DNA from: Methanothermobacter sp.
Lineage (GTDB): Archaea > Methanobacteriota > Methanobacteria > Methanobacteriales > DSM-23052
Direction of reading: 5' to 3'
Length of the DNA: 64,000 bases
Assembly (NCBI GenBank): GCA_030055615.1
Contig: JASFYN010000001.1
Coordinates: 451,267-515,266 of the forward strand
Of this stretch, positions 1 through 64,000 are shown piece after piece. Under the pieces are notes generated by a model. The model had not been told where the DNA came from. It saw only the letters and a program-made list of their open reading frames with translations, and did not search any database. The translations under genes were made by a program, and so were the position numbers. Numbering within the stretch: the stretch's first letter is position 1; every line of letters starts with the position of its first letter.

Positions 1-41
1 ATTTTATCCATCACATACAACTCCCAAGAAGAAAAATCCCA

Positions 42-88
42 ATATGGGGGGTAATACAGAATTAATGTATGTCTTATTCCCCCCATAT
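42..88. terminator. Inverted repeat, possible terminator hairpin
   Basis: A perfect 10-bp inverted repeat (ATATGGGGGG at 42-51, complement at 79-88) flanks a 27-base loop just beyond the 3' end of the minus-strand THUMP reading frame. The G6/C6 arms would form a strong hairpin. A terminator or mRNA 3'-end stabiliser for the bioY operon is the simplest reading. Nothing else is recognisable in bases 1-95. Confidence 0.4.
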
Positions 89-95
89 GAAACAT

Positions 96-1118
96 CTATG
101 CTTTTTTGAGAACTTCATCAGGTTTTAAAATGCTAATGCCAGTGTTTTCCCCAACTACCTCTATTTGCACTATCCACTCTGGATTGTTCTCATCCCTTTT
201 AAGGGTTAGTCTATCAATTAAAAGCTCTGAAAGATCCTCGATTATCTCTTGCGGGGTTTTTATGTACCTTCTGCCCCTGAGGTCGCATATGACTTTGAAT
301 GAATCTCCAGGTTTGGTTTTTTCCTTTGCAAGTGCAAGTGCCTTCTCTAGGATGCTATCTTTTCTTGTTCTGACCACGAGTTCAATGGGCACTACCTTTG
401 ATATTACTGTCGTAGGCGAATTTTCAAGAATCTTCACAGCCTCTTTTGGATCCATTGCAAGATCGATTAAAATTACATTAGGAAACTCACAATCTTTAAT
501 GTTAAGTGGAGATTCATAATCTTGAAGTGCAAGTTCGAGCTCTTCCATCCCTATAAGCTCCTCACCCCCAATTCCGCCTTTCTGGCCACATACAGTTACA
601 AGAAGGTTAAAATATTCTGGAATTTTCATTACTTCACCCCCTACAAGTAAAAGGATGAAATTCACCCTTTTATCTTTTTCACAAAAATTATTGGTGCATA
701 CTAGGTATAATCCTTTTTTTCGGGTGTAAAATTTGCATTTGTTAACCCATTGGCAATTAGCACAAATTTCTTCTAAGGTTTTGAAGTCTATCTTTTTGAT
801 TAGCGAACGCAGTTCATGGTAGTCTCTGGTTTCGTTAACATCAAGGTTTAAGTGTTTGAGTAGTCTCTCATCTTTGGCTTTTAGGTTCTCATCCCCTTCA
901 CATTTATCTTTATTTGGGCACATCCTACAGATTTCATCAACCTCATTTACTACTGTAACTTGGATGCTGGGATCTTCTTTTAGGATTTTTATGATACCCC
1001 TAAGGTTTTCTGTGAATATTCTATTGTATCCATACCCTTGGAAGCCCTCTATACATAGAAGGTGGTGTGCCCTGATCTGAAATCCAGGGCAACTATTTGA
1101 CGTCAACCTCTTCACCAT
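96..1118 (-). CDS. DUF1284 protein joined in frame to a THUMP-like protein; probably two genes
   Basis: The first ~140 residues match the DUF1284 family: an RAHHLLC motif near the N terminus and two Cys clusters (CRMCPNKDKC and CANCQWVNKC) that could bind a metal or Fe-S cluster. From an internal ATG at 629 the frame encodes a 177-residue THUMP-like domain of the RNA-modifying enzyme type. That ATG has a good ribosome-binding site (GGGGGTGA), and the ~25 residues before it look like translated spacer. The two parts share a frame only because of a seven-A run (plus-strand T7 at 714-720). With six A the DUF1284 part would stop at the TAG at 703-701. It overlaps the 3' end of bioY by 26 bases, so it is probably translated from the same transcript. 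Neither part has a known substrate that I can assign. Confidence 0.75.
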   Translation of the reverse strand: MVKRLTSNSCPGFQIRAHHLLCIEGFQGYGYNRIFTENLRGIIKILKEDPSIQVTVVNEVDEICRMCPNKDKCEGDENLKAKDERLLKHLNLDVNETRDYHELRSLIKKIDFKTLEEICANCQWVNKCKFYTRKKGLYLVCTNNFCEKDKRVNFILLLVGGEVMKIPEYFNLLVTVCGQKGGIGGEELIGMEELELALQDYESPLNIKDCEFPNVILIDLAMDPKEAVKILENSPTTVISKVVPIELVVRTRKDSILEKALALAKEKTKPGDSFKVICDLRGRRYIKTPQEIIEDLSELLIDRLTLKRDENNPEWIVQIEVVGENTGISILKPDEVLKKA

Positions 1119-1725
1119 AGGCTTCCTTGGGGGTTATGGCCTTTGTAAGTGCGGATGCACCTGTTATCTTGATAAAGTCTCCTATGATGAATGGTAAAAG
1201 GCCCATAACGAGGAGATCCCATAGGGATGGGATGTACCCCTTTGTTGTGTAAACCCAGAAACCCAAGACAAGGAGTCCAGGCACATAAATGAGTACGAAG
1301 TTTGCAAAAAGCATCAGACCAAACATGGGCATGAAATTCCTCGAACTTACATATTTATCGACGAAGTGGCCCAGGAAGAGTGCTGCTATTATGAAGCCTA
1401 TTAAGTATCCTCCAGTGGCTCCTAGGATGATAGTATAACCACCTTTCATGCCAGCGAACCATGGTATCCCAGCCACGCCAAGTATTACATAGATTAGTTG
1501 ACTGAACCCACCCCAATATCTCCCTAGGAGTATCCCTGAAATTAAAACTGCGAATGTTTGGGCAGTTACAGGTACTGGTGTCCATGGTAGTGGGATTACG
1601 ATCTGGGCCATTAAGCCAGTTAAACAAGCCATGAAGAATGCCATAATAGATTTGTTAACGAAAGATTGGTTGCTTCTCCATTTGAATAACATGTAACGTT
1701 TCTTGTAATAGCTTTCCAGGTTCAC
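1093..1725 (-). CDS. bioY: BioY biotin transporter S component
   Basis: A 210-residue integral membrane protein with about six hydrophobic segments and BioY family features, including GRYWGGFSQLIYVILGVAG (about residues 69-87) and GGYLIGF further on. BioY is the biotin-binding S component of an ECF transporter. No EcfA/EcfT genes lie in the window, so it either works alone or recruits a shared energising module. The start is GTG at 1725, six bases after a GGAGG site; the nearby ATG is followed directly by TGA. Two TGATCA elements lie between its TATA box and the start and are a likely operator. The DUF1284 gene starts inside its 3' end. Confidence 0.9.
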   Translation of the reverse strand: MNLESYYKKRYMLFKWRSNQSFVNKSIMAFFMACLTGLMAQIVIPLPWTPVPVTAQTFAVLISGILLGRYWGGFSQLIYVILGVAGIPWFAGMKGGYTIILGATGGYLIGFIIAALFLGHFVDKYVSSRNFMPMFGLMLFANFVLIYVPGLLVLGFWVYTTKGYIPSLWDLLVMGLLPFIIGDFIKITGASALTKAITPKEAYGEEVDVK

Positions 1726-1747
1726 ATTAAATCCTCCATTGGGGCTG

Positions 1748-1791
1748 GTTGATCAACTATCTGTTTTATGATCAGCTTTTTATAAAAATTT
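1748..1791 (-). promoter_or_regulatory. bioY promoter with paired TGATCA operator
   Basis: Reading the minus strand, a TATA box (TTTATAAAAA, about 1778-1787) is followed by ATGATCA (1768-1774) and the 10-bp palindrome GTTGATCAAC (1748-1757). The expected transcription start, about 25 bases below the TATA box, falls at the palindrome, so a bound repressor would block initiation. A biotin-responsive repressor is inferred from the regulated gene only; no regulator gene lies beside it. Confidence 0.5.
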
Positions 1792-1857
1792 TACCATAGG
1801 CTTCAATAATTTTGGTATTATAGAATATGAAAAAATTCTTATGAATATTTTGGGGGG

Positions 1858-2199
1858 CTATTTTAAGTAGGTTAGTAATTTTTTTATGAGGTTTAGTATT
1901 TTCTCATCTGCTAATCTATAATGTATCCATACGCCCTCTTTTCTCCATTTAAGGATCCCAGCATTCTTAAGTATGTTCAGATGATGAGATATTGTTGGTT
2001 GCGGCCTTTCAAAGGCTTCTATTATTTCACATACACAACGTTCTCCATATTGGAGGAGATATAATATTTTAAGTCTTGTGGGATCAGCTAGAGCTTTTAT
2101 AATGGAAGCTTCTTTTTCGAGTTTTTCATCATCTGGAATTTTTGACAGAACCTTTTTAAGTTCCTTAACTTGTTCATCTGTTGGTCTTTTATGTTTCAT
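1858..2199 (-). CDS. ArsR-family winged-helix metalloregulator
   Basis: A 113-residue ArsR/SmtB regulator. The winged-helix core runs from ALADPTRLKILYLL (about residues 36-49) through the recognition helix (PQPTISHHLNILKNAG). ERCVCEI just before the recognition helix matches the alpha-3 Cys-x-Cys metal(loid) site seen in ArsR-type sensors of As(III)/Sb(III). It lies 9 bases downstream of uspA and is probably cotranscribed with it. An ArsP-like permease operon begins 2 kb upstream on the same strand, and an AT-rich inverted repeat at that operon's promoter is a plausible target. The inducer is inferred from the Cys pair. Confidence 0.88.
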   Translation of the reverse strand: MKHKRPTDEQVKELKKVLSKIPDDEKLEKEASIIKALADPTRLKILYLLQYGERCVCEIIEAFERPQPTISHHLNILKNAGILKWRKEGVWIHYRLADEKILNLIKKLLTYLK

Positions 2200-2208
2200 G
2201 GGATTTCT

Positions 2209-2649
2209 TTATTTTTTTGATCGGACAACAAGTACTGGGACTCGAGCATTTCTCACAATCTTTTCTGACACGCTCCCCAATACGATTCTTTCTAGAGCGT
2301 GTTTACCTGAAAATCCGACAACGATAAGGTCAACGTCCTCGTCTTCGGCTACTTGAAGGATTGCATCCGCAGCCTTTCCTTCAACATTCTTCAAAGTGAA
2401 CTTTATAGGGGACCCTTTTTCTTCTATCATGTCGTTGACGTCTTGTAGGGCTTTTTCCGATTCTTCCTTGAAAAGTTGGATCACTTTACGTGTTAAGTCT
2501 TCAACTGGAAGCTTTTCGAGGGAATATGTTTCAGTTACTGCTAGGACAATTAGATCAGCATTATTCTGTTCGGCAATTTTAATGGCATGCTCTGCCGCGA
2601 TCTTGGAACATTTGGATCCATCTGTGGCCAATAATATTTTCTTGTACAA
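2209..2649 (-). CDS. Universal stress protein, UspA family
   Basis: A 146-residue single-domain universal stress protein. The N-terminal KKILLATDGS strand and the C-terminal nucleotide loop (GFSGKHALERIVLGSVSEKI) carry the G-2x-G-9x-G-S pattern of ATP-binding UspA proteins. The start is TTG at 2649 after GGAG; no in-frame ATG is nearby. It heads a bicistron with the arsR-type gene. A TATA-like ATTATATAA lies at about 2662-2670. The pairing suggests a stress or metal response, but the specific role is unknown. Confidence 0.9.
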   Translation of the reverse strand: MYKKILLATDGSKCSKIAAEHAIKIAEQNNADLIVLAVTETYSLEKLPVEDLTRKVIQLFKEESEKALQDVNDMIEEKGSPIKFTLKNVEGKAADAILQVAEDEDVDLIVVGFSGKHALERIVLGSVSEKIVRNARVPVLVVRSKK

Positions 2650-2783
2650 ATTTTATATCTCCTTATATAATTTTTTTGAGGGGGTTAGTTATACTCATAT
2701 TATTTAGGGGTCAAAACTTGGAATATTATAAGCCTTTCTAGTTCTCATCGGAGCTTAATAGCATTATTCAATTGAAAGCATTT

Positions 2784-2984
2784 TCATATTCTGCCTTTTA
2801 ATTTCTTTTGACAATCGTAGCAGTATTCTGTGTCCCTGTTAGTCCTGAAAACTTTCCCGCACCCTTTACATATTACTTTTTTTAGGGTTGAGGCTTTCTT
2901 TTCGAGTATTCCTGTCATGCATGCGCATCCACCAGTTGTCATGGCTTTGATTTTGGCTTCGAAACCTTTTTCTTCTTTTGCCAT
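2784..2984 (-). CDS. Small Cys-rich zinc-ribbon protein of the permease operon
   Basis: A 66-residue protein with two cysteine motifs: GGCACM near residues 18-23, and a ribbon CKGCGKVF followed by CYDC. The ribbon fits zinc binding; the CxC element could bind a soft metal or metalloid. It is the third gene after the permease and the thioredoxin-like gene (14-base gap) on the minus strand. I know no function. Its position suggests it handles the permease substrate or regulates the system. Confidence 0.7.
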   Translation of the reverse strand: MAKEEKGFEAKIKAMTTGGCACMTGILEKKASTLKKVICKGCGKVFRTNRDTEYCYDCQKKLKGRI

Positions 2985-2998
2985 TGGGGCCTCACCAC

Positions 2999-3229
2999 CT
3001 ATGATAATAGGTTCTTTATCTCCTCTTTGGACGCTACTCTGCCCATAATCTTTATTTTACCATCTATTGCAAGTGCAGGCAGGGCTGTTATACCAGATTC
3101 TAATATTGCATCCATATCCTCTATTTTTTCGATTTTTGCATCTATTCCAAGATCATTTATGGCCTCTTTAACATTTTTCTCGAGCATTTCACAATTTGCG
3201 CATCCTACACCATATATTCTTAGTTTCAT
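2999..3229 (-). CDS. Thioredoxin-like small redox disulfide protein
   Basis: A 76-residue thioredoxin-fold protein of the MTH895 type. The active site GVGCANCEML has the two cysteines at residues 10 and 13, and the cis-Pro region is TALPALAIDG. It is about 30 residues shorter than standard thioredoxin, typical for this archaeal family. It sits 12 bases after the ArsP-like permease gene and before the Cys-rich protein. It probably reduces or passes a thiol-bound substrate to the permease; this is inference from context. Confidence 0.88.
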   Translation of the reverse strand: MKLRIYGVGCANCEMLEKNVKEAINDLGIDAKIEKIEDMDAILESGITALPALAIDGKIKIMGRVASKEEIKNLLS

Positions 3230-3241
3230 ACAATTTTCACC

Positions 3242-4216
3242 TCATCCTATGATGAAATTGAATACATAACCTGTTATTATTATGGAAATTGCGAGTATGC
3301 CTATAAATAGGCCGAGGAGTTTTGGTTTCATAACCTTCCTTAGTATTATCATCTCCGGAAGGGAGAGTGCTGTTATTGACATCATAAGTGCTAGTGCTGT
3401 TCCTGTGGCCATACCTTTCTCTATTAAGGCTGATATTAAAGGTATGGTGCCTGCGGCATTTGAATATAATGGTACTCCTATCAAGACAGCTATTGGGACT
3501 GCTAAGATGCTTTTTTGGCCGGCATATTGTATTAGGAAGTCTTGTGGCACGTATCCATGGATCCATCCGCCTATGGCGATAGCTATGATAATATAAGGTA
3601 TTACTCTTTTTAGAATGTCTTTTGTTTCATTTTTTGCTATTATGTATCTCTCTTTTAATTTAGGATTTGGTGTTTCAACTCCTGGATTTCCAAGTTTCTT
3701 CATCTTCTCAAGTGTCTCGTAAACGTAATCTTCGAGTTGAGTTTCTAGTTTTAATTTTCCTATGATTATTCCACTTATTATGGCTATGATGAGACCAGAT
3801 ATTATGTATATTGTTGTTATTTCCCATCCAACTAAACCTAGTAGGAGTATTACCGCCACTTCGTTTATCATGGGTGAGGATATGAGGAACGAAAATGTTG
3901 CACCAAGGGGTACTCCTGCTTCGACGAATCCTATGAATAATGGTACCGCTGAACATGAACAGAATGGTGTGATTATACCTACAAGGGCCGCTGTTATATT
4001 CCCAGTGTATTCATGTCTTTTTTCCAAGGTTTTCCTAACTTTATGTGGGGGTATATAAGTTCTGATAAATGATATGGTGAATATTAAAATTGTGAGGAGT
4101 ATGCATATTTTTATGGTGTCGTATATGAAGAAGTTTACTGCACTGCCAAGGTGTGATGTTGGTGTAAGTCCCAGGAGCTTATAGGTTATGTAATCAGCGA
4201 GTTCTTGTAATACCAT
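3242..4216 (-). CDS. ArsP-like permease (UPF0718/DUF318)
   Basis: A 324-residue polytopic membrane protein with eight or more hydrophobic helices. The family hallmark PFCSCSAVPLFIGF (about residues 106-119) carries the paired cysteines of this permease class. Members related to ArsP export organoarsenicals; others have unknown substrates. A cytoplasmic segment rich in charged residues divides two helix bundles. It is first in an operon with a CxxC thioredoxin-like protein and a Cys-rich protein, and an ArsR-type regulator is encoded nearby. A metal(loid) or thiol-linked substrate is therefore likely, but the identity is open. Confidence 0.88.
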   Translation of the reverse strand: MVLQELADYITYKLLGLTPTSHLGSAVNFFIYDTIKICILLTILIFTISFIRTYIPPHKVRKTLEKRHEYTGNITAALVGIITPFCSCSAVPLFIGFVEAGVPLGATFSFLISSPMINEVAVILLLGLVGWEITTIYIISGLIIAIISGIIIGKLKLETQLEDYVYETLEKMKKLGNPGVETPNPKLKERYIIAKNETKDILKRVIPYIIIAIAIGGWIHGYVPQDFLIQYAGQKSILAVPIAVLIGVPLYSNAAGTIPLISALIEKGMATGTALALMMSITALSLPEMIILRKVMKPKLLGLFIGILAISIIITGYVFNFIIG

Positions 4217-4230
4217 AAAGCACCTCCACT

Positions 4231-4268
4231 AATATATTTAAATTTATTAATATATTGTCATATATAAA
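4231..4268 (-). promoter_or_regulatory. Permease operon promoter with AATATATT inverted repeat
   Basis: On the minus strand a TATA box (TTTATATATG, about 4259-4268) precedes two copies of the self-complementary octamer AATATATT (4231-4238 and 4249-4256), ten bases apart. The expected transcription start lies inside this region, and GGAGGTG follows before the ATG. AT-rich palindromes of this type are typical ArsR/SmtB operators, so this is the best candidate target for the ArsR protein at 1858-2199. Confidence 0.45.
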
Positions 4269-4328
4269 CTTTGCTCTTCTAAAAAAACCCATGGATTAAT
4301 AAAAGGAATAACAAAGTGTATAGTTTTT

Positions 4329-5219
4329 TTATAATAGTTTGGCCTTGTCATAAAGGTTTTTGAGTGTTCCCATATCTACACTCGTATATATTTGTGTTGT
4401 TGAAAGGTTTGCGTGTCCGAGGAGTTGTTGTATGGCTCTTATGTCAACCCCGTTTTTTAGTAGATGTGTTGCGAATGAATGTCTTAGGATGTGTGGTGTC
4501 ACCTTTTTCTTTATCCCTGCTTTTTTTGCATAATTTTTTATTGTTATCTGGATATAGCGTGCTGTTAGCGGTTTTCCGAATCGATTTAGGAATAAGTATT
4601 CGCTTTTTTGGGTTCTTTCGCTGAGGTACTCTTCGATTAGTTTTTTTGTTTTTTGGTCGAATAGCACTATGCGGTCTTTGTTGCCTTTACCCTTTATGCG
4701 TATGGTCCTATCTTTTAGGTCGATATCATTTACTTTCAGGGATACGAGTTCTGAAACTCTTAATCCTGAAGAATAAAGCAGGGATAATATAACTTTGTCT
4801 CTTGTTCTCGTGAATTTTCGCTGTTTGTTATCAACATCTACTGCTTCTATTAATCTTTTCACTTCATCTTCATTTAATGATTTGGGGAGTGATTTCGCCC
4901 TTTTTGGGGTTTTAACATCCTTTAGGTGGTCCATTTTGTGGAATTCGAAGAATTTTTTAACAACGATAGTTACAAGGTATATGTAATTTTGAGATACATT
5001 TTTCTCCCTTTTCAAGTATCTTATATATTTCTTAAATGATCTTAGAATGTTTTTATCTGAATCTTCTTCAATTAAGAACCTGTGGAAATTGTCTAAAATG
5101 GATTTATAAGTTTTTATGGTGTTTGGGGAATAATTTCTAATTTCTAGGTCGATTAGATAATCTTCTATCATTTCAGGGAAGTCTTTGAGGATATTTTGTG
5201 GGCCACTTGTAGTTTTCAT
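4329..5219 (-). CDS. xerA: Tyrosine recombinase XerA
   Basis: A ~297-residue XerC/D-like recombinase. An N-terminal SAM-like core-binding domain (to about residue 115) is followed by the catalytic domain. The catalytic set is visible: Arg in [10 protein letters not shown], Lys in [10 protein letters not shown]-x-x-R in [10 protein letters not shown], His in [10 protein letters not shown], and the nucleophile Tyr in TQIYTSV. Archaeal XerA resolves chromosome dimers at a dif site. It lacks mobile-element neighbours and follows the dnaG and LonB-like genes on the same strand, so a chromosomal role is favoured. ATG 5219 is preferred, nine bases after AAAGGGG; TTG at 5225 is also possible. Confidence 0.9.
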
Positions 5220-5264
5220 ATTCAAGTTCCCCTTTGATCGTCTGTGCGGATCCGGTTTGGAAAA

Positions 5265-6770
5265 TTACATGTAGCTTCGGTCTATGTTTTCATGGTGTCC
5301 TTGGAATTTGTGTATGTGTTGGGAACTTGTGAGATCCTTTTGGAGCGCGTTTTCATAGCTTTTGTATTTTCTTATTATTTGTTCTTCTACTGGGATGGCC
5401 TTTTTTATGGCGGCTTCTACATGTTTGCTTGTTATGTATTCGCTTCCTTCCATTACTGCAAGGTCGCCTGCCATTCTCACCACCCCACCAAGGTCTCTGA
5501 GTCTGAGTGTTAATGAATCTTCCATGTCGTCAATAACCCTTGCACGTTTCCTCGCCTCTTCTATTATGAGTTCGATCGCGTCTACTTTTGCTGGAGGGAT
5601 TTTACCATCTATTTCTATTTCTTGTGCTACGAATTGTGCTAGTTTCGCCCTGTTTTCTGGAGTATCTGGCATTGTCGTGTTCATGAGTATCTCATAGCCC
5701 TCACCTTGTATCCTTGATCTGAGGGGTGGTAATATATATTGTAGGTCTGTGATGTTGCATGCTCCTATAAATATGAAATCGCATGGGACATTTTCAACTC
5801 TAACGGAGCTCCCGGCACTTTGGGGGTTTCTTCCGATGATTGGGAATGTTTTGTCTTGCATTGCAGTTAGTATGTATCTTTGTAGGCTTGCGATGTGGAC
5901 TATTTCATCTATGAATAGGACTCCTTCGTGTGCTTCGTGGATGGCGCCTGGCACCACTCTCTCATAGGGTTGTGATCCAAGGTCTGGGTGCCCCCCATAA
6001 GGGTCGTGTCTAACATCCCCTAGGAGTTCTGTTTCGCTGGCTCCTGTTGCTTGGATGAACGTTTTCCGCTCTAATGGGACTATTACATTTCTTGGCTTTT
6101 CTTCTACCATTTGCCTTCTCTTTTCTAATGCTCTTTGGTCGAGTACTTTTATTTCATCTCCGCCTACTCTTTCGTAGATGACTACTTCCTCTACGCCATT
6201 TATTATCCTTGTTGTTGTAACTCTCTTTTGGGGGACTTTGAGATTGTTTGAATTCATCTCGAACATTCCCAGTAGATCCCCAAGGTGTTTTCGTCTGGCG
6301 TTGATGTGGGCGAATTTTTCCCCTCCACATTTAGGGCATATGCTAGTATATGCGCTGCTGTATTCTCCACAGTGGATGCACTTGAATCCTAGCCTCTCAG
6401 CCACGGCATCTGGAGCGCTTTGAGGGTCTATTAACTCCCCCTCGGCCATTTCCATTTCTAAAAGTTCTTTTTCTATCTCTTTTCGGGTTCTGACTTCTAC
6501 GAATGGTCTTTCGGGTTGTTCTGGGTTGTGTACGACTATTATCTCTTCAGATGGTTTGGGGAGATGACAAGAGATTGCTTGTGCAAGGAGTGATTTACCT
6601 ATGCCCGGGGGGCCGACGAGTAATAGGTTTCTTTTCTGTTTCGCGGCAATTTTAATCATTGGCATTATATTGTCGTGGCCTATGACTCTTTCTAGAGGAT
6701 CTTCTGGTATTTTTATATCATCTGTACTTTCAATATCATCTAGGGTTTCCTTTCGCATGTCAACATACAT
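5265..6770 (-). CDS. LonB-like AAA+ ATPase without protease domain, with zinc-ribbon insert
   Basis: A 501-residue AAA+ protein closest in motif pattern to archaeal LonB: Walker A GPPGIGKS (about 53-60), Walker B GVLFIDEI (about 286-293), sensor GACNITDL, and an Arg-finger region PPLRSRIQGEGYEI. Between Walker A and B is an insert with CIHCGE and CPKCGG, a four-Cys zinc ribbon. The frame ends shortly after the AAA+ lid, so the Ser-Lys protease domain of Lon is absent. No frameshifted protease remnant follows; xerA begins 45 bases later. Ten bases separate it from dnaG, so the two are probably cotranscribed. A chaperone or remodelling role is likely; the target is unknown. Confidence 0.82.
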   Translation of the reverse strand: MYVDMRKETLDDIESTDDIKIPEDPLERVIGHDNIMPMIKIAAKQKRNLLLVGPPGIGKSLLAQAISCHLPKPSEEIIVVHNPEQPERPFVEVRTRKEIEKELLEMEMAEGELIDPQSAPDAVAERLGFKCIHCGEYSSAYTSICPKCGGEKFAHINARRKHLGDLLGMFEMNSNNLKVPQKRVTTTRIINGVEEVVIYERVGGDEIKVLDQRALEKRRQMVEEKPRNVIVPLERKTFIQATGASETELLGDVRHDPYGGHPDLGSQPYERVVPGAIHEAHEGVLFIDEIVHIASLQRYILTAMQDKTFPIIGRNPQSAGSSVRVENVPCDFIFIGACNITDLQYILPPLRSRIQGEGYEILMNTTMPDTPENRAKLAQFVAQEIEIDGKIPPAKVDAIELIIEEARKRARVIDDMEDSLTLRLRDLGGVVRMAGDLAVMEGSEYITSKHVEAAIKKAIPVEEQIIRKYKSYENALQKDLTSSQHIHKFQGHHENIDRSYM

Positions 6771-6780
6771 TTTAAATCCT

Positions 6781-7923
6781 TCAATTATTTGTTATTATTT
6801 TGATGTTTTGGGGTTTTTTCACGACTTCGCCACTTCTTATTGCTACTAGATATTTTATTCCCTTTTCGTATGATATGTCAACTAGACGTTGCGTTACCAC
6901 GCCATCGAATACTATTGCATATGGGTGGTTGTTGACATTTTTTAATTCGTCATAAAGGTTTTCGACTCTAACTTCTTTTAGGATGTTGAGGGCATCATCT
7001 AGGATTTCCGCGTTGCCTGAGCCTTCTAGTTCGTTGAGTATATTTTTTAATAGTACCATTTTGTCTTCTGTTTTTTTGCTTTTCGCTGGCATGCCTAGTT
7101 CGTGGTAGATTTGTTCTACTGGGACTTTGTTTCTGAGGGCGACCATTATCTCGTCTTTTCCAAGTTCTTCTACTTCTTTTCCCTTGGGGGCTCTTGTAAC
7201 ATAGTCGATGTCTGCTACTTGTAGGAGTTCTTTTAGGATGAGTTCTCCGCCCCTGTCACCATCTACGAAGGCTGTTGCTGTTTTTTTGCGGGTGAGTTCT
7301 GCGACGGTTTTGGGTATGTTCACGCCTTCGACTGCGATTGCATTTTTTATGCCATGTTTTAGGAGGTTTAGGACGTCTGATCTTCCTTCCACGACTAGGA
7401 TTGCGTCTGATGTGGCTACGTTGGGGCCTGCTGGCAGTTTTTCCTCACCGTATTCTGTTATTTCATGGACTCTCATGGCCTCTTTCACTTCTTCTATCAT
7501 CTTGATACTTTCTGGTGCCACTTCTTCCATCATGCTGGCATATATTTCCTTTGCACGTTCAACTACTTTTTTTCTTTTCACTGCTCTGACGTCTTCGACC
7601 TTTGTAACTTGTATGTAGGCTTCGCATGGTCCTACTCTGTTTATTGTTTCTAGTGATGCTGCTAGTATGGCTGTTTCGACTCTGTCTAGGCTTGATGGTA
7701 TTACTATTTCTCCTTTTGATTTACCGCCTCTTGATGTTATGTTGACTTTAATTCTTCCTATTCTTCCTGTTTTTTGCAGTTCTCTAAGGTCTAGGTCGTT
7801 GCTTAGTAATCCTTCTGTTTGTCCGAATATCGCACCTACTACATCTGGTTTTTCAACAATCCCGTTAGCGTTAATTTGAGCGTGAATAAGATATTTAGTT
7901 GTGCTTATTTCCTCTTTTCCCAT
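6781..7923 (-). CDS. dnaG: Archaeal DnaG (Toprim primase-like, exosome-associated)
   Basis: A 380-residue archaeal DnaG. The N terminus (TTKYLIHAQINANGIVEKPD) is characteristic. The Toprim domain carries the catalytic Glu in ILVVEGRSDV and the DxD in AFVDGDRGGE. Archaeal DnaG is known both as an RNA exosome subunit binding Csl4 and as a protein with weak primase activity. GGGGGATT precedes the ATG. Its neighbours are a small Toprim protein upstream (28-base gap) and the LonB-like ATPase downstream (10-base gap). Confidence 0.95.
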   Translation of the reverse strand: MGKEEISTTKYLIHAQINANGIVEKPDVVGAIFGQTEGLLSNDLDLRELQKTGRIGRIKVNITSRGGKSKGEIVIPSSLDRVETAILAASLETINRVGPCEAYIQVTKVEDVRAVKRKKVVERAKEIYASMMEEVAPESIKMIEEVKEAMRVHEITEYGEEKLPAGPNVATSDAILVVEGRSDVLNLLKHGIKNAIAVEGVNIPKTVAELTRKKTATAFVDGDRGGELILKELLQVADIDYVTRAPKGKEVEELGKDEIMVALRNKVPVEQIYHELGMPAKSKKTEDKMVLLKNILNELEGSGNAEILDDALNILKEVRVENLYDELKNVNNHPYAIVFDGVVTQRLVDISYEKGIKYLVAIRSGEVVKKPQNIKIITNN

Positions 7924-7951
7924 AATAATCCCCCTATGAGTTTATTAGTGG

Positions 7952-8398
7952 TTAGAAGATGGAGGTTTGGAAAGGGTATGGGGAGATCTCCATCTCTAGT
8001 CTTTGTATGTATTTGGGAAGACTTTGTATGTCTTTTATGTATTTTCTTGTCATCCCCATTATCCTTTTGCGAATCTGTAAATTCGGGTAACAGCCTAGGC
8101 TCTCTAATTCTCTCCGGAGTCTCTTCGCCAGTTGGTTACCCTTCCTATCAAAATCCGTGAGAATTATCACCATTGATGATGATCTGGCAACTGAATCAGC
8201 AATTTCGGATAAATTTGATGATGACCCTGAAACTTTTACGAATTTTCCATGGATTCCAAGTTCTTGAAGAGCTTCTTCATCTCTTTTCCCTTCTATCAGA
8301 ATTGGTATCCCTTGTTCACTGCAATATCGAAGTTCCTCTAGTTCTTCGTTCAAGCGCTGTAATCTTCCCAGTGTCATGTTAAAACCTTTAATAACCAT
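7952..8398 (-). CDS. Small Toprim-domain protein (UPF0292-like)
   Basis: A protein of up to 148 residues that is almost entirely one Toprim fold: [17 protein letters not shown] supplies the Glu and [10 protein letters not shown] the DxD. Stand-alone Toprim proteins resemble the RNase M5 and OLD/primase catalytic core, so nucleotidyl transfer or nucleolytic activity is plausible but unproven. Two starts compete: ATG 8398, with a TATA box (TTTATATATT) close enough to make it leaderless, or ATG 8377, which has AAAGG eight bases upstream and begins MTLGRLQRL. It is followed by dnaG, giving two adjacent Toprim genes. Confidence 0.82.
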
Positions 8399-8544
8399 TA
8401 GTATCTATATTATATAACATACTAATATATAAATCTAAAGAATAGGCCAGCGCCAATCCCATAGTTGGACTATAAACTTTAAATATCCCTTCAGTTAATA
8501 GAGAAAATTAGGGAAAAGATAATAAATTTTTGGAGGAAAATAAG

Positions 8545-8835
8545 GTGGCGAAGGGGCTTATTAGGATCGTTTTGGACATACTAAAACCCCATGATCCTAT
8601 AATCCCATATTACGCGATATACTTAAGCGAGCTTAAAGGTGTTGAGGGTGTTAACATAACCCTCATGGAAATTGACAAGGAGACAGAGAACATTAAAGTA
8701 ACTATACAAGGGAACGACTTAGATTTTGAGGAGATAACAGAGGCCATTGAAAAGTATGGTGGATCAATACACAGTGTAGATGAGGTAGTGGCCGGTAAAA
8801 TCATGGTGGAAGAGGTTACAACACCACAGGATTGA
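8545..8835 (+). CDS. DUF211 family protein
   Basis: A 96-residue protein of the archaeal DUF211 family, with a ferredoxin-like alpha-beta pattern (GLIRIVLDILKPHDP at the start; GVNITLMEIDKETENIKVTI in the middle). Family members form ring-like oligomers; the function is not established. The start is GTG at 8545, because GGAGG at 8532-8536 lies nine bases upstream; an in-frame TTG at 8530 overlaps the ribosome-binding site itself. It is followed by the RraA-like gene after 4 bases. Confidence 0.85.
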   Translation: MAKGLIRIVLDILKPHDPIIPYYAIYLSELKGVEGVNITLMEIDKETENIKVTIQGNDLDFEEITEAIEKYGGSIHSVDEVVAGKIMVEEVTTPQD

Positions 8836-8839
8836 TCCT

Positions 8840-9493
8840 ATGAAGATAGAGGGTAAGATATCACCTAAGAAACTTCTTGAAAATTTTACTGGTGAAAAGG
8901 CTCCCCTTTTTAGATTTTCAACACCTCAAATTTCTGATGCTCTTCATGAGATCTCTGGTTATAATGGTGCTATACATTCCTTGAGGCCATTGAATAATAG
9001 GAAAATCTTTGGACCTATAGTAACGGCGAAGACAAAAGATTATGATTGGGGGACGTCAGTTAAGGCCATTGACCATGCAAGTAAATCAGAGGTTATATTT
9101 ATAATGGCTGAGGGAGATGATAATGCAGTGTGGGGTGAATTAACATCTAAAACTGCTGAGAAAAAGAAGATTGCTGGTACGATCATATATGGGGCTTGTA
9201 GGGATCTTGATGCTATCAGTAAATTGGATTTTCCTGTTTTTTCAAAGAAGGTTGTCCCAAATGCTGGGAAACCTCTAGCCTTGGGTGAGGTGAATATTGA
9301 ATTGGAATGTGAAGGTGTGAAGGTCAGGCCTGGTGATTATGTTTTTGGTGATGATTCTGGTATAGTGATAGTCCCCCAAGAACTCCTAGATATTGTGATG
9401 GAAAGGGCTTTAAGGATAAAGGATAAGGAATCTGATATAAGAAGGCGAATAGAGGATGGAGTTCCACTTTCAAAGATCCTTGGTTTGAAATAG
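8840..9493 (+). CDS. RraA / HMG-aldolase family protein
   Basis: A 217-residue protein of the RraA-like family (formerly annotated as dimethylmenaquinone methyltransferase). The conserved core includes GACRDLDAI, the G-x-x-R-D-x-x-D/E signature that binds Mg and substrate in 4-hydroxy-4-methyl-2-oxoglutarate/CHA aldolases. In methanogens related domains are sometimes fused to hexulose-6-phosphate synthase; here it stands alone. The substrate cannot be assigned. It is transcribed between DUF211 and the flippase-like gene. Confidence 0.82.
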   Translation: MKIEGKISPKKLLENFTGEKAPLFRFSTPQISDALHEISGYNGAIHSLRPLNNRKIFGPIVTAKTKDYDWGTSVKAIDHASKSEVIFIMAEGDDNAVWGELTSKTAEKKKIAGTIIYGACRDLDAISKLDFPVFSKKVVPNAGKPLALGEVNIELECEGVKVRPGDYVFGDDSGIVIVPQELLDIVMERALRIKDKESDIRRRIEDGVPLSKILGLK

Positions 9494-9514
9494 CCCTCAT
9501 GGGAAGTTTAGAGG

Positions 9515-10603
9515 ATGGAAGAGGGTCAAAGCATTTTTGATTACATAAGAGAGCATAAAAAGACGATTATATTATCATTTTTGGTTGTTGCGATTTTAAT
9601 ATTCATTCTAGGTTTATTTGCCGGTTTTGAGGGGATACTTTTTGCCTTGGAGGGGACTGATCCGTATTTTTTGGTTTTGAATTTTGTGTTTGAGGGCATG
9701 ATACTTGTTTTGTGGACTTTTCGTTGGCGGTTGATACTTAACCTTGTGGATGAGTCTCCTAAATTTTCTTCTTTATTTCTCATGTTACTTGCAAGCATTT
9801 TTGGAAATAATATAACACCAGGGGCTGCTGGGGGTGAACCTTTGAGGGCTTATCTTCTCTTTGAACTTAGAGGAACGCCTTTTGAGGTAGGTTTCGCGTC
9901 CTCAACTGCGGATAGAGTGTTTGAATTCATGCCATTTGCTATAATATCTTTACTTTCAGCTATTCTTATCATGACATGGGAAGTTTCTATTTGGACTCGT
10001 TTCATAGTGAGTTTCCTTATAATATTTACCATAGTAGTTTTTTCAGTGGCGATTTATGCTGGAGCTAGGCGGGATGTAGCCCAGAGGATAGTTTTGGGTA
10101 TAATGAAGTCTGTTTTACCCTTCATTAGGAATATAACTCATAGAAGGTTTGAATTTGGAAATTTGAGGGATAGGATAATTTTTTACGTTAACAGGTTTAG
10201 TAGTGGATTTTCAATGGCGTTAACTGACAGGAAGGTGTTAGTAATAGGTTTTTTAATTTCCTTGATTATGTGGTTTTTCGATTTAACCCGTATTTATATC
10301 TGTTTTCGGACTATTGGTGTGGAGCCTCCAATAGCTCCATTGATTATAATTTACACTGTGGGGATTCTAATATCGCTTTTACCATTACTTCCAGGTTCCC
10401 TTGGGTTGAGAGAGGGTATAATCGTCGCCCTTTTTACAGTTACTGGGATATCAGCGGATCATGTGATGGCAGCAAGTGTTATTGATAGGTTGGCCAGTTA
10501 CATAACCCCAACTTTCTTCGGTTTTCTCGCCGCGATATATTATGGGAGAATTATCATAAGAAATCATCAAAAGAATCTGAAAGAGAAGATATACAAACTT
10601 TGA
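9515..10603 (+). CDS. UPF0104/flippase-like integral membrane protein
   Basis: A 362-residue protein with about eight transmembrane segments. Motifs GAAGGEPLRAYLL (about residues 109-121), STADRVFEF, and PGSLGLREG near residue 294 are the signature of the lysylphosphatidylglycerol synthetase TM/UPF0104 family, to which the archaeal glycosylation protein AglD's membrane domain belongs. A role in lipid-linked sugar handling is possible. It is the last gene of the DUF211 group, and the gar1-tfb promoter follows. Confidence 0.8.
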   Translation: MEEGQSIFDYIREHKKTIILSFLVVAILIFILGLFAGFEGILFALEGTDPYFLVLNFVFEGMILVLWTFRWRLILNLVDESPKFSSLFLMLLASIFGNNITPGAAGGEPLRAYLLFELRGTPFEVGFASSTADRVFEFMPFAIISLLSAILIMTWEVSIWTRFIVSFLIIFTIVVFSVAIYAGARRDVAQRIVLGIMKSVLPFIRNITHRRFEFGNLRDRIIFYVNRFSSGFSMALTDRKVLVIGFLISLIMWFFDLTRIYICFRTIGVEPPIAPLIIIYTVGILISLLPLLPGSLGLREGIIVALFTVTGISADHVMAASVIDRLASYITPTFFGFLAAIYYGRIIIRNHQKNLKEKIYKL

Positions 10604-10623
10604 GGGGCTCCCTTTAAAAAGTT

Positions 10624-10677
10624 ACCGAAAAGTTTATATATAACCACCTTGAAGATATAATATATAAAATTTTCGGT
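10624..10677. promoter_or_regulatory. Facing BRE-TATA modules upstream of gar1-tfb
   Basis: The plus strand carries ACCGAAAAGTTTATATA at 10624-10640, an ideal BRE plus TATA box, with a start expected near 10660 and the gar1 ATG at 10684. The minus strand carries ACCGAAAATTTTATATA, matching at 16 of 17 positions, on plus coordinates 10661-10677. The two modules face each other across 20 bases, and the second sits on the expected start of the first. TBP-TFB bound to the reverse module would compete with transcription of gar1-tfb. Confidence 0.7.
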
Positions 10678-10683
10678 TATATT

Positions 10684-10953
10684 ATGAGAGTGCTTGGGAA
10701 GATTTCACACATTTCTAACCGAGGTAATATCATAGCACGTTCGAAGAGCACACCACCCTTTAGAGCCAAGGTCTTCACATCAGAGGGACAATTAATTGGT
10801 AAAGTCCAGGATATCTTCGGCCCGACAAAAATGCCATATATTTTAATAAAACCAATTCGTGCAATAAATTCGAAAAAATTTGAGAAACGAGTTGGAGAAA
10901 CCTTATTTATAGAGAGAGAATGGGGGCGAAAAAAACGAAAAAGGAAAAAATGA
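10684..10953 (+). CDS. gar1: H/ACA RNP protein Gar1
   Basis: An 89-residue Gar1 homologue: a six-stranded RNA-guided pseudouridylation cofactor with [20 protein letters not shown] (about residues 30-49), the typical hydrophobic-Gly turn, and a basic C-terminal tail (RKKRKRKK). Gar1 works with Cbf5, Nop10 and L7Ae on rRNA pseudouridylation. Its TGA overlaps the ATG of tfb, so the two are translationally coupled. Confidence 0.93.
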
Positions 10954-11888
10954 AAATGAAAAGGGAGATTTCAGAGATTGAAAAGGAAACAAGATGCCCA
11001 GAATGCGGATCCGAGGACCTTAGAGGAGACTATGAAAGAGCCGAGATAGTATGCGGAAAATGTGGACTTGTCATAGATGATAACCTCCTAGATATGGGCC
11101 CAGAATGGAGAGCATTCGACCATGAACAACGCGACAAACGCACAAGGGTAGGAGCACCTCTAACCTATACAATACACGATAAGGGCCTATCAACAATGAT
11201 AGATTGGAGAAACAAGGACATTTATGGTAGAGACATACCAGCAAGGAACAGGGCTCAATGGTACAGGTTAAGAAAATGGCAGAGAAAAATCAGGATTTCT
11301 GGCGCTACAGAGAGAAACTTAGCATATGCTCTGAGCGAATTAGATCGTGATTCCTCAAATCTTGGACTCCCAAGGAGCGTGAGGGAAGCTGCATCAATGA
11401 TATATAGGAAGGCGGTTGAAAACAAACTTATAAGGGGCAGAAGTATCGAAGGAGTTGTTGCAGCATCACTTTATGCCGCATGTAGAAGATGCAACGTTCC
11501 AAGGACACTCGACGAGATCGCGGAGATCTCAAGGGTAAGTAAAAAAGAAGTCGGCCGCACTTACAGGTTCCTAACACGTGAATTAAACATTAAATTGCCT
11601 CCAACATCACCTGTAGATTATGTGCCAAGATTCGCAACAGAATTAGGATTATCAGGGGAAGTCCAATCAAAGGCCATCGAAATAATCGAAAAGGCCATGG
11701 AAAAGGGTCTGACATCTGGTAGAGGCCCAACTGGGGTTGCTGCAGCGGCACTTTACATAGCATCAGTACTCCTTGGTGAAAGGAAAACCCAGAGGGATGT
11801 TGCAGAAGTTGCAGGTGTAACAGAGGTAACAATAAGAAACAGGTATAAAGAATTGACAGAACAGTTAGATATGGGTGTAACATTGTAA
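10950..11888 (+). CDS. tfb: Transcription initiation factor TFB
   Basis: A 312-residue archaeal TFB. An N-terminal zinc ribbon (CPECGSEDL ... CGKCGLVI) and B-finger region ([16 protein letters not shown]) are followed by two cyclin-like repeats (from about residues 110 and 210) with an HTH for the BRE ([20 protein letters not shown]). It recruits RNA polymerase to TBP-bound promoters. ATG 10950 is preferred because it forms an ATGA overlap with gar1 and follows AAGGA; an ATG 30 bases earlier lies inside the Gar1 tail region. The facing BRE-TATA pair upstream suggests autoregulation. Confidence 0.96.
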
Positions 11889-11894
11889 AAAATC

Positions 11895-13649
11895 TTATGA
11901 GAGTTTTTCAATAGTCCTTTTAAGTTCTTCTATGAGGGCCATGTTATCTCCGCCTTCATATTTTTCTAAATTTTTTCTATATATTGGTAGTTTTTTTAGG
12001 AATGTTTCAATTGATTTTTTATCTGCTTCCTCGTGGAATTCGCCATAGCCTAGTTTTTCAAGATAGAATGCGTTAAGAATTTGTTCAAATTGTCCTTTGA
12101 CAGGGACGCTATAGACTGGTTTTTTAAGGTAGAGGGCTTCGCTTATAAGTGTGAATCCTCCATTGGTGATCACCGCAGCGGCTGATTCGAGGTCTTTGAA
12201 GAATTCATCCTCATTAAATTTTCTGAAATATAAATTATCATCGATTTTATCCTTGTCGAAACCATATATGATAAATTTCCTATTGATTTTTTTAAGAGTT
12301 TTTAGTAATCTGATATTGGTTTTGCTTGTCTGATAGACGAATATATGGTCTCCATAGTACGGTTTTAGATTCATTATCTTTTTTCTTAGGATTGGTGGGA
12401 ACATAACGACTTTTTCAGGGTCTTTGATCTTGGGGAAGAAATAGCTCGTTATAATATAACGTTTTGGTCTTATTATAAATGATCTTATAACGGCTTCGGC
12501 TTTCAGCTTATCTTTTCTGTATTTTTTTGGGTATTCTATGTTACATTGGGTTATTACATGCATGTTGTCCACGCTTATGAGGGGTATCCTTAATATGTTG
12601 CTTATGAGACTTGCATAGAATTCAAAATCAGATACTACAACATCTGGTTTGAAATCCCGGGCCATTCTGTATAATAATCTTAGGTTTTCTTTAAGGTCCC
12701 TGGGGAATGTTTTCATGGCTTTTAGAAAAGTTTTAAGGTCTTTGACTTCATTATTTTCATATACTGTGTTGAAACCGTATATTTCATGGACATTTTCGAA
12801 TCTTTCTTTGAGGTATTTGTATGCTCGGTCACTTGCGAATATTAAAACGTCATAGTCTTTGACAAGTTCTTCTAGTATTACGCCACTTCTGATGGCATGG
12901 CCCATACCCTCTCCACATACTGAGTATAGGATCCTTTTTCGTTTTTTTGTGGAATGTCCGAAGGTGTAATTTAATTCCGAAGCGCTTAACTTTTTACCTA
13001 AAAAATCGCAGATCGTGCTTTTGGTGTATTTGAATGCTAGGTTTTTTAATCCTTCTTTTTCAAGTCTTCTTATGGATACTAGTAGGCGGGGTTTTCTCAA
13101 GACTTTGAATTTGCTTATTCTTCCTATTCTTTCTATGTAATCTGTGTCCTCACCGAAGTCTAGTGATTCATCGAAACCTCCAACTTTATCGTGAAGTTTT
13201 TTACGTGTTAATATGCCACAGCAGCCGGCTCCATGGGGTTTTATAGATTCTGTGAGTATCATGAATCTATTCGCGAACTCGTGGAGTATTTTGTCCCTTT
13301 TTCTGGTTGATAGTGGTATCATTTGGGTTATGGCTATGCCAAGGTTTTCGCTTTCGAATTCTTTGATTGCGTCTTTAAGATAGCCTTCAGTTAGAACAAC
13401 ATCGGCATCGAGGAATAATAGGAGCTCCCCTTGGGCTATTTTAGCACCATTGTTCCTACCTTCCGCGGGTAAACCTCCTTCAACGATTTTACACCCGTAC
13501 ATTTCAGCTATTTCCCTGGTTTTGTCTGTTGAATTGGCATCGGCGACTATGATTTCATAATCCTTGAAGTCTTGATTTTTTATGCTTTCAAGAAGTCTTG
13601 GAAGGTATTCTTCTTCGTTATATGTGGGTATGATTATAGTGAGTTTCAT
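11895..13649 (-). CDS. Fused GT2 and MurG/GT28-like glycosyltransferase
   Basis: A 584-residue protein with two glycosyltransferase units. Residues 1 to about 235 form a GT-A (family 2) domain: TIIIPTYNEEEYLPRLLES at the start and the DxD-like FLDADVVL. From about residue 255 a GT-B domain of the MJ1255/GT28-like family begins (LYSVCGEGMGHAIRSG) and ends with a sugar-nucleotide loop (TNGGFTLISEALYLKKP). The start at ATG 13649 follows AGGTGA; an in-frame upstream extension is not credible. The gene upstream encodes a polytopic membrane protein (5-base gap). Cell-envelope glycan or glycolipid synthesis is likely. Confidence 0.85.
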   Translation of the reverse strand: MKLTIIIPTYNEEEYLPRLLESIKNQDFKDYEIIVADANSTDKTREIAEMYGCKIVEGGLPAEGRNNGAKIAQGELLLFLDADVVLTEGYLKDAIKEFESENLGIAITQMIPLSTRKRDKILHEFANRFMILTESIKPHGAGCCGILTRKKLHDKVGGFDESLDFGEDTDYIERIGRISKFKVLRKPRLLVSIRRLEKEGLKNLAFKYTKSTICDFLGKKLSASELNYTFGHSTKKRKRILYSVCGEGMGHAIRSGVILEELVKDYDVLIFASDRAYKYLKERFENVHEIYGFNTVYENNEVKDLKTFLKAMKTFPRDLKENLRLLYRMARDFKPDVVVSDFEFYASLISNILRIPLISVDNMHVITQCNIEYPKKYRKDKLKAEAVIRSFIIRPKRYIITSYFFPKIKDPEKVVMFPPILRKKIMNLKPYYGDHIFVYQTSKTNIRLLKTLKKINRKFIIYGFDKDKIDDNLYFRKFNEDEFFKDLESAAAVITNGGFTLISEALYLKKPVYSVPVKGQFEQILNAFYLEKLGYGEFHEEADKKSIETFLKKLPIYRKNLEKYEGGDNMALIEELKRTIEKLS

Positions 13650-13654
13650 CCACA

Positions 13655-14611
13655 TCACCTGAAAAATGAGTAGAAGTTCCATGTGATGAAGAAACCTTGA
13701 CACTCACCATCAATGGCGGTTATAAGCCTGTTTATTAGGTTAATTTCATTGTAGTCTGATGATAATTTTATTATCATCTTATTATCCACTTTTTCACTTG
13801 AAAGTACTTTAAAGCCTTCCAAGTTTATATTTTCCCTTGGTTGGAGTATAGTTACTTCATAGTATTCTGGTGTTGATAACATTAAACCTATTATTATCCT
13901 TAGGATTATAAGTGATGCTATGATTATAGAGGGGTTTATAAGGTTTCTTGGGGAAAATGGGACTTTCAAGGCCCTCATACCTAGCATCCCTGAAAGGCCT
14001 ACCATTGCTGGTGTGGAGAAAAGACCACCATCTATTATACCTATTATAGTTGTGGTTATCGCGAATATCAGTATTATCCTATGGAAGTCTCGGCGGTCTC
14101 CCAATGAAAGAAGGCCGAAAATATAAATGAGAGGCAGATTTATAAGCAGCCAGGGGAGTAGAAATGGTGGGGTATATTTTGCGAGGGATGATGCAGTGTG
14201 TATGTGGGTGGGGGCTATTAGTTTTGTGAGGGGGCTTAGGGATGCCTTGGGGAGGTGACTGTGTGTTATACTCGTTGTAGCTGCGGGGTTAAAGGCTACG
14301 AATGTTGTGTACGGGTTTATGCCTATTTTAATTCTAATTAGGAATTCTGTTATAATTATTATGAGGTAAGTTAAAGTGGTTAATATTATTGTTATGAGCA
14401 GATAAAAATTTTTATTTTTTCCATGGTTAATATAAGGGCTTAAAATTAACATGCTCCCCATTAGGAGGAATAATATGATGTCTTTTCCCTCTGAGGACCC
14501 CATGAGGAATATGTGGGTAAAAGGGGTTATGATGGGATCTAAGATGTCACTTATAAGCAATATTATCCCTATTATCATGAATATTATGCCTGTGATTCTC
14601 AAACGGTTCAT
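13655..14611 (-). CDS. Polytopic membrane protein, unknown
   Basis: About 318 residues with eight or so hydrophobic helices in two groups, and a soluble C-terminal tail of about 75 residues (starting near YYEVTILQPRENINLEG) that may form a small alpha-beta domain. A stretch rich in Thr, Ser, His and Ala (SITHSHLPKASLSPLTKLIA) suggests an external loop. I do not recognise the family. It directly precedes the fused glycosyltransferase, suggesting joint work on a lipid-linked or wall glycan. ATG 14611 is chosen; TTG 14644 is possible. A TATA-like sequence lies near 14677-14688. Confidence 0.7.
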   Translation of the reverse strand: MNRLRITGIIFMIIGIILLISDILDPIITPFTHIFLMGSSEGKDIILFLLMGSMLILSPYINHGKNKNFYLLITIILTTLTYLIIIITEFLIRIKIGINPYTTFVAFNPAATTSITHSHLPKASLSPLTKLIAPTHIHTASSLAKYTPPFLLPWLLINLPLIYIFGLLSLGDRRDFHRIILIFAITTTIIGIIDGGLFSTPAMVGLSGMLGMRALKVPFSPRNLINPSIIIASLIILRIIIGLMLSTPEYYEVTILQPRENINLEGFKVLSSEKVDNKMIIKLSSDYNEINLINRLITAIDGECQGFFITWNFYSFFR

Positions 14612-14728
14612 CTTAACACGCTCATATAACGTTATGAAGGACAATACTGCCTTTCATAGAATCTACGTGGTGGGGGGATAAAATTATATGAATCATTGGG
14701 GATATATAATGGTAAGTTGGTGGATTAG

Positions 14729-15208
14729 ATGGTATCCAAGAAATGGGCAGGTTTAATATCCATTATCTTAGGTATTATTTTTGTAATATCCCCAGTGGGG
14801 GGTGTGAATGCTATTAGCATGTTTTCAGGTATAATTTTGGCTTTGATTGGGGTTTGGATGATTTTAAACGCGTTAAAGGAAAGATATTATAGGAGACTTT
14901 CTCTTTTATGGCTCATCTTCGCGGTCTTGTTAATCTTTGTGGGAGTCTTGTTAGCGTTCCAAATAATCCTAATAAGTGCCTTTGCAGGTTTCTGGTTATA
15001 TGTTACAGGTTTGCTTTTCATCATAGCCGGTTTTATAGTTGTTTTATCTGCATGGGATGCGCATGTTACAAGGGCTCTTGGGTTTATGGGTATACTTGTC
15101 GGATTGATATATTTTGTTGTGGGCATCCTAGCCCTCGACCCAGTATTCCTAGGGGTGATCGTAGGTATAATCTTGATTATTTATGGTTTTATCATCCTAT
15201 TTTCTTAA
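14729..15208 (+). CDS. Small polytopic membrane protein (HdeD/DUF308-like)
   Basis: 159 residues and about six transmembrane helices arranged as repeated hairpins (SIILGIIFVISPVGG, GIILALIGVWMIL, LLFIIAGFIVVLSA, GILVGLIYFVVGIL). The repeated Gly-rich helix pairs resemble DUF308/HdeD-type proteins. GGTGG precedes the ATG. It stands alone on the plus strand, and its last 12 bases overlap the end of the convergent zinc-ribbon gene. No function can be assigned. Confidence 0.75.
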   Translation: MVSKKWAGLISIILGIIFVISPVGGVNAISMFSGIILALIGVWMILNALKERYYRRLSLLWLIFAVLLIFVGVLLAFQIILISAFAGFWLYVTGLLFIIAGFIVVLSAWDAHVTRALGFMGILVGLIYFVVGILALDPVFLGVIVGIILIIYGFIILFS

Positions 15209-15385
15209 TACTACGAACAGCCAGACTACGATGAATATTACTAGTACAATATAGAATATGAGTCTTGTCCTCATGATCCTTTGCTGGTTTTTTAAAAGAA
15301 CCTCTGCACATTTTTTTGAACATGTTCTTTCATCTAATGGTATGGGGTTCCCACAAATTGGACAATGTTTATGCGGTTCTACCAT
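15197..15385 (-). CDS. DUF2116 zinc-ribbon membrane-anchored protein
   Basis: 62 residues: an N-terminal zinc ribbon (HCPICGNPIP ... CSKKC) followed by one C-terminal transmembrane helix (RLIFYIVLVIFIVVWLFVVL). This is the DUF2116 architecture found in methanogens. GGGAGGATT precedes the ATG. It follows pyrH by 22 bases and is probably in its transcript. The function is unknown. Confidence 0.82.
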   Translation of the reverse strand: MVEPHKHCPICGNPIPLDERTCSKKCAEVLLKNQQRIMRTRLIFYIVLVIFIVVWLFVVLRK

Positions 15386-15407
15386 TATTTAATCCTCCCG
15401 GTTTCTC

Positions 15408-16082
15408 CTATCTTGGGATTATCCTCGTGCCGACCTCACCCTTTAATGCTCTTATGAGGTTCATAGGATCCTTTCCATTTGTTATTATACTTTTGATATT
15501 TGATCTTCTTATAATATGGATTGCTGTTAAGTCAAGGAACTCATAAGTTCCTGCTTTCCAATCTTTATCCTTTAAAAGATTAAGCATTTCAGTTGCTGTT
15601 ATCTCTTTATAAAGGCGGGCATCAGGATACTTCTGAGGATCTTTATCATAGAATCCATCTACTGAGGTTAAGTTGATGAGTATGTCAGCATCCACGAGTT
15701 CAGCAAGTATGGCACCAACTGCATCTGTACTATGGGCAGGTTCTGTACCACCCATAACGAGAATTTTACCTGTCGCGGAATATTCAAGCGCCTCATTAAA
15801 ATTGTGAGGTACCATAGGATAGGCTTTCTCGCCAAGGGCCATTATAAGCATTTTTGCATTGAGTCGTGTGACCTCTATCCCAATATTGTCGCATTGGGCT
15901 TCGTTGGCGCCAAGTTCCCTTGCTAATCTTATATAATCTCTTGCAGGTTGGCCCCCACCTATAACTATGAATATTTTGTTATCATCTTGTAGTGATGTTA
16001 AGATCCTAGCATATTCCTTGAATATTTTTGAATTAAAATTTTCCATTATAATAGATCCGCCTATTGTAATCACTATCTTCAT
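15408..16082 (-). CDS. pyrH: Uridylate kinase PyrH (archaeal type)
   Basis: A 224-residue amino acid kinase-fold protein of the archaeal UMP kinase type: N-terminal [10 protein letters not shown], the glycine loop [13 protein letters not shown], and the nucleotide site [13 protein letters not shown]. It phosphorylates UMP to UDP in pyrimidine nucleotide synthesis. ATG 16082 is preferred, after GGTGGAG; a GTG nine bases earlier is part of that site. It diverges from prf1 across about 100 bases that carry both promoters. Confidence 0.94.
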
Positions 16083-16190
16083 GGTCTCCACCGTAAATTT
16101 TTATACAAAAATTTTCTACTAGATTATATTATTTGTTGTGGATAATCTAAATTATAGGGATTAAAATTTTTTTAGAAAGGAGTGATTTGT

Positions 16191-17411
16191 TTGGGTAAGG
16201 TATCATCAAAGGAACTTTATGAATTTCGAAGAACTTTGGAGGAGCTCGCGAAAAAGAAGGGTAGGGGTACTGAACTTGTATCGGTATATATACCCCCTGA
16301 TAGGCAGATAAGTGACGTGGCTAAGCATATGAGAGAAGAATTAAGTCAAAGTGCTAATATTAAGAGCAAACAGACGAGAAAGAATGTTCAATCAGCCATA
16401 GAGGTTATAATGCAACGTTTGAAGTTGTTCCCACGCCCGCCAAAGAATGGTCTTGTAATGTTCGTTGGTATGATACCCCGTGGAGGGCCAGGCTCTGAAA
16501 AGATGGAAACATATGTTTTCGAGCCACCAGAACCTATAAAAACTTATATATATCATTGTAATTCCGAATTTTACCTCGAACCCTTGAAGGAGATGTTAGA
16601 AGAGAAGGAAGTTTATGGTTTAGCTGTTCTCGACCGCAAAGAGGCTACGATAGCACTTTTAAAGGGTAAGCGGATTGAAATTTTGAAAACCCTTACAAGT
16701 GGCGTTCCAGGAAAGCACAAGGCTGGGGGCCAGTCACAGCGGAGGTTCGACCGTCTGATAGAATTAGCAGCACACGAATTCCTAAAAAGGATAGGAGATC
16801 ATATGAACGAGGCTTTTTTATCAATCCCCGACCTTAAAGGGATTATTATAGGGGGTCCAGGTCATACTAAGGAGGATTTTGTAAAAGGAGATTATTTACA
16901 CCATGAGATTAAGAAGAAGATCATAACAACAGTTGACACATCCTATACTGGTGAATTTGGTATAAGGGAGGTTATAGACAAATCAATGGATGTTTTAACA
17001 GAGATTGATGTGATGAGGGAGAAAAAATTAGTCCAGAGGTTTCTCAGTGAACTCATAAGTGAGGATGGACTGGCAGCTTATGGTGAAGATGAAGTGAGGA
17101 ATTATCTCCAAATGGGAGCTGTGGAAGTGCTTTTATTATCAGAAGATCTCAGAGCGAAAAGAGCCACTTATCAGTGCCCATCCTGCAATTATAAAATGGA
17201 CTTAACAATAAAAAAGGAAGAAAGTAGGGAGTGTCCCAATTGTAATGATCAAATGAAAATAGTTGATTCCAAGGATCTTATTGATGATCTTGTGGAAATT
17301 GCCGAGACAGTAGGCTCTGAAGTAGAGATAATATCAACTGAAACGGAGGAGGGAATCCAACTTTTAAAAGCCTTTGGTGGTATGGGGGCGATTTTAAGGT
17401 ACAGACCCTAA
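16191..17411 (+). CDS. prf1: Peptide chain release factor aRF1
   Basis: A ~406-residue archaeal/eukaryotic-type class I release factor. Domain 1 carries the NIKS stop-codon motif ([13 protein letters not shown]), domain 2 the GGQ motif ([13 protein letters not shown]), and domain 3 a four-Cys mini zinc ribbon (CPSCNY ... CPNCND). It recognises all three stop codons and triggers peptide release. TTG 16191 is preferred: it lies eight bases after GGAG, whereas the in-frame GTG at 16182 overlaps that ribosome-binding site. T-rich tracts after the stop probably end transcription. Confidence 0.95.
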
Positions 17412-17458
17412 TTTGATGGAAGCCATCTCCACCTCTATCCATAGGATATAAAGGTTAA

Positions 17459-17481
17459 TTTTTTTTGCTGATAGTTTTTTT
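17459..17481 (+). terminator. Oligo-T terminator of prf1
   Basis: T8 at 17459-17466 and T7 at 17475-17481 follow the prf1 stop by about 50 bases. Runs of five or more T on the coding strand are the known archaeal intrinsic termination signal. The convergent PRTase gene ends at 17536. Confidence 0.6.
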
Positions 17482-17535
17482 GTAGGGATTTCTTGCAGTG
17501 GAATACCCAGAAACTTTGTGTGAAGTTATCTTCTT

Positions 17536-18141
17536 TTATCCAAGTCTTTTAACTTTTATAAGTGATGTGACAGGGACTCCATCGACCCTTGAAATGCCTT
17601 TTTTGTCTATAAGTACTGTTACTATAACTGGGGTTGCCTTTTGACTTTTTAATACTTTTACAGCTTCTTTTATGGTCTTGCCACTTGTTATTACGTCATC
17701 TACTATTAGCACTTTCTTATTTTTAACCTTCGCGAAATTGCTGCTTATAGCCCCTTCAGCATCTTTACCTTTTCTATGTTTTATCGGATGGAAAACCGCC
17801 AGTGATATGTCCTTTTTCAACTTTGAGACCATTTCATCAGCCATGAGAGTGGCGAAGGGGATGCCGCTGATCGCTATTCCAACCACCACATCTATTTCCC
17901 CATATTCTAGGGCCATGTCTGCCATGGCAGCTGAAACGTGTCTCATGCGGGTGGAGCTTCCACCAAGGCTCTCCCAGTTTACAGCGAAATCTAATGGAGC
18001 CTTTTTTATAGATTTCACGCTTGTTTGGAGTGTTAACCATCTTGCAGTGTCTTTTGAAACATTTAATTCATCTGCAATTTCCCCAGTGGTGAAGCCCCTT
18101 TTTCGGAGTTCTTGGGCTTTTTTTATGAGTTTTTCTGTCAT
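17536..18141 (-). CDS. gfcR: HTH-PRTase regulator (GfcR/PyrE-like)
   Basis: About 201 residues: an N-terminal helix-turn-helix ([20 protein letters not shown], about residues 16-35) and a phosphoribosyltransferase domain with the PRPP loop [13 protein letters not shown]. This is the archaeal PyrE-like family to which the haloarchaeal regulator GfcR belongs; it is usually regulatory rather than an OPRT enzyme. ATG 18141 follows AAAGGTGTG; the GTG nine bases earlier is within that site. It is the last gene of the long minus-strand operon beginning with pdaD. The name is by family similarity; the ligand is not known here. Confidence 0.8.
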
Positions 18142-18152
18142 TTCACACACCT

Positions 18153-19109
18153 TTATAGGTCCCCGTTTAATGTTATAGGTCGATGTTCCCTTGCGGACTT
18201 TATAGCTGCAAGGGCTGTTCTAAGAGCGTATATTCCATCTTCTCCTGTTATTTCAGGTTCTTCGTCATTTATTATTGACATGAGGAATGATTTGATCTCA
18301 TTTTTTAATGGTTCTTCGTGTTCTATTTGAACATCCTGGGCGAATTTACCATAAACGTCTATACTTTGATCTATGTAATCTATGTTTATTATCCCATCAG
18401 TGCCCGTGATGGCTAGTTTCCTTCTCTTGTATGGGGTTAACCAGTTAACTTCTAGCATGCCCGTTATCCCACTTTCGAATTTTGCCATTATCTCTGCATG
18501 GTCTTCAAATTTGCATTTTTCGAGTATGCTCCCCATTGTTGCATATATTTCAGTTACTGGTTCGCTGAAGAGGTAGTGCATCACATCTAGATCATGGATT
18601 GCGAGATCTATTGTTACACCAACATCTTTTATCCTTGGCGGAAATGGTCCAACCCTCTTTGCTGATGCTGATACCACGTCACCGATAACATCATTTTCTA
18701 TGAGTTCTTTTGCTTTTTTCACAGCTGGGTTGAACCTTTCAACATGGCCGGTGGCGAGTTTCACCCCCTTTTTCCGCGCGCTTTTAACCATGTCCTTAGC
18801 TTCTTTTAAAGTGAATGCGATGGGTTTTTCGACAAGTACGTGTTTTCCATATTCTATTGCGTCCATGGTTACTTGGTAGTGGTGGGTTGTTGGCACGCAG
18901 ATACTCACAGCTTCTATCTCAGGTATTTTGAGGAGGTTCTCATAATCTAGGTAACCACGGGCATCATACTTTTTTGAAGCTTTTTGCAATGTCTCTTCCA
19001 TTATATCCGCTACTGCTATGAGATTAGCTATCTCGAGGCGGTGGTAAACTCTTGCATGGTTGTAACCCATTGCCCCTACACCGATTACTCCTACATTTAC
19101 TTTTCTCAA
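18153..19109 (-). CDS. Gfo/Idh/MocA-family NAD(P)-dependent oxidoreductase
   Basis: 318 residues. A Rossmann N terminus ([16 protein letters not shown]), the family lysine motif HVLVEKPIA, and a C-terminal dehydrogenase domain with [14 protein letters not shown], where the catalytic His is expected. Archaeal members include UDP-GlcNAc 3-dehydrogenases and other sugar dehydrogenases; the substrate cannot be fixed from motifs alone. The TTG start overlaps the hemC stop (TTGA) after GGGGGATT. An amino sugar or cyclitol substrate for envelope glycans would suit the organism, but this is a guess. Confidence 0.85.
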
Positions 19110-19975
19110 AGATAATCCCCCATTTCATTTGCAACTCTTTCACCCAACTCTTGGGCTTTGTTGATAGGGCCTTCTAATGTTACCTGGGATAATATATCAC
19201 CTTCCTTTGATAAAAGGATAGCATATAAACATAGTTTTTTATTTCGTGCTTTGGCTATCACGCCAAGAGGCCATTGACAACCGACTCCTAATTTCTTTAA
19301 GACGCTTTTTTCTGCTTTAACTTCTTGTAGTGACCTATAATGGTTTAATTTTCTTATTAGGTGGAGTTTTGGGTGGTCTTTTCTTGTTATAACTGCTAGG
19401 GCTCCTTGTCCAGCGGGTGGGGTTATGTATTTAAGTGGGAATCTCCTCTTGATATTCTTTTCTAATCCTAGGCGTTTTAGCCCGGCTTCTGCCATTATTG
19501 TCGCGTCTATTTCTCCTTCCATGACTTTTCTTATCCTTGTGTCTATGTTTCCACGTAGAGGTTCTAGTTTGAATTCTTTTTTGTAATGTTTGCAGAAAGC
19601 TTCTCTTCGAAGGCTGCTGGTACCTATTCTTGAATTGGCTGGTAGTTCGTCCCAGTCTAACTTTGATACTAGTACTTCGTGGGGTGGTCCTCTTTCTGGT
19701 ACTGCTGCTATCGTCAGGTCTTCGTCTATTTCTGTTGGGACATCCTTTAGGCTGTGGACTGCGAAATCCACTCTCTCTTCTAACACTGCATTGTCCAATT
19801 CTCTTGTGAATATGCCTTTTCTGTCGATTTTATATAATTGTGAATCCTTTATCTTGTCACCGCTTGTCTTCACTATGACCTTCTCTATCTTAGTTGGGAT
19901 TATTTTTGAAAGTTTGGCTATTATATCCTCTGTTTGTTTGAGTGCGAGGCGACTTCCTCTTGTCCCTACTTTCAA
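19106..19975 (-). CDS. hemC: Hydroxymethylbilane synthase
   Basis: A ~289-residue porphobilinogen deaminase. KVGTRGSRLALKQTE starts the protein, HSLKDVPTE is the active-site loop, and the Cys in VGCQWPLGV is the site of the dipyrromethane cofactor. It condenses four porphobilinogens, supplying tetrapyrrole for F430, cobamide and siroheme. TTG 19975 is preferred because GGGAGGG lies nine bases upstream; the ATG at 19993 is upstream of that site and adds six residues before the conserved start. It directly follows cfbE, the last F430 gene, in one operon. Confidence 0.95.
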   Translation of the reverse strand: MKVGTRGSRLALKQTEDIIAKLSKIIPTKIEKVIVKTSGDKIKDSQLYKIDRKGIFTRELDNAVLEERVDFAVHSLKDVPTEIDEDLTIAAVPERGPPHEVLVSKLDWDELPANSRIGTSSLRREAFCKHYKKEFKLEPLRGNIDTRIRKVMEGEIDATIMAEAGLKRLGLEKNIKRRFPLKYITPPAGQGALAVITRKDHPKLHLIRKLNHYRSLQEVKAEKSVLKKLGVGCQWPLGVIAKARNKKLCLYAILLSKEGDILSQVTLEGPINKAQELGERVANEMGDYL

Positions 19976-20001
19976 TGTGATGATCCCTCCCATTAGGGGG
20001 A

Positions 20002-21315
20002 TTATCTTTCTTGGGGTTTAGAATATTCTGAACGATAGATTAATATTATATGTTTGTTAGCGGTTGAAAGTGCATATTTCAGCGCATCTTCCCTCTTTTC
20101 CATATAGGGAATCTTCCTATGAAGTTTTTTTTGGATGTTTTTGCCTAATGCTCCTGTTAGTATAATCTTTTCTGTGAAATCTTCAATTATATTGGCGGTT
20201 TTATCCTCATCTATTTCTTCACAAGTAATCCCGTAATCTCCGCCTAATATTGTAATGGGGGCTTCGAGATTTTGAGCCATCTTCAGGGTGTATTTTATGG
20301 CTTCTGAATTGATACCAGGGTTTATCTCCTCTATTATTATTTTTTCACCAAACCGGCGTCTGGAACTTCGACCCTTAATACCTTTAAATTCTCTGAGACC
20401 TTCTTGTATCTGCTTTATACTGATATCGAGGGTTAATGCACCTGATACTGCTGCCAATAGGTTGAGGAGGTAATGTGGGCCTGGAGCGAAACTTTCAATT
20501 GGGAATCTGATATTATATTTTTTGCCTGTTATTGTCTTAAGGCCTTTTACATGTATTTTTAGTCGAGTTTTTTCAAGGCCGTAATTTATATTTGTAGGGT
20601 GGATGTTGGCATCTTTTTCTGTTATGGAGAATGTGTTCACGTTTTTAAATTGATTATAGTATTTTTTGTAGGCTGTGTGTTCGCAGCATGTTATTTTGCT
20701 TTTGAATATTTGGGCTTTGGCTTTGCTCGCTTTTTCTTTTCCTCCTTGGATGGGGTAGTCTTCTACTATGTTGGTTAGTATTCCCACATCTGCGAGGCCT
20801 GTTCCTCCGAGGGATGATTCGAATATGCATGCTTGGTAATTTAGGCCTTTGGCGAGTTCTACTGTTTCTATGATGCTTGCTGGTGTTATGCTGATATCCT
20901 CTTTGAGTTTTTTTTCGGATAAGAAGGCTCCTATGCTGCTGAGTATGAGGGGGGTTTTTTCTTTTAGGATTTCTTTGAGCATCCATACGACGCTTGTTTT
21001 GCCTTTGACACCTGTGACTTCTATTATTGGGGTTTTGGTGAGTTTTTCATTTTTTGATAGGAGGAATTTCACTATTTCATGGTGTGTGTAATCGACTTTT
21101 AGGTTGAGTGGGCAGTGTATGGGTGCTATTATTTTCAGATTATTTGATTTTGGGATTTTGTTGACGAGTTTTATTCCATTTTTTGTGAGGATTTTTTTAT
21201 TTTTTGGGTTTAGGGTATTGTAGATGTCCCATGCGAATACTTTTTTAAAGTGTTTTTTGAGTGCGAGTGCTATTGTCATGCCGCCGTGGGTGAGATCTAC
21301 TACGAGTGCTTCCAT
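20002..21315 (-). CDS. cfbE: Coenzyme F430 synthetase CfbE (Mur ligase-like)
   Basis: A 437-residue ATP-dependent ligase of the MurD-like family. The P-loop is IEVTGVKGKTSVVW (about residues 98-111), with ESSLGGTGLAD and the C-terminal ligase motif ILGGDYGIT further on. CfbE closes the carbocyclic F ring of 15,17(3)-seco-F430-17(3)-acid to give F430, the nickel cofactor of methyl-coenzyme M reductase. Its N terminus lacks a classic UDP-binding domain, as expected for this family. It is followed by hemC and preceded by nadK on the same strand. Confidence 0.9.
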   Translation of the reverse strand: MEALVVDLTHGGMTIALALKKHFKKVFAWDIYNTLNPKNKKILTKNGIKLVNKIPKSNNLKIIAPIHCPLNLKVDYTHHEIVKFLLSKNEKLTKTPIIEVTGVKGKTSVVWMLKEILKEKTPLILSSIGAFLSEKKLKEDISITPASIIETVELAKGLNYQACIFESSLGGTGLADVGILTNIVEDYPIQGGKEKASKAKAQIFKSKITCCEHTAYKKYYNQFKNVNTFSITEKDANIHPTNINYGLEKTRLKIHVKGLKTITGKKYNIRFPIESFAPGPHYLLNLLAAVSGALTLDISIKQIQEGLREFKGIKGRSSRRRFGEKIIIEEINPGINSEAIKYTLKMAQNLEAPITILGGDYGITCEEIDEDKTANIIEDFTEKIILTGALGKNIQKKLHRKIPYMEKREDALKYALSTANKHIILIYRSEYSKPQER

Positions 21316-21327
21316 TATTATACGACC

Positions 21328-22176
21328 CTATTCTTTGCTGGGTGTTATACCCCCTTCGATTAGTTTTTCTCTAACCTTCTTGTAGAAGTTTTTGCTTAAC
21401 CTTACGAAGTAGGCTTTGTTTTTAGATTTTTGAAAGATTAATTCTTCCATATAATTTACTTCCTCTTTGAATTGTCCATCAACTACTGCTATGGCCTTTT
21501 TACCTTTTTTTAACAATTTTATCCTGATTTTGCTTTCATCCGATACTACTAGAGGTCTTGCGCTTAATTTGAAGGGGCATATTGGGACTATTATAAATGC
21601 TTCTACTCTCGGGTCGACGATGGGGCCCCCAGCTGACATGGAGTATGCTGTGGAACCGCTTGGAGTTGCTACTATTATCCCGTCGGCCCTTAGTTCTTCA
21701 ACAACTTCATCATCAACTAATATTTGGATGTGTAACATTTTTGCTGGTTCTCTTGTCATCATAACAACTTCGTTGAGAGCTGATGGTAATTTGCCATGAT
21801 GGTAGACGTCTAGTTGTGTTCGCTCCTCTATTATATAATGTCCTTTGAGGACTTCCTTGAGTTCTTGGAATACATTTTTGGGGTCGATTTCTGTTAAAAA
21901 TCCTACTGTACCCATATTCACTCCAATTAATGGTATTTTCTTCCCCTCTATGAAACTTTGGGTGCGTAGTATTGTCCCGTCACCTCCAACGGTTAGGATG
22001 ATGTCAACATCCATTTCTTTTAGTTCCTTTGCTAATTTTTTGAATTCTGGGATTTTTTCCGCTAGTGAGGTGTCAATGGAAACTTTAACGCCATTTTCTA
22101 TGAGGAATTCAATAATTTTTTTTGCTAATGTAATGGCCTTGGGGATGTCTAGGCGCGCCACCACACCTATACGCAT
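21328..22176 (-). CDS. nadK: NAD kinase
   Basis: A 282-residue NAD kinase with the diagnostic GGDGT loop (ILTVGGDGTILRTQ, about residues 60-73), NMGTVGFLTEI, and the substrate motif DGIIVATPSGSTAYSMSAGG. It phosphorylates NAD to NADP. Its ATG overlaps the stop of the IMPase/FBPase gene (TAATG). In some methanogens, for example MJ0917, these two enzymes are one fused protein; here they are separate but translationally adjacent. Confidence 0.95.
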   Translation of the reverse strand: MRIGVVARLDIPKAITLAKKIIEFLIENGVKVSIDTSLAEKIPEFKKLAKELKEMDVDIILTVGGDGTILRTQSFIEGKKIPLIGVNMGTVGFLTEIDPKNVFQELKEVLKGHYIIEERTQLDVYHHGKLPSALNEVVMMTREPAKMLHIQILVDDEVVEELRADGIIVATPSGSTAYSMSAGGPIVDPRVEAFIIVPICPFKLSARPLVVSDESKIRIKLLKKGKKAIAVVDGQFKEEVNYMEELIFQKSKNKAYFVRLSKNFYKKVREKLIEGGITPSKE

Positions 22177-23027
22177 TAGATAACCTCCAATGCTTTCATT
22201 ATTTTCTGGTGTAATTGCTTGTTCCCAGCTGCTATGAGCGAAGTGCGCTCTTTAACATTTAAAAGGCCGTTTATGGGTTCTCCTTTTTCGGTGGTGACTA
22301 TGCCCCCGGCTTCTTCGACTATTAACCTTGAAGCGGCGATGTCGACTACTCTTAGATTTCCTCGCAAGTCCATGAAAGCGTCATATGCTCCGCTGGCAAC
22401 ATATGAAAGTTCTAATGCTACTGAGCCTAGTATTCTCATCCTACGGATAATACGACATATATTATCGATTTTGGGGAATTTGGTGCCGTATATGAAGGCG
22501 CCCATCGAAGATTCTTCAAGCAATTCTTGTTTGGATGGTTTTATCCTTTCATCATTTAAGTATGCTCCGCGTCCTCTTAGGGCCTCGTAAATGTCGTCAG
22601 TGGCGAAATTTTTAACAAAACCCATTTTCACATCATTTAATGATGGTAAAAGATCACTGGGATGGTATTCTGCAATTGCAATGGATATGCCATAGAATGG
22701 TATGTTTTTGATGGCGTTTGTGGTTCCGTCAAGAGGGTCTACAACGAATATTATCTGGGGCTCTGAATCTTCCTTTTCGCCTATTTTAAGGTATCCTATC
22801 TCTTCGCTGATTAATGTAACGGGTCTCTCAGTATTTTCCAAGACATTTATGGTTTCATCTTCGGCTACAAGGTCTATTAATTTTGTTGGCGTCCCGTCAG
22901 CGCCTATTTTTATTATTTCACCAGCTTCCTTTTTACCCACGAGGGGTGCTATGGCCTTCTGCACTTGTTCGGCCATTTTAATTGCTATACTTCTCCAATA
23001 GTAAATTTCGGATTTTTTCATTCCCAC
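22176..23027 (-). CDS. suhB: Inositol monophosphatase / fructose-1,6-bisphosphatase
   Basis: A 283-residue archaeal dual IMPase/FBPase (or NADP phosphatase) of the Li-sensitive phosphatase superfamily. The metal-binding motifs are present: ISEEIGYL, the core DPLDGTTNAIKNIPFYG (about residues 97-113), and LRVVDIAASRLIVEEAGG. It hydrolyses fructose-1,6-bisphosphate and inositol-1-phosphate in related archaea. The start is GTG 23027 or ATG 23021. It sits between pdaD and nadK. Confidence 0.9.
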   Translation of the reverse strand: MGMKKSEIYYWRSIAIKMAEQVQKAIAPLVGKKEAGEIIKIGADGTPTKLIDLVAEDETINVLENTERPVTLISEEIGYLKIGEKEDSEPQIIFVVDPLDGTTNAIKNIPFYGISIAIAEYHPSDLLPSLNDVKMGFVKNFATDDIYEALRGRGAYLNDERIKPSKQELLEESSMGAFIYGTKFPKIDNICRIIRRMRILGSVALELSYVASGAYDAFMDLRGNLRVVDIAASRLIVEEAGGIVTTEKGEPINGLLNVKERTSLIAAGNKQLHQKIMKALEVI

Positions 23028-23048
23028 AACACCTAAAAGGCTCCCTCA

Positions 23049-23495
23049 TTATAGGTATACTAGCGCTGCTACTACAGCGCCACATTCTTTGACTTTATGG
23101 TTTATTTCTTCCACTATTAAGTTTTTTATTTTTTCACCCCTCCTTTTCATCATATATTCAACCATAAAAATGGCATCCTCCCTTATAATCTTGGGATCCT
23201 TGTTTATCCCACTATTTTCAGCCACGCAACCTATATTATCAGATAATGCGACTGCTATAGCTGCTGATATAAGATCCCCTCTATTATTGGAAATGCTATG
23301 GGAGAGTACGCAATTAACTGTCGAACCTTTCTTAAGGGTTGGTAATCTAACTACCTGCGCATCAGCAGGGATTATACTTGAAACTTTTATAAGGTTCACA
23401 TCACCTATCCCAGCATCTAAAAGAGCATTATCAAATGCATTCAATTTGGTTGGCCCTTCACTCTTTCCTGATGTAATTGAAACCTTCATATCCAT
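23049..23495 (-). CDS. pdaD: Pyruvoyl-dependent arginine decarboxylase
   Basis: About 148 residues, the usual size of PvlArgDC. The self-cleavage site is the Ser-Ser pair in LIKVSSIIPADAQ (Ser39-Ser40); cleavage converts the second Ser to the pyruvoyl group. GSTVNCVLSHSISNN and EDAIFMVEYMM match the rest of the family. It makes agmatine from arginine. ATG 23495 is preferred: a TATA box (CTATATAAAACC, 23526-23537) rules out the longer in-frame extension. It is divergent from aIF5A and agmatinase, whose biochemistry uses agmatine. Confidence 0.94.
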   Translation of the reverse strand: MDMKVSITSGKSEGPTKLNAFDNALLDAGIGDVNLIKVSSIIPADAQVVRLPTLKKGSTVNCVLSHSISNNRGDLISAAIAVALSDNIGCVAENSGINKDPKIIREDAIFMVEYMMKRRGEKIKNLIVEEINHKVKECGAVVAALVYL

Positions 23496-23525
23496 CACTA
23501 ACCTGAAATGTAGGGTAACGGTAGG

Positions 23526-23563
23526 TTTTATATAGAGGATTGGTAACACTAATAATATAAAAT
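23526..23563. promoter_or_regulatory. Divergent promoters of pdaD and aIF5A
   Basis: The minus-strand TATA box for pdaD (CTATATAAAACC, 23526-23537) and the plus-strand TATA-like AATAATATAAAAT (about 23551-23563) for aIF5A lie within about 40 bases and point away from each other. The arrangement could allow joint control of agmatine synthesis and of aIF5A plus agmatinase. Confidence 0.5.
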
Positions 23564-23609
23564 CCTTTATCAGTTTTTTTCATTATTATCCTATTGGGAG
23601 GTATAATGA

Positions 23610-23999
23610 ATGTCAAAGAAGGTAGTTGAAGTCAAAAATTTGAAGGTTGGAAAATATGTGATCATTGATGATGAACCATCAAAGATTGTGAACATATCAA
23701 CGTCATCACCAGGAAAACATGGTTCTGCGAAGGCCCGTATCGAAGCGATAGGCATATTTGACAATCAAAAGAGGAGCATAGTAAAACCTGTTGATGCTAA
23801 GATAGAAATACCAATAATAGATAAAAGAACAGCTCAAGTATTGGCTATTATGGGTGATGATGTCCAATTAATGGACCTTGAAACCTATGAGACGTTTGAG
23901 ACACCCATCCCTGAAGATTTAAAAGATAGAATTGCTGAGGGGAGTGAGGTAGAGTACATTACTACCATGGGTAAAAATAAACTTATGAGAGTTAAATGA
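23610..23999 (+). CDS. Translation factor aIF5A (hypusine-containing)
   Basis: 129 residues with the N-terminal SH3-like and C-terminal OB domains of IF5A. The modification loop [19 protein letters not shown] places Lys36 as the hypusine/deoxyhypusine site. It relieves ribosome stalling, for example at polyproline. GGGAGG precedes the ATG; a nearer ATG in another frame is a decoy. The agmatinase gene starts one base after its stop. Confidence 0.95.
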
Positions 24000-24000
24000 C

Positions 24001-24882
24001 ATGTTTCTATACTTGGAGGATTCTTCCAAATTTGCTTTTTCAAGGAGAGAATCTTTTAAAGAATTTTTATCATCACCCAGAAATGGGGATGCCTTTGGTA
24101 TGCTGGGCATCCCCTTCGATTCCACAGCAACTTATATGCCGGGGGCTAGATTCGGCCCATCAGCCATTAGAGAAGCATCTTATAATTTTGAGAAGTATAA
24201 TCTAACCTTTAATAAAGAGCTTAGGGCGCCCATTTTTGATTTGGGTGATCTTAGAGTTTCCGCAGGGAACTTCAAGGAAACATCAAGGAGGATAATAGAC
24301 ACGCTAACTAGATTATTATCCTATGATCTTAAACCCTTAATCCTTGGAGGGGAGCATACAATAACTTACCCCATTGTAAAAGTCCTACAATCAAAGCAAA
24401 ATCCTATTATTGTCCATTTTGATGCGCACATGGACATGAGGGATCATTATAATGGAAAATTTTCACATGCAACAGTAATGAGGAGAATATATGAACTCGA
24501 ACCTCCGAGTATAATCATGATAGGTGTCAGATCCGCATCCAAAGAAGAAATAGAATTTGTCCAAGAACATGAAATTGAATATTACACTTCACAGATGATC
24601 CAAGAGAATATGGAAGAAGTGAAGTGTAAAATAGAAAGCATTAAAGGTCCAGTATATGTAACGGTTGACATTGATGTTCTAGACCCATCCTATGCCCCTA
24701 TGGTAGGTAACCCAACCCCTTGCGGACTTACACCATTCCACATGGAAAAATTCATCGAAATTATAAGCAGAAAAGATATAATGGGCTTTGATATAGTGGA
24801 GGTTACATCGCCGGTGAAGGGTGATCAGACCAGTCTCAACGCTGCTAAGATTCTACATGATCTACTATCCTTAAAATCATGA
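24001..24882 (+). CDS. speB: Agmatinase / ureohydrolase
   Basis: A 293-residue ureohydrolase with the full Mn site: GGEHT, HFDAHMDMRD, and VDIDVLDPSYAP. It removes urea from agmatine to give putrescine. Immediate linkage to aIF5A fits the alternative role shown genetically in Haloferax, where an agmatinase-like protein acts on agmatinyl-lysine of aIF5A to give deoxyhypusine. The N terminus is extended by about 25 residues relative to compact agmatinases. No spermidine synthase is seen in the window. Confidence 0.92.
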   Translation: MFLYLEDSSKFAFSRRESFKEFLSSPRNGDAFGMLGIPFDSTATYMPGARFGPSAIREASYNFEKYNLTFNKELRAPIFDLGDLRVSAGNFKETSRRIIDTLTRLLSYDLKPLILGGEHTITYPIVKVLQSKQNPIIVHFDAHMDMRDHYNGKFSHATVMRRIYELEPPSIIMIGVRSASKEEIEFVQEHEIEYYTSQMIQENMEEVKCKIESIKGPVYVTVDIDVLDPSYAPMVGNPTPCGLTPFHMEKFIEIISRKDIMGFDIVEVTSPVKGDQTSLNAAKILHDLLSLKS

Positions 24883-24897
24883 GAGGTGCACTTAAAT

Positions 24898-26121
24898 ATG
24901 AACACTAGAGAAGTCGAACTTTCAGGTCATATAATTGATAGTTTAATCCTCCCAAAGGTCTTGGATGTTATAATGGATATGGGGGGAGATTTCAAGATAC
25001 TCAAATTTGAAATCGGTAAAAGGAAGACAGATCCAAGTTATGCTAGAATACTTGTATCAGCTGATACACCATCCCATTTAAATGAAATACTCGATGAATT
25101 AAGCGAGATAGGCGCATCAATAGCAGAGATAAAAGAAGTGGAGCTCCGAGCAGCTGAAAAAGATAAAGTTTTACCTGATGGTTTTTATTCCACAACAAAC
25201 CATCCAACTTTCATTTTTTATGAAGGAGAATGGAGACAAGTCCAGAATATTGAAATGGACTGTATGATAGTGGTAGACCCCAAAACAAAGACCGCGAAAT
25301 GTAAACCCATAGGGGAAATAAAAAAAGGGGACTTAGTAGTTGTTGGAAGAGAAGGTATAAGAGTATCCCCACCAGAGAGGCCGCGTGGAAAAAAGGGAAT
25401 CTTCGAATTCATGGGGAGCGCCGTATCATCTGAGAAACCTCTCATCACCACCATCAAGAGGATAGCATCCGAGATCATGGCAGTGAAGAATAATGGTGGT
25501 AAAATTGCCCTCGTAGCAGGGCCAGCTGTTGTGCACACAGGATCGGCTCCTATAGTTGCTGAGATGATACGTGAAGGTTTCATCGACGTATTATTCGCGG
25601 GCAATGCCCTTGCAACCCATGATATCGAAAACGCCCTTTATGGCACATCTTTAGGTATTTGCGTCAAAACCGGTGAATCGGTAAGTAAAGGCCACCATCA
25701 TCATATTTATGCTATAAATGAGATTAACAAGGCTGGTTCCATAAAAGCAGCGGTCGAAAAGGGCATATTAAAAAAGGGTATAATGTATGAATGCGTAAAG
25801 AATAACGTCCCATTTGTACTTGCAGGTTCCATAAGGGATGATGGACCGCTTCCTGATGTTATAACGGATGTTGTGGAAGCTCAGAATGAAATGCGACGCT
25901 ATATTAGGGAAGTTGACATGGTATTGATGATAGCTACCATGCTCCATTCAATAGCTGTTGGAAACCTTTTACCATCCCATGTTAAAAGCATATGCGTTGA
26001 TATAAACCCTGCAACAGTTACCAAACTTGCTGATCGTGGCAGCTCCCAAGTTGTGGGTGTTGTAACAGACGTGGGGGCGTTTTTACCCATCCTCTGGGAT
26101 GAACTCAAAAGGAAAAAGTGA
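24898..26121 (+). CDS. Archaeal ornithine cyclodeaminase (LOR/SDH-like)
   Basis: A ~407-residue protein of the TIGR00300 family (conserved LOR/SDH region). The methanococcal member MMP1218 converts ornithine to proline, and an ArgZ-type C-terminal half is recognisable. Visible motifs: [32 protein letters not shown] and [17 protein letters not shown] 24898 is preferred because GAGGTG lies nine bases upstream; the in-frame GTG at 24886 is inside that site. Its place after agmatinase puts arginine, agmatine and ornithine use in one transcript. Confidence 0.88.
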
Positions 26122-27746
26122 TAATATTGCTAAAGGGGAACATATTAAATGTTTTCACAGGTGACATATACCCCGCTGAAATAATCATAGAAAATGGTAT
26201 GATAAAAATTGTGAGAAAAATAAAAGGAGATTTTGATGGAATCCTACTTCCAGGTTTCATAGACGCACATACACACATCGAAAGCTCACTGATGACACCA
26301 TCATCTTTTGCAGAGGCCACCATACCTCATGGGACTACAGCAGTGATAAGCGACCCCCATGAGATAGCTAATGTAATGGGTCTTGAGGGAATCGATTTCA
26401 TGATAGAGGATTCAAAAAGGGTCCCCTTGAAATTCTTTTTCACAGCACCATCATGTGTACCTTCAACAGAATTCGAGACAGCAGGTGCGAGGATAGGAAT
26501 CAATGAAATAGAAGCCCTTCTTGAAAGGGATGAAATAGTAGCCTTAGGAGAGATGATGGATTTTCCAAGTGTCATATCAGAGGACCCCCAAGTCATCGAG
26601 AAGATAAAAGCCGCGAAAAGGGCGCGCAAGCCTATAGATGGACATGCACCGCTCTTATCAGGGGATGATCTTTGCAGGTATGTGGAGAAAGGGATATCAA
26701 CCGATCACGAGTCCGTATACGCGGAAGAAGCCCGGGAAAAAATAGAACTAGGGATGAAGATCATGGTAAGGGAGGGTTCATCCGCGAAGAACCTCCAAGA
26801 GCTTGCAAAAGTCGGCGGAGACTTTTTAGTATCTGATGACATGGAACCAGGGGATCTTATCGAAGGCCATATGGACGCGATCCTCAGGAAAGCCGTGGAA
26901 TATGGTATTGATGAAGTAGAAGCTGTTCGAATGGTCACGATAAACCCTGCAGATCACTACTCACTAGATTTTGGTGCAATAGCCCCTGGGAAATCTGCCG
27001 ATATAGTATTAGTTGATAACTTGAAAAATTTCACAGTCAAAAAAGTATTTATTAACGGTGAACTTGTTGCAAAGGATGGTGAAAAACTATTCAAAGTCAA
27101 AGGAAAGGAGAGAACGCCACCTCAGGGGAAAATTAGGATAAAAGGCCTTGAATCATCTAGGTTAGGTATCCGAGCTTCTGGTAACAGGGCACGAGTAAGG
27201 GTTATCAAAGTGTTTGAGGGGCAGATTATAACTTCAGAATCTATACATGAACTTCCAATCAGGGATGGGATAGTACAACCACTACCAGAGGATGACATAT
27301 TGAAAGTATCGGTCATAGACAGATATGGCCATGGGAACATAGGTAATGGTTTCGTTGAAGGTTTTGGCATACAAGAGGGTGCTCTTGCATCTACGGTAGC
27401 CCATGATTCACATAATCTGATAGTTGTGGGCACTTCCACTGATTATATGATGAGGGCGGTTGAGATTCTTAGAAGGAGTGGTGGTGGACTTGTCGCGGTG
27501 GCCCTTGATGAATCTATGCATCTTAGATTGCCAGTTGCGGGTCTCATGTCACATGAGAGGGTGAACATTCTCGCATGTAAAGCTAGACAACTTAATGATT
27601 TTGTAGCGGATATGGGATCAAGCTTATCCAATCCTTTCATGACAATGTCCTTTTTGTCGCTCCTTGTAATCCCACAGTTGCGCTTAAGTGATAGGGGATT
27701 ATTCAATGTTGAAGAGCGTCGCTTTGTTAATCCAGTTTTATCTTAA
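26118..27746 (+). CDS. ade: Adenine deaminase
   Basis: A 542-residue amidohydrolase of the Ade type. The metal site starts with [14 protein letters not shown] and continues with [16 protein letters not shown] and [11 protein letters not shown]; the C-terminal half has the family-specific [12 protein letters not shown]. It deaminates adenine to hypoxanthine for purine salvage. The GTG start overlaps the previous stop (GTGA) and follows AAGG. It ends 20 bases inside the convergent DUF447 gene. Confidence 0.94.
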
Positions 27747-28371
27747 TGGAATCTACTATCCTTTTCATGGCCATTTTTTCTCGGGGCCCTCCTACCTTAT
27801 CAACAACCCTTTTCATTTCTAATATACGATCTATGATATCTTCCTTATTTTCTGCACGATTTATACGAGTATAATTTATCAGGGATTCTATAATTGCGTA
27901 TATGCTCCTGTTTAATGGTTCTTTGAAATTTTTACCTTTGTATATTCTTTTAACCTCCGCTGTTATAATGAATAATTTGGATTCCCCATACTGGTCCTTC
28001 TTTTTAATGTTCTTCACTTTTTTTGTAGTTGCTGTGAAAAATGATGAAGCACCCTTCAAAATCAAATAACCAGAATATGGTATGAAATAGTCATCTCCAA
28101 GATCCCCTAGGGTGGCCTCTGTAAACAAAAGAGGATCATCTGTGATATTAACTGTGAAATTACCAGTAGCTAGTATATTGGAGAGAGTGTGGCTCCCCTC
28201 ATAGAGGTATAATACGATCTCCTTGGGACTTTTACATATTACACCAATGGGTGCTGCGTTACCTTCACCTTCAGGATTTAGGGTTGTTACTATAGTCTCA
28301 TATAATAGGCCCTTTTCCATTTTGAGTGATTTGAGGCTTTCCACTTCTTTGTAATTTTCTATATTTTTCAC
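27727..28371 (-). CDS. DUF447 family flavin-binding-like protein
   Basis: A 214-residue protein of the DUF447 family, an FMN-binding split-barrel fold common in methanogens and methylotrophs. YETIVTTLNPEGEGNAAPIG (residues 24-43) is the conserved opening. Family members are linked to tetrahydromethanopterin-dependent C1 metabolism by occurrence, with no proven reaction. The start is uncertain between GTG 28371 and ATG 28320. It follows the DUF2124 gene by 7 bases. Confidence 0.78.
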   Translation of the reverse strand: MKNIENYKEVESLKSLKMEKGLLYETIVTTLNPEGEGNAAPIGVICKSPKEIVLYLYEGSHTLSNILATGNFTVNITDDPLLFTEATLGDLGDDYFIPYSGYLILKGASSFFTATTKKVKNIKKKDQYGESKLFIITAEVKRIYKGKNFKEPLNRSIYAIIESLINYTRINRAENKEDIIDRILEMKRVVDKVGGPREKMAMKRIVDSIKIKLD

Positions 28372-28378
28372 CCACCTG

Positions 28379-28837
28379 TTATTTTAACACGAATCCTTCG
28401 ATGTCAGCATTTATAACACAATCAAAGTCTATTTTCTCGTACCAACCTGCTTTTCTGAACATGTCCATGAAGCAGACGCCGATAACCTTTCCACCTTCTT
28501 TTAGGGCCTCGTCTATCAATTTTTTAACATCTTCGATCTTGGCGCCTATCTTTGGCATTGAAAGGCCTCCTAGGAGTATTAGGGCATCCACCTTATATGG
28601 GTTTACGTCTCCTAGTTCAACACCATAATCAGTTAATATGAGTTCTCTAGCCTTCTTAAAGTCTGTGTTTGGAATGAAGATGCTCTTTTTGTCCCTTGCA
28701 GCGTATGCAAAAAGTTCTGCGAAGGGTGTGCACACTCCAGGGACGCCAGCATATCCAATTGTCTCAACATCCGCAACTTCTTCCCTGAAAGCCGTTAAAT
28801 TGCCTTTTATACCTTTAAACTCTTTAACCTTCTCCAT
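28379..28837 (-). CDS. DUF2124 family protein
   Basis: About 152 residues of the methanogen-specific DUF2124 family: GVPGVCTPFAELFAYAARDK, ALILLGGLSMPK and KVIGVCFMDMFRKAGW. The alternating strands and Gly-rich loops suggest a Rossmann-like fold, and the two conserved Cys may matter. ATG 28837 is preferred over ATG 28852, because the TATA box (TTATATATTATA, about 28866-28877) places the transcription start near 28845. The function is unknown. Confidence 0.78.
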   Translation of the reverse strand: MEKVKEFKGIKGNLTAFREEVADVETIGYAGVPGVCTPFAELFAYAARDKKSIFIPNTDFKKARELILTDYGVELGDVNPYKVDALILLGGLSMPKIGAKIEDVKKLIDEALKEGGKVIGVCFMDMFRKAGWYEKIDFDCVINADIEGFVLK

Positions 28838-28909
28838 TATAACCAACTCCATCGCAATTTATATTGTTATAATATATAAGATATATAGGGATAACGCTTT
28901 GGGGGTAGA

Positions 28910-29464
28910 TTGATTGGATTAGAAATTGAAAATTTAAAAAAAGCTCTTGAGATGATCACTTCTTCAAGAGGATTTTATAGGCTCATCCCAGAGGTGAGAA
29001 CGAATATAGTGATGGCGAAGGAAAATGCTAGGACAATTAATGACGTGGCCGGGATCCCGGGGAGGATCACGGTCCACAAAAGAGAAGTCTTTGCATGCAG
29101 AGAACCGGAATATGGGGCTTCTTCACATTTAGCACGTCTCATATTAGAGATAAGAAAATATGATCCCACTCGAAGGAGTGGAATTAATATAAAATATGAT
29201 AAGGCCATCATAGAATTTTGTGAGAGGATGGGCCTTAAAGTTTCATATTATGATAGAAGAAAAGAGCCAATGGAGATCAAAGGAAAAGAAGGCGCAACCA
29301 TACCATGGGGTGTTAAAGTAGCCATTAAGAGGATAGGTATGGTACCTGATGTAATATACCATAAGGGGGATTGGGGAAAAGAGCCCATGATAGTATTATT
29401 GGCATCTGATGCTATTGAAGCTGCTAGAATGGCTATAAAGATAGGGGAGGAAGTTAGAATATGA
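28910..29464 (+). CDS. Stand-alone ThiN-domain protein
   Basis: A 184-residue ThiN domain (archaeal thiamine-phosphate synthase fold). [17 protein letters not shown] and the phosphate-binding [20 protein letters not shown] are visible. In most archaea ThiN is fused to ThiD or to a DNA-binding HTH; here neither is present. It overlaps the SIS-domain gene by 4 bases (ATGA), so the pair is coupled. Thiamine phosphate synthesis is one possibility; a phosphosugar-related activity with the SIS protein is another. The TTG start follows GGGGGT. Confidence 0.78.
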
Positions 29465-30465
29465 AGTATGATATGTATCATGAAATACTTCAACAACCAC
29501 GATCAATGACGAAAACATTGAAAAGAGAAAAATCTCATATGGATGAAATTTCAGATGAATTAAGGGAATATGATAAAATATACCTTATAGGATGTGGAAG
29601 TTCCCTCTCAACATGCTATTCTGTGCGTGATGCTATTAACATCTGTTATGATATGGATATAAGTATATTCACAGGTTATGAATTTCTTTACCATAAAAAA
29701 ATCCAAGATAAAGATTCTATCATCATATTAACTTCACAGTCTGGTGAAACAGCGGATACTCTTGCAGCATTGCGAAAAGCAAAGAAATATAACTTGAAAA
29801 CCATAACAATAACCAATGAGCCTACCAGTACTATGGCAAGGGAATCAGATGATGTAATATTGACACATTGTCAGCGGGAGAATGCCATAGTAGCGACAAA
29901 AACATACATAAACCAGTTACTCTGCCTATATTATATCCTATTTGGAGTCTATGATGATGAATTTTCAAAGAATATACTCAAGGACCTTGAGAAGTTACCA
30001 AGCGCCATTAATAGGCTTATAAAGGAAACAGAAGAGGAGAACAAGCTTCTTGCATTTGAATTCAAGGATGATGATATGTTTTATTGTATGGGGAGCGGTC
30101 CAAATTATGGTCTCGCCTATAAACTTGCAATGACCATGTTCATGGAAGGAGCGCTTAAACATGCCTGTCCGCTTTATTCAGGAGAATTTAGACATGGATT
30201 GATTGAAAAAGTTGAAGATGGTGTCCCAATAGTATTCCTAGAGGCCGACCTTCCGGGTGATGTTCTAACGAGGAAATCTATTGAATTCTGCGAGAAAATC
30301 AATGCAAAGAATATAATCTTTTCAATGAAGGATTACAGTAACCTTAACAGTCTATTATCACCCTTTATATTGGTCATACCACTTGAATGGTTCATCTATT
30401 ATCTAGCATCTTATAACAACAAGGATCCTGGGAGCACAAGACATATTGGGAAAGTGAGATACTAA
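29461..30465 (+). CDS. Double SIS-domain sugar isomerase/deaminase-like protein
   Basis: A 334-residue protein with two SIS domains, like the isomerase half of GlmS without the glutaminase domain. Motifs are [16 protein letters not shown] (about 40-55), [18 protein letters not shown], and [16 protein letters not shown]. Such proteins isomerise or deaminate aminosugar phosphates, or bind phosphosugars. The glutaminase domain is absent. Translational coupling to a ThiN protein is unusual. Confidence 0.83.
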
Positions 30466-30492
30466 GAGGATATGAAATAGGAAAAATGGGTT

Positions 30493-30960
30493 TTATTCTA
30501 CTTTGAGGGTGTGTTTCTTTTTAACTTCCACCTTTGGAAGTTCTACTGTTAGAACACCATCTTTGAATGTTGCTTTAGCCTCATCCACTTTTATCTTAGT
30601 TGGTAATTTCAGTTCTCTCCTTGCTTCACCATATCGGCGCTCTTTTTTCACGTAATTGGCTTCCTCCACTTCTATTTCTTCCTTGAAATCTGCTGTTATG
30701 GTAATACTGTCCTCCGTTAATTCTATATTTATGTCCTCCTTTTTAACCCCTGGAAGATCTGTTTTTATAATAAGTTTATCATCGGTTTCTATAAGGTCAA
30801 GGGTTGGTTTCTCTGGTAGAGCTTCTGTATACTCTGATATTTTCTTTTCAAATTCTTTTTGCATTTCTCTCATATTCTTTATCATATCTTCTATCATCTT
30901 TTCAGCCATTAATCTTCTTTTTTCCAACATGCTGAAAGGCTTTTCTAGTTTTTTTCTCAT
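30493..30960 (-). CDS. hsp20: Small heat shock protein Hsp20
   Basis: A 155-residue alpha-crystallin type chaperone. Residues 1-45 are a charged helical N terminus (EKMIEDMIKNMREMQKEFEK); the alpha-crystallin domain follows with LIIKTDLPGVKKEDINIEL and FKDGVLTVELPK. The GVLTVELPK strand is a hallmark. Its ATG has a strong GGAGGG site six bases upstream, inside the NOG1-like gene, which it overlaps by 59 bases in another frame. Confidence 0.93.
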   Translation of the reverse strand: MRKKLEKPFSMLEKRRLMAEKMIEDMIKNMREMQKEFEKKISEYTEALPEKPTLDLIETDDKLIIKTDLPGVKKEDINIELTEDSITITADFKEEIEVEEANYVKKERRYGEARRELKLPTKIKVDEAKATFKDGVLTVELPKVEVKKKHTLKVE

Positions 30961-31945
30961 GCAAACCCTCCAATCTTTTTATTAAGCTAGAGACCCCCTC
31001 ATCTTCTAATGCAGAGATTAGTATAGGATCCTCAACCTTTATAGTATATTTTTTGATATACTTAATATTTTCTATGAGGTCCATCTTGTTAAACACACAG
31101 ATAAATGGTATCCTGAATATCTTTTTTAAGTCCTTGAAAAGATTATATTGACTCTCCATAGGATAACCGCAAGTTTCAGAGGCGTCAAAAATGAATAATA
31201 TGATGTCAGCCAAATTTTCCAAGGCGACCATAGCCTTTAATTCTATGTTGTTCATTTCATCGATTGGACGATCTAAAAGTCCTGGAGTATCTATGATTTG
31301 GATTTTGTTCCATTTCATCTCAAGGTAGCCTATTTGGAGCCCTTTTGTGGTGAAGGGATACTCTGCAACTTTTGGCTTGGCACCGGTTAATCTTCGCAAT
31401 ATTGTTGATTTCCCAACATTTGGGAATCCAGCGATAACAACAGTGAAGGCATTAAAATCTACTGTGGGCATGTTTTTTAACTTGTTCCTCGTAAAATCCA
31501 AGAAATCTAAGTCGTCCCCAATTTTTTTTATAACAGATGATATTCTACCATATGCCTCTCTCCTGATAGATGATGCTAAAGAGGGCCTTGATTTCCTTAT
31601 ACGCTTCCTGTATTCCCTTTCAAGTTGGCTGATTATGCTAGCGGCCCAGTTAATAGCCCCTAATGATTTTTTCAATGGATCTATCCCTACTGTTACGTCA
31701 ATGTAATCTTGGTAGAATTCTGGCAAGCTTTCAATATCTGGTGTGCGTTCTATTATTAATTTTAATTTGTCTTTGATGATGTTACAAGCTGTTTGGATCC
31801 TTATAATCTCTATCGTCTTAGCCTTTTTTTGACTTGGTATTCTTGAGGTGCGAGCGGCTGATGCGGCTTTCCTAGCCCTACTAAATGCTTTGTTTAAGAG
31901 TTCTTCACTCGTTGGGATTGGTGGTAGTCTCATGGCCTTTTTCAC
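30902..31945 (-). CDS. NOG1-like Obg-family GTPase
   Basis: A 347-residue GTPase. The N-terminal helical domain resembles Nog1; the G domain has G1 GFPNVGKST (about residues 174-182), G3 DTPG, G4 NKMD and G5 SALEDEG. Archaeal and eukaryotic Nog1 proteins act in large-subunit ribosome assembly. The GTG start overlaps the AMMECR1 stop (GTGA) after AAGGATC. Its 3' end contains the first 59 bases of hsp20. Confidence 0.88.
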   Translation of the reverse strand: MKKAMRLPPIPTSEELLNKAFSRARKAASAARTSRIPSQKKAKTIEIIRIQTACNIIKDKLKLIIERTPDIESLPEFYQDYIDVTVGIDPLKKSLGAINWAASIISQLEREYRKRIRKSRPSLASSIRREAYGRISSVIKKIGDDLDFLDFTRNKLKNMPTVDFNAFTVVIAGFPNVGKSTILRRLTGAKPKVAEYPFTTKGLQIGYLEMKWNKIQIIDTPGLLDRPIDEMNNIELKAMVALENLADIILFIFDASETCGYPMESQYNLFKDLKKIFRIPFICVFNKMDLIENIKYIKKYTIKVEDPILISALEDEGVSSLIKRLEGLHEKKTRKAFQHVGKKKING

Positions 31946-32511
31946 TTTGATCCTTTTTCTTGGAATATCTGGGCCTGGAATTTGTAGACTTTTGTGTCCT
32001 GGTCATACCAACAGTCTGGGGGTAGGCCCGCCTTTAGGCATGTATTGCAGAGGAATTCTTCTTCGTCAAAATTCCACTCGACGGCGACTTGGGGTAATAA
32101 TAGGCCTTTATAGGGTCCTTTTTCGATGATGAGTCCATCCACTCCCACTTTTATCCTCTTGGGGTATTCTCTTGGATCCTCTACTTTTATGGGTTCTGGT
32201 TTTGTGAGTACACTCACTTCTATTTGAATTTCTTCGAGTTCTTCCACTGTTACTGGGGGAAACCTCGGGTCTGATGTTGCTGATGCCACAGCAGCTTCTA
32301 TAACACCCTTTATTAAAGGTTTTATCGGCTCTGGGAACCCTATACATCCTCTAAGATCTCCATTTTTATTTAATGTTACGAACACTCCCATCTTCTCTTT
32401 TAAATGGGACGGAACCCTTGGGGGGTCTATTATCTTACCCTTTTTTAGGTATGTTTTTATGGCTTTTCTAGCAATTTTTATGAGCAGTCTGCCATCTTCT
32501 TTTGAAAGCAT
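31942..32511 (-). CDS. AMMECR1-domain protein
   Basis: A 189-residue AMMECR1/TIGR00296 family protein. GVFVTLNKNGDLRGCIGFPE carries the invariant LRGCIG motif (about residues 53-58), and LLLPQVAVEWNFDEEEFLCN the second conserved block. The family is universal in archaea and eukaryotes with an undefined role, possibly enzymatic around the LRGCIG pocket. AAGGTG precedes the ATG. It lies between tldD and the NOG1-like GTPase. Confidence 0.9.
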   Translation of the reverse strand: MLSKEDGRLLIKIARKAIKTYLKKGKIIDPPRVPSHLKEKMGVFVTLNKNGDLRGCIGFPEPIKPLIKGVIEAAVASATSDPRFPPVTVEELEEIQIEVSVLTKPEPIKVEDPREYPKRIKVGVDGLIIEKGPYKGLLLPQVAVEWNFDEEEFLCNTCLKAGLPPDCWYDQDTKVYKFQAQIFQEKGSK

Positions 32512-32530
32512 CTATTATCACCTTAAATTT

Positions 32531-33892
32531 TTATCCGCTCCCACCCACCATCACTTCTCTAAGTCGTAGGTGAGGTCCACCATCACCTACAGGTACTGTT
32601 TGTCCTGCTTTCCCACAAAATCCAATATTCATTTTGAAATCTGACCCTATGGCATCGACCTTTTTAAGGGTTTCTGTGATATCCCCTGATAATGAAACAT
32701 CTCTAAGGGGTTCCTTTATCTCACCATCTTTTATTAGGAAGGATTCAGCTGCATTGAACTGAAATATTCCCTTGCCTGTGTCCACTTGTCCTCCCCGAGA
32801 ACCTTTAAGGTATATCCCATATTCAATGTCTTCAATCATCTCCTCGAAATTCCAGTCACCAGGTTCTATGTAGGTGTTGCTCATTCTTACAATAGGGTTT
32901 TCGCTTATAATTGAACGTGCATTACCTGTCGGTTCAAGGCCTAGTTTCTGGGCTGTCTCCCTTGATGTTAAATATGATTTTAGGATACCTTTCTCCACGA
33001 GTATTGTGGGTGATGCTTTCACGCCTTCTGCATCATAATGGTAGTGTCCAAAGGCGTCTATTGTGGGATCATCTACTATTGTAACATTCTTTGATCCTAT
33101 TCTTTCACCGATACGATCTTTGAGTATTGAATCATCTTGGAGCACGAGGTCCGCCTCTGTTGCATGCCCCAATGCTTCATGTATAAGGACTCCTGTAAGT
33201 TTAGGGTCTGTTAAGATAGTGAATTTACCTGAAGGTGGACTGTGGGCTGATAATAATCTAACAGCTTTTTCGCTGGTTTCTCTACCTAGCCTTTCAAGAT
33301 CTTCTTCTTCAAGTATCTCGAAACCATGGCAACCTCCAATATTATCATGTCCCATTTGAATTTGCAAGCCATCAGAAGCTACTGTATTTAAGAACAGGGC
33401 TACCCTCACTTCCTCTGATTCTATAGATGATCCCTCAGAATTGAAGAAAATAGTTTTTGTTTCACTATCCACGTAATTTATAGTGGTACTTATAATCTTG
33501 TCTATGGAGGCTGCGCCATGTAATTCTAGAAGTGTTCTTTTTTTATCCTCGATTGACACAGTAGAGGGTGGTATTTTAGCTTTAGAGCCTATTCTGTCAA
33601 CTATCGGTGGATATGATGCCATTTCAGCATCCCCACCCACCCTCTCGGATAATTTGAGGGCTTTTTCAGCTATTTCATCAATCTTTGACGGATTAGAAGT
33701 ATAAGCCAAGCCCCATGAGCCTTTATTAAGAACCCTGACACGTATACCCGTGTCATGGCCTGTTTTAATCTCCTGTATTTTACCATCCTTCATGAGAAGG
33801 GAATTGCTAAATGATTCTCCCATTCTTATATCGGCATAATCGGCTTTCTCTACAAGCCAATGAATTGTCTTCTCAAAGACATTAGTGTCCAA
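32531..33892 (-). CDS. tldD: Metalloprotease TldD
   Basis: A ~453-residue TldD-type zinc metalloprotease. The site HEALGHATEADLV (HExxxH) binds zinc, and the C-terminal CGKAGQTVPVGDGGPHLR block is typical. With TldE it degrades small peptides, as in microcin maturation; a general peptidase role is likely in archaea. The start is TTG 33892 after AGAGGTTGAT; the 34 extra upstream residues look unlike TldD. No tldE partner lies within the window, though TldD/TldE pairs are often adjacent. Confidence 0.9.
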   Translation of the reverse strand: MDTNVFEKTIHWLVEKADYADIRMGESFSNSLLMKDGKIQEIKTGHDTGIRVRVLNKGSWGLAYTSNPSKIDEIAEKALKLSERVGGDAEMASYPPIVDRIGSKAKIPPSTVSIEDKKRTLLELHGAASIDKIISTTINYVDSETKTIFFNSEGSSIESEEVRVALFLNTVASDGLQIQMGHDNIGGCHGFEILEEEDLERLGRETSEKAVRLLSAHSPPSGKFTILTDPKLTGVLIHEALGHATEADLVLQDDSILKDRIGERIGSKNVTIVDDPTIDAFGHYHYDAEGVKASPTILVEKGILKSYLTSRETAQKLGLEPTGNARSIISENPIVRMSNTYIEPGDWNFEEMIEDIEYGIYLKGSRGGQVDTGKGIFQFNAAESFLIKDGEIKEPLRDVSLSGDITETLKKVDAIGSDFKMNIGFCGKAGQTVPVGDGGPHLRLREVMVGGSG

Positions 33893-34076
33893 TTTTATCA
33901 ACCTCTTAGATGTTCTTTTACTCTCCCAGGAAGATTTTGGGACAGTGAGACAATTTTGGGAGCTTTTAAATTCTCTAATCCTGAAACAAGACATTTAAAA
34001 AATTCTTGAAAGTTTTGTTATTTTGTATTAGGGGCCTCCTAGTTGCTTATTAGAGTGGGATGGGTGGATAATTTTT

Positions 34077-34134
34077 ATAGGACTAATTATATAATTACAC
34101 AGACATAAACCCTATCTTTTTGGGGGATGTGATA
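34077..34134 (+). promoter_or_regulatory. Promoter of the aspartate-semialdehyde sulfurtransferase operon
   Basis: AATTATATAATT at about 34085-34096 is a 12-bp palindromic TATA element. GGGGGATGTGAT follows as the ribosome-binding site before TTG 34137. The rest of the 33893-34136 gap shows only two ATTTTGGGA direct repeats, 19 bases apart, near the tldD start (about 33939 and 33955). Confidence 0.5.
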
Positions 34135-34136
34135 TT

Positions 34137-35687
34137 TTGAAGACCATCAATGAGATAAATCAGAAGATCAAGGATGGGGATGCTGTTGTGGTCACAGCAT
34201 CTGAAATGACAGAGATAGTGGCTGAAAACGGGCCTAAGGAGGCTGCCCGTGAAGTAGATGTTGTAACAACCGGTACATTCGGTGCTATGTGTTCATCGGG
34301 GGCTTTTTTAAATTTTGGACATTCTGATCCCCCTATTAAAATGGCTAGAACCTATCTTAATGGTGTTGAACTTTACTCCGGTCTTGCGGCGGTGGACGCA
34401 TATATAGGCGCGGCACAGCCTAACAAGGACCCAGAACTTGGATTGGATTATGGTGGGGCGCATGTCATAGAAGATCTTATAAAAGGTGAAGAAATAGAGT
34501 TGGTCGCTGAAGCATATGGAACAGACTGTTACCCACTAAAGCATGTTGAAACCTTGATAACCTTGGATAAACTCAACCAGGCTATAATGGTTAATCCGCG
34601 TAATTGTTATCAGAATTATGCTGTTGCAGTTAATTCCACTGATGAGACACTATATACTTATATGGGCACACTTTTACCCAATTATGGTAATGTAACCTAT
34701 TCAAGTGCAGGGGAACTCAGCCCACTTATAAACGACCCTTACTTCCAGACCATCGGCTTCGGTACAAAGGTTTTCTTATGCGGAGCAGAAGGTTATATTG
34801 TCGGTGAAGGCACACAACATTCAACTGATGTCGAAAGAAGGCATGGTGTACCCACAACCTCTGCAGGTACATTAATGTTAAAGGGTGACATGAAAAAGAT
34901 GAACCCGGAATTTTTAAGGGCGGCTACAATGCCAAAATATGGGCCAACCCTCTATGTTGGAGTTGGCATACCCATACCCGTACTTAACGAGGATATAGCA
35001 GCATCTACAGGTATCAGTGACGAGGATATCACATGTAAGGTTGTTGATTATGGTGTGCCACGCAGAGAAAGGCCAGTAGTTAAGGAAACTAATTATAAAG
35101 AGCTTAAGAGTGGTAAAATCGAGATAAATGGCATGGAAGTTCCGACTTCTCCATTATCATCATTGAAAAAGGCCAGGATAATAGCAGAAGAACTTAAAAA
35201 GTTAATAGAAAAAAGCGAATTCCTACTTACATCCCCAATTTATAGGCTACCATCAAGAGGTTATACTCTAAGGCCCCTTGAAATCAGAAAACCATCGATA
35301 CTAGTGCGGGAATTAGAAAGTAAACCGGTGATAGTCACACACCCGGATGAGAATATCAAGGAAGTTGCAAGAAAACTTGTTGAAAACAATATTAACCACA
35401 TTCCTGTCGTTGACGAAGAAGGGATACTCCAAGGGATCGTGACATCATGGGATATAGCTGATGCAGTTGCAAAGGGTAAAACCAGCCTCCAAGATGTTAT
35501 GACGAAGAAGGTTATAATCGCCAGGGAAGACGAACCCGTAGAAGTGGTTGCACGTAGAATAGATAAATATGATATTTCTGGGTTGCCAATAGTTGATTCA
35601 GATAACAAGGTCAAAGGTATTATAACAGCGGAGGACATATCAAGGCTCGTGGGGAAGAAGATGGATAGAGGGGGAGAATCCATATGA
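34137..35687 (+). CDS. L-aspartate semialdehyde sulfurtransferase with CBS pair
   Basis: A 516-residue DUF39 protein (MA1821 family) with two C-terminal CBS domains ([18 protein letters not shown] and [18 protein letters not shown]). Cys52 (GAMCSSGAF) and Cys131 (GTDCYPLKH) match the pair of conserved cysteines expected for sulfur transfer. With its ferredoxin partner it makes homocysteine from aspartate semialdehyde and a sulfide-derived persulfide in methanogens. The CBS pair probably senses an adenosyl ligand such as S-adenosylmethionine. Start TTG 34137; the next gene overlaps by 4 bases. Confidence 0.9.
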
Positions 35688-36070
35688 AAGCATGGCTAAG
35701 ATTCCTTCCAAGCATCATAGGCAAGGCCATAATATCAGAGACAATAAAGAAATATGATATCGAATTCAACATACTAAGAGCGCATATAACACCCCGTGGG
35801 GGCAAAATGCTAGTTGAAATAAGCGGCCCCGAAGAAAAGGAGAGTATAAAGTTTATAGAGGAGCAAGGTATAGAAGTAAACCCTATAATAAAAGTTGTTA
35901 AAAAGGATAAGGATAAATGCATAGATTGTGGAGCGTGCATATCACTTTGCCCAGTTAAAGCCATTAACATGGAAGAAGATTGGACAGTGGAAATAGATGA
36001 CCAGATTTGTATAGGTTGTGGTTTTTGCGCTAAATCTTGTCCTACAAAATCAATAATCTTGTTTGAATAA
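35684..36070 (+). CDS. NIL-domain ferredoxin partner of the sulfurtransferase
   Basis: 128 residues: an N-terminal NIL-like domain (about 1-75) and two [4Fe-4S] motifs, [12 protein letters not shown] and [12 protein letters not shown]. This is the MA1822-type partner that supplies electrons to the aspartate-semialdehyde sulfurtransferase. The ATG overlaps the preceding stop (ATGA) after GGGGGAG, so the two subunits are made together. Confidence 0.92.
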
Positions 36071-36079
36071 AGTGGTTTT

Positions 36080-37270
36080 ATGGTTATAGTCATAGGTTCA
36101 GGGGCTGGTGGCGCCACTATCGCAAGGGAACTTGCAAAAAATAACACTGAAGTGACTATCATAGAGAAAGGCCCCCTCGTACCATCAAAGCATGCATTCA
36201 AATGTTATGATCCACCACCCCAAGGCGTGGACCTTCTTAAAACTTCATGCGTAGGCGGTTCCACCCTTGTAGCGGCTGGAAACGCCATTAGAGTCCTTGA
36301 GGATGATCTAAAGGATTACGGTATAAATATTACAAAAGAACTTGACGAGATAGAAAAAGAACTTAAGGTAAAACCACTCCCAACGACACATATAGGTGAT
36401 GGTACAAAGCTTATAATGGAAAGTGCACATTCACTTGGCCTGCCCATAAGGAGGATGCCAAAATTCATAAACCCTAAAAAGTGTAAACCTTGTGGAAAAT
36501 GCGCCTTCGGGTGTCCAAGGGATGCTAAATGGTCCGCGAAGGAATTCATAGAGGACGCCACAAAGTGGGGTGCTGAACTCATCCAAGAAACTGAAGTTAA
36601 GAACCTTATCATAGAAAATAATAGGATAAGGGGTGTTAAAACCTCGGACGGACCATTGTATGATGAAATTGTGATACTATCCGCGGGGGCGGTTGGAACA
36701 CCAAGACTGCTCCTAAGATCGGGTATAAACGCAGGAGAAACATTCTTCATGGACACTTTCATAACAGTAGGGGGCATATTAGAGGATATACGATTCAATG
36801 AGGAAGTTCAGATGAATGCCATAATTGAAATGGAAAATTTCATATTAGCACCACATTTTGCCAGCCTCATCGCAAAAGAACTCAAAAGAGAAGGATACAA
36901 GGAAAAGGATATCATAGGATTAATGGTTAAAATCGCCGATGAGAATAATGGGAAAGTTAAATTGGATGAGATCACAAAAGAAAACACCCTAAATGATATA
37001 AAGTTGCTTACAAGGGGATCGGCCATTGCAGGTTCCATACTTTCAAATATTGGTGTGGAAACATCCACTATAGTTTCAACGCATCCGAGAGGCGCGCATC
37101 CAGGGGGAACTGCTCCCATAGGTAAAGTAGTAGATGAAAACCTTGAAACAAGTATAAAAGGACTTTATATTGCAGATGCAAGTGTGCTCCCGAGGGCCCC
37201 GGGCGCCCCACCTATCCTCACCATCATGGCCCTTGCACTTAGGCTCGCTAAACACATACTAAAAGGATGA
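36080..37270 (+). CDS. GMC-like FAD oxidoreductase with Fe-S cysteine cluster
   Basis: A 396-residue flavoprotein. The N-terminal FAD loop is VIVIGSGAGGATIARELAK, the C-terminal FAD site is GLYIADASVLPRAPGAPP. Four cysteines (C135, C138, C141, C145; CKPCGKCAFGCP) in the insert suggest a [4Fe-4S] cluster, unusual for GMC proteins. It follows the sulfurtransferase ferredoxin by 9 bases, suggesting electron transfer with it, or a separate dehydrogenase. The substrate is unknown. Confidence 0.82.
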   Translation: MVIVIGSGAGGATIARELAKNNTEVTIIEKGPLVPSKHAFKCYDPPPQGVDLLKTSCVGGSTLVAAGNAIRVLEDDLKDYGINITKELDEIEKELKVKPLPTTHIGDGTKLIMESAHSLGLPIRRMPKFINPKKCKPCGKCAFGCPRDAKWSAKEFIEDATKWGAELIQETEVKNLIIENNRIRGVKTSDGPLYDEIVILSAGAVGTPRLLLRSGINAGETFFMDTFITVGGILEDIRFNEEVQMNAIIEMENFILAPHFASLIAKELKREGYKEKDIIGLMVKIADENNGKVKLDEITKENTLNDIKLLTRGSAIAGSILSNIGVETSTIVSTHPRGAHPGGTAPIGKVVDENLETSIKGLYIADASVLPRAPGAPPILTIMALALRLAKHILKG

Positions 37271-37277
37271 ATTTTGC

Positions 37278-38483
37278 ATGTTTAAAAAATTCTTAATACT
37301 GGTATTGTTTTTTGGACTTTTTTCCATGGTTCAGGTTTCAGCAGCCAATATAGAAATCATATATAATGGGACTGGGGGAAATGTCACAGGGAATTATTAT
37401 ATTAGACAATACACACCCCACCATCCTATAACCCGAGAGGTCATCACAGCAGCTAAAAACGGCACTCCAATGGTAGTATTCGGTAATGGTTCTGGCAAGA
37501 ATGTTATGATTGTTGCGGGTGTTCATGGTAATGAATTACCTCCGCAATTAGCAGCTCTTAAACTCATAGATTATCTTGCAGACAAGAAGATTAATGGTAC
37601 AGTTTATATAGTGCCATTCCTCATCCCATCATCAACAGTAACGTCCTCACGTTATTGGAATGGTCAGAATCCTAATAGTATAGCTAATTACAAGGGGACG
37701 CCAACCAATAGGATAGTGCAAATTGCCAAGGAACGTTTAGTCCAAGCCTTGGGGGATTTCCATTCAACAAAACCCGGCGGAACTCCAGGAAAGGATGCTG
37801 TATTCTGTTCAAGAAAACCAACCTATGAAAGTTACAAGATAGCATATTATATAAGTAAGAACAGCCTCTCTAAACTGATAGTATATGAGAATGCTGGTTT
37901 AGAATATCAAGGAGCCCTAGAGGACGTTTGCAACCTTGGAGGCATACCTAGTGTTACATGTGAGGTTCTCTCCTCACATGGAACTGTGGCTTTGGGTAGT
38001 GTTGACAGATCATTTATGCAAATGATCCTATTACTAAAATATAATAATGTTATACAAGATGCGGTTTTATCAATTTCGCAGTTGGCTACAAGCGCGAATA
38101 CACTAAAAGGTTACTATGAATCCTATAAGAAATTACCTAACAATGTCACCATCAACAATAACTATAATATGGGCCAGGTATTGTATTTGTTCTGTAAAGC
38201 TACATTAAATATAAATAGTGGCAGCACATCCATGATAACTGTGGGTAATGTTGAGAATGCCATGTTATCATCTGGAAACTATAGTAGGGGGAGGATTTAT
38301 AAATCGGAATATTTAAAGGTTGCAGCGAATATCATAGGCTTTATTAAAGTTTATAATCGTGCGCCTAATTATGCTTTTACAAGCCGTGGTAAAATACCAT
38401 TCCAGAAGCTTGTCTATATGTACAGTAAGATTCTAGGCTTTTATAGTGTCAATGGTAGGCTCCCAACTTACGTGAAGCTCTAG
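37278..38483 (+). CDS. Secreted M14/AstE-like amidohydrolase with two pseudomurein-binding repeats
   Basis: 401 residues. A signal peptide ([18 protein letters not shown]) precedes a zinc carboxypeptidase-like domain of the succinylglutamate desuccinylase/M14 class: H and E in [11 protein letters not shown], His in [10 protein letters not shown], and Glu in TCEVLSS. Two C-terminal repeats (from about residues 270 and 350) match pseudomurein-binding repeats, with [15 protein letters not shown] and [16 protein letters not shown]. It is probably exported and anchored to the pseudomurein wall, where it may cleave a peptide or amide bond. It lies 7 bases after the GMC-like gene. Confidence 0.85.
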
Positions 38484-38944
38484 AATTGGGATTCAATTTC
38501 ATCTTCGCTCATGAGCCTTTCACAGAAATGACACCTTAAAATCACGGGTTCTCTGTTGATAACATAGAATCGTGTTTTAACAGGTTCTCTCCTATTAGTT
38601 ATGCAATTTGGATTAGGACATTTTAATATACCATGCACTTCATCGAGTAGGTGTACTTTCCACTTTTCCACTATCTCATAATCTCGGATTATGTTTATGG
38701 TTGCCTTGGGTGCTATGAGAGCTATTTGATCCACTTCACTTGATTCTAATTCCCTATTTTCCACTTTAACAATATCCTTCGAACCATAACGTGAAGATTC
38801 CATGTTAATAGCTACTGTAACCCTACTTTTACCATCTGGAAGACCTAGTATCTTCAAGACGTGCAAGGCCTTATTTGAGGTGATATGATCTATGACGGTT
38901 CCATTTTTTATCGGTTTAACTTTAAGTTCCTTGGGTTTTCTCAA
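38480..38944 (-). CDS. pyrI: Aspartate carbamoyltransferase regulatory subunit
   Basis: A 154-residue PyrI. The N-terminal allosteric domain starts with [16 protein letters not shown], and the zinc domain has C-x4-C (CPNPNC) and CHFC. It binds nucleotides and links catalytic trimers. The start is TTG after GGGGG. It is last in the hisA-to-pyrI operon and overlaps the convergent wall-protein gene by 4 bases. The catalytic pyrB is not in the window. Confidence 0.94.
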
Positions 38945-38954
38945 TCCGAACCCC

Positions 38955-40157
38955 CTACTTTATTATATATTCCATGAATTTAGCATATACTGGACGTGTT
39001 ATGAAAACGCCTATGAGAACGCCTAGTACTGTTGTAAATGCGAAACCGGCTAACATTCCTATACCTGTAGCGCCCCTCGCGAAACCTACATAGGCTAATG
39101 GTAGCATAGCAGCGATTAAGGTACCTGCAGAAGCGAATATTATGAAAAAAGCTTCTCGGATCCTGAACCTTCTCCTGCGCCTTTTTACTCTTTCCCCGCC
39201 GAGTACTTCATCTGTCATGATTATTTGGTCATCTACTCCAGTCCCTATGGCCGCTAAGATACCTGCTATGGCGGCCAAATCTATGTTCCATCGTATGATG
39301 GCAGCAACACCTAGTATGAGTATGAGTTCTGCCAAGGTTGTGAAGAATATTGGGAGTACTAGGATGGGCGTCCTATAACGTGCGACTAGGATTATGATAA
39401 TGGCGATGATAGCAAGTAGACCAGCTATTAGGGCTCCTTTTGTGAATTCTCCTCCGAGTTCGGCGGATACGTTGCTCACACCAATAATTTTAACCTTTAC
39501 GGGTAGTGAACCGGACTTTAGGAGAGTTTCAACTTCTTTCGCCTTTAATTCTGCGGATTCTCTTGTACTTTCAGCGCCTGTTATTGCAACGTCGGTCACG
39601 GGTTTACCAGCTGCTACATCAGGTGATATTTCAGGGGAGGTTATGAGGCGATCATCCAAGTACATGTCAACCGGTGCTCCGGCTTTTCCCTCTGCAGCTT
39701 TTGCAAAACGTTTTGCACCATCAGTTGATATGCGGAATGGAACCTCCCATTGGTTCCCCTTTATTATGGGGGATTGTACGCTTACGATATCGGCTCCTGT
39801 GAGCACGGTCTTATTGTCGATTTTTGCTTCAAATTTACCTGGTGAACCAACTATCTTAGCCACTTCTTCGGGTTTTACCCCGGCAATTTCAATAATAACG
39901 TTTTGGCTTCCGCTGGCCCTTACCTTCACATCTTTTACGCCGAAAATGTTAAGCCTTTTATCAAGTACACTGGTTATGGTGTTCATAGTAGCGGAGTCCA
40001 CAGGTTTTTCTAATTGTATTTGTATGATCGATCCCCCTTTTAGGTCGAGGCCTTGTGGGATTCCAAGGGTTGCGATAGCTGCTAAACTTATCAGTACTAA
40101 TATGATGAGGATGATTGTCCTTGGTTCTCTTATGAATCGTGAAATTCCTTTTCTCAT
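38955..40157 (-). CDS. secD: Protein-export membrane protein SecD
   Basis: About 400 residues: an N-terminal TM, a large extracytoplasmic domain with [10 protein letters not shown], and six C-terminal helices in the RND fold ([14 protein letters not shown] is the conserved SecD helix). With SecF it assists the Sec61 translocon. ATG 40157 follows GGAGG; the upstream in-frame residues are not SecD-like. It overlaps the secF stop by 4 bases. Confidence 0.94.
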
Positions 40158-40990
40158 GATCTTGCCTCCAAGTACCATCTTAGTATACCAAGATTCATGA
40201 ACCATGTTGTTAAAATGTCAGCTGATAATCCGATGATAAGAACTGCAGCTATATTACTTAAAACTTCGGCTTCTGGTATTAAGAATACTGTTACTATGTA
40301 GAGCGCGCTCATGGATGCTATTGCTGCTGCTGACATTGTTAACCCAGTCTTAATGGCTCCTATCGCCCTCTCGGTTATTTTACCTTTTCTTTGTTTAAGG
40401 ACTCTTGTTGTGAGTAGTATGTCGGTGTCTACGCTGTAGCCTATTAGCATGAGGATCGCACCGATGGATGCGAGTGACAATGGAACTTTAAAGAGTGACA
40501 TGCCACCTAATGCGATTATTATATCGCAGGCTGCTGCCATTATAACTGCAAGGGATGGTACCAAGTTTCTGAAAACTATAAGTACTGTTATGGACATGAA
40601 AAGGAAAGCGAACCCTACAGCCCAATAAATTTGGTTCATAGCTTCCTTGCCCAGTATTGGACCCACTGACCTGTAACTTTTGATCTTCGCCGTCCCTTTT
40701 AAGGCTCTTGCAAATTCATCAACTTGAATGTCGCTGCCCATTTGTACTGTTGCATCATATCCTTTAATTGAAATGACATTAACGTCTTTGATTTTTAGTT
40801 TTTCTTGGATGAAGGCTTTGAGTTCTGTTTGATCCATCTTTTTTTCTAGTGTTAATTCGGCGATGGACCCTCCTTTTAGGTCTACGCTTTCTTCTAGTCC
40901 ATGTGTTAGTAGTATGCCAAGGGATGATAGTGTTATGATCAATGGTATGATTATAAGTAGTTTGTAGGATTCTAGAAGTTTTCTTTTCAA
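40154..40990 (-). CDS. secF: Protein-export membrane protein SecF
   Basis: 278 residues with six transmembrane helices and the SecF signature [14 protein letters not shown]; the helix block [20 protein letters not shown] (about residues 177-196) is typical. It is the partner of SecD. The TTG start follows AAAAGGTGAATAA, and the downstream secD is coupled by a 4-base overlap. Confidence 0.94.
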
Positions 40991-41004
40991 TATTATTCAC
41001 CTTT

Positions 41005-41505
41005 TTATCCTATGGAGTATATTTTAAGGTCTTTTTCAGCCATGACCTTTAATGTGTCCTCTTTGATCTCGTGAAATTGTTTTCCACCCGTTTTTATCGT
41101 GAAGGAGTTTATTATGCGGCCTCCTCTCGCTTTTATCTTTTCAGCCATCCTATCTATTACATTGTTTCCGCCTTGGCGGCTCATTGTGGCAAATAGTATG
41201 ACATCTTTACCTTTTAATTTTAGATTGTCTATTAGTGTTATTATGGCGGGTGCTGGTTTACCAGCCCATGTTGGGGATCCTATATATAGGAGGTCATATC
41301 CGGTTAAATCAATAGTTTCAGGTTCTATTCTAGTCTTTTTTTCTCTTATAGCATCTATGATTGATCCTATATTACTTAGGAGGCCGTATCGATCCTTCAG
41401 ATCTTTTATTTCTATGGTTTCGGCTGATAGTTCATCGGCGATAGTTTTAGCTACAGTTTCTGTTTTTTTTGTTTTTGAATAATAGATGATCAGTGCCTTT
41501 TTCAT
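41005..41505 (-). CDS. Flavodoxin
   Basis: 166 residues with the flavodoxin phosphate loop LIIYYSKTKKTETVAKTIA (residues 4-22) and the FMN-binding loop YIGSPTWAGKPAPA. Such proteins carry electrons at low potential in the cytoplasm and may substitute for ferredoxin. It lies between argC and secF on the minus strand. The partner is not evident. Confidence 0.9.
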   Translation of the reverse strand: MKKALIIYYSKTKKTETVAKTIADELSAETIEIKDLKDRYGLLSNIGSIIDAIREKKTRIEPETIDLTGYDLLYIGSPTWAGKPAPAIITLIDNLKLKGKDVILFATMSRQGGNNVIDRMAEKIKARGGRIINSFTIKTGGKQFHEIKEDTLKVMAEKDLKIYSIG

Positions 41506-41529
41506 AATTTGACACCACCATATTATATT

Positions 41530-42540
41530 TTAGGGGTGTACTGCTGGAAGGTCCAAGGATGTTTTTTCATCAAACCCGAACATGATATTCATGTTCTGGA
41601 TCGCCTGGCCAGAGGCCCCTTTTACTAGGTTGTCTATTGCTGATATTATAACAGCTCTTTTGTTGTCATCGATTTCAAAGCAGCCTATATGGCACTCGTT
41701 AGAGCCTCTGACAGCGCTTAAACGTGGCATTTCACCTTCTTCTATTATTTTTATGAATGGTTCGCCTTCATAGAATCCGGAGTATATGCTTTCAAGTTCT
41801 TTGGGGGTGAGATCTTCTTTTAGAAATGTGTGTACTGTTGTTAGGATTCCTCGGATGACTGGTACAAGGTGTGGTGTGAAGCTTACATTTACTGGGTGTT
41901 CTCGTGATAATTCTTGACGTATCTCTGGTGTATGCCTGTGATCTGTCACGTTATATGGTATGACGTTATCGCTACAATTTGGATAATGGGTCACGCTGGT
42001 GGGTTTTATCCCAGCGCCACTTACACCAGTCTTGGAATCTATTATAAAAGTTTCGGCTAATTTTTCATATACTAGTGGCATGCAGGCTAGTATTGCCCCT
42101 GTTGGGAAGCATCCTGGGTTCGCTACGAGTTTGGCATCCTTTATCTTGTCCCTATAAATTTCTGGGAGTCCGTAGACGGCATCCAAGGGGCTTTCATGTT
42201 TTATACCATACCATTTTTCATATGTTTTTATATTGTCGAATCTGTAATCACCGCTCAGGTCGACGACTTTTATATCTTGTTCTAGGATCCTTGGAACGAT
42301 CTTCATGGAAGCTCCATGTGGCGTCGCTGTAAATATAAGATCTGCATCAATATTATCAATGTCAACATCTGAAAATTCAAGTTCAAGGTCTTGGAGGTGT
42401 GGGTGCACCCTATTTATGGGTTTGCCAGCATATTTTCTAGATGTTGCGGCCACGATTTCCACATTGGGGTGTTTGCTTAGAAATCTTAAAAGTTCGCCAC
42501 CAGTATACCCACTAGCTCCTATAATACCTACATCGATCAT
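41530..42540 (-). CDS. argC: N-acetyl-gamma-glutamyl-phosphate reductase
   Basis: A 336-residue ArgC. The NADP loop is [18 protein letters not shown] (residues 4-21) and the active-site Cys is in [13 protein letters not shown]. It reduces N-acetylglutamyl phosphate in arginine synthesis. GGTGG precedes the ATG. It is in an operon after ribL and hisA. Confidence 0.95.
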
Positions 42541-42554
42541 TAAACCACCAAAAT

Positions 42555-43010
42555 TTAACAGTTTTTGAATGTTTTATCATCGAATTTCATGCTTTTTATT
42601 TTTTTGATTATCTTGCAAGTGCTGTCGAGTGGGGCTTTTTTATATTTTTTCACTTTTTTAACTTCACATTTGAGACCCCTTTTTCTAAGTTCATTTTCAA
42701 GTTCTTTAATATTAAAGTCTTGGTCTGGGCCTATGGCTATAATATCAGGGTCTATTTTATGGACTATCTCAAACATGTCTGTTTCACTCCCAAGATAGGC
42801 CTCATCAACCGGTTTTAACATTTTAACAACTTCTAATCTCTGTTTTTCGCTTACAATGGGGATTCTTTTTTTTGCCCTTACAGTGGAGTCTCTTGCAAGG
42901 ACTACAATTAACTTTGCATTTTTTCCACCGAGTTTTTTAGCCTCTTCTAGGAAGAAAATATGTCCTGGGTGTATTATGTCGAAGGTTCCAGTGGCCATCA
43001 CAGTTTTCAT
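42555..43010 (-). CDS. ribL: FAD synthetase RibL
   Basis: About 151 residues of the nucleotidyltransferase fold: [18 protein letters not shown] carries the HxGH motif, and IAIGPDQDF the second site. The Cys-containing C-terminal tail (STCKIIKKI) is typical of the archaeal RibL family, which adenylylates FMN with ATP or CTP. ATG 43010 is preferred; the GTG 12 bases before lies inside the AGGTGA site. Immediately upstream is hisA. Confidence 0.88.
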
Positions 43011-43025
43011 AATATTTTTCACCTA

Positions 43026-43742
43026 CTATGGGTCCTCATATTCTAGGGCTTCTTTGAAGTCTATTTTACCCTTGTATAAGGCTGATCCGATTACAACACC
43101 CCTTACACCAATCTTTTTTAAGAGTTCAATGTCTTTGATAGATGTCACACCACCAGAATATATGATGGGTATATTAACTGCTTTTACGAGTTCTCTTAAA
43201 GGTTTAATGTCCACTCCTTTTAATAATCCTTCGACGTTTACATTGGTGAAGAGTATGCTACCCGCACCTTTATTTTCAAATAACTTGGCCAATTCTGGGG
43301 CTTCTTTGGATGTTTTTTCTGTCCAACCTTTTATAACCACTTTTGAATCTTTGGTATCAAGGGATACCATTATATGCTTTGATCCATATTGTTTCGCTAG
43401 TTTTTCCACGATTTCAGGTTTTTTAATGGCTAGTGTGCCTAGGATCACCCTTTCAACGTCGAAGTCAAGCAGCTTCTGAGCGTATTTTAAACTCCTTATA
43501 CCGCCACCTACTTGTACTGGGATAGATAATGATTTAACGATCTTTTTTATAATCTTAAGGTTCGTCCCTGTTCCAAGGGCGCCGTCGAGATCGATCAAAT
43601 GGAGGAGGCTTGCACCCATTTCTTCCCATTCTATGGCCATGGCTACAGGATCGTCTATGATAACTTGTTCTGTACCTGGCACGCCCTGTACTAACTGAAC
43701 GCATTTACCATCTTTTATATCAACTGCAGGTATTATCAACAT
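43026..43742 (-). CDS. hisA: Phosphoribosylformimino-AICAR-P isomerase HisA
   Basis: A ~238-residue TIM barrel. [19 protein letters not shown] opens the protein with the first catalytic Asp, and [16 protein letters not shown] holds the phosphate site. It catalyses the fourth step of histidine synthesis. ATG 43742 is chosen because HisA proteins begin with MLIIPAVD; the in-frame extension to 43769 is unlikely. No good ribosome-binding site is visible. Confidence 0.93.
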
Positions 43743-43783
43743 CTTGTTAAAAGGGAACAACTTTATCACGGCTTTATGTTTGG

Positions 43784-45082
43784 TTATGCAATTTCTATTA
43801 TTTGCCAGGGAGTTGTGTCTATGCCTTTTTTGGGCTTTATTGCATCTGCGCTTAAGATAACCTTATCGCCCCTTTTAAATATTATGGGGGTTTCTATTAT
43901 TATACCATTCTGTGTGTTGAAAATGGTAAGATTTGATAATTTCCCATGGTTGATATGATATTTTCCATTTTTAACTTCTATGTCAATATCATTTGTGGTG
44001 TTATCTCTAAATATTATTAGAAGATGGAACTCATAGATGTCAGTGGTTGATATTTTGCCTTTTGTTTGTAAAGAAAGGCAAGTACCATTCTCACCGGCTT
44101 CAAAACTTATACTTGTAAGATCTATAGAATTATTAGACAGTTCCATTTCAGTTTCTATGGAATTGTCAAATTTTTTCACGTCATTTTCAGGATCTGTGAA
44201 TATGATGTTTGAATTTCTGGTTACATTTATGGGGCGCTGGACTGAGAATAGTTCGTTTTTCTTTACGAATGATAAAAGATAGTATGAACCCCTTTTTAAT
44301 TGGGACTTATAAGATTTTATCGCTGAGGCTTTAAGCTCTTCACTTTTTCCCGTTAATCGAAATTCAACCCAATTTTCTGATTTTGAAAGATAAGATGGTG
44401 GGGTTAAATAGGAATCCGGAAAATAAAAATGTGGTGTTGGCCATGTGTTTGATGGTGTATGGACAATGTAACCTAAGGTTGTGCAGTTGTAATTGAGTTT
44501 TGTCATGGCATATTCTACAAATCCACTTGTTACCCAATGATCCTCGTGTATGTCATTTGAATCTGGATAAATTATTATTGTAGGTTTGAAATCGTATATG
44601 ACATCTTCTAGTTGTTTGGCTAAACTTTCACCAGTGTATGGGGCATTCAGATTATGTGAAAATTTATTTATGGAATGGGAGATGCCATTAGAATCCACAT
44701 ATGGTTTATCCCAATTTTGGGTTAGGAGATGAATAAGTCCCTGTGGATAGTCAAGGAATGTAATATTATAAACTAATCCTAATTGTTTCATTGCCTTTAG
44801 ACTTTCAGAGTGCCTTTGCCATGCTAGATTAAAACCTCCATTGGTTATAATAACCACTTTAACTGGTATATTGTGACTGGTGCAATATCTTATAATCCCA
44901 GCGGATGAAATGGCTTCATCATCTGGGTGTGGCGCTATTATCATCACCCTGTCAGATTCTTTAATGTAAAGTGGAGGATAACCTATGTTACCGTTTTGAA
45001 TAGCAAAAATGTACACAAAATCTGAGGTCACTAATATTAATAATAGAGTTCCACTCAATAATATTATTATTTTAAGCTTCAT
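43784..45082 (-). CDS. Membrane-anchored PIG-L/LmbE-type deacetylase
   Basis: 432 residues. One N-terminal TM ([21 protein letters not shown]) suggests an external enzyme anchored in the membrane. The catalytic zinc site is [13 protein letters not shown] (about 51-63), with [13 protein letters not shown] enzymes deacetylate N-acetylated sugars or lipids. The C-terminal half (about 270-432) looks like a beta-rich accessory domain. AGGTG precedes the ATG. A substrate in the cell envelope is likely. Confidence 0.85.
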
Positions 45083-45400
45083 AATTTTTTTTCACCTAGA
45101 CTATTAACTCAATTAATCAATTAATAAGCTTTTCTGTAGGAAATCAGGAATTGCGGGGTGGGTGGTGGCCATACGAATCATCAGTGAAGATAAGCACAGA
45201 ACAGTCAATTTCTATGAATCATATCTTGTAATGAGAGCGAGTTTATCCGCATTCTATGTAAAGGATTAGCTTTTTAGATTTTTAAGGGGGAATTGTTTCA
45301 TCGTTAAATGGCTTAAATTTCTTCTTTCGAATGTTGAAGTTTATTAGAGTGGTGACATGCCTTTGGAGGGTTATTTCCATGAGAGATGGTGAAAATTGTT
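45083..45400. other. 318-base gap with no confident gene
   Basis: This gap separates the PIG-L gene from the DMT transporter (both minus strand). It holds a 34-codon plus-strand reading frame (45165-45269, GTG start behind GGGGTGGGTG) that may be a remnant, a purine-rich GGGGTGGGTGGTGG tract, and scattered A+T runs. I see no tRNA, CRISPR or clear terminator. Confidence 0.4.
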
Positions 45401-46306
45401 TTAATCGTAGTATAGTATGAAAATTCCAAAGATCATGATAAAACCAGAAGCAAGTTGAAAAACCCCGAACGGCTCTTTGAGGATTAAAAATGCGAATAAC
45501 GCTCCAAATAATGAAGATAGTGGGAATAATGAGCCCACTCTTGTTGATCCTATCTGTCTGAGGGCGAAATAAATTAATATGAAGGCAAATCCTATACTAA
45601 ATATTGAAACAGAAAATAGGAATGGTAACATTTTAAGTGGGAATCTCAGGCTCATGTTAAGGGATAATAAAACAGATGTTAATATTAGACCACCAATGAA
45701 ACTTTTTATAGCTGATATCCATATGAGATCTCTCTTTTTGCTGAGGAATTTACTTAATACAGTGTCGAGACTCCAAAAAAATGCCGCTCCGATAACGAGG
45801 AGATTACCTTTAATATTCTGGGTTAAAATTATATGATGGAATTTCCCATTAGTTGTTATTGACAATGCACCTAGGATTAATAGGAGAATGCCTAAAAGAT
45901 CCTTCAATTTTAAAGATTCTTTGAATATAATTAAACTCATCAATATTATGAAGAAAACTTCAATATTTAAAAGGAGCGCCGAATTCACGGCGCTGGTTTC
46001 GCTAAGACCTTTAAGAAAGAGTAATGGGGCTATGGCAGAACTTGAAACGGCTGTCACAACTAAGATGAGATAATCGGAGGGTTTTATGAACACTTCACCA
46101 TCCTTTTCACGATTGAGCATATTCAATATAAGATTCTTTAAGGGTGATTGTCTTATCAAAAATAGGAAGATCCCTGCTATAAGATAAGTTAAAGCCCCGA
46201 TTAAAATGGGGTTCATTTCACTGACCATAATCTTATTAAGGGGTGCTGATAAGCCGAAGAAGATGGTGGCGAAGATTACGCTCACATAACCCCAGAAACG
46301 TTTCAT
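45401..46306 (-). CDS. EamA/DMT-family transporter
   Basis: A 301-residue, ten-TM protein with the two EamA repeats: FATIFFGLSAPLNKIMVSEM opens the first and GAAFFWSLDTVLSKFLSKK the second. Members move metabolites or drugs. GGAGG precedes the ATG. It is isolated on the minus strand. The substrate is unknown. Confidence 0.85.
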   Translation of the reverse strand: MKRFWGYVSVIFATIFFGLSAPLNKIMVSEMNPILIGALTYLIAGIFLFLIRQSPLKNLILNMLNREKDGEVFIKPSDYLILVVTAVSSSAIAPLLFLKGLSETSAVNSALLLNIEVFFIILMSLIIFKESLKLKDLLGILLLILGALSITTNGKFHHIILTQNIKGNLLVIGAAFFWSLDTVLSKFLSKKRDLIWISAIKSFIGGLILTSVLLSLNMSLRFPLKMLPFLFSVSIFSIGFAFILIYFALRQIGSTRVGSLFPLSSLFGALFAFLILKEPFGVFQLASGFIMIFGIFILYYD

Positions 46307-46388
46307 TAATTAGCCTCCAAAACTTTGAACATTAACATCATAATGTGTATAAAGTTTATAAAATTTTAGGGTGGGGGTTGATACAAAT

Positions 46389-47198
46389 ATGAAGAAAATA
46401 GCATTGAAAATAGCATACATAGGCACGCGCTTTTATGGATTCCAAAGGCAGCCGGACCTACCCACGGTTGAAGGAGAGCTTATAAGCGCATTAAAAGAGG
46501 CTGGTCTCATTGAGGATCCGAAGGATGCTAGATTCCAAGCTGCTGGCAGAACAGATAAGGGTGTGCATTCACTTGGTAATGTTGTGACATTTTTCACACC
46601 ATATGATGTCCATGTGAATCAAATTAATGATATTCTGCCACGTGACATTAAAGTATTGGCAAGTGCCTCTGTATACTATGGATTCAAGGTAAGATACCCC
46701 ATTAGAAGATATTATCGTTATATATTATTTGATGATGATCTTGACTTAGAACTTATGCGTTTAGCGGCTTCCAAATTTGAAGGAACACATGATTTCACGA
46801 ATTTCTCCAAGAGGATTGAAAGAAACCCTATAAGGAGGATAGAGTCTGTTAAAATCCAAGAAGATGATGATTATTATCTTATCGACGTGGTTGGTGAAAG
46901 TTTCTTATGGCAGATGGTTAGGAAAATGGTGAAGGTCATCGCTGATGTTGGAAAAGGGGAAATCGAAGCAGAAAAGGTTGATGAATTACTCAACCCAAAA
47001 GAAAGAATCTATATAGAACCAATGCCACCAGAAAACCTTATTTTAATGGGACTCGAATATGGGGTTAAAATCAGATTCAAAGAAGATGAGTATGCAATAT
47101 CCTCATTCAGATCAATGTTGGAAGAAGAATTCTTAGAATATAAGAGGGCATCTATTGTTAGAAAAGTGATGAGGGATACCCTTATAACCTTCAAATAA
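46389..47198 (+). CDS. truA: tRNA pseudouridine synthase TruA
   Basis: A ~269-residue TruA: KIAYIGTRFYGFQRQPD starts the first repeat, and the catalytic Asp lies in AAGRTDKGVHSLGN. SFLWQMVRKMV is the conserved C-terminal motif. It modifies U38-40 in tRNA anticodon stems. ATG 46389 follows GGGGGTTGAT by eight bases; the upstream in-frame extension is not needed. Confidence 0.93.
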   Translation: MKKIALKIAYIGTRFYGFQRQPDLPTVEGELISALKEAGLIEDPKDARFQAAGRTDKGVHSLGNVVTFFTPYDVHVNQINDILPRDIKVLASASVYYGFKVRYPIRRYYRYILFDDDLDLELMRLAASKFEGTHDFTNFSKRIERNPIRRIESVKIQEDDDYYLIDVVGESFLWQMVRKMVKVIADVGKGEIEAEKVDELLNPKERIYIEPMPPENLILMGLEYGVKIRFKEDEYAISSFRSMLEEEFLEYKRASIVRKVMRDTLITFK

Positions 47199-47266
47199 TA
47201 TTATAAACAAAAACAATAATGTGAACAACCTTATGTTGGTACTTGTCGGCCAATTTAAAAGAGTAA

Positions 47267-48595
47267 TTGGAGGATGATAAATTAAAAACTAATGGTGTTA
47301 AATCTCCCATTATAGTAGGCTTAGACCCTGGTTTAACCGTGGGCATTGCCATTTTAAACCTTAGAGGAGATCTTGTACACATTAATAGTATAAAAGAGGC
47401 CTCACATGCAGAGGTTATCATGGAAATTATGGATAAGGGTAAGGCTATTGTAGTCGGTTCTGATGTCCATCCACCACCCAAGATGGTTAAAAAGATTGCA
47501 ACAACATTGAATTCTAGATTGTATACTCCAGAGAGGATATTTTCTGTGGCTTCGAAGAATGAACTTGTTAACACATTCTTAATGGAGAAAAAGTTGGATA
47601 TTTCATTAGATGCACATGAAAGGGATGCCCTCGCAGCTGCGATCAAAACATATAGACACTATGAAAACAAGCTAAGACAAGTGGAATCTCGTCTTACACG
47701 TTTAGATATTAACGAGAGGGAACTTGATGAAATAAAGGGACTAGTGATCAAAGGTACCCCAATAACTAACGCCATAAAGAAAATCAGAAGACCAAAAGGT
47801 GTCGAGAAAATAACAGAAAAACCTGATATCAGAAAAAGACCAAAAGAGGATTTAGATGAATTGTCAGAATTAAAAAAGCGAATTAAATTACAGGAAAGGA
47901 AAATTGAACACCAGAAGCTTTTAATAAACAAGATTAAACGACAAAATAGGATATTAAGGAATAAGTTGCGAAGACAAAAAAGAGAAAATCTCAACTTAAA
48001 AAAGAAAATTGAAAGATTACATTATGAATACTCAAAGGACATCCTTCTAAATAAAGAATTATCATCAAAGATAAAGCTGATAAAAAAATTACAGGAAAAA
48101 TATAACAAAGAAAAAAATCTAAGGGAAAACCTAGAGAGGAACATAAATTCACTATTAGAAATGAAGGAGTTCGAAGATAAAGGTGAAAAGCTCCCTGTAA
48201 AAATTGTGAAATCATTCACCAAAGAAGGTATAAAAGAAGCTTGTCAACAATGGAAAATAAAAAAGGATGATTTGATCCTCCTATACAATGCCAAGGGTGG
48301 AGGCTCCCAAACTGCGAAAATACTCACCAAATTAGCCCCAAGGGCAATAATAACAAGGGAAAACATGTCGCACCAAGCCCTCGGAATATTCGAGGATAAA
48401 GAAATCCCAGTAATCTCAGAGGAAAACCTATCACTTGAAATCCGTGAGAATTTCGCCCTAGTCAAGGCCAAAGATCTTGAAAAGGAAATAGAAAAATGGA
48501 AGAAAAAAATAATGGAAAAAAGAAGAAAAAAAGAAAAACAAAAACTTTGGAAGATAATAGATGAATACAGGGCTAAAAGGCGGAGAAAACATTAA
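47267..48595 (+). CDS. DUF460 protein with RNase H-like domain and long coiled coil
   Basis: 442 residues. The N-terminal domain (to about 130) carries [13 protein letters not shown] and a later [13 protein letters not shown], as in RuvC/RNase H-fold nucleases. Residues about 200-300 form a highly charged coiled coil ([20 protein letters not shown]). The C-terminal 110 residues fit a toprim- or Rossmann-like block. Typical DUF460 proteins are about 640 residues; this one is shorter. The start is TTG 47267. GGAGG at 47269 overlaps this codon region, so the initiation signal is odd. wecB follows closely. Confidence 0.78.
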
Positions 48596-48609
48596 AGAGA
48601 GTGGATTGT

Positions 48610-49914
48610 ATGAAGATCGCTATAGTCATCGGCACCCGCCCAGAAATAATCAAAATGGCACCAGTAGTCGATGAAATCAAAAAAAGGAACATAGAGTTTT
48701 CCTTAATACACACGGGCCAACACTATGACCATGAAATGTCAAATCAATTCTTCCAAGACCTTGAACTTCCCAAACCAGATCATAACATAGGAGTGGGTTC
48801 TAAAAGCCACGCTAAAATGACAGCAACTGTAATGGAAGGGCTTGAAGACATCCTAAAAGAAGAAAAACCAGACATCGTCATGGTACAGGGGGACACAAAT
48901 GCTGTACTAGCAGGCGCCCTAGTAGCGTCGAAAATGCACATACCAGTAGGCCATGTAGAAGCGGGTCTAAGATCATTTGACAAGACAATGCCAGAAGAAA
49001 TAAACAGGATAGTTGCAGACACTTGCACACACCTTTATTACACTCCAACGGAAAAAGCAGCTTTGAACTTATTGTTTGAAGGCGCGGATCCGGAAAATAT
49101 TATCATAACAGGAAACACTATAGTTGATGCTTGTCTTAGAAACCTTGAAATCGCCAAACGAAAATCCACTATAAGGTTTCCATTTGATAAAATTATCACT
49201 CTCACAATGCACAGAGCCGAAAATGTCGATAACAAGGCCAGACTCAAATCCATAACCAAAGCATTATTAGAATTAGATGATTTCACGATAATATTCCCAG
49301 TACATCCACGTACACGTAAAAATCTCGAAAAATTTCACCTCTACAAAATTCTAGCCAAAGCTGAACATATAAAATTAGTAAAGCCTTTAGGCTACCTTGA
49401 TTTCCTCCTACTATTATCAAAGTCATATGCTGTCCTCACAGATTCCGGAGGTTTACAGGAAGAAGCCATAACACTTAACATACCATGTCTAACTCTAAGA
49501 TACAATACAGAACGTCCAGAGACGGTTGAAGTTGGTGGGAACATACTTGTAGGCGCAGACAGAAAAAGGATAATTAACACTCTCAGATTAATCCAAGATG
49601 ATCCCAATTTTAGGATGAAAATGATAAATGCCCCCAACCCCTATGGTGATGGTAAAGCCTCCAAGAGAATAATCAACGCAACACTCAATTTTTATAATAA
49701 AGGCAGATTAACCATAAGACCACCCGAGAACATACTTTCAAGTATCCAAAGAGAATTGCATTTCATAGAAGAGGATATAACTGTAGAATCTTTGGAAAAA
49801 AGAGACAATTGCAAGGTTAGAATAGTCTATGATGGGGTTAAACCAAGATTTCCACATCAGACAATGAACCTTAAAGGAAAACAGGTAATATGTGACATAT
49901 ATAAAATTTTGTGA
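48610..49914 (+). CDS. wecB: UDP-N-acetylglucosamine 2-epimerase WecB
   Basis: A ~434-residue epimerase. [18 protein letters not shown] (about residues 5-22), [16 protein letters not shown] and [10 protein letters not shown] are the active-site and UDP-binding motifs. It makes UDP-ManNAc. The protein runs about 65 residues beyond the usual WecB length, with a distinct charged and basic tail starting near [15 protein letters not shown]. It is followed by wecC, which would make UDP-ManNAcA. Confidence 0.93.
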
Positions 49915-49923
49915 GGAGATAAC

Positions 49924-51213
49924 ATGGATTTAATAGCTGTTTTTGGACTGGGCCATATAGGACTTCCAACCGCCGCACTTTTCGCCAAGGCAGGTTTTGA
50001 AGTTATTGGTGTTGATATAAACCCTGATATTGTTAATTCAATCAACCGAGGCATTTCACCCATAATAGAACCTGGATTAGATGAACTTCTCCTTGAAGTT
50101 GTTAAAAAAGGAAAACTAAAGGCAACAGACAATGGTGAATATGCTGCCAAAAGAGCCAACATAATGATAATGGTGGTCCCAACACCATTGGGTGCTGATA
50201 AGTCATCAGACCTTTCAGCAGTCATATCAGCATCAAAGACGATATCAAAAGGTCTTAAAAAGGGCGATCTTGTAATAGTTGAAAGTACTGTTCCACCCAC
50301 CGCATGCGAAAGAATCATTTTACCAATACTCGAGCAGAGTGGCTTAAAGGTTTCAGAGGATTTTGGACTTGTATACACACCTGAAAGGGCCTTGCCAAAT
50401 AATACATTATATGAGATGACACACAATGCCAGGGTTATAGGCGGCATTGACGAGAAGAGCACGGAAAGAGCTGTCAAACTCTATAATAAGATAACAAAAG
50501 GCGAAATAGTGAAAGTTAAGGATATAGTAACTGCAGAGATGGTTAAATTGATGGAGAACACCTACCGCGATACCAATATCGCATTAGCGAATGAATTGGC
50601 TATCATATGCGAATCACTCGGCATAGATGCCATAGATGCTATAGAAGCTGCGAATTACCACCCAAGGGTAAATCTACACATACCAGGCCCAGGAGTTGGA
50701 GGGCACTGTCTTTCTATAGACCCTTACTTTATAGTTGAAATGGCAGAAGCCAGAGGGGTTCCTGCAAGGCTGATTAGAACAGCACGCCAAATAAACGAGG
50801 AAATGCCCTACCATGTACTCCAACTCATAAAAGACGCCCTAAATGATACAGGGGTAAGTATCCGAAATTCTAATATAGGAATTCTAGGGGTAGCCTATAA
50901 AGGTAATGTGGCTGATACTAGAGAAACACCCTCAAAACCGCTAATAGACGCGCTAATACAAGAAGGAGCCCACGTGGTAGTACATGACCCCTATGTGAAA
51001 AAGGAAGTTATAAAAGCCATGGGAGCGGAACCTGTTACATTAGAAGAGGCTCTAAAGTGTGACTGTACAGTTTTAATGACAGACCATGATGAATATCGTA
51101 GGATAGAACCTAACATGGTCCGGGGGAGGGTTTTCATCTGCGCAAGGCCCATATTACAACCTGAAAAATTCAAGGAGAAAGGTATAATATTCAAGGGAGT
51201 GGGTCGTCCTTGA
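49924..51213 (+). CDS. wecC: UDP-N-acetyl-D-mannosamine dehydrogenase WecC
   Basis: A 429-residue UDP-sugar dehydrogenase. The NAD loop is [19 protein letters not shown], the catalytic Cys is in [14 protein letters not shown], and [18 protein letters not shown] marks the C-terminal domain. It oxidises UDP-ManNAc to UDP-ManNAcA. GAGGAG precedes the ATG. Uronic acid residues are part of archaeal glycans and pseudomurein. Confidence 0.94.
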
Positions 51214-52172
51214 ACCTACTAATATTTGAATATGCGACTGCCACGGGTATCCAGGATCCTAGTATCCTAATAGAGGGCAGATCCATGCTCGAAGCTTTAC
51301 TCCAAGATTTATGGGAGTTTAAACCATCTTATCTCATATCTGAAAATTTTACTGGTTTGGTTGATTATCCCAATCCTATCATATTACGAGAAGATCTTTA
51401 TTCATGGATTAAGGAAAATGCAAGTGAATTTGATGCGGCTCTTTTCATAGCACCTGAAGAAAACATGGAATTATATAAGTTAACTCGTTTATTGGAATCA
51501 GAGGGCGTCCAGATTATGGGCTCGGCCTCTGAAGCCGTTCTTATATGTTCTGATAAGCGTGAAACCTATAATGCACTTAAAGGTAAAGTACCTCTCATAG
51601 AAACATATGATAATGTCAATTTTACGGGGAAAATAGTGGTTAAACCTATCGATGGAGTTGCATGTCAAGGTATAAAAATTATAGAATCAAGTGAAGAGCT
51701 TGAAGAGGTAATAAAATCAACAGATTCTAGGATGATAATACAAAAATTTGTAGAGGGTGAACCTGTAAGTGTCAGCATATTATCCAATGGGGAAACGGCA
51801 CTCCCATTATCATTGAATAGACAAAATATAGAATATAATGATGGTATATTGGAATATAGGGGGGGTGTCACACCATTTGAGCATGAAATGGCTGCTGATG
51901 CATTATTAGTAGCTAAAAGGGCTGTTGAATCTATAGATGGGCTCAGAGGATATGTTGGTGTTGACTTAATACTATCAGATAAGATTTATGTAGTTGAATT
52001 AAATTCTAGAATAACTACACCATACATCGCCCTCCGAAAACTCATTAATATAAACCTTGGAAAGGCTATTATAGCGGCGGTTAATGGTAAAATACCCAAG
52101 AAATGGAGTATAAATGGGGTTGCTGAATTTAAAAAGGGTAAAGATTCTATGATAATAGATATCATAGGTTGA
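51210..52172 (+). CDS. mfnD: Tyramine-L-glutamate ligase MfnD (ATP-grasp)
   Basis: A 320-residue ATP-grasp ligase matching Mfn[21 protein letters not shown] at the start, [13 protein letters not shown] in the ATP lid, and [18 protein letters not shown] with the metal-binding Asn/Glu pattern. It forms gamma-glutamyltyramine in methanofuran synthesis. The TTG start overlaps the wecC stop by 4 bases after AGGGAGTGGG. Confidence 0.9.
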
Positions 52173-52177
52173 TTTGT

Positions 52178-53203
52178 ATGAAAGTTGTGGGCATTGATAT
52201 AGGTGGCGCGAACACAGACATAGCAATAATAGAAGTAGAAAGTGGTGAGCTAAAGGACATAAAAGTAAATTCCAGATACCTCCCCATGTGGCTTAAGAAA
52301 AACGAACTCCAGGAAACGCTAAGAGGACTCTTAGGTAGGGAAATGGAGGGAATAGATGGTGTTGGGGTTACAATGACAGCAGAACTTGCAGACGTGTACA
52401 AGGATAAAGAAGAAGGCGTGAAGGATATAATAGGGAGGGTTGAAGAAGTTTTCAACGTCCCGGTGGCATATGTTAGTTTATCAGGGATGCTAGATGCAGA
52501 TACCGCCCTAAAAAACCCATTGGAAGTGGCGGCTGCTAATTGGATTGCAACATCCCAGTTAGCCGCCGCCATAAGCGAAAATTGTATAATGGTAGATGTC
52601 GGAAGCACAACCACGGATATAATCCCAATAAAAGATGGTAGGGAATGCGCAAAAGGAAGATCCGATCTAGAAAGGCTATCAACAGGAGAACTCGTATACA
52701 CTGGAGTGCTAAGGAATAACCTCGCAACCATCGTAGATAAGGTCCCATTACATGGCAGATGGTATAGGGTTTCATCCGAGTTATTTGCCATAACCGCTGA
52801 CATCCATCTAGTACTTGGCAACATAGACTACAAAGATTATACTTGTGACACGCCAGATGGAGCCGCTAAGACAATAAGAGATTCCATGAGACGGATAGCA
52901 AGGTTACTCTGTGCCGACCTTAAACTTCTAAACCAGCAGGACATAAGGGAGATAGCGGCATACATCTACCATCAACAAATATTGAAGATAGCCGAGGCCA
53001 TCAGAGAAGTTTCAGATAGGGAAAAATTAGATAGGATAGTTACAACAGGACTTGGCATGAACATCCTCGGAAGAAAAGCGGCAGAAATTCTAGAAATGGA
53101 ATGTAGGAGTATGGATGAATTTTTACATCCTCGAGCTTGTATAGTTGCACCTGCAATAGGATCGGCCATTATGATGGGAGATCACCTCACAAAAAAACAA
53201 TGA
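52178..53203 (+). CDS. mfnF: Methanofuran synthesis protein MfnF (hydantoinase/ASKHA-like)
   Basis: A ~341-residue protein of the hydantoinase A/ASKHA fold used by MfnF: VVGIDIGGANTDIAIIEV (N-terminal phosphate loop), MVDVGSTTTDIIPIKDG, and VTTGLGMNILGRKAAEI. MfnF couples the aminomethylfuran phosphate to glutamyl-tyramine. ATG 52178 follows GGTTGAT, five bases after the mfnD stop. Adjacency to mfnD confirms the methanofuran assignment. Confidence 0.88.
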   Translation: MKVVGIDIGGANTDIAIIEVESGELKDIKVNSRYLPMWLKKNELQETLRGLLGREMEGIDGVGVTMTAELADVYKDKEEGVKDIIGRVEEVFNVPVAYVSLSGMLDADTALKNPLEVAAANWIATSQLAAAISENCIMVDVGSTTTDIIPIKDGRECAKGRSDLERLSTGELVYTGVLRNNLATIVDKVPLHGRWYRVSSELFAITADIHLVLGNIDYKDYTCDTPDGAAKTIRDSMRRIARLLCADLKLLNQQDIREIAAYIYHQQILKIAEAIREVSDREKLDRIVTTGLGMNILGRKAAEILEMECRSMDEFLHPRACIVAPAIGSAIMMGDHLTKKQ

Positions 53204-53719
53204 TTAGTACCATACATCTTTCACACCAATCAGATAGGCTATAATATTAGCTGAAAGGTGTAATATTACAGTTATTATTAGTATCATGAATATCATTTCC
53301 CAACTAAAATTGACAATAATGGATGCAAAGAGCATGGCGCCCACAGCAAAATCTAATTGATCCAGGATCGGGGCAGGCCGTCCCCTTTCTATATTAAAGC
53401 GCCTCTTCACGAAACTCCCACACGCATCACCAACAACCGCTCCGAGCGCCAAGAGAAAACCTAATAGGACACCATAGGGTACGTTATCCACTAGGGTGCC
53501 CTGTATCATCCCAGTTAGTGTTCCTAGTAGCGTTCCTATTATACTCCCCCGCCATGTAACCCCATCACCTATCAACCGCCTTTTATCAATGAACTGATAT
53601 CCAAGATCAAGGGGCGGGCCCCCTCCAAAAATAAGGGCACTTACATTTGCTATATAAGCTGGCAGCATAAAGTATATTACATAGACAATACCTAAGATAT
53701 TGATAGCATCAATTTCCAT
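53204..53719 (-). CDS. carS: CDP-archaeol synthase CarS
   Basis: About 171 residues and five hydrophobic helices. The family motif GDGVTWRGSIIG and the cytoplasmic GDACGSFVKRR ... GRPAPILDQLDF are the CarS/DUF46 signature. It converts digeranylgeranylglyceryl phosphate plus CTP to CDP-archaeol. ATG 53719 follows GGTGACTAC. It faces away from the Tes-type gene with about 100 bases between them. Confidence 0.93.
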   Translation of the reverse strand: MEIDAINILGIVYVIYFMLPAYIANVSALIFGGGPPLDLGYQFIDKRRLIGDGVTWRGSIIGTLLGTLTGMIQGTLVDNVPYGVLLGFLLALGAVVGDACGSFVKRRFNIERGRPAPILDQLDFAVGAMLFASIIVNFSWEMIFMILIITVILHLSANIIAYLIGVKDVWY

Positions 53720-53825
53720 TGTAGTCACCAACATCCCTATTAGAAGTGGATTTCATAAATCAAGGGGATTGATGTATATAAACTTTAATGCCCTTATTAA
53801 AATTTTACTGGAATAAAATAGTTTC

Positions 53826-55337
53826 ATGAAAAAATCATGTTTAGGTGGGAGTGTGGTTATCAAAAAAACCAACAGCCTCTGTCCAGTATGTCTTAAGAAG
53901 ATCAAGGCAGAGGTGCTAGAAGGAAGTGAAAAGGTTATAATAAAAAAAGAATGCCCAGATCATGGTATTTTCGAAAATGTTTACTGGAGTGATAAAAAAG
54001 CATATGAGAGATTCTCTAGTTACGATTACAAGGGTGAAGGTATCTTAAATCCTCACACAGAAACGGATAAAGGATGCCCCTTTGATTGTGGGATTTGTCC
54101 ACAGCACGAGAGTCACACAATCCTTGGTCTTATTGATGTTACCAATCGTTGCAATTTAAATTGTCCCATCTGTTTTGCAAATGCTGCTGTTTCAAAATAT
54201 CTCTATGAACCATCCTATGAGGAAATAAGGCAAATGTTGCGCAATCTTAGAGATAATAGGCCAGTTCCAACCCCTGCAATCCAATATGCTGGGGGCGAAC
54301 CCACAGTTAGGAAGGATATAGTGGATCTTGTCAAGCTCGCCAAGGACGAAGGCTTCACCCACGTTCAAATAGCTACAAATGGTGTTAAATTAGCCACGAA
54401 ACCTGAACTTGCAAGGGAACTGAGAGAAGCTGGGTTAAACACAGTCTACTTACAATTTGATGGCGTTACGGAGGAGCCATACTTCAAGTCCAGGGGTAGA
54501 AACCTTTTACCCCTTAAATTAAAGGCTATAGAGAATTGTAGGAAGGTTGGTCTGGGCATAGTACTTGTACCGACACTCGTAAAGGGCATAAATGATCATC
54601 AGGTAGGAGATATCATAAAATTCGCGGTAAAAAACATTGACATAATAAGGGGTGTCAATTTCCAACCAGTATCATTCACTGGCAGAACACCAGCAGATAA
54701 AGTTGAAGAACAGAGGATAACAATACCAGATTTCCAGAGGCTAGTTGAAGAACAGACAAATGGCCAGATAAGAATAGAAGATTTCTATCCAGCATCTTCT
54801 GTCTGTCCCATATCAGATTTCGTAGCTGCATTAGAAGGCGAACCACAGGTCACATTCACTTGCCATCCACATTGTGGGACCGCGACATATGTTTTTGTAG
54901 AGAACACTCACGTAATACCTATAACACGTTTCATTGACGTGGACAGATTCTTCAATATACTTGAGAAGGACGTCCAGGACATTGAAGAGGGTGGTATAAC
55001 CGGGAAGGCAAAGGCAATTGCAAGATCTGCAATAGAGCTTCCCAAGCTCCTTGATTCTTCAAAGGCCCCTAAGTCTGTGGATATAAAAAATATATTAATT
55101 TCAATATTTAAAGAGAGATCCTATAGGGCTCTTGGAGAATTCCATAAAAGGACATTACTAATATCTTGTATGCATTTCATGGACCCATGGAATTTTGATA
55201 TCGACAGGGTTAGAAGGTGCGTAATCCATTATGCAATACCTGATGGGCGTATAATACCATTCTGTACCATGAATTCCATTTACAGGGAAGCTGTTGAAAG
55301 AAAATTTGCCAGGCCATTTAAGGAAAAATCTGCTTAA
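53826..55337 (+). CDS. tes: Tes-type (MJ0619 family) radical SAM tetraether synthase
   Basis: 503 residues. The radical SAM cluster is C108-x3-C112-x2-C115 (RCNLNCPIC), preceded by a second CX3CX2C at C83, C87 and C90 (GCPFDCGICPQHE) and an N-terminal C19-x2-C22 ... C43 ribbon, with further Cys in the C-terminal region (FTCHPHC, CVIHYAIPDGRIIPFC). This is the multi-cluster pattern of the MJ0619 family, whose members include GDGT tetraether synthase Tes and earlier pterin-methylase assignments. The neighbouring carS favours Tes. The start is ATG 53826 or GTG 53853; a TATA box lies near 53774. Confidence 0.85.
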   Translation: MKKSCLGGSVVIKKTNSLCPVCLKKIKAEVLEGSEKVIIKKECPDHGIFENVYWSDKKAYERFSSYDYKGEGILNPHTETDKGCPFDCGICPQHESHTILGLIDVTNRCNLNCPICFANAAVSKYLYEPSYEEIRQMLRNLRDNRPVPTPAIQYAGGEPTVRKDIVDLVKLAKDEGFTHVQIATNGVKLATKPELARELREAGLNTVYLQFDGVTEEPYFKSRGRNLLPLKLKAIENCRKVGLGIVLVPTLVKGINDHQVGDIIKFAVKNIDIIRGVNFQPVSFTGRTPADKVEEQRITIPDFQRLVEEQTNGQIRIEDFYPASSVCPISDFVAALEGEPQVTFTCHPHCGTATYVFVENTHVIPITRFIDVDRFFNILEKDVQDIEEGGITGKAKAIARSAIELPKLLDSSKAPKSVDIKNILISIFKERSYRALGEFHKRTLLISCMHFMDPWNFDIDRVRRCVIHYAIPDGRIIPFCTMNSIYREAVERKFARPFKEKSA

Positions 55338-55345
55338 AGTGAGAT

Positions 55346-56338
55346 ATGATGAATGGTAGGATTATAACATCCTCGCGGTTGCACTTAACCTTAATAGATC
55401 TCAACGGTGAAAGAGGTCGCCTTGATGGCGGGGTTGGTATCACACTCAAAGATCCCAACCTTATTATAAAAGTCAAGCCCAATGGAGAACTTAAAATAGA
55501 ATTTGAAGAGAAGAACCTTGAAGGGAATCTCATAAGAGAATATTCAGCAAAGATAGAGGAAGCAGCTAAAAGGACACTAAGTTACCTTAAAAGCGGTGAA
55601 GGATTCGATTTCATCATAGAAAAGACTTTCCCAGTCCATTCAGGCCTTGGATCCGGGACTCAGGTTTCCCTCGCCACCGCAAAGCTTATAACAGGTTTTC
55701 ATGGGACTGAAATGGACTCGTGGGAGCTTGCGAGGATAGTTGGCAGGGGTGGGACGTCTGGGATAGGCGTGGCCTCATTTGAATATGGTGGTTTCATAGT
55801 TGACGGAGGACATAGTAAAAAAGAAAAGACTGACTTTTTACCATCATCGGCATCCAAGGCATCACCGCCACCTGTAATAGCCAGATACGATTTCCCAGAG
55901 GATTGGAATATTATAGTGGCCATTCCAAGGATTGACAGACAAGTATCTGGAAGGAAGGAAGTTAACATATTCCAGGAATATTGTCCCATACCCCTAGAAG
56001 AGGTTGAAAGATTATCCCATATAATCCTGATGAAGATGATGCCATCAGTCCTAGAAGAGGACATTGAATCATTCGGAGAAGCAATAAACGAAATCCAGAG
56101 GATAGGATTTAAGAAAGTTGAAAGAAAACTTCAACATCCAATCATAGACAAGGTAATAGATAGCATGTTATCAACTGGCGCTGTAGGGGCGGGTATGAGC
56201 TCATTCGGACCAGCAGTCTATGGAATCACTGACACAAATCCAAAAGATGTTCTAAGAGCGGCTGAGGAAGCCATGGGTGAGATGGGGGGCTTAGCCCTTA
56301 TAACAAATGCTAGAAATAGTGGGGCTAAATATGAATAA
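55346..56338 (+). CDS. mptG: Beta-RFAP synthase MptG
   Basis: A 330-residue GHMP-fold protein of the beta-ribofuranosylaminobenzene 5'-phosphate synthase family: the glycine loop is PVHSGLGSGTQVSLATA (about residues 91-107), with GRGGTSGIGVASF further on. It commits PRPP and 4-hydroxybenzoate (or pABA) to tetrahydromethanopterin. It lies 8 bases after the tes-type gene, and hacB begins inside its last codons. Confidence 0.93.
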   Translation: MMNGRIITSSRLHLTLIDLNGERGRLDGGVGITLKDPNLIIKVKPNGELKIEFEEKNLEGNLIREYSAKIEEAAKRTLSYLKSGEGFDFIIEKTFPVHSGLGSGTQVSLATAKLITGFHGTEMDSWELARIVGRGGTSGIGVASFEYGGFIVDGGHSKKEKTDFLPSSASKASPPPVIARYDFPEDWNIIVAIPRIDRQVSGRKEVNIFQEYCPIPLEEVERLSHIILMKMMPSVLEEDIESFGEAINEIQRIGFKKVERKLQHPIIDKVIDSMLSTGAVGAGMSSFGPAVYGITDTNPKDVLRAAEEAMGEMGGLALITNARNSGAKYE

Positions 56339-56822
56339 GATAATACAAGGAAGAGTTTGGAAGTTCCCAGATAATATAGACACTGATGTTATAATCCCTG
56401 GAAGATACCTTAGAACATTCAATTTAAATGAACTTGCAAGCCACATCATGGAGGGTATAAGACCGGATTTCCCAAGTAAAGTAAAAAAAGGGGACATAAT
56501 TTTGGCAGGTAAAAATTTTGGATGCGGTTCATCAAGAGAACAGGCCCCACGCGCCCTTAAACATGCAGGCATATCAGCGATAATAGCAAAATCATTCGCA
56601 AGGATATTCTACCGAAACTCTATTAATATAGGACTGCCAGTTATAGTAGCTGATATAAAAGCCGATGAAGGTGACATCCTCAAAATAGACCTAGAGAGGG
56701 GTATTATAGAAAATAAGACTACTATGGAAACATTCAAGATAAAACCGTTCAATGATTTTATCCTGGAAATACTAGAAGATGGCGGGCTCGTGGAACACTA
56801 CCTAAAAAAGGTAGGCCATTAA
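56331..56822 (+). CDS. hacB: Homoaconitase/isopropylmalate isomerase small subunit
   Basis: A ~163-residue aconitase swivel domain. The substrate-loop sequence is IIPGRYLRTFN; in the literature YLRT marks the methanogen homoaconitase (HacB), while YLVY or YLVM marks LeuD-type enzymes. FGCGSSREQAPRALK is the conserved phosphate-binding site. HacAB makes the C7-C9 2-oxo acids of coenzyme B. ATG 56331 overlaps the mptG stop. The large subunit is not in the window. Confidence 0.88.
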   Translation: MNKIIQGRVWKFPDNIDTDVIIPGRYLRTFNLNELASHIMEGIRPDFPSKVKKGDIILAGKNFGCGSSREQAPRALKHAGISAIIAKSFARIFYRNSINIGLPVIVADIKADEGDILKIDLERGIIENKTTMETFKIKPFNDFILEILEDGGLVEHYLKKVGH

Positions 56823-56840
56823 TCAATGAGGTAATCTGAG

Positions 56841-57461
56841 ATGAGATGTCCCATATGTGGCTCGGAATCCCTCAAAGTATTGAAAAGTAAAACTGAATCC
56901 GATTCGAAATATAAGAAGATTAAGAGACTAATTCTAGAATGTGAAGATTGTGGGACAATATTCAAAGAAAATCTAGTTATTTCCAAGCCACTCGAGTACC
57001 CAGTGATCATAAGCCAATATGAAAAATCATGGAAGGACAAGGTCAAATTATACTCTGATGAAGAAATCGCGGTAGGAGACACTCTAAGCATAAGTGGAAG
57101 GCTCGTAGAGATAACATCTTTGGAACTGAAAAATGGTAAAAGAGTTGACAAGTGCAAGGCATTAGACTTGGCCACAATATGGGCCATACCATTGGATGCT
57201 CCAGCAAGAGTAGGAGTTTCTATAGACTTACATGGAAAGGTATTTTCAAGGAAACTCGAACTAGACAGGAATTTCACATTTAGGGTTGGTGACATATTCA
57301 AACTCGAAAATCATATCTTTCAAGTGAAATCTATAAAAACAACTGACAGACTCATCAAAAGGGGTGCTGCGCCAGCCCATAAGATCAAGAGAGTCTACGG
57401 GTCACCCACCAGGGGAAAATACAAGTTCGACCTTTCTGAAAATATCATATCGGGATCTTAA
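56841..57461 (+). CDS. HVO_0476-family zinc finger protein
   Basis: 206 residues: an N-terminal zinc ribbon (CPICGSESL ... CEDCGTIF) and a beta-rich C-terminal part (about residues 75-200) that resembles an OB-like or SH3-like fold. The family is conserved in euryarchaea and unassigned. GAGGTAATC precedes the ATG. Its stop overlaps the pcm start (TAATG). Confidence 0.82.
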   Translation: MRCPICGSESLKVLKSKTESDSKYKKIKRLILECEDCGTIFKENLVISKPLEYPVIISQYEKSWKDKVKLYSDEEIAVGDTLSISGRLVEITSLELKNGKRVDKCKALDLATIWAIPLDAPARVGVSIDLHGKVFSRKLELDRNFTFRVGDIFKLENHIFQVKSIKTTDRLIKRGAAPAHKIKRVYGSPTRGKYKFDLSENIISGS

Positions 57462-58105
57462 TGTTAGAAGAACGCAAAAGAATGGTTGAAGACCTCGTGG
57501 CCAGAAATTATATAAAAACCGAGAAAGTGAAAAAGGCCATGGAGAAGGTTCCAAGGGAAAAGTTCGTACCCCCAGAGCATAGGATGAGTGCTTACCTTGA
57601 CCAGCCACTACCAATAGGGGAGGGACAGACAATATCAGCCCCCCACATGGTTGCAATGATGTGTGAAGTCCTAGACCTTGAAAGGGGGATGAAGGTGTTG
57701 GAGGTAGGTACAGGATGCGGGTATCATGCAGCGGTCGTCGCGGAGATAATCGGGGAAGAGGGAAAACTCTACACCATAGAACGTATAGAATCATTATATA
57801 AACGGGCTAAAGAGAAATTGAAAGATTATAGGCAAGTTAAAGTTATCCATGCTGATGGCACGGAAGGCTGGGAGGAGGCAGCACCATATGATAGGATCTA
57901 TGTAACCGCAGCAGCCCCAGATGTGCCAGAGCCCCTCAAAAGGCAATTAAAGGTTGGAGGGAAACTCTTAGTACCGGTTGGACGTGACAGATTTTACCAG
58001 GATCTTCTACTAGTGGAAAAATTATCAGAAGACAATTTCAAGACCAAAAACCTTGGTGGAGTAGCATTCGTACCTTTAATAGGTAAATATGGATGGCGAT
58101 TTTAA
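57461..58105 (+). CDS. pcm: Protein-L-isoaspartate O-methyltransferase
   Basis: A 214-residue Pcm. The SAM site is VLEVGTGCGYHAAVVAEI (about residues 79-96); YLDQPLPIGEGQTISAPHM is the substrate-binding loop. It repairs isoaspartyl residues, a useful activity in thermophiles. It is last of the tes-mptG-hacB-zinc finger-pcm group; a T7 run follows. Confidence 0.95.
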   Translation: MLEERKRMVEDLVARNYIKTEKVKKAMEKVPREKFVPPEHRMSAYLDQPLPIGEGQTISAPHMVAMMCEVLDLERGMKVLEVGTGCGYHAAVVAEIIGEEGKLYTIERIESLYKRAKEKLKDYRQVKVIHADGTEGWEEAAPYDRIYVTAAAPDVPEPLKRQLKVGGKLLVPVGRDRFYQDLLLVEKLSEDNFKTKNLGGVAFVPLIGKYGWRF

Positions 58106-58108
58106 AAA

Positions 58109-58115
58109 TTTTTTT
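58109..58115 (+). terminator. Oligo-T terminator after pcm
   Basis: T7 starting four bases after the pcm stop. Such tracts terminate archaeal RNA polymerase; a new ribosome-binding site (GGAGATC) and the methylthiotransferase ATG follow about 40 bases later. Confidence 0.5.
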
Positions 58116-58162
58116 ATAAAGAAAAAGATATAAGATAATAACTATTTTTTTGGAGATCAATT

Positions 58163-59440
58163 ATGAGAGCATACATTGAAACATTCGGATGCACTTTTAA
58201 CAAAGGCGACTCAGAAATAATGGCAGGAATACTCTCAAAAAAAGGCATAAGGTTAGTGAACACTATCAAAGATGCTGATCTCATCATAATAAATACATGC
58301 TATGTTAAACATCCAACTGAACATAAGGTCATAAACCGGATAAAAAAAGTCCGAGAACTTTATCCTTCCAAACCATTAATAGTAGCCGGGTGCATGGTGG
58401 AGATAGACCCTGAAAAACTCGAGAAGATAGCACCAAGGGCCAGTTGGATAGGACCACATAAAATCCATAGAATATATAAAGTGGTCAAAGGGGCGATAAG
58501 AGGTGAAAGAATAAAAGAGACGGGATCATATCCTATAAGGAAAGTTGAGATGCCCCGGATAAGATTCAACCCCCACATACACATAATACAGTTATGTGAA
58601 GGATGTCTTGGAGAATGTAGTTATTGTTGCACCCGTTTCGCCAGGGGTAGACTCCAAAGTTACCCTATGGAGGCCGTTAAAAGGGAGGCAGAAAGGGCGA
58701 TAATAGAGGGTTGTAGGGAACTGCAATTAACAGCCCAGGATACGGCTGCCTATGGTAGGGATATTGGTGAAAGTTTACCAGAACTCCTCAATGAGATAAG
58801 TTCCATAGAGGATGATTTCAGGATAAGAGTAGGTATGATGCACCCTTTAAACGTGCTTGACATATTAGAGGATCTCATAGATGCATTCAAATCGGATAAA
58901 GTCTACAAGTTCTTACATTTACCAGTTCAAAGCGGAAACAATAGGGTATTGGAGGATATGGGGAGAGGATACACAGTAGAAGATTTCAAGTATATAGTGG
59001 AAAGTTTCAGAGAAGAAATACCCGAAATGTCCATTGCAACCGATATAATAGTAGGATATCCAACAGAAGATGAAAAAGCATTCCAAGACACTTGCAAACT
59101 TTTAAAAGAGATAAAACCAAACTTCATTCACCTATCAAAGTATAAGCATAGACCGAGAGCACTATCATCTTCACTCAAAGAACTAGACTTTGAAGTTGTT
59201 AAAAGGCGCTCAAGAATAATAGAAAAGATAAAATCAGAGATAACAATAGAAGATAATATGAAATTAGTTGGAACATCCCAGAAAATACTAATAGTCGAGA
59301 AAGGCCGGAAAGGAGGTTTCATAGGGAGAACCAATTCTTATATACCTGTTATAACAGAAAAAGCCGAACCAGGATCTTTCATAGAAGTTAAGATTAATGG
59401 AGCGACAAACACTTATCTTACAGCAACCCCAATAGAATAA
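58163..59440 (+). CDS. tRNA t6A methylthiotransferase (archaeal MtaB/CDKAL1 type)
   Basis: A 425-residue MTTase. The N-terminal UPF0004 domain has Cys10, Cys46 and Cys77; the radical SAM motif is C148-x3-C152-x2-C155 (CLGECSYC); a C-terminal TRAM domain covers about residues 365-425. It converts t6A to ms2t6A at position 37 of ANN-decoding tRNAs. GGAGATC precedes the ATG. It ends 9 bases before tRNA-Phe, which is on the opposite strand. Confidence 0.92.
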   Translation: MRAYIETFGCTFNKGDSEIMAGILSKKGIRLVNTIKDADLIIINTCYVKHPTEHKVINRIKKVRELYPSKPLIVAGCMVEIDPEKLEKIAPRASWIGPHKIHRIYKVVKGAIRGERIKETGSYPIRKVEMPRIRFNPHIHIIQLCEGCLGECSYCCTRFARGRLQSYPMEAVKREAERAIIEGCRELQLTAQDTAAYGRDIGESLPELLNEISSIEDDFRIRVGMMHPLNVLDILEDLIDAFKSDKVYKFLHLPVQSGNNRVLEDMGRGYTVEDFKYIVESFREEIPEMSIATDIIVGYPTEDEKAFQDTCKLLKEIKPNFIHLSKYKHRPRALSSSLKELDFEVVKRRSRIIEKIKSEITIEDNMKLVGTSQKILIVEKGRKGGFIGRTNSYIPVITEKAEPGSFIEVKINGATNTYLTATPIE

Positions 59441-59449
59441 TCTTTCTGA

Positions 59450-59525
<76 letters not shown>

Positions 59526-59597
59526 TGGGCCGGACGAGATTCGAACTCGCGACCACCTCCGTGTCAGGGAGGTATCCTACCCCTAGACCACCGGCCC
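59526..59597 (-). tRNA. tRNA-Val (anticodon GAC)
   Basis: The minus strand gives acceptor GGGCCGG/CCGGCCC, D stem GTCT/GGAT, anticodon stem CCTCC/GGAGG around CTGACAC, and T loop TTCGAAT. The anticodon is GAC, Val. (The Asp anticodon would be GTC; the loop here is not that.) CCA is not encoded. The TATA-like element AATTATAAG near 59631-59640 probably drives the pair. Confidence 0.95.
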
Positions 59598-59640
59598 CCA
59601 ATCCAAGATTGGGCTTCCCAGCCCAAATTTTCTTATAATT
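59597..59640 (-). promoter_or_regulatory. tRNA-Val/Phe promoter and hairpin-forming leader
   Basis: Upstream of tRNA-Val a TATA-like box (about 59631-59640) is followed by two overlapping hairpins: CCCAATC-CAA-GATTGGG (59597-59613) and TTGGGC-TTCCCA-GCCCAA (59609-59626). They share the GGG segment, so only one can form at a time. The first abuts the mature tRNA 5' end and could influence RNase P processing. Confidence 0.5.
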
Positions 59641-59924
59641 CTCATTAGAGAGTGCTCATGCCACTGAAAGGTTACACTCCTAGGGATTATTCGAATTTTT
59701 ATACCATAACCTGAGCCCGGATCCCTTGTATTTATCACATATACCCCTTTGGAATATTTAAATTTTTCCCACTATCTCCTCTTCCTTTTAATTTGGAGGG
59801 TCTAAGGAAGTGGGAAGTTTTAATATTAATCATCTAATAAGTGTGATTCTAGTAAAGTTTATTAAATAGTATTTTTATACTGGGTAAACACTTGAGTTCA
59901 ACTTTTTTTTGGTGGTTGTTTATA
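59641..59924. other. Gap of 284 bases with a nested inverted repeat
   Basis: No gene is evident. TTCCCACT at 59766-59773 pairs with AGTGGGAA at 59809-59816, and CTTCCTT at 59781-59787 pairs with AAGGAAG at 59804-59810; the two right-hand arms overlap by two bases. A TATA-like TTTTTATAC near 59871-59880 probably serves the membrane protein gene at 59925. Confidence 0.4.
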
Positions 59925-60239
59925 ATGGGATATGAGATTATAGTCCCCTCAGTGTTGGTTATAGTATTGTATATAATCACTTATGGTCTTTATAAGATGG
60001 GCTTAGTTAATAGAAAGTGGCATGTAAATTTTTGGAATCTTATAATATTTATGGTATTTATAATTTCTGGTATTGGGGGTTTCATCCTTTTATTCATGCT
60101 AGAGTATGGTTTGAAAGCCCCTTTTAATCATCAATTGCTTTATTGGCATGTTGAGGCGGGCGTAGGCCTTGTGATCATAACCATATTCCATTTCCATTAT
60201 TACAAAGGTAGTTTTTATAGGATATTTGGGGTGCGTTGA
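59925..60239 (+). CDS. Three-TM membrane protein with cytochrome b-like His spacing (A)
   Basis: A 104-residue protein with three predicted transmembrane helices (about 5-24, 36-57, 73-93). The third helix has His75-x13-His89-x-His91 in YWHVEAG ... FHFHYY. It shares with the next gene the blocks WNL(I/L), G-x-G-GF, YWHxE and HxHxY, so the two are paralogues. The H-x13-H spacing in a helix is the pattern used for two b-type haems in cytochrome b proteins; DUF4405-like families come closest. ATG 59925 follows GGTGGTTG; an in-frame ATG 33 bases earlier is less likely. Confidence 0.72.
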   Translation: MGYEIIVPSVLVIVLYIITYGLYKMGLVNRKWHVNFWNLIIFMVFIISGIGGFILLFMLEYGLKAPFNHQLLYWHVEAGVGLVIITIFHFHYYKGSFYRIFGVR

Positions 60240-60249
60240 GTTGGGTTTA

Positions 60250-60828
60250 ATGGAAAAAATCATCAAAAAATTAATATTATTGCTCCCAGCTATCGGAAGT
60301 TTATTATCAGTTGACGGATCCTGCGCTGCTTCTTGTCCATATGGGCTTGTAAATGATCCTTATCCTGGTCAGTGCCCACGTTATACTGATTTGAATGGTG
60401 ATGGGTTCTGTGACTTTTCACAAACATCAGCTTCCATAGCAACAAATACTGGGGCCGATGAGATTCATCAAGAGAATGCCACAACTCATAATATGGAAGA
60501 TATAAATGTTGATGGGGTGAATTATCATATTATACCTCTTACAATGATTATTATAGGGTTATATCTTCTCACTTTTCATCTTTTTAAAAAAGGGTACATT
60601 AAACGGTCAAAGTATAGAAGATTATGGAACTTGCTTTTAACATTTGGTTATATTGGGACTGGATTTACAGGTTTCTTGTTGGTTTTCTTCATAAAATTAG
60701 GTATCAGAACAGCTTTGAATCAACCTTTAACATATTGGCATGCTGAAATGTCAATCCTCATGGTAGTTGCGACAATTTTACATATACACATTTACCGGAA
60801 ACCTTTCAAGTCGATATTCTCATTTTAG
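60250..60828 (+). CDS. Secreted-domain membrane protein with cytochrome b-like His spacing (B)
   Basis: About 192 residues. A signal-like helix (KKLILLLPAIGSLLSV) is followed by an external domain with Cys25, Cys29, Cys42 and Cys54 and a calcium-loop-like DLNGDGFCDF (residues 47-56). Three transmembrane helices follow, the last with His164-x13-His178-x-His180 (YWHAEM ... LHIHIY). It is a paralogue of the preceding gene in its membrane part, and is probably cotranscribed with it. A small membrane b-type cytochrome or redox partner is inferred. The start is ATG 60250. Confidence 0.7.
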   Translation: MEKIIKKLILLLPAIGSLLSVDGSCAASCPYGLVNDPYPGQCPRYTDLNGDGFCDFSQTSASIATNTGADEIHQENATTHNMEDINVDGVNYHIIPLTMIIIGLYLLTFHLFKKGYIKRSKYRRLWNLLLTFGYIGTGFTGFLLVFFIKLGIRTALNQPLTYWHAEMSILMVVATILHIHIYRKPFKSIFSF

Positions 60829-61422
60829 TCTTATAACACGTTTCGGTGTTACTATCATGTTTATTTTTTCATCATGCGGTTCCACAGGTACTTTTTTGAT
60901 GATCTGGGTTTCATCCACTGTTGTTACAATGGGTGTTTGCTCTGTTATGGCACCCTGGTATTTGAGCTCTTTTATTTCGCGATCCCCATAACCTCCACCT
61001 TTACCCAGTCTGTTACCATTCATGTCAACGGCTACAGACCCTTCAACTACAAGATCGATTTTGGGGAAAACTTTTATGGGTGATCCTAACCTGTAAGCTC
61101 CTCTTATAGTGGAAGCGAATCTTTCACATCCTCTTGCATCATTTGCTCTAATATAAAGGTATCCTTTTTTGAGTCGTGGTGTGGGCATTATAAGGTCTTT
61201 ACCATGGTATAAGGCTAGTTCTCTTACTGGCCGCTGTGCGGAATCTGGACTCGAAAATATCCTCTTGGAATTTTTCCATTCTATTGTCTTTGAAAGGCGT
61301 AGTGCAGCGGCAATTGAACCCTTGAAGTCTGGTATTTTACCATAGTCTCCTTTGGGTCTTCGGGAAATGCCAAGTTTATGTAGGCGATCCCATACTATTT
61401 TTCTGATTTCTCCTTTTTTCAT
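60820..61422 (-). CDS. 5-formyltetrahydrofolate cyclo-ligase-like protein
   Basis: 200 residues of the MTHFS family: EIRKIVWDRLHKLGISRRP at the start and the phosphate loop GNRLGKGGGYGDREI (about residues 136-150). Real MTHFS makes methenyl-THF from 5-formyl-THF; in methanogens that use tetrahydromethanopterin the substrate is unclear. The ATG overlaps the RDD gene stop (ATGA). It overlaps the convergent membrane protein gene by 9 bases. Confidence 0.82.
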   Translation of the reverse strand: MKKGEIRKIVWDRLHKLGISRRPKGDYGKIPDFKGSIAAALRLSKTIEWKNSKRIFSSPDSAQRPVRELALYHGKDLIMPTPRLKKGYLYIRANDARGCERFASTIRGAYRLGSPIKVFPKIDLVVEGSVAVDMNGNRLGKGGGYGDREIKELKYQGAITEQTPIVTTVDETQIIKKVPVEPHDEKINMIVTPKRVIRLK

Positions 61423-61811
61423 TGATTTCCCGTTATAACCTTTGTACCGGCTATTTTATCAAATAATCTTAGTTCTTTGTTGTATCCTAGGATAACGTCT
61501 AATATTAATGGGAACCAGCAAATTTTGGGGAGATTCCTTATTATAACCTGTTTGTATTTTAATTCCCCTTCTTTGGAGACCACTTTTAGCCTCTGGTTTA
61601 ATTTACCAATAGTTCCACCATGATATTCAAAGTAACTAAAATATGAGATCGTCAAGATAACTAAAAGAATTGGCCAATAATTATAAAGGAAAAATGAGTC
61701 CGTGAAGACAATAAAAGGATAAAATAATAAGGTTAATGCCCATATCATCAAATTGACCACTAGAAAATCTATGATAAAAGCGAAAAGTCTTCTTTTTATG
61801 ATTTCTTCCAT
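61419..61811 (-). CDS. RDD-family membrane protein
   Basis: A ~130-residue RDD-like protein with about three hydrophobic helices; RRLFAFIIDFLVVNLMIWAL opens it and GGTIGKLNQRLKVVSKEG (about residues 65-82) is the conserved loop. RDD proteins may transport ions or compatible solutes. ATG 61811 follows AAGGTTGG. It lies between hypE and the MTHFS-like gene. Confidence 0.72.
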   Translation of the reverse strand: MEEIIKRRLFAFIIDFLVVNLMIWALTLLFYPFIVFTDSFFLYNYWPILLVILTISYFSYFEYHGGTIGKLNQRLKVVSKEGELKYKQVIIRNLPKICWFPLILDVILGYNKELRLFDKIAGTKVITGNQ

Positions 61812-61822
61812 TTTAACCAACC

Positions 61823-62833
61823 TTAACATACTCTTGGCACCGGATCTGCTATAGGCGCCTCGATTATCCGCCTACCCCCAAGTGAGGTTTCGAGTATTAC
61901 ATGTTTGTCCTCTGTCACCTCACCTATTATCTGTGCTTCAGTACCATATCTCGTCTTCCGGATTGCCTTGAGTATTTTGTCTGCAAGTTCTGCTTCAACG
62001 CCCATAACGATTTTACCCTCATTCGCGACCTCATATGGGTCTATGCCAAGCATCTCAGAAACGGCCCTCACTTCCTCTTTGATGGGTATTTTATCTTCTT
62101 CTATTAGCATGCCAACACCAGATTTTTCTGCTAACTCATTAAGGGCATTTGCAAGACCTCCACGGGTGGGATCCTTCATGGCCTTCACACCCCCTATCTC
62201 CAATGCGGCCTCCACGATCTCCCAGAGTGGGGCTACATCAGATTTAAGGCTTGTTTCGAAGCCGAATCCTTCCCGGTAGGCCATTAATGCTATCCCATGG
62301 TCTCCTATGCTTCCTGTTAGGATGATCTTGTCCCCGACCTCGAGCCCGTTATCCCTTATTATTTTGCCCTTTTCTGCTATTCCTATGCCTGTTGTTGTTA
62401 TTACCATCTTGTCAAGTTTTCCTTGTTCCATCACCTTGGTGTCACCTGTTATTATTGAAGTTCCGGTTTCCTGGGATATTTGGTCCATGGATTTTATGAT
62501 TCGCTCTAATTCCTCTGAATTGAAGCCTTCACTTATTATCATGGCATTTGCAATGGCAAGGGGCTTGGCACCCATTACTGATATGTCATTTATTGTACCT
62601 GAAATTGCAAGTTTTCCGATATCTCCTCCTGGGAAGAACAGTGGATCGATAGTGTGACCATCAGTACTTATAACTATTTCATAGCCATCTAATGGTATGC
62701 TGGCAGCATCATCCAAGTCATCTAATCCAACACCACCATTAACACTCTTTTTCTGGATGTTGGAGAGGATTATCTCTGATATGAGATTTTGCATCATTTC
62801 TCCGCCTGCACCATGTGACATGCTGATCTTCAT
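61823..62833 (-). CDS. hypE: Hydrogenase maturation protein HypE
   Basis: A 336-residue HypE (PurM-like fold): SMSHGAGGEMMQNLISEI at the start, TITTGDTKV-like ATP-binding SIITGDTKVMEQGKLDKMV, DPTRGGLANALNEL, and the C-terminal Cys in PVPRVC that is carbamoylated and dehydrated to thiocyanate. It makes the cyanide ligands of [NiFe] hydrogenases, which a hydrogenotrophic methanogen needs. AAAAGGTGAAGTT precedes the ATG. Confidence 0.95.
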   Translation of the reverse strand: MKISMSHGAGGEMMQNLISEIILSNIQKKSVNGGVGLDDLDDAASIPLDGYEIVISTDGHTIDPLFFPGGDIGKLAISGTINDISVMGAKPLAIANAMIISEGFNSEELERIIKSMDQISQETGTSIITGDTKVMEQGKLDKMVITTTGIGIAEKGKIIRDNGLEVGDKIILTGSIGDHGIALMAYREGFGFETSLKSDVAPLWEIVEAALEIGGVKAMKDPTRGGLANALNELAEKSGVGMLIEEDKIPIKEEVRAVSEMLGIDPYEVANEGKIVMGVEAELADKILKAIRKTRYGTEAQIIGEVTEDKHVILETSLGGRRIIEAPIADPVPRVC

Positions 62834-62949
62834 AACTTCACCTTTTATTACCTTATCATTATAGTATTATAGGAGAGTATAAAAATTGTTTCCCCCCAGG
62901 GAACATTTCTCAAATTTGGAGTTCATCACCTAGGATCTTTGTGGATCCG

Positions 62950-63086
62950 AAAAATTTATATAATTAGGCGTTAATTAGTAGATGATATAACTTTTTCTCT
63001 GGAGAACCCTCCAGAGGGGTGATTGATAGTATCATCTGACTTAAATTATATCATCTAATTCTAAATATAATATATTTTGAGGTGAT
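62950..63086 (+). promoter_or_regulatory. rps8e promoter and structured 5' leader
   Basis: CCGAAAAATTTATATAATTA (62948-62967) is a strong BRE-TATA promoter; transcription should start near 62981-62986. The following ~105-base leader holds an outer 12-bp inverted repeat (TAGATGATATAA at 62979-62990, complement at 63046-63057) and an inner hairpin CTCTGGAG-AACC-CTCCAGAG (62997-63016). GAGGGGTGAT right after the hairpin resembles a ribosome-binding site without a suitable start. The true site is GAGGTGAT at about 63080-63087. A second TATCATC at 63030-63036 could replace the outer arm. Confidence 0.6.
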
Positions 63087-63091
63087 GTTAA

Positions 63092-63475
63092 ATGGCGATA
63101 TGGCAAGGTAGGTCCAAGAGAAAACCAACAGGTGGAAGGTTGAAAAAGAGTAGAGGCAAAAGGAAATATGAACTTGGAAGGGAAGCCGCGGAGACAAGAA
63201 TCGGTGAAAGGAAGATGAGGATAATAAGGACAATGGGGGGTAACAGGAAGTTTAGGCTTGTAACAGACACCCATATAAATGTGGTTGACCCTGACACCAA
63301 TAAGGTGGAAGTTGCAGAAATACTGAATGTGGTAGAGAATAAGGCCAACCCTCACTTCGTAAGGAGGAATATCATAACAAAGGGTGCAATCGTAGAGACG
63401 AGCAAAGGCCTTGCTAGGGTAACTTCAAGACCTGGCCAACATGGCATACTCAATGGCATATTAATCAAAAAATGA
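63092..63475 (+). CDS. rps8e: Ribosomal protein eS8
   Basis: A 127-residue archaeal S8e. [20 protein letters not shown] opens the protein and the conserved C-terminal block ends [16 protein letters not shown]. It is an archaeal/eukaryotic-specific small-subunit protein. GAGGTGAT precedes the ATG by five bases. It is preceded by a long structured leader and followed by polB2. Confidence 0.96.
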
Positions 63476-63487
63476 TGGTGTATAAAT

Positions 63488-64000
63488 TTGGTTGATAACC
63501 TGAAAAAGGAGATAATTTCCCAAGTTGAGAAATTCTTAGATTACATCAATAATAAGCTCCCAGAGGGGATGGAACTCGAATATGAGGGATTCTACCGGAG
63601 GGGTTTCTTCGTAACCAAGAAGAGATATGCTCTAATCGAGGATAATACTATCATAGTCAAGGGCCTTGAACTAGTAAGGAGGGACTGGGCGCCAATAGCC
63701 AAGAAGACACAGCAGATGGTTCTCCGGGCAATACTAGAGGAAGGATCACCCAGAAAGGCTAAAGATATTATAAGGAGGGTTATAAGGGATATTAAAGAGG
63801 GTAACGTGCGAGTCGAGGACCTTATCATACATACACAGATTACCAAGAACCTTGACGAATATAAGCAAGTAGGCCCCCATATAGTGGCAGCTAGAAGATC
63901 ACTTAAAAAGGGTAGGCGGATTGAAAGAGGATCCATAATCCGCTACATTATAGTGAAAGGGAAAGAACCAATTAGTCAAAGGGCGGTTCCGGCTGAAGAT
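63488..64000 (+). CDS. polB2: DNA polymerase B small C-terminal subunit PolB2 (partial)
   Basis: 171 codons, open to the window's edge. The sequence ([19 protein letters not shown], then [15 protein letters not shown]-like [19 protein letters not shown], and [20 protein letters not shown]) is the palm/thumb C-terminal part of a family B DNA polymerase. Nothing of the exonuclease or main polymerase region precedes it: rps8e ends only 12 bases upstream. This is the known split PolB of Methanothermobacter, whose small subunit is about 220 residues. The start is TTG 63488 after GATGGTG. Confidence 0.9.

What the first reader, a model, noticed from the sequence alone, without database searches (positions are those of the whole stretch)
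10624..10677. Facing, nearly identical BRE-TATA boxes control gar1-tfb
ACCGAAAA-x-TTTATATA occurs on both strands, 16 of 17 identical, pointing at each other; the reverse copy covers the expected forward start. TFB is the factor that reads the BRE and is encoded downstream. High TFB could occupy the reverse site and block its own transcription, a simple autoregulatory switch, and would also yield a short antisense RNA into the flippase-like gene.
Basis: partly seen in the sequence, partly recalled or inferred. Interest (0 to 1): 0.68.

Follow-up and report, generated by a model that had tools for sequence, protein, structure and literature searches.

The report
Opposed twin promoter before archaeal tfb
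In methane-making archaea related to Methanothermobacter, the gene for the basic transcription factor TFB sits behind two nearly identical core promoters that face each other, a conserved layout found in these genomes only at this gene, which probably lets TFB limit its own production.

Summary
Two BRE-TATA modules, 16 of 17 bases identical, face each other at 10624-10640 (+) and 10677-10661 (-) before gar1-tfb. Scored with a matrix from 16 other promoters of this genome, they rank third and second of all sites in the 64 kb window. The TATA centres are 28 bp apart, about the archaeal TATA-to-start distance, so each predicted start lies in the other's TATA box.

The reverse module is conserved: 4/4 genomes of the genus, 8/8 of the next family, and several lineages of a third. 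It is as conserved as the forward promoter, while the spacer varies. In 151 genomes of the order, the strict facing-pair search hit only gar1-tfb. Sampled genomes of the two nearest families have a single TFB gene.

Best explanation (inferred): TBP-TFB on the reverse site covers the forward start and holds TFB level steady. An antisense role against the flippase is unlikely, because that neighbour is replaced in relatives while a reverse module stays. Methanobrevibacter lacks the facing module but has a different reverse TATA sharing the forward BRE. No transcript or binding data exist here.

The parts
10624..10631 (+). forward BRE (ACCGAAAA) of the gar1-tfb promoter
   Evidence: same motif before tRNA and rpS8e genes
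10633..10640 (+). forward TATA box TTTATATA; centre 10636.5; also contains the predicted reverse start (~10638)
   Evidence: TATA at -26/-27 from PMC4158304
10641..10660. spacer between the two TATA boxes; sequence variable, length constant (18-19 columns's frame) in families f1 and f2, longer (27-32) in g8, g9, g11
10661..10668 (-). reverse TATA box (TTTATATA on - strand); centre 10664.5; contains the predicted forward start (~10663)
10670..10677 (-). reverse BRE (ACCGAAAA on - strand); sense-strand TTTTCGGT lies just before the gar1 start
10684..10953 (+). gar1 (H/ACA RNP protein Gar1, 89 aa)
   Evidence: PF04410
10950..11888 (+). tfb (transcription factor B). ORF is open from 10920, but ATG 10950 overlaps the gar1 stop (ATGA) and relatives have a stop codon in the N-terminal stretch, so 10950 is the likelier start; gar1-tfb is an operon without an internal promoter-like site
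   Evidence: (PF00382, PF08271)
9515..10603 (+). flippase-like gene (LPG_synthase_TM), upstream neighbour on the same strand; would be read antisense by the reverse promoter

Best explanation
The pair is a self-limiting promoter. The forward module drives gar1-tfb. The reverse module is a second TBP-TFB site laid over the forward transcription start and first transcribed bases. When TBP-TFB occupies it, RNA polymerase cannot be loaded (or is turned the other way) at the forward promoter, so rising TFB lowers tfb output: negative autoregulation that holds TFB level steady. Shown here: the two modules, their match to real promoters of the genome, their conservation and specificity for tfb, single-copy TFB in the sampled nearest families, and the geometry. 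Inferred: that TBP-TFB binds the reverse site, that it blocks forward initiation, and that TFB is the sensed quantity.
For: Reverse site is the second-best promoter match in the window, above the forward one; 0 of 16 control promoters has a comparable facing site. Reverse module conserved across 17 listed lineages at 91% mean pairwise identity, equal to the forward promoter, with a variable spacer. Strict facing-pair pattern hits only gar1-tfb: once per genome in genus and 8 selected genomes and 13 further hits in 151 genomes of the order, all at gar1-tfb. One TFB gene in all 4 f1 and 8 f2 genomes. No internal promoter-like site for tfb. The TBP gene promoter, in the loci where its upstream region was read, has no such pair. 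Sites downstream of BRE/TATA overlapping the start are known to block RNAP recruitment in archaea (MDR1, Phr, TrmBL1/Tgr; PMC4158304). A simple occupancy model gives falling output at high TFB if both sites can be filled.
Against: No transcript, footprint or dose data. Facing module absent in Methanobrevibacter-type genomes, Methanosphaera and Methanothermus, so it is not essential to all. Spacing is not fixed in f3 lineages. The GGT next to the start codon may be partly kept as a Shine-Dalgarno element (GGTGA in f2). If the two sites exclude each other, the model predicts lower output but no true decline with TFB.
Confidence: 0.5

Rival explanations
1. Active transcriptional interference: the reverse module is a working promoter that fires RNA polymerase leftwards from inside the forward TATA box, so the two promoters compete for the same DNA and polymerase. 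The ratio is fixed by site strength rather than by TFB dose. The short antisense RNA is a by-product.
For: Reverse site has full consensus strength. The 28-bp centre spacing places each start in the other's TATA box in f1 and f2. Bidirectional core promoters giving antisense RNA are documented in Pyrococcus furiosus, including in vitro (PMC6640164).
Against: Spacing of 36-41 bp in g8, g9, g11 breaks the exact reciprocal overlap. No antisense start known.
Confidence: 0.22
2. Non-functional bidirectionality: AT-rich promoter DNA acquired a reverse promoter without regulatory role.
For: Common in P. furiosus, where authors assume non-functional antisense RNA (PMC6640164). A reverse TATA sharing the BRE also occurs at the VAT (Cdc48) promoter of f2 and G001.
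Against: Neutral drift does not explain a 17-base module kept as tightly as the forward promoter over three families with a diverged spacer, only at one gene.
Confidence: 0.1
3. The conserved stretch is a 5'-leader or translation-start element of gar1 mRNA (TATATAAAATTTTCGGT directly before ATG), and its likeness to a reverse promoter is coincidence.
For: Distance from GG to the start codon (6-11 nt) varies less than distance to the forward TATA; GGTGA in f2 is a good Shine-Dalgarno sequence.
Against: A Shine-Dalgarno role explains only GGT(GA), not a perfect TATA box and BRE at the right spacing. The leader has no stable fold (z 0.1-0.35) and no Rfam family. Natural variants (AAAA to AAAC) are those also seen in forward BREs.
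Confidence: 0.1
4. The inverted repeat is the operator of a separate dimeric repressor that binds promoter-like half-sites.
For: Archaeal repressors often use palindromes at BRE/TATA or start (PMC4158304).
Against: Each half is a full core promoter by itself, identical to tRNA, VAT and rpS8e promoters. Spacing between halves varies between lineages, unusual for a dimer operator.
Confidence: 0.08

Closest known systems
Bidirectional BRE-TATA-BRE promoters of Pyrococcus furiosus (PMC6640164)
   Same: Core promoter elements on both strands at one gene start, no divergent gene, antisense RNA expected.
   Different: There one TATA box is shared by two BREs and transcripts diverge. Here there are two TATA boxes facing each other and the transcripts would overlap. 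Here the layout is specific to one gene and conserved.
Negative autoregulation by repressors overlapping the start (MDR1 of Archaeoglobus, Phr of P. furiosus; PMC4158304)
   Same: Site overlaps the transcription start of the regulator's own operon and would block RNAP recruitment.
   Different: Here the proposed regulator is the basal factor TFB itself with TBP, and the operator is a reversed core promoter.
Ordinary archaeal BRE/TATA core promoter
   Same: Sequence, spacing and strength of both modules.
   Different: The reverse copy has no gene to drive and lies over the forward start.

Membership tests
Archaeal BRE/TATA core promoter (each module) | Purine-rich BRE directly before an 8-bp TATA box, matching the genome's other promoters | tested here: met
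   scores 22.0 and 23.1 with a matrix built from 16 other promoters
Archaeal BRE/TATA core promoter (each module) | A gene downstream in the same direction | tested here: inconclusive
   Met for forward (gar1-tfb); not met for reverse, no leftward gene in any of the sampled relatives
Archaeal BRE/TATA core promoter (each module) | A transcription start 26/27 bp downstream of the TATA centre | not testable with these tools
   No start-site data for this or a related genome found
P. furiosus-type bidirectional promoter | One TATA box shared by two BREs, starts diverging ~50 bp apart | tested here: not met
   Two separate TATA boxes, centres 28 bp apart, facing; definition
Negatively autoregulated archaeal operon | Operator overlaps or follows the start site and binds the operon's own product | tested here: inconclusive
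   Site overlaps the predicted start and matches the element read by TFB, which the operon encodes and which is single-copy in f1/f2; binding not shown
Negatively autoregulated archaeal operon | Output falls as the product rises | not testable with these tools
   Needs in vitro transcription or expression data

The most novel reading that the evidence does not exclude
Across most Methanobacteriales the tfb promoter is kept under a TFB-TBP homeostat by a reversed core promoter, but the reversed module has changed position: facing, over the start, in f1, f2, g8, g9, g11; divergent, sharing a palindromic BRE core (TATATAAANNTATCGATANNTTTATATA) in Methanobrevibacter-type genomes; both in Methanothermobacter. 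That would be a general-transcription-factor autoregulatory circuit built only from core promoter elements.
Probability: 0.3. Interest if true: 0.8.

Novelty: new variant of a known kind. Interest (0 to 1): 0.6.

Why it matters
How archaea set the level of a single-copy basal transcription factor is, to my knowledge, not established. A conserved, gene-specific reversed TFB/TBP site at the tfb promoter gives a concrete, easily mutated candidate for direct self-control by a basal factor, without a dedicated repressor, and it can be tested with a purified archaeal transcription system.

Tried and rejected
Leftward gene for the reverse promoter: none in any of the sampled relatives; upstream neighbours read the same way. 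Antisense control of the flippase: neighbour is replaced by an IS element in G003 and missing in most sampled Methanobrevibacter loci. Structured leader: no fold signal, no Rfam match (the weak sub-threshold hits are chance). Hairpin upstream of the forward promoter in g8/g11: real-looking but lineage-specific, not part of the pair. Same layout at the TBP gene: not seen for f2 and f3; in f1 my script picked the wrong strand for TBP, so f1 was not read. Facing pair in Methanothermus fervidus-like G151: none. Facing BRE in Methanobrevibacter: only a TATA-like remnant CTGTATCATTTATATA, near shuffle level (p 0.02-0.2 per sequence). Literature on tfb autoregulation or on Methanothermobacter start sites: nothing found in the held open-access library, which lacks most subscription papers.

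Full report
OBSERVATION. The sequence at 10624-10640 (+) is ACCGAAAAGTTTATATA and at 10677-10661 (-) ACCGAAAATTTTATATA. They differ at one of 17 bases, lie on opposite strands and point at each other. gar1 (PF04410) starts at 10684 and tfb (PF00382 and PF08271) follows. gar1 and tfb overlap as ATGA at 10950-10953, and no promoter-like site above a score of 5.4 exists inside gar1, so tfb most likely depends on this promoter. The organism is a member of the Methanobacteriales; the nearest named record is MAG Methanobacteriaceae archaeon 41_258. Genomes of the collection are unnamed: f1/g1 is the window's own genus, f2/g2 the next family (Methanothermobacter by inference), f3 the rest (Methanobrevibacter, Methanosphaera and others by inference from the named loci).

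IS IT MORE THAN CHANCE. Exact CCGAAAANTTTATATA occurs four times in the 1.49 Mb genome: this pair, the promoter of rpS8e (window 62947) and that of VAT (L084). Weaker matches lie before tRNA genes and protein genes in the right direction, so the motif is the genome's strong core promoter. A matrix from 16 such promoters, without the gar1-tfb pair, puts the reverse module second (23.1) and the forward module third (22.0) of all positions in the window. They are the only facing pair with both sites above 10. The control promoters have best facing scores between -7.4 and 11.8. Caveat: the training promoters were found with a pattern resembling the forward module, so absolute scores lean towards it; the comparison with controls is less affected.

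GEOMETRY. The TATA centres are at 10636.5 and 10664.5, 28 bp apart. With the TATA box at -26/-27 and the BRE at -33/-34 (PMC4158304), the forward start is expected near 10663, inside the reverse TATA box, and the reverse start near 10638, inside the forward TATA box. The spacer keeps its length in families f1 and f2 (18-19 columns in the frame) although its sequence differs. In g8, g9 and g11 it is longer (27-32), so there the reverse module lies just downstream of the predicted forward start.

CONSERVATION. The reverse module is present in all four genomes of the genus (G003 keeps it while its forward BRE has drifted to ATCGTAAA) and in all eight f2 genomes. It is also present in f3 lineages g8, g9, g11 and in loci L003 and L004. 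L004 is the weakest (CCAAAAATATTATATA). Mean pairwise identity over the 17 listed sequences is 91% for each module; the sequences are related, so this is descriptive. A facing-pair search of 151 genomes of the order found 13 further hits, all at gar1-tfb, none in the reversed-pattern control (identity of the loci and coordinates). A relaxed pattern in eight genomes found exactly one place per genome, again gar1-tfb. The module is missing in Methanothermus-like G151, Methanosphaera, Methanovirga and Methanobrevibacter-type genomes.

A SECOND REVERSED MODULE. In Methanobrevibacter-type genomes the forward promoter is instead preceded by a reversed TATA box that shares the BRE core TCGA with it, at a fixed offset of 12 bp, in some species a perfect 28-bp palindrome. 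The strict pattern occurs once in each of 38 genomes, all of one genus. 29 of 30 fetched copies lie 41-64 bases before a Gar1 match, and the thirtieth is at a contig end. With one mismatch allowed, 82 of 151 genomes have it, mostly once each and at tfb wherever tfb coordinates were known. Known exceptions: the VAT promoter in f2 genomes and G001 and an extra copy in G040. Methanothermobacter (f2) has both reversed modules. Whether the two arrangements serve the same purpose is open. In a simple occupancy model, a BRE-sharing site only halves the maximum, whereas a facing site that can be filled at the same time makes output fall at high TFB.

NEIGHBOURHOOD. The upstream gene is a flippase-like gene on the same strand in f1, f2 and basal f3. 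In G003 an IS element has landed between it and gar1, with the pair intact. Of the 19 more distant loci sampled, only L012 still has a flippase hit. No leftward gene was found that the reverse promoter could serve. The reversed module therefore follows gar1-tfb, not the flippase.

EXPLANATION. The most economical reading is that the reversed TBP-TFB site acts on the forward promoter itself. The f1 and f2 genomes encode one TFB each, so the protein that would fill the reverse site is the product of the operon. Archaeal regulators bound downstream of BRE/TATA over the start site are known to prevent RNAP recruitment (PMC4158304). A TBP-TFB complex there should do the same or recruit RNAP in the wrong direction. 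The reverse site is predicted to be at least as strong as the forward one in nearly all listed genomes, so it would not be a reserve site used only at high TFB. The expected behaviour is a standing brake whose effect grows with TFB, a homeostat. Binding, blocking and dose dependence are inferred, not shown.

RIVALS. Active interference by leftward transcription is the nearest rival and may coexist. Non-functional bidirectionality is common in P. furiosus (PMC6640164) but does not explain strict conservation at one gene. A leader or Shine-Dalgarno role can explain only the GGT(GA) before the start codon. A separate repressor is possible, but each half is a complete core promoter.

NOVELTY. Autoregulation by start-site occlusion and bidirectional archaeal promoters are known kinds. 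A facing pair of full core promoters, conserved and specific to the gene of the basal factor that reads them, was not found in the held literature, which is incomplete. I rate it a new variant of a known kind.

Noticed in passing
tfb upstream regions of Methanobrevibacter-type loci, e.g. L034, L032, L049, L057: Reversed TATA box sharing the BRE core TCGA with the forward promoter, up to 28-bp perfect palindromes, strict form once per genome in 38 genomes.
   Followed up: yes
L223, L224, L226, L228, L231 near 1501-1528: The VAT (Cdc48-type AAA ATPase) promoter of f2 genomes and G001 has a TATA-BRE-TATA arrangement too, with no divergent gene.
   Followed up: partly
L005/L124/L125 and L002, ~15-60 bases upstream of the forward BRE of gar1-tfb: Inverted repeat with different but matching arms in two lineages (AAGGTTTTT/AAAAACCTT versus AAAGATATT/AATATCTTT) around a conserved loop AAAGGGAAAATTACTTTTAATATC.
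   Followed up: partly
L001 and L113 (G003), about 1.6 kb to 0.1 kb upstream of gar1: Broken transposase-like ORFs (an IS element) inserted between the flippase-like gene and gar1, with the facing promoter pair intact.
   Followed up: partly
L069 3155-4948; genus g5 and g10 genomes: TFB open frames of 546-631 aa instead of ~335 aa; L069 shows a K/T-rich stretch of about 280 residues before the zinc ribbon.
   Followed up: no
window 10920-10950: The annotated-looking tfb start at 10920 is probably wrong: ATG 10950 overlaps the gar1 stop and relatives have a TAA in the N-terminal stretch.
   Followed up: partly
L056 (SVBA01000033.1): A contig titled Erysipelotrichaceae bacterium carries a Methanobrevibacter-type gar1-tfb locus, so it is probably mis-binned.
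   Followed up: no
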